A DNA stretch of 12,509 nucleotides from Irineochytrium annulatum (lineage: Eukaryota > Chytridiomycota > Chytridiomycetes > Chytridiales > Chytridiaceae). The position numbers were made by a program, and so were the translations under genes. The stretch lies in assembly GCA_027600665.1 (NCBI GenBank), contig JADGJL010000880.1, forward strand, positions 1 to 12,509, written 5' to 3'. The notes below the pieces were generated by a model. The model saw only the letters and a program-made list of their open reading frames with translations, was not told the origin of the DNA and did no database searches. This document shows, piece after piece, positions 1-12,509 of this stretch (position 1 is its first letter; every line of letters begins with the position of its first letter).

Positions 1-3000
1 GTTCCCTCTCCTGCATCAAGCTCTCGACGCTCATAGCAGCTTCACTGCTACCCGTCCCTCCACCCGAGTTCGACCCCATCTGCGTCGCCGCCTGTTCAAT
101 CATTATCTTCCTCAGCGACATCCCCGCGCTGCTGAGCGACCTCTTAATGCCTGACCCCGACGCAGCTGGAGTGGCTTGACCGGCCACGCTTGATAGCGGC
201 AACGGCCCGGGAAGCGGCGGCACCGGGGAGGGCGTCGCAACAACGTTCCCAGCCGAAGTTGACATCGACAGCATCTCACCGGCGCCCCCATGTGTCTGCT
301 GCGGGAACGCCATGGAGAGCGCGTGGGCTCCGCCCGCCGTGAGAGTGGCGGTGTGGTTATGAACGGTGGCCGTGGGCTGGTGCTCGAGAATCATAGCGGC
401 CCATTTCATGCGGTTCTTCAAAATGCCTTTCTGGATGCGGCTGCAGCGGTCGTTGTTTTGGTTGAAGATGGTCCAGGCGTCATAGAGCGGGGAGACGAGA
501 AAATCGATGAATCCGACCTAGAGGGAAGTATCAAGTGGTTAGACTCGAAAAATGACGAGTCCAACGATGAGTAATTTACCTGACACTTTGGCACATTCGG
601 GTTATGCCTGTCCATGAACTGGCTCACGCTAAACCCAAGCTCCCGCTCCATATCGCCTTGCCTATAAAACTCCTCCATAACGCTCTCGCACCACCGATCC
701 GAGATCTCCGCCATCTTGCTCGGGTTATTTAAATCCGCGCACTTGAGCGCAATCTCTACGATGGCAATTCTGGATTCCTGATGCTCGAGCCGCCCAAAAC
801 CGACGGTGCTCATCTTCGTCTTAAATTTCGTCACGTACTCAAAGTGCTTGCCCATGTCGGTGCAGAGGATTAGGCGGATAACAAGCCGGCGAATGTCGTC
901 GTACTCGTCGTTAGTCATGCCGGAGAAAATGTTGAAGGGACTGTTGAGGGACATCTGGAAAAAGTGGGCGCTGTGGTGGAGTTCGTTGACGGAGATATCG
1001 GAGTACATGACCGCGATCGGGTGGTGAGATTTCACCATGAATTGGTTGTTGTAGCCCTGTATCGACATGTGTATTAATGCATGTGCGGGTTTAAGTACCT
1101 ATTGTGAAATAACTTACCGGATGATCCAAATCATGTCCAATAGCTGCAATGATGGCCGCAAACTTCTCCGCAGCGCTCATCCGATTACTTAGATCGAACG
1201 CCGTGTTTAACAACAGAAAGTTAAACGCATGCAATACATCCGCCGCATGGATTGCATTATGATACGGATGCGACCTATACTCGCTCTCCATCATCAATAG
1301 CCAACCCAAAAACTTATCCCGATCCACCATGAAGCTCGGGAACAGCTCGTTCTGCTCCAGCATCCACAATCCCGCGAAATACAGCGGGTGCCCGCCCGTC
1401 TTCTCGCAGAGGTCGAACATGTCAATATTCCAGGACGGGAACCAAAGGTCCAGGTAGTTGAGAATAGACCAGCCGTCGATCTGCTCGAGGTACGTCGGGG
1501 ATGAGAGGCAAGCGACGGCCGCAGCCGTGCGGCTTTGGCTGGTGCCTTCCTTGCGATCCTGCTCAGCTTTAGCCTCGGCGGATGCCAGCGCATCGGGTAT
1601 CCGCGCGGTGAAAGGTGGAAGAGGTGGAGGAGGCGGCGTATCCGCTACAGCGCTAGACTGCCGTCTGCCGACATTATGTGTCCGCAACTGCCGCAAGCCC
1701 GCTGCCATAATGCCCGTTGACGGAGCAATCCCCGCAGCGGACGTATGGCTAACCGCCGACGACGCGGGCGAAGCCGGCAGCGGGGGCAACGACGGCAGGC
1801 CAAGCGTCGGCTGATCCGCCTGCATGGCGCCGCTCGTATAGCTGCTCCTCCTCCTCCTACTTGCTACACTATGCGGCGTGACTAGCGGGCTCCCCTTCTC
1901 GTTTCGCTCCGGCTCGTTTCTCTCGACGCGATATACCCTCGTCCTCGTCAGCTGCAAGCTCGGGTCGCTCGCATTCCTTGCCCTCCCTGTGCTGCCGACG
2001 CTGTTCCTGTTCGCGGCGCGCACGGACGCGGCCGCGATGCTCGGCGCCATGGATCCCCGGTGGGCCTGGAAGGCGTTGGAGTTGTGGTGGAGGTGCGTGT
2101 TGGTATGGGTGTGGTGGGTGTGGGTGGTCGTGTGCGGGTGCGGGTGAGAGGCAGTGTAGGTGGTGTGGGTGAGCGTCGGGGTCGCCTGGGCTGCGAGGAC
2201 GGTGTTGAGGACCCACGACTTGACCTCCTCGTCCATCGGGGTGTTGTTGGCGTTGGTGACGTCGGTTAGGGAGGGAACGTAGGCGTCGCCGCCGGAGAGT
2301 AGCGCCTCGAGGATGCGCTCAATTTCGGCTGGGGACAGGCGTTTAGAGCGATGGGATTGTTGGAGGTCGCGGAGGAGCGCTAGGGCTCGCGAGCCGGGGC
2401 CTTCGATGTTGACTTTCGGCGCACCCCGCTGATAATAATCGACCTCAGTAAAAGCCGGCTTTTAAATAAAGGCTTACGCGAGCGGAATTCTCAATTTCCT
2501 CCTTCATCTTGCTGACTTGCAGTCTGACCCGCCGGTCGAAGTACCAGACGAGCACGATGCCAACGCATATGATGATCACGATGGCGAGGATGCCAAGACA
2601 AACATACAACACAATCTTGCTCTGGGGCGGTGGAGGTCCTTGAACTAAGCAAACGTCAATGGAATTCGTATTGGCATAAGAAGTAGGACTAACGTTGCGC
2701 AATTCCCGACTCCGTTATGAAAATATCGAATTCAAGGTCGTCGGCCGCAAAGTGGGCCTCTACGGAATCCGATTGGCTTGCGTTTGCTATGGTGGAAAGC
2801 AAGATAGAAGTCGTCGCATTCGCCATCATCACCACAAACGTCCTAAGGAGACCTGGTAAGTGCCATGTCCTAACGCAAGGTCCTCTTACATCTGCCGGAT
2901 AGCCGTGTTATCCTGAAAGTGGACCGGCCCAGTTACCGTATCCATGGCCGGGAACGAGAAACTCGCCGGAACCGCAATATGTTGCATTGCAGTCCCTTTC

Positions 3001-4414
3001 ACGCCACTAGCAAGCTGGGCGACCGTGACGTCAGAGTTGACTGCATTTTGCTTCAAGAGCTAAGATGAACGTTAAGCAACGTTCCTTGTCAGCGATACAA
3101 ATAACGGCACTCGTACCTGATCGTATCCAGCGACTAAAAGGTCGAAGCAAGTCTGGTAATAGTAATAATCCCGCGGCGGAGACGGCAGCGCTGCGACATC
3201 GGGATATCTGAAAGGTGGGTAGAATAAATCAGCCGGCCACACAAAAAATCGAAAATCCGCGCACTTCTCTCTCCACGGCAGTCCAACCCAATCCCTCTCA
3301 AATATTCCCGCCTCCATCCCCTCATTCGCCCTCCCAACAACAACCACAACCTCCTCCGCCTTCACGAGCCCCATCCTCGCCCCTCCACCCCCGGCCATAT
3401 CCTCCCCGGCCTGCCCACCGACGACCCACGTCACGTTCGAGTTGCCGTACGCCCTCGCGGCGTCGTGGCACCACTTGAACGTCCGCGCGTCCCCGTAGAA
3501 TAGCATAAGCGGCTGGGGCCCGGATTCGTAGGGCGGCATCATGGAGAAGAGGGAGTCGATCGAGACTAGGCAGGGGTTCGGCGTTTGCAGGGTCGCGGGG
3601 ACGTGGAGGGGGCCCGTTAGGGTTACGTTGTAAATGACGGAGAGCGTCTCGATGAGGTCGTGCACTACAAGGAGTGTTACGACATGCGTTAGTAAATATT
3701 AGCAAGGTGTGAACTTACATTGATACTGCGCCGGTACAAGAAGCGACGCGGAGTGTTGCCCCAGGGATACAACGTATTCGAACATCGCGGCAAGGGAGTC
3801 TGCAACGCTGGCCTTAATCATCATATAGGTCGAGAAGTCTGGATAGTTGCGATCCTCTGTTGATGACAATCGATTTTAAGTCCCCACGAAAGCGGAAACG
3901 AAAGGCAACGAAAAGCACACAACGAACCTCCCAAGTCGCAAACCGGTAGCCCATAGCTCTCCGCAACCGTGAGTCCAACTTGACCCCACATCGACGAGTC
4001 CGCCACGACCCCAATGACGCCCCCGCTTTCCACTCCCACCATCAAGTCTTTCACGATCCCCGTCTTGTTGCTGACGGGGTCCACGACGCCCACGACGATC
4101 TCGACCCCGACCCCGCTCAAGACGCCATGCGCTCTCCACCGCTCAATCGAGAGCGTCATCATCCACACGAGCGGGGACCAGTACGTGTCCAGCTCTGGTA
4201 CGGGCAGGTAGAACCTCAGCGTCGGGACAGCAGCTGCTGGCGCCGACATGTCGGATGTCCGGACGGAGTGAGGTGGGAGAGGCGGGGGGATCGATTGAAT
4301 GGCTTGACGCGGGTGTAAGGGTCGAGGAGGGGCGGGTGATGCCGCGGTCGGGTTCAAGGCAAGGGAGAGCGCCATGAGGAGGATCCGCGGCGCGTCGGGG
4401 TGCTGTCGTAACAT
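1..4414 (-). CDS. Receptor-type cyclic-nucleotide phosphodiesterase: signal peptide, ANF-receptor-like ectodomain, TM helix, PDE catalytic domain (3' end cut by window)
   Basis: Predicted membrane receptor whose cytosolic part hydrolyses cAMP and/or cGMP. Exons on the minus strand: 4414-3928, 3856-3719, 3664-3117, 3059-2890, 2842-2694, 2644-2478, 2428-1118, 1056-580, 517-1. All eight introns are GT-AG, 47-71 nt, and reading phase is kept across each, giving at least 1321 residues without a stop. Order (numbered from this start): signal peptide 1-26; ectodomain about 64-448; TM 508-533; helical linker; low-complexity His/Thr/Ser/Pro region; PDE domain about 865-1193; Ser/Gly-rich tail running off the window. 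Five N-glycosylation sequons (NKT, NVT twice, NAT, NAS) all lie before the TM. PDE residues seen are YHNAIH (H943, H947), HDLDHPG (H985, D986), CADLNNP (D1098) and the CQVGFID glutamine (Q1149). Domain calls rest on family motifs; the joining of ectodomain and PDE into one protein is inferred from splice phase. Ligand and nucleotide preference cannot be read from sequence. The start at 4414 is uncertain (see 4415-5308). Confidence 0.85.
386..1495 (-). other. Class I 3',5'-cyclic nucleotide phosphodiesterase catalytic domain
   Basis: Residues about 865-1193 carry the full class I PDE signature. WNIDMFDLCEKT opens the domain, then YHNAIHAADV gives the proton-donor His and first metal His, and GHDLDHPGYNNQF gives the metal-binding His-Asp. 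SVNELHH and ALKCADLNNP (metal Asp) follow, then MEEFYRQGDMERE, and CQVGFIDFLVSPLYDAW with the purine-binding Gln and clamp Phe. All catalytic and metal residues are present, so it should be active. The motifs lie nearest to the animal PDE1/4/7 pattern rather than the yeast high-affinity PDE2, but cAMP versus cGMP preference cannot be assigned. Introns interrupt it at 1057-1117, inside HDLDHP-G, and 518-579, just after the invariant Gln. Confidence 0.93.
1841..1858 (-). other. PKA-like phosphorylation motif RRRRSS in the receptor-PDE linker
   Basis: Residues 744-749 read RRRRSS, a strong match to the basophilic kinase (PKA/PKG) consensus R-R-X-S. A second one, RRQSS, lies at residues 808-812 (1652-1666). 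Both sit in the low-complexity cytosolic linker between the membrane and the PDE domain, where phosphorylation controls several animal PDEs. Feedback by cAMP- or cGMP-dependent kinase is an inference from the motif only; short motifs occur by chance. Confidence 0.35.
2538..2615 (-). other. Single transmembrane helix of the receptor phosphodiesterase
   Basis: Residues 508-533 are an uninterrupted hydrophobic stretch (IVLYVCLGILAIVIIICVGI and onward to VWYF) preceded by a Pro/Gln/Ser/Lys stalk and followed by the basic stop-transfer sequence DRRVRLQVSKMK. The charge pattern places the C-terminal side in the cytosol, a type I membrane protein. The helix lies in exon 6 (2644-2478), which joins in frame to the PDE exon through a 49-nt intron (2429-2477), with AG at 2429-2430 and a TTTACTGAG-like branch site. 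Confidence 0.85.
2890..4225 (-). other. Extracellular ANF-receptor-like (periplasmic-binding type I) domain, spread over exons 1-4
   Basis: Residues about 64-448 follow the pattern of ligand-binding domains in natriuretic-peptide receptors, GABA-B/glutamate receptors and bacterial LivJ-like binding proteins. A first beta strand is followed by a helix holding ERWRAHGVLSGVGVEIVV and the conserved Asp-Pro-X-Ser-Asn (DPVSN, about 112-116). Next come a Gly/Val strand (GVIGVVADSS), a LPVCDLGED strand, an FSTYMMIKASVAD segment (the usual YPTFFR..PSD position) and AMFEYVV. Near the end, FPAMDTVTGPVHFQDNTAIR resembles the family's 'F.G.TG.V.FD..GDR'. Five cysteines could form disulfides. Similarity is at the level of pattern and length; a profile search is needed to name the subfamily. 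A Gly/Val-rich stretch in the middle may be a lineage-specific loop. Confidence 0.7.
4337..4414 (-). other. Signal peptide of the receptor phosphodiesterase
   Basis: The first 26 residues from the ATG at 4414 have a short polar/basic start, the hydrophobic core ILLMALSLAL (residues 11-20) and a small-residue TAAS stretch fitting a cleavage site near residue 26. A Pro-rich stretch follows. This is the classical pattern of a cleavable secretory signal and agrees with the ectodomain that follows. The ATG context is weak (C at -3), so the true initiation codon may lie upstream. Confidence 0.65.
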
Positions 4415-5308
4415 TGGTTTCGCCGTCGCTCGAACGGGAGGTTCCGTTGTGGTTGGCTTCGTTGCATCGGCCGCCCTCTTGGCCTTCGTCACTTCCTTCG
4501 GCTGCTCGCTCGTCATCGACTTCGCGTCGCTTACAGTCCGCGGTCTCCTCAAGTCCCTCCGCCTTTGCAAGGCTTCGCCGGCCTTGATTGCCGTCCACCT
4601 TCTACAAGCCCGCATGGTCCAGTGCGTCACGTATCCCACGATGACGCACAGCTGACCCAACGCGTTCCCTGCAGCCCGACGGCTTTTGATATATGCCCTC
4701 ATTTGCTTGTCGACGTCGCTGGCGACGGGCGTGACGCGGGTCACGCGTCGCGGCCTCCGGCGCGCGTACCGCAACATTTCGACGGGGACCGCGCCCTGCT
4801 GCTCCTCGTCCCAACCGCCCAGTAGCCTCCACTTCACTGGCCTCCCATCGCGATCGTCCACGACTTGGTCAACCGGGGGGAAGTCCATGATCTCATCTCC
4901 ACCCCACTTTCGCCGACGGGCCGCGGGACCGGGGTCTGGCGGCCTCGTCACCACCGGCGGTTGCGGCGGTTCCGGCGGGAGCGGATCCAACGCCAGCGTC
5001 AAGGGCGCCGTCTCTGCAACTTTGACACAGCGAGCTGGCCTCTTCGCTGGGCCTCCCCAAAGGGAGGCGTACACCGATCCAGAGAACCCAGCGACGGGCC
5101 CGAAGGCCCCGCCAGTCCCCGTCGTCGGCGATGTCGTCCGGGATACGATCGCATCGGCCCCGCTCTTCCCGGACTTCGTCGTCGAGACCATCGTCGCTCT
5201 CCTCTCCGTCGGAACCCGCTCCAGCTTCATCGCCCGATCTTCCGTATCCTTCTCTGCGCTCTTTCCGTCAGAGATCGATCTATCGTCGGTCGCGCCCCGC
5301 GGGACCAT
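4415..5308 (-). other. Open in-frame extension upstream of the receptor signal peptide (298 codons, status unresolved)
   Basis: The receptor's first-exon frame stays open upstream of the signal-peptide ATG to an ATG at 5308, which has a good context (AACATGG) compared with the weak one at 4414. The stretch would encode 298 polar, Arg/Pro/Thr-rich residues, with no recognised domain and no clear membrane segment. Its codons have the GC-rich third positions of the neighbouring genes, but high GC alone keeps frames open. It could be a real N-terminal extension, in which case the signal peptide would become an internal anchor; a long 5'UTR; or part of another transcript. A possible donor (GTAAGC, first base 4531) lies within it. 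Confidence 0.3.
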
Positions 5309-5954
5309 GTTCCTGCTTCCCAAACCCCGCGTGATAAATGCAGGGTTTACAGCCGGCTGACAATGTCTCTCCCGCTGTCGTCTTGTTCTCAACAAGAGCC
5401 CTCAAACTGAGCGAGACGGCGGCCGATGGGTGGGGGCGGGCTGGGGTGCGGCCTCTCCACTTCGCGGCTCTTCTTCTCTCGTAAGGATGTTCGGATTTTC
5501 ACGGGATCGACCTGCGCCCAGAGCGAGTATGAAAGACCGCGGCGCCTCAGAGCCTGTCCTTGAATTGGCCCGTGTTGGTAGATTTACTCGCTTTTAACTG
5601 GTGGAGGGGGGGCGCTACGCTTTAGGGATTGGGACCAGAAGTCGGCCGAAGCAAGTCCTCCTCGACCGGCTCGCGTTGACGATTTTATGGGTGAGGAGCG
5701 ACGATCGAAAGGGATGCGAGGGCAGAAGTGGTCATTCGGGGTTTGCAGCTTTTTTCAATAAAGAAGATAATCATTGTGATGTTCACTACTGCGTCTCGGA
5801 CGAGACTGCAAACACCTCCAGGGCATTCACACAGTAAACTTAGACACTGTCCTGACCCAGTCGTGACCCACACGCACCACGACGTGCAGGCAGAATAGAT
5901 GAATGTGGAAGTGCAAGTCAAACTTTTCAAGTCGCATCTGCTACGGAACCACTC
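5309..5954. promoter_or_regulatory. Divergent intergenic region between the receptor PDE and the GST-zeta gene
   Basis: This spacer must hold the promoters of both divergent genes if the receptor transcript begins upstream of 5308. I see no convincing TATA box, tRNA or additional gene; the short open frames in it lack coding character. AT content rises towards 5740-5800, with an AATAAAGAAG stretch at 5758-5767. The last 56 bases contain the small upstream ORF listed separately. Confidence 0.4.
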
Positions 5955-5958
5955 ATGA
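5899..5958 (+). promoter_or_regulatory. Upstream ORF whose stop overlaps the GST-zeta start (ATGA)
   Basis: An ATG at 5899 opens a 19-codon frame ending in TGA at 5956-5958, overlapping the GST-zeta ATG (5955-5957) in the sequence ATGA. If the transcript starts upstream of 5899, scanning ribosomes meet this ORF first, and the main protein would need leaky scanning or termination-coupled reinitiation. If transcription starts between 5901 and 5955 the uORF is irrelevant. The transcription start is unknown. Confidence 0.3.
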
Positions 5959-6993
5959 CCTCCACCTCCACGCCCGACGTGACCCTCCATGGCTACTGGC
6001 GATCCAGCGCCTCATGGCGCGTCCGCCTGGCCCTGAATCTCAAGGTATGGAACTCACCCTCGTCTTGGGTTCCGAGGGAGCGCGCGAACTGAAGATCGAG
6101 CTTTTCTTAATACGATACCGCAGGGCATCCCGTTCAAGACCGTGCCAGTGGACCTTCTCAATCGCGAACAGGTTTTATCTTGTTTTTGTTTGCACGCTCG
6201 CGCATTAACAATGACGATTTCTATTTGCAGCTAACGGAGAACTTCATGAAGCTGAACCCGAACGCGTCCGTGCCGCTCCTCAAGTACGGGGAGCACACGA
6301 TCACGCAGGTGGGGGTCGTTTTCTGTCGTTGCCGCCCGCGAAAGTGATCAAATTACATTTTGTGATAACAGTCCGTCGCCATCCTGGAGTTTCTCGAAGA
6401 AGTGCACCCGAACAACGCCTTGTTGCCTTCGGACCACTATAAGCGGGCGCAGGTTTTCTCAGTCTTGCTTTGCGTTTTCGTTGTTTTGAATTTACGACGT
6501 CTGATTCCAAATCCCAGGTGCGCGCTATCGTGAACCTGATCTGTTGCGACATCCACCCGATCCAGAATCCCCGCGTGATTGGGAAGGTTGGCCCCGAGGC
6601 CGGAAAGGACTGGGCGAGGTTCTGGATCGCGAGAGGTTTCGATGGTATGATGTTCGTGTTCATTCTTTAGAGCCATGTCTGAATCGCGGTAATACCCAGC
6701 ACTTGAGAAGGAACTGGCGGCGACGGCAGGCAAGTACTGCGTCGGGGACGAGATCACGATGGCGGACCTCTGCCTCGTGCCTCAGGTCTACAACGGCCAC
6801 CGGTGAGTTTGCCGGCTCCATCCTCGTTGCTTGGCGTTGATCACGCTCGGTCCCGCTCTCCTGACTTTTTTGTAGATTTAACGTGGACTTTGCGTCATAC
6901 CCCAATATCAACCGGATCGTCGAGGCGCTTGAGGGACACGAGGCTTTCAAGAAGTCGCACCCAACCGCTCAGCCCGATGCTCCGCCATCGTGA
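5955..6993 (+). CDS. GSTZ1: Maleylacetoacetate isomerase / zeta-class glutathione S-transferase, seven exons, 214 aa
   Basis: Glutathione-dependent cis-trans isomerase converting maleylacetoacetate to fumarylacetoacetate in tyrosine/phenylalanine breakdown; cytosolic in most fungi. Exons: 5955-6044, 6124-6171, 6231-6308, 6372-6452, 6518-6644, 6700-6802, 6876-6993 (stop TGA). All introns are GT-AG and 55-79 nt, and phase is maintained throughout. The N-terminal thioredoxin-like domain holds the zeta motif [12 protein letters not shown] (residues 16-27). It also has [12 protein letters not shown] with the cis-Pro and the glutathione-binding [14 protein letters not shown]. The helical domain has the [18 protein letters not shown]-capping box. 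Length matches the usual 210-220. The cysteine of the common SSCSWR motif is Ala here, as in many bacterial members; the catalytic Ser is kept. The start is the first in-frame ATG before the [10 protein letters not shown] strand. Confidence 0.95.
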
Positions 6994-7148
6994 TGTATGC
7001 AACAGCCTTGAACAGAGTCTGGCGCATGACAGGAGGCTGTGGATCTCAATTACTTCCAATTTGTTATTTAGCATACCGTTGCCGTTTTACACCGGGTAAC
7101 TGACGCCCAAGCTTGACCTCCATTATTTTCATGTCGTTGTTACCATGC

Positions 7149-7154
7149 AATAAA
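7149..7154 (+). terminator. GSTZ1: Canonical polyadenylation signal of the GST-zeta gene
   Basis: AATAAA lies 156 bases past the GST-zeta stop codon in AT-rich DNA, within TGCAATAAAATTGC. It is the first perfect AATAAA downstream on this strand and suits the cleavage signal of this transcript. A second AATAAA at 7630-7635 is too far to be the main site. Confidence 0.55.
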
Positions 7155-7770
7155 ATTGCTTCAGCGAACACGATGATATTGTATCAGAGAAGCATAAGAT
7201 ATTCCTTCATAATTCTTTGTGTCCGGGCCACATCAATACGGCGACGAGAGTGTTAGGTTCTGTAGCTTTCCTTCACGACTGATACGAAAATAGAGTTTTT
7301 AAAAGGGAGAACAAGGTAAAAATGTGAGGGAGAGGAACACAAAAGGTGGTTTGAGAGCTTCGGCGGGTAAGACTTTCACCGTAAGATCAAATAGTAGGAG
7401 GTTTTCCCATAAAAAATATTCGCTCCCTCGTTTGATCAAAGTGTAAAGGAGAGTAACAACGGGAAGAAGGATCCGGCCCGCCAGGGCAGACACCTTAAGT
7501 AACACACACCGACTAACCCACATACAAGTACTGCGAGAAGGCATTCATGGGATAAGAAGCGAACAAAATGGAATGTGGAAGAATAGAAGGCAGGTCAAAG
7601 AGAGTGAACGGGAGAGAGGCTAGATGATCAATAAATCCAATCACAAATAGAGAACCTGATAGAAATAGCAAAAAAGAGAATGGGAGAAAAAAAATGATAG
7701 CAGGACAAGAGGTGTTTAAGTCGAACGGAAAGAAAAAAAAGAGGAAACAGTAAGCGGTCTCCAGCAAACT

Positions 7771-7790
7771 CCCTTAACAGCCCTTAACAG
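7771..7790. repeat. Two-copy perfect tandem repeat of CCCTTAACAG
   Basis: CCCTTAACAG occurs twice back to back, 106 bases beyond the kinase stop codon (in its 3'UTR on the minus strand, as CTGTTAAGGG). It slightly resembles a degenerate telomere-type unit, but with only two copies it is most likely a local duplication. Confidence 0.6.
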
Positions 7791-7895
7791 GGCAGCCTAA
7801 TTAAAAGCTCCTCCGAGCGCAACCCCCACCATCGTCATCATTACTGAATTATAGGTTACAACCAAATAATCCCCGGAGCATAGAACGCCAGACTT

Positions 7896-10188
7896 CTAGT
7901 TGTTCACACTATCGGCGTCCTTCGACCCACACCATCCAAACATCCTCTTCCACCACTTCTTCTTCCCCTTCGTCTTCTTCTTCCCTTGCGCCCCTGGCCT
8001 CGCTGCCCCTGCAGCGGGAACGGCCCCACTGCCCGTTCTCTCCGCCGCTTGCACCGCGTCCGCCCCGCCCGCGTTATTCGCAGCCGCGACGCTGGACCCC
8101 TGCGCCGGCATCGCCGAGCTTGCCAGCGGGTGCGGGCTTGGGCTGACGGTGGTGGAACCCCTGAGCGGGGTGGAGTCCTTCCCGTTGGAGTTGGACTGGA
8201 CCATCGATGGCCCGCGGAGTGCCTGGACGGACGTGCCGTCGTTCCGGTCACGTGTAGACAGGGGCAGCGCGCCGGAGGGGCTTGAAGGGAATCCGCCCGA
8301 GGCGTTGTTGCCCGCGGGGCTAGAGGCGTGGGGAATCGGGGAGGGTGCGGAGGGGTTGGCGGAGGCGCCATTCGGGCCGAGGTTGCCGTTGATGTTGGCG
8401 GCCGATTGGTTAAGCGCGGCGGCCTCCTTCATGGCCCGGCGCTCGGCGCGGTCGCGCTCACGCTGCTCGCGCTCGAGCTCGCGCAGGCGCTCCTTCTCCT
8501 TGCGCTGAGCGTCCATGACGAGCATCCAGTCGAAGACTCCATCGTCCGTCTCGCCATTTCGTTGCAAGACTGCAAACAAATTTAATTTTAATTCATCGTA
8601 AAACTCCAAGAAACTGCCACAACTCACCCTTGTTAAACAGCTGCCTGAGCTTGTTGTAATCGGGCTCTTCATCGAACTTCAGCCCCCGCGAGTACGCCAG
8701 ATACTCCGCAAACTCCTCCGGGAATCCATCGCACAGCTCCTTAATGGGGACGGCCTGCTTCTTCTCCCCAATCTTCTCATACTTTTGCTTGTTCGTCGCG
8801 GCCTTCAAGCCCTGCCACGGCAGCGAGCCGCGGAGGAAGTACATGAAGACGTGGCCGAGGGACTCGAGATCGTCCCGCCGGGACTGCTCGCGGCCGAGGT
8901 GAGTGTTGATGGACATGTACCGGGCCGTTCCGGAAAGGGACTTCTTCTCCCGGTAAGGAATGTGCGCCTTTGTTTTCGGATCCCGGTACTGCTTGGCCAT
9001 CCCGAAGTCGACCATGTAGATTTGAGATGCCGGGTGCGGGTGTTGAGGTGAGTGGTTAGCGACGATACTGTAGGGGTCTGTTTGCGATAACCTTCATTAG
9101 CGCTGTCCGCGAGAAACCAATCCTGTCAAGATGGGACTTTTTTTTAAATACTTACTGCCTCCGGCGATCACAACATTCGGCGGCATAGGCTCATTGTGCC
9201 GAGGAAGACGACCAATCAGGAAGTTGTCGGGTTTAATGTCGCGGTAGATAAGGTTCTTCTCGTGGATTTGTTGAACACGGGTGATCTTGCAACAAAAGTC
9301 AACGCAAAATCCCAAAAAAAAGAAAGAGTAATTCACTACACACCATCTGCTTCGCCGCCATGCAGACCGTCTTGGTCGAAAACTTCCGGTTGCATAAATC
9401 AAACATATCTTCCAAACTCGGCCCCAGCAAGTCGATGCAAAGGATGTTGTGAAGACCCTCCTGCCCGTAGTAGTAAACGGACGGGATGCCGACGCTGTTT
9501 GCAAGGATCTTGTACGTCCTGTACTCGTCCCTGAGCTGCGGAGCGTCCGACTTCCGAGGCTCGAATTTGATGGCCACGGGCTGGTTGTTAACCATGTTCA
9601 CGCCCTCGTAAATAATCCCGAACGAGCCCTCCCCGATCTTCTTCCCGACTTTGAAGTTCACCCCGACGACATTGGGGCTTGAGCTGGAGTGGAGCTTTGA
9701 GGAGGAGGCGGAGGTCGTTGCGCCGGTGGCGGCGGCGCCGGAAGTAGCGTTGGCGAGTTGTTGGGAGGAGGAGACGCCGGCCGGGTTGGCCGCAGAGGAC
9801 GAGCCGTGGACGCCAGTGACGTGGGAGGAGTGGTGGTGGTGGTGGTGACGGGTGGAGGATTGGGGCTGAACCAGCTGGTCCTTCGAGTTATCGGCGGGAT
9901 CCCGCTTCGATTCCTGAAAGCAAATCCACGTTAGATTAAAAAGGGTCTTGCAAGCGCTAAGGTCGTTAAATTCCACCGTCCCGACATAAAAGCGCCCTAC
10001 GCTTTCCGTTCCCACACAACCAACGCAGTCGCCACTTCTCTGGCACGGCAACACACCTTAACAGCGCCGGGCTGCGCGGACTGCGAAATCGCGGGTGTGG
10101 GGTCACTCGGCATCCTCGCTGACTGCTGCTTCGACGCCTCCGCTGAAGTTTGCTGCTGTGCCGGCTCCCCGTTCTTTGTTCTCGACAT
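7896..10188 (-). CDS. Casein kinase 1, fungal YCK/cki1-like, five exons, 651 aa
   Basis: Ser/Thr kinase of the plasma-membrane casein kinase 1 group (yeast Yck1/2, fission-yeast Cki1), which acts in polarity, endocytosis and nutrient signalling. Exons on the minus strand: 10188-10057, 9913-9344, 9285-9156, 9077-8628, 8569-7896 (stop TAG). Introns are 143, 58, 78 and 58 nt, and phase is consistent. A Ser/Ala/His-rich N-terminus of about 125 residues, with six consecutive His, precedes the kinase domain. The domain has the GEGSFG loop (138-143), AIKFE Lys160, YRDIKPDN with catalytic Asp250, DFG Asp301 and the CK1-specific [20 protein letters not shown] in place of APE. The YCK-type ending [11 protein letters not shown] follows, then a charged helix ([20 protein letters not shown]), a Ser/Pro/Ala/Gly-rich stretch and a basic C-terminus. 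Odd points are the enlarged segment before DFG and the lack of a C-terminal Cys-Cys. The chosen ATG is the last before the donor; the same frame is open to 10521 but that part looks non-coding. Confidence 0.93.
7899..7982 (-). other. Polybasic Trp/Cys C-terminal tail of the casein kinase 1
   Basis: The last 28 residues begin with [19 protein letters not shown] and end in DADSVNN. Yeast Yck1/2 end in a palmitoylated Cys-Cys, and Yck3 in a Cys-rich run. Here a Lys cluster, aromatic residues and one Cys could attach the kinase to acidic membranes electrostatically, perhaps with a single S-acyl group. That is inference from composition. Confidence 0.5.
9010..9210 (-). other. Expanded segment between catalytic loop and DFG of the casein kinase 1
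   Basis: Residues 260-300 (split by the intron 9078-9155) put 41 residues between NFLIG and DFG, where YCK-family members usually have about 13. The extra part is Pro/His/Asn-rich (e.g. [17 protein letters not shown], then [12 protein letters not shown]). No in-frame AG that would remove it lies closer to the DFG exon; the one at 9069-9070 breaks the frame. It should form a surface loop at the beta7-beta8 turn. Confidence 0.7.
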
Positions 10189-10947
10189 GCAACTGTCTGT
10201 GGCGTAGAAGGACCCAACTACAGGGTCGATCGAATTAAGGGGGATAAAGAGTCGGAGGCGGTGAAGGTGGGCTGGGAGACAATGGACGTCGAGATCGGCA
10301 GAGGTAAGCTGGAGAGAAAAGCGCTCGTTAGATCCCAGCAGTGAAGATGGACGGGGTATGGCGGCTGATCCATGATCCGGTGAAAATAAAATAGAGTCCC
10401 ATCCACAGCCCGCGAAGCCGCAAGCCCCATCCGTCGGCATCGCCCGCATGCCGGCGGGTCGTCCCTTCCAGCGATCCATTGCCACCTCCGTGCGGCCCGC
10501 AGTGCCCCTCTCAAGATGCATCCTCTCCGATCCTTGGCTTCACCGAGCGAGGGCACTGAGTTTGACGGAACGGGCGCGGGCGTACCTAGCGGTCGGGACG
10601 ACAACGACGTCGTCGGTGGCGGATCTGGGTGGTGGCGGCGGTCGGGAGGGGGAGTCTGGGGCTAGTCGGAGTCGTCAAGATGACGGGCGGCCTGGTCCAG
10701 TCGAATTGAAGGTCTGTGTTCAACGCGGGATGGACGAGGGTACCTTGACCTGCGACCCGCAATTACGGAAAATGTAGAAAGATTGACATTTTCCCCTTAG
10801 AAATTGCAAAATTTTAAGGAGGGCGCTAGGCAGTCACAACCCGCAAAGCATACCCCTGCCATCTTATCTTGTTATCTTTCTTACTCAAAGGCACCAGCGA
10901 CCAACAATACACAACGATGTATACAAAACCCTATCAGACCAAAAATG
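10189..10947. promoter_or_regulatory. Spacer between BBS2 end and casein kinase 1 start (BBS2 3'UTR and kinase promoter/5'UTR)
   Basis: Both flanking genes are on the minus strand, so this stretch holds the BBS2 3' end and the kinase promoter and leader. It is GC-rich from about 10400 to 10720, with a (GGT/GGC)n-like run at 10626-10642, and AT-rich near 10770-10830. Several open frames cross it on both strands but none has recognisable protein features or splice structure. I see no TATA box, perfect polyadenylation hexamer for BBS2 on the minus strand, tRNA or repeat of note. Confidence 0.45.
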
Positions 10948-12509
10948 TTATCGACCTTCCGGTCCCCCTCCACCCGCCATCAGTTTCCGCGACTTGCCAA
11001 GGAACGCCGCCCGCGCCCTACCCAACCTAAGCCCCGCGCACCGTTGGATGCTGGCGCTCACGAGCCTCGCCGCCTCCTGCCTCTGCTGCGCGTGCGACAT
11101 GCGCTTTACGTGCGAGAGCGCCGCGTCGCGCGTCAGGTCGATCACGGACGCCATCTGCGCCTTGACGCCCGTCCTTCACAAAGGGTCAGCCTGTGTAAAC
11201 GAAGAGAGTAGAACAAACATGTTGAATATCCGCAAATCATCCTCAGCCCGGAGGAGATGCCCAGCCACGAGCTCCGACAGCTCGCCCGTGTCGGCTGTGA
11301 TGAACGACGACGGCCCGCCGGCGGACGGGTCGTCGCCCAGCGTGGGCACGAGTTGCTCGAGAATCTGTGTCTCTCGCGGGAGGTGGGAGCGGACGTCGAG
11401 CTCGGTGACGGAAAGGTGGGAGCAAAGGTCCTGGATGAGGTCGCCGAGGCGGGACGTATCATCGCACCGGATGGTCATCTGGCGCGAGGAGAAAACAAGT
11501 GTTAGACCTTCCGCGTACAGTCTCCCCCTCACAAGCTCCTAATTCGAAAACACACCTCCCGATTCGCAACCTCACACCATACCGGCAACGAATCCGCAAC
11601 GCACACCCACACCGCCTCCAGGCCATTCCCCGCGTACTCCACACACCCCCACGACAAAAACGCCCCACCTATCCACCTCTGCACAGCCGCCGCGCCGGCA
11701 TCTACCCTGAACGTGACGCTCGACGCCGGCCGCGTTGCGCCCAGCCGCGCGGGCTCGAGGGACACGTATCGCGCGAAACGCGGCACGGGGAGGGAGAGGC
11801 GGTGTGTTTGCATGAGAGGGTTGGTGGTGGTAGTGGGGACAGGGTTGGAGCTGGCGCAGGTGATGAGGAGGTCGAGGGTTGCAGAGGCGTCCCGCGCGAT
11901 GGGGACTCGGACGGAAACGGTGGGAGAGGGTTTTGGTTGGCTAGAAAGTTTTTTAGAAGAGTCATTAGTCTTTCTCTTCATCAAAGATGCCTTGGACGTC
12001 TTCCGAATGCTCACAACGCGACGGAATCCTTGTCCAGGATGCCTTCTCCCCTGATAATGATGAGGTGCACATTCGCGTCCGCAGGAGCCTCCACGCGGAG
12101 GTACAGCCCGCCCCGACTCCCGTCCGCATCAAGCCGGGGCACAAGCTCGCAGCGGACCGTTTTCGGCTCGGGGGCGACGGCTTCCTGAGAACTCGTTGCG
12201 ACCTCTGGCACTGGTGCGACCTCTGCCTTCTTCGGCGCCAGAGCGGCTTCTTCAAGTTTCTGAGTACAGGTTAACGTGTCATATAGAATACAAGACTTAA
12301 AGCACACACCTGCTTCCGCCTAAATAGCTCCCTAAGCAACGTCTCCTGCCCCGCGTCATCGACCGCACTGCTGGTTAGCGCCACCTCTGTTGGCAAAAAT
12401 CCCCTCACTGCAATCTGTCAGCTCATTAACTCCCTCCTCCCTTCGATCAACTCACCTTCCCCATCCGCGCCCACAACAATCAGATCCCCATTGCCCCCCG
12501 TCCTACTCC
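10948..12509 (-). CDS. BBS2: BBS2, BBSome subunit, C-terminal ~421 residues (5' part outside window)
   Basis: Subunit of the BBSome, the coat complex that carries membrane proteins along the cilium/flagellum with intraflagellar transport. Exons on the minus strand: 12509-12456 (partial), 12407-12310, 12259-12015, 11940-11556, 11478-11219, 11173-10948 (stop TAA). Introns are GT-AG, 45-77 nt, and phase holds throughout. The first part, DLIVVGADGEVRGFLP, matches the end of the BBS2 beta-propeller (VDGEIRGYLP in the human protein). The coiled segment ETLLRELFRRKQKLEE follows, then an adaptin-ear-like region (LYLRVEAPADANVHLIIIRG). Next are LSLPVPRFARYVSL, VQRWIGGAFL, the TSRLGDLIQDLCSHL helix and a C-terminal helical end, DLTRDAALSHVKRM to CAGLRLG. 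These align in order with the last three fifths of BBS2 (about 720 residues in animals). A Pro/Glu/Ala-rich insert (about 26 residues) sits between coiled coil and ear domain. Confidence 0.9.

Follow-up and report, generated by a model that had tools for sequence, protein, structure and literature searches.

A putative single-pass receptor phosphodiesterase with a flytrap-type ectodomain in the chytrid Irineochytrium annulatum

Introduction

Can one fungal protein sense a ligand outside the cell and break down a cyclic nucleotide inside it? The question is raised by a locus in Irineochytrium annulatum, a chytrid of the Chytridiales. The locus lies at one end of a stretch of 12,509 nucleotides that was analyzed as a whole ("the window," which is contig C955 in our searches of this genome of 26.9 Mb and 1082 contigs). 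On the minus strand, from 4414 to 2, spliced exons encode, after a signal-peptide-like start, an ectodomain, a single predicted membrane helix, and a linker that leads into a class I cyclic-nucleotide phosphodiesterase (PDE). We argue from the sequence that the product is probably a receptor PDE that crosses the membrane once and changes the hydrolysis of cAMP (or cGMP) when a ligand binds outside, likely to a flytrap of the class C type.

Gene structure

An earlier note on this DNA had proposed nine exons in continuous phase, which give an open frame of 1321 amino acids. The unbroken phase and the GT-AG introns hold up in our splice model, and the introns at 2429-2477 and 2645-2693 are located exactly as named, but the count does not hold, as an in-frame intron of 57 nt (3208..3264) was overlooked. 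When the protein is aligned with its relatives, it shows an insert directly ahead of a conserved YP motif, and the insert coincides with 3264-3208. This stretch starts with GTGCGC, has CTGAT 20 nt from its end, and ends with TTTCAG; its length is a multiple of three and it is open when read through. (The branch-like motif is only a weak mark of an intron because it is present in just six of the nine introns.) Its GC content is 0.47, as compared to 0.36-0.51 for the other eight introns and 0.50-0.64 for the exons. Also, a profile built from the ectodomains of 20 relatives matches the ectodomain as one domain (208.2 bits) if the stretch is removed and as two pieces (198.5 bits together) if it is kept. 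In a predicted structure of a fragment from exon 3, 15 of the 19 residues that the stretch would encode have pLDDT below 50, as does the end of the fragment. Judging from the position of the insert, the intron-like features, and the merged profile match, 3264-3208 is most likely a true intron, and we give the gene ten exons and 1302 amino acids.

In the corrected model (all on the minus strand), exon 1 (3928..4414) encodes the likely signal peptide (around residues 1-25) and the first part of the ectodomain, as indicated by the splice model and the family profile. The ectodomain continues through exon 2 (3719..3856; splice model and family profile), exons 3 and 4 as corrected (3265..3664 and 3117..3207, both with family profile matches), exon 5 (2890..3059, with a conserved TVTGxVxF region, found by exon-wise homology and by the profile), and exon 6 (2694..2842). 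Exon 7 (2478..2644) contains the membrane-spanning segment and the start of the linker. Exon 8 (1118..2428; splice model and exon-wise homology) contains the rest of the linker, a low-complexity stretch, and the start of the PDE domain, whose core is in exon 9 (580..1056). Exon 10 (2..517) encodes the end of the PDE domain and a C-terminal tail. The frame has no stop up to the contig end; the gene runs off the contig, and therefore its C-terminus is absent from the model. At the other end, beginning at 4414 is a choice: the same frame is open ahead of exon 1 for nearly 1 kb (window 4415-5401, minus), so the start codon could be further upstream.

We compared each of the nine original exons (for the last, residues 1150-1195 only) to 11 relatives, with 100 shuffles of each. 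Six of the nine scored far above all of their shuffles; for example, exon 1 scored 133 against a shuffled maximum of 61. Two exons were borderline on their own: exon 2, with 45 against a maximum of 48, and exon 2644-2478, which contains the membrane segment, with 51 against 52. With these relatives and shuffles, exon 2842-2694 had no homology support of its own (35 against a shuffled mean of 37), and it is weakly supported: it is in phase and is collinear with the profile up to residue 449.

The membrane helix is predicted at 2547..2603, where the best 19-residue window has a Kyte-Doolittle score of 3.44. This hydrophobic segment, IVLYVCLGILAIVIIICVGIVLVWY, is followed by basic residues on the PDE side and is the sole segment above our cutoff of 1.6, in agreement with the single helix originally described. 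The signal peptide is less clear-cut: by eye the start looks like one, but its hydrophobicity does not reach 1.6.

The NCBI model for this gene (P0001, 761 amino acids) begins at a methionine just past the membrane helix, so that the receptor half is missing from it. It is 100% identical to our protein over 55% of the query.

Elsewhere in the window, the BBS2 platform domain is matched weakly at 11176-12128 (minus), with E = 4e-4 and 8e-3, neither of which reaches the cutoff; a gene of the ciliary BBSome would not be out of place in a flagellated fungus. A protein kinase lies across several exons at 8593-10057 (minus; Pkinase pieces with E around 2e-5, below the cutoff); by eye it is like casein kinase 1, with a possible tail to 7896. 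Frames at 5903-6840 (plus) resemble glutathione S-transferase or maleylacetoacetate isomerase by eye, and the pieces that were tested had no Pfam match.

The ectodomain

The ectodomain (2782..4330, residues 29-449 of the corrected model) was originally described as ANF-type, with a search for PF01094 (ANF_receptor) and PF00233 (PDEase_I) as the check. PF00233 was found, but PF01094 was not found in the window protein, either in the uncorrected version (to E = 1) or in the corrected version (to E = 10), which could have spoken against the fusion under the refuting condition of the earlier note. The ectodomain does match the profile of its family, which was built without the window, and even the uncorrected version reaches 198.5 bits. 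As a control, with E ≤ 100 reported for a nominal one million sequences, this profile reported none of 200 shuffles and did not report the reversed sequence. Relatives in this family, to whose profile the corrected ectodomain is homologous at 208.2 bits, do have PF01094, with the best match in Sorochytrium (1.3e-32). Thus, the type I periplasmic-binding (Venus-flytrap) fold that Pfam does not detect in the window protein is reached through a chain from window to family to PF01094, and "ANF-type" is correct as a Pfam label for the relatives only.

Which flytraps are closest? The predicted structure of the exon-3 fragment has middling confidence (mean pLDDT 63.8), and with Foldseek this fragment had no match to solved structures at E ≤ 0.001; its weak matches include NMDA-receptor flytraps (best E = 0.12) amid unrelated folds. 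For the ectodomain from Sorochytrium, T1R3, a taste receptor (1e-12), and the metabotropic glutamate receptors are the best matches among solved structures, and class C receptors make up the best 60 of its 180 matches throughout. The ectodomain from Spizellomyces matched the N-terminal domain of an NMDA receptor weakly (3e-4) and did not match class C GPCRs. (A fold search with the full-length Spizellomyces model says nothing about the ectodomain because only PDE chains are among the rows shown.)

The genome of I. annulatum itself contains ANF exons on 12 contigs, and 8 of the 12 also have matches to the class C seven-helix domain 7tm_3. Across 418 frames from these 12 loci, the family ectodomain profile scored up to 91 bits, and the best four frames are on contigs that also bear 7tm_3. 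Guanylate_cyc was found on none of the 12 contigs, which are short and were searched exon by exon, a procedure that missed the window's own ectodomain; the genome may thus still encode a receptor cyclase. Together, the Sorochytrium matches, the contigs with both ANF exons and 7tm_3, and the profile matches of up to 91 bits place the sensor most probably in the chytrid pool of class C flytraps. Fungal class C GPCRs with ANF_receptor have been reported in PMC3251606.

We also noticed an ANF_receptor exon on contig C274 (about 4900-7560, minus). After it come a stretch rich in cysteine (Ephrin_rec_like, with NCD3G below the cutoff) and hydrophobic segments, and the locus may encode a receptor of the class C kind to which the 7tm_3 model is blind.

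The PDE domain

The intact class I PDE of the earlier note is confirmed. PDEase_I matches at 458..1264 with 255.8 bits (the gathering cutoff is 24.8) and E = 5.6e-76, and Pfam gave no other domain in the window protein, of which only the end of the C-terminal tail is missing. The domain has the set of His and Asp metal ligands, the general-acid His, and the invariant Gln, whose roles we take to be those of the corresponding residues in PDE4D. The ectodomain is far more diverged: exon 1 is identical to its best relative at 44 of 138 positions, versus 112 of 159 for the PDE-core exon (580..1056) and P0115.

Among the best 60 of 151 matches to solved structures by sequence, the nearest catalytic domains are from PDE4, followed by PDE3, PDE7, PDE8, and PDE1. 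In the structural comparison, the Spizellomyces model is equally close to PDE3A, PDE7A, and PDE4D. All 28 rows of our alignment have the Asn in the NPxK motif, a residue that in PDE4 takes part in adenine recognition. On the strength of this Asn and of the nearest solved domains, the predicted substrate leans towards cAMP, with cGMP possible. Signaling by cGMP in Blastocladiella zoospores is described in PMC4046227.

Relatives and origin

To find out how widespread the fusion is, we pooled three protein searches, with the window protein, the Geranomyces ectodomain, and the juxtamembrane-PDE part from Borealophlyctis as queries, and obtained 130 proteins. The ectodomain query reached only four proteins, all from Geranomyces or Thoreauomyces, so we took the PDE side as a query. 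(For the Borealophlyctis search we set the cut at E = 1e-60, and members at a greater distance, for example in other Blastocladiomycota, may have escaped it.) We aligned and scanned 31 of the 130, namely the chytrid-like proteins and some outliers, including P0001; metazoan and other matches and P0005 were left out. At E ≤ 0.001, PDEase_I was found in all 31 and ANF_receptor in 19, and it is these 19 of the 130 returned proteins that combine PF01094 with PF00233. The other twelve are P0001, P0004, P0006, P0104 (E = 0.0078), P0108, P0111, P0114, P0118, P0120, P0125, P0126, and P0127; some look truncated at the N-terminus and others, such as P0125-P0127, have different N-termini. (P0126, from a eukaryote transcript, has DEP, RhoGEF, PH, and PDEase_I within one protein.)

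So, the search of other zoosporic fungi that was suggested at the outset did find the architecture, in proteins that are annotated as single chains. Besides I. annulatum, the fusion is present, as predicted proteins, in 12 named fungal genera: Spizellomyces, Rhizophlyctis, Geranomyces, Borealophlyctis, Nowakowskiella, Dinochytrium, Phlyctochytrium, Blyttiomyces, Zopfochytrium, Chytriomyces, Physocladia, and Sorochytrium. It is also present in Chytridiales sp. JEL 0842. Sorochytrium is a blastocladiomycete, and we take the other eleven genera to be zoosporic members of the Chytridiomycota. Of the 19 fusion proteins, 18 have a hydrophobic helix between the domains, and the exception, P0116, has none at this place. 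The sequence itself shows exons in phase, an order of domains that these relatives share, and catalytic residues that are all in place, and a fusion in one predicted chain is supported.

We built a tree of the PDE domain from 39 rows (43 were chosen and four short ones, P0120, P0123, P0051, and P0046, were dropped). A branch whose support is modest (74/88, and 76% of 200 bootstrap trees) has all 20 rows labeled as receptor PDEs, which include the window and P0104, on the same side; nine unlabeled rows are not counted here, several of them fall among the receptor-PDE group, and many inner forks are not resolved. The rows nearest to the window are P0113, P0112, and P0115. P0124, from Sorochytrium, is on a long branch and its placement is unsure. 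A possible single origin of the receptor PDEs is not proven by these sequences, and any case for an origin before the split of Chytridiomycota and Blastocladiomycota would come from the Sorochytrium copy alone.

The linker

A conserved stretch joins the membrane helix to the PDE (residues 533-622, 2165..2483, crossing the intron 2477-2429). It reads roughly GPxxKAxxILxxLK...EIDFLIEVLTSG..F.PNLD...DEETRAWVL. We built a profile of this linker from 20 relatives, excluding the window, and ran it on 16 proteins and 100 shuffles. The window scored 76.6 bits. Two other PDE genes from the same genome came next: one on contig C189 (57.7 bits), in which the linker is located behind a GAF domain (E = 1.3e-9), and one on contig C22 (45.8 bits; PDEase_I at 2e-73), in which it is behind a hydrophobic region that looks like multiple helices. 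These were followed by P0005, P0126, P0125, the PDE8A protein P0041 (17.6 bits, E = 0.0014), and P0127. Nothing was reported at E ≤ 10 for the other eight proteins, including one PDE4B, or for any of the 100 shuffles. We suggest that the linker would be a transmitter module shared by different sensors. Its position is comparable to that of the helical linker in the rhodopsin-PDE fusion Rh-PDE, as described in PMC7644710.

The two genes have features of their own. In the one on C22 (757-3114, minus), which is a second PDE gene, a hydrophobic region that looks like several helices comes with the receptor-PDE type of linker and with PDEase_I, and the product could be a polytopic sensor PDE; P0125, a relative by linker and by tree, has five hydrophobic segments. 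The gene on C189 (1384-5391, minus) is large, with a GAF domain, the same type of linker, and a PDE core that is split by introns. Long open frames upstream of it have no Pfam match.

Proposed function

How might the protein work? We propose that it is in the plasma membrane with its sensor outside, and that it works as a dimer, as do receptors of class C and PDEs of class I. (Rh-PDE is also a dimer, according to PMC7644710.) Binding of a ligand would close the flytrap dimer and alter the spacing or the rotation of the two membrane helices. This shift would be passed through the linker and would open or close the PDE active sites. Most likely, ligand binding would raise PDE activity (stimulation is the sign that we chose), and the outcome would be a local fall of cAMP in the zoospore or germling, with no G protein. 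A role in chemotaxis or encystment, as the earlier note suggested, might follow. An amino-acid ligand is possible by analogy with glutamate and taste receptors; here, we viewed the Sorochytrium alignment by eye.

The ligand could instead inhibit the PDE, so that cAMP or cGMP would rise. We consider this rather unlikely, and it is compatible with a single-pass receptor PDE. The sequence does not fix the direction of control, and in the Salpingoeca rhodopsin-PDE, the sensor shifts the activity only about two-fold and the activity in the dark is high (PMC7644710).

Another possibility, which we rate as unlikely, is that the ectodomain is not a switch and that its task is to position or gather at the membrane a PDE that is always active, for instance by adhesion or by pairing with class C GPCRs. 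This would fit with the much greater divergence of the ectodomain than of the PDE and with the lack of a Pfam match to it in I. annulatum. Also, related PDEs that have no ectodomain (such as P0005, which has no membrane helix, and P0111, which has the helix only) lie within the group in the tree, where their positions are not resolved. However, the linker between helix and PDE is conserved across the family, as expected for signal transfer, and flytrap folds are, as a rule, ligand binders.

Finally, we rejected an erroneous joining of two genes, one for an ectodomain-membrane protein and one for a soluble PDE, as highly improbable: the start of the NCBI model just after the helix would agree with it, but exons 6, 7, and 8 are separated by gaps of only 49 nt with GT-AG ends and an unbroken frame, and in 19 relatives the annotation has both parts in a single protein.

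If the receptor PDE reading is extended to the whole family, then zoosporic fungi would have an ancient group of chemoreceptors, each of them a single protein and a mirror image of a receptor guanylyl cyclase. Their class C-type flytraps would gate cyclic-nucleotide breakdown directly, with no G protein; the group would predate the split of Chytridiomycota and Blastocladiomycota, and its linker would be a plug-in transmitter that the I. annulatum genome also puts to use after multi-helix and GAF sensors. We offer this wider proposal tentatively, as something that may or may not hold.

Comparison to known systems

Receptor guanylyl cyclases, such as the natriuretic peptide receptors, have a type I binding-protein ectodomain, a single membrane helix, and a cyclic-nucleotide enzyme inside. 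The window protein has the same layout, but its enzyme breaks the nucleotide down rather than making it. The ectodomain looks nearer to the flytraps of class C GPCRs (glutamate and taste receptors) than the original comparison to these receptors suggests, going by the best 60 of 180 matches of the Sorochytrium relative and by the profile matches in the genome of I. annulatum itself. In the window protein (complete but for the C-terminal tail), Pfam found no cyclase catalytic domain and no kinase-homology domain; as only PDEase_I was found, we ruled out that it is a receptor cyclase.

Class C GPCRs of zoosporic fungi have the same kind of flytrap (as in the frames of up to 91 bits), but the window protein lacks a seven-helix domain and its output is a fused enzyme: neither 7tm_3 by Pfam nor more than one hydrophobic segment by Kyte-Doolittle was found in it. 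Relative to PDE4, PDE7, and PDE8, whose families feature UCR, REC, or PAS regions, the catalytic domain is closest to PDE4 (by sequence, best 60 of 151), but a receptor ectodomain takes the place of those regions. We rejected identity with PDE8, as PF08629 and PF23198 are present in the PDE8A protein P0041 and absent from the window protein.

In the choanoflagellate Rh-PDE, a membrane sensor is joined to a class I PDE via a helical linker (PMC7644710), so sensor, linker, and enzyme are in one chain, as they are here. In contrast, its sensor is a rhodopsin with many helices that responds to light, while the window protein has one helix and a flytrap; no N-terminal microbial rhodopsin was found in it by Pfam or by hydrophobicity. 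A predicted protein from the alga Pleodorina starrii (P0046) also combines an extracellular type of sensor domain with PDEase_I, but its CHASE domain is from another sensor family and here the combination is seen only in a predicted protein.

The earlier note knew of no characterized PDE with an ANF-type receptor domain, and our word search of open-access papers in PubMed Central on receptor PDEs or chytrid PDE receptors found no description of the fusion. What is already known is that a membrane sensor can be fused to a PDE, as in Rh-PDE; what is new is the flytrap type of sensor and its spread among chytrids.

Significance

Automated names after PDE4, PDE7, or PDE8, which are on 12 of the 19 fusion proteins, mask the receptor part. 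If our reading is true, then a chemically gated sink for cAMP or cGMP would be a tool alongside the light-gated PDEs. It would also mean that fungi use class C-type flytraps with no G protein involved, and it would provide a concrete, testable candidate receptor for chytrid chemosensing. In these still-swimming fungi, the outside world would need a single step to turn a second messenger off, which is the reverse of what a receptor cyclase does.
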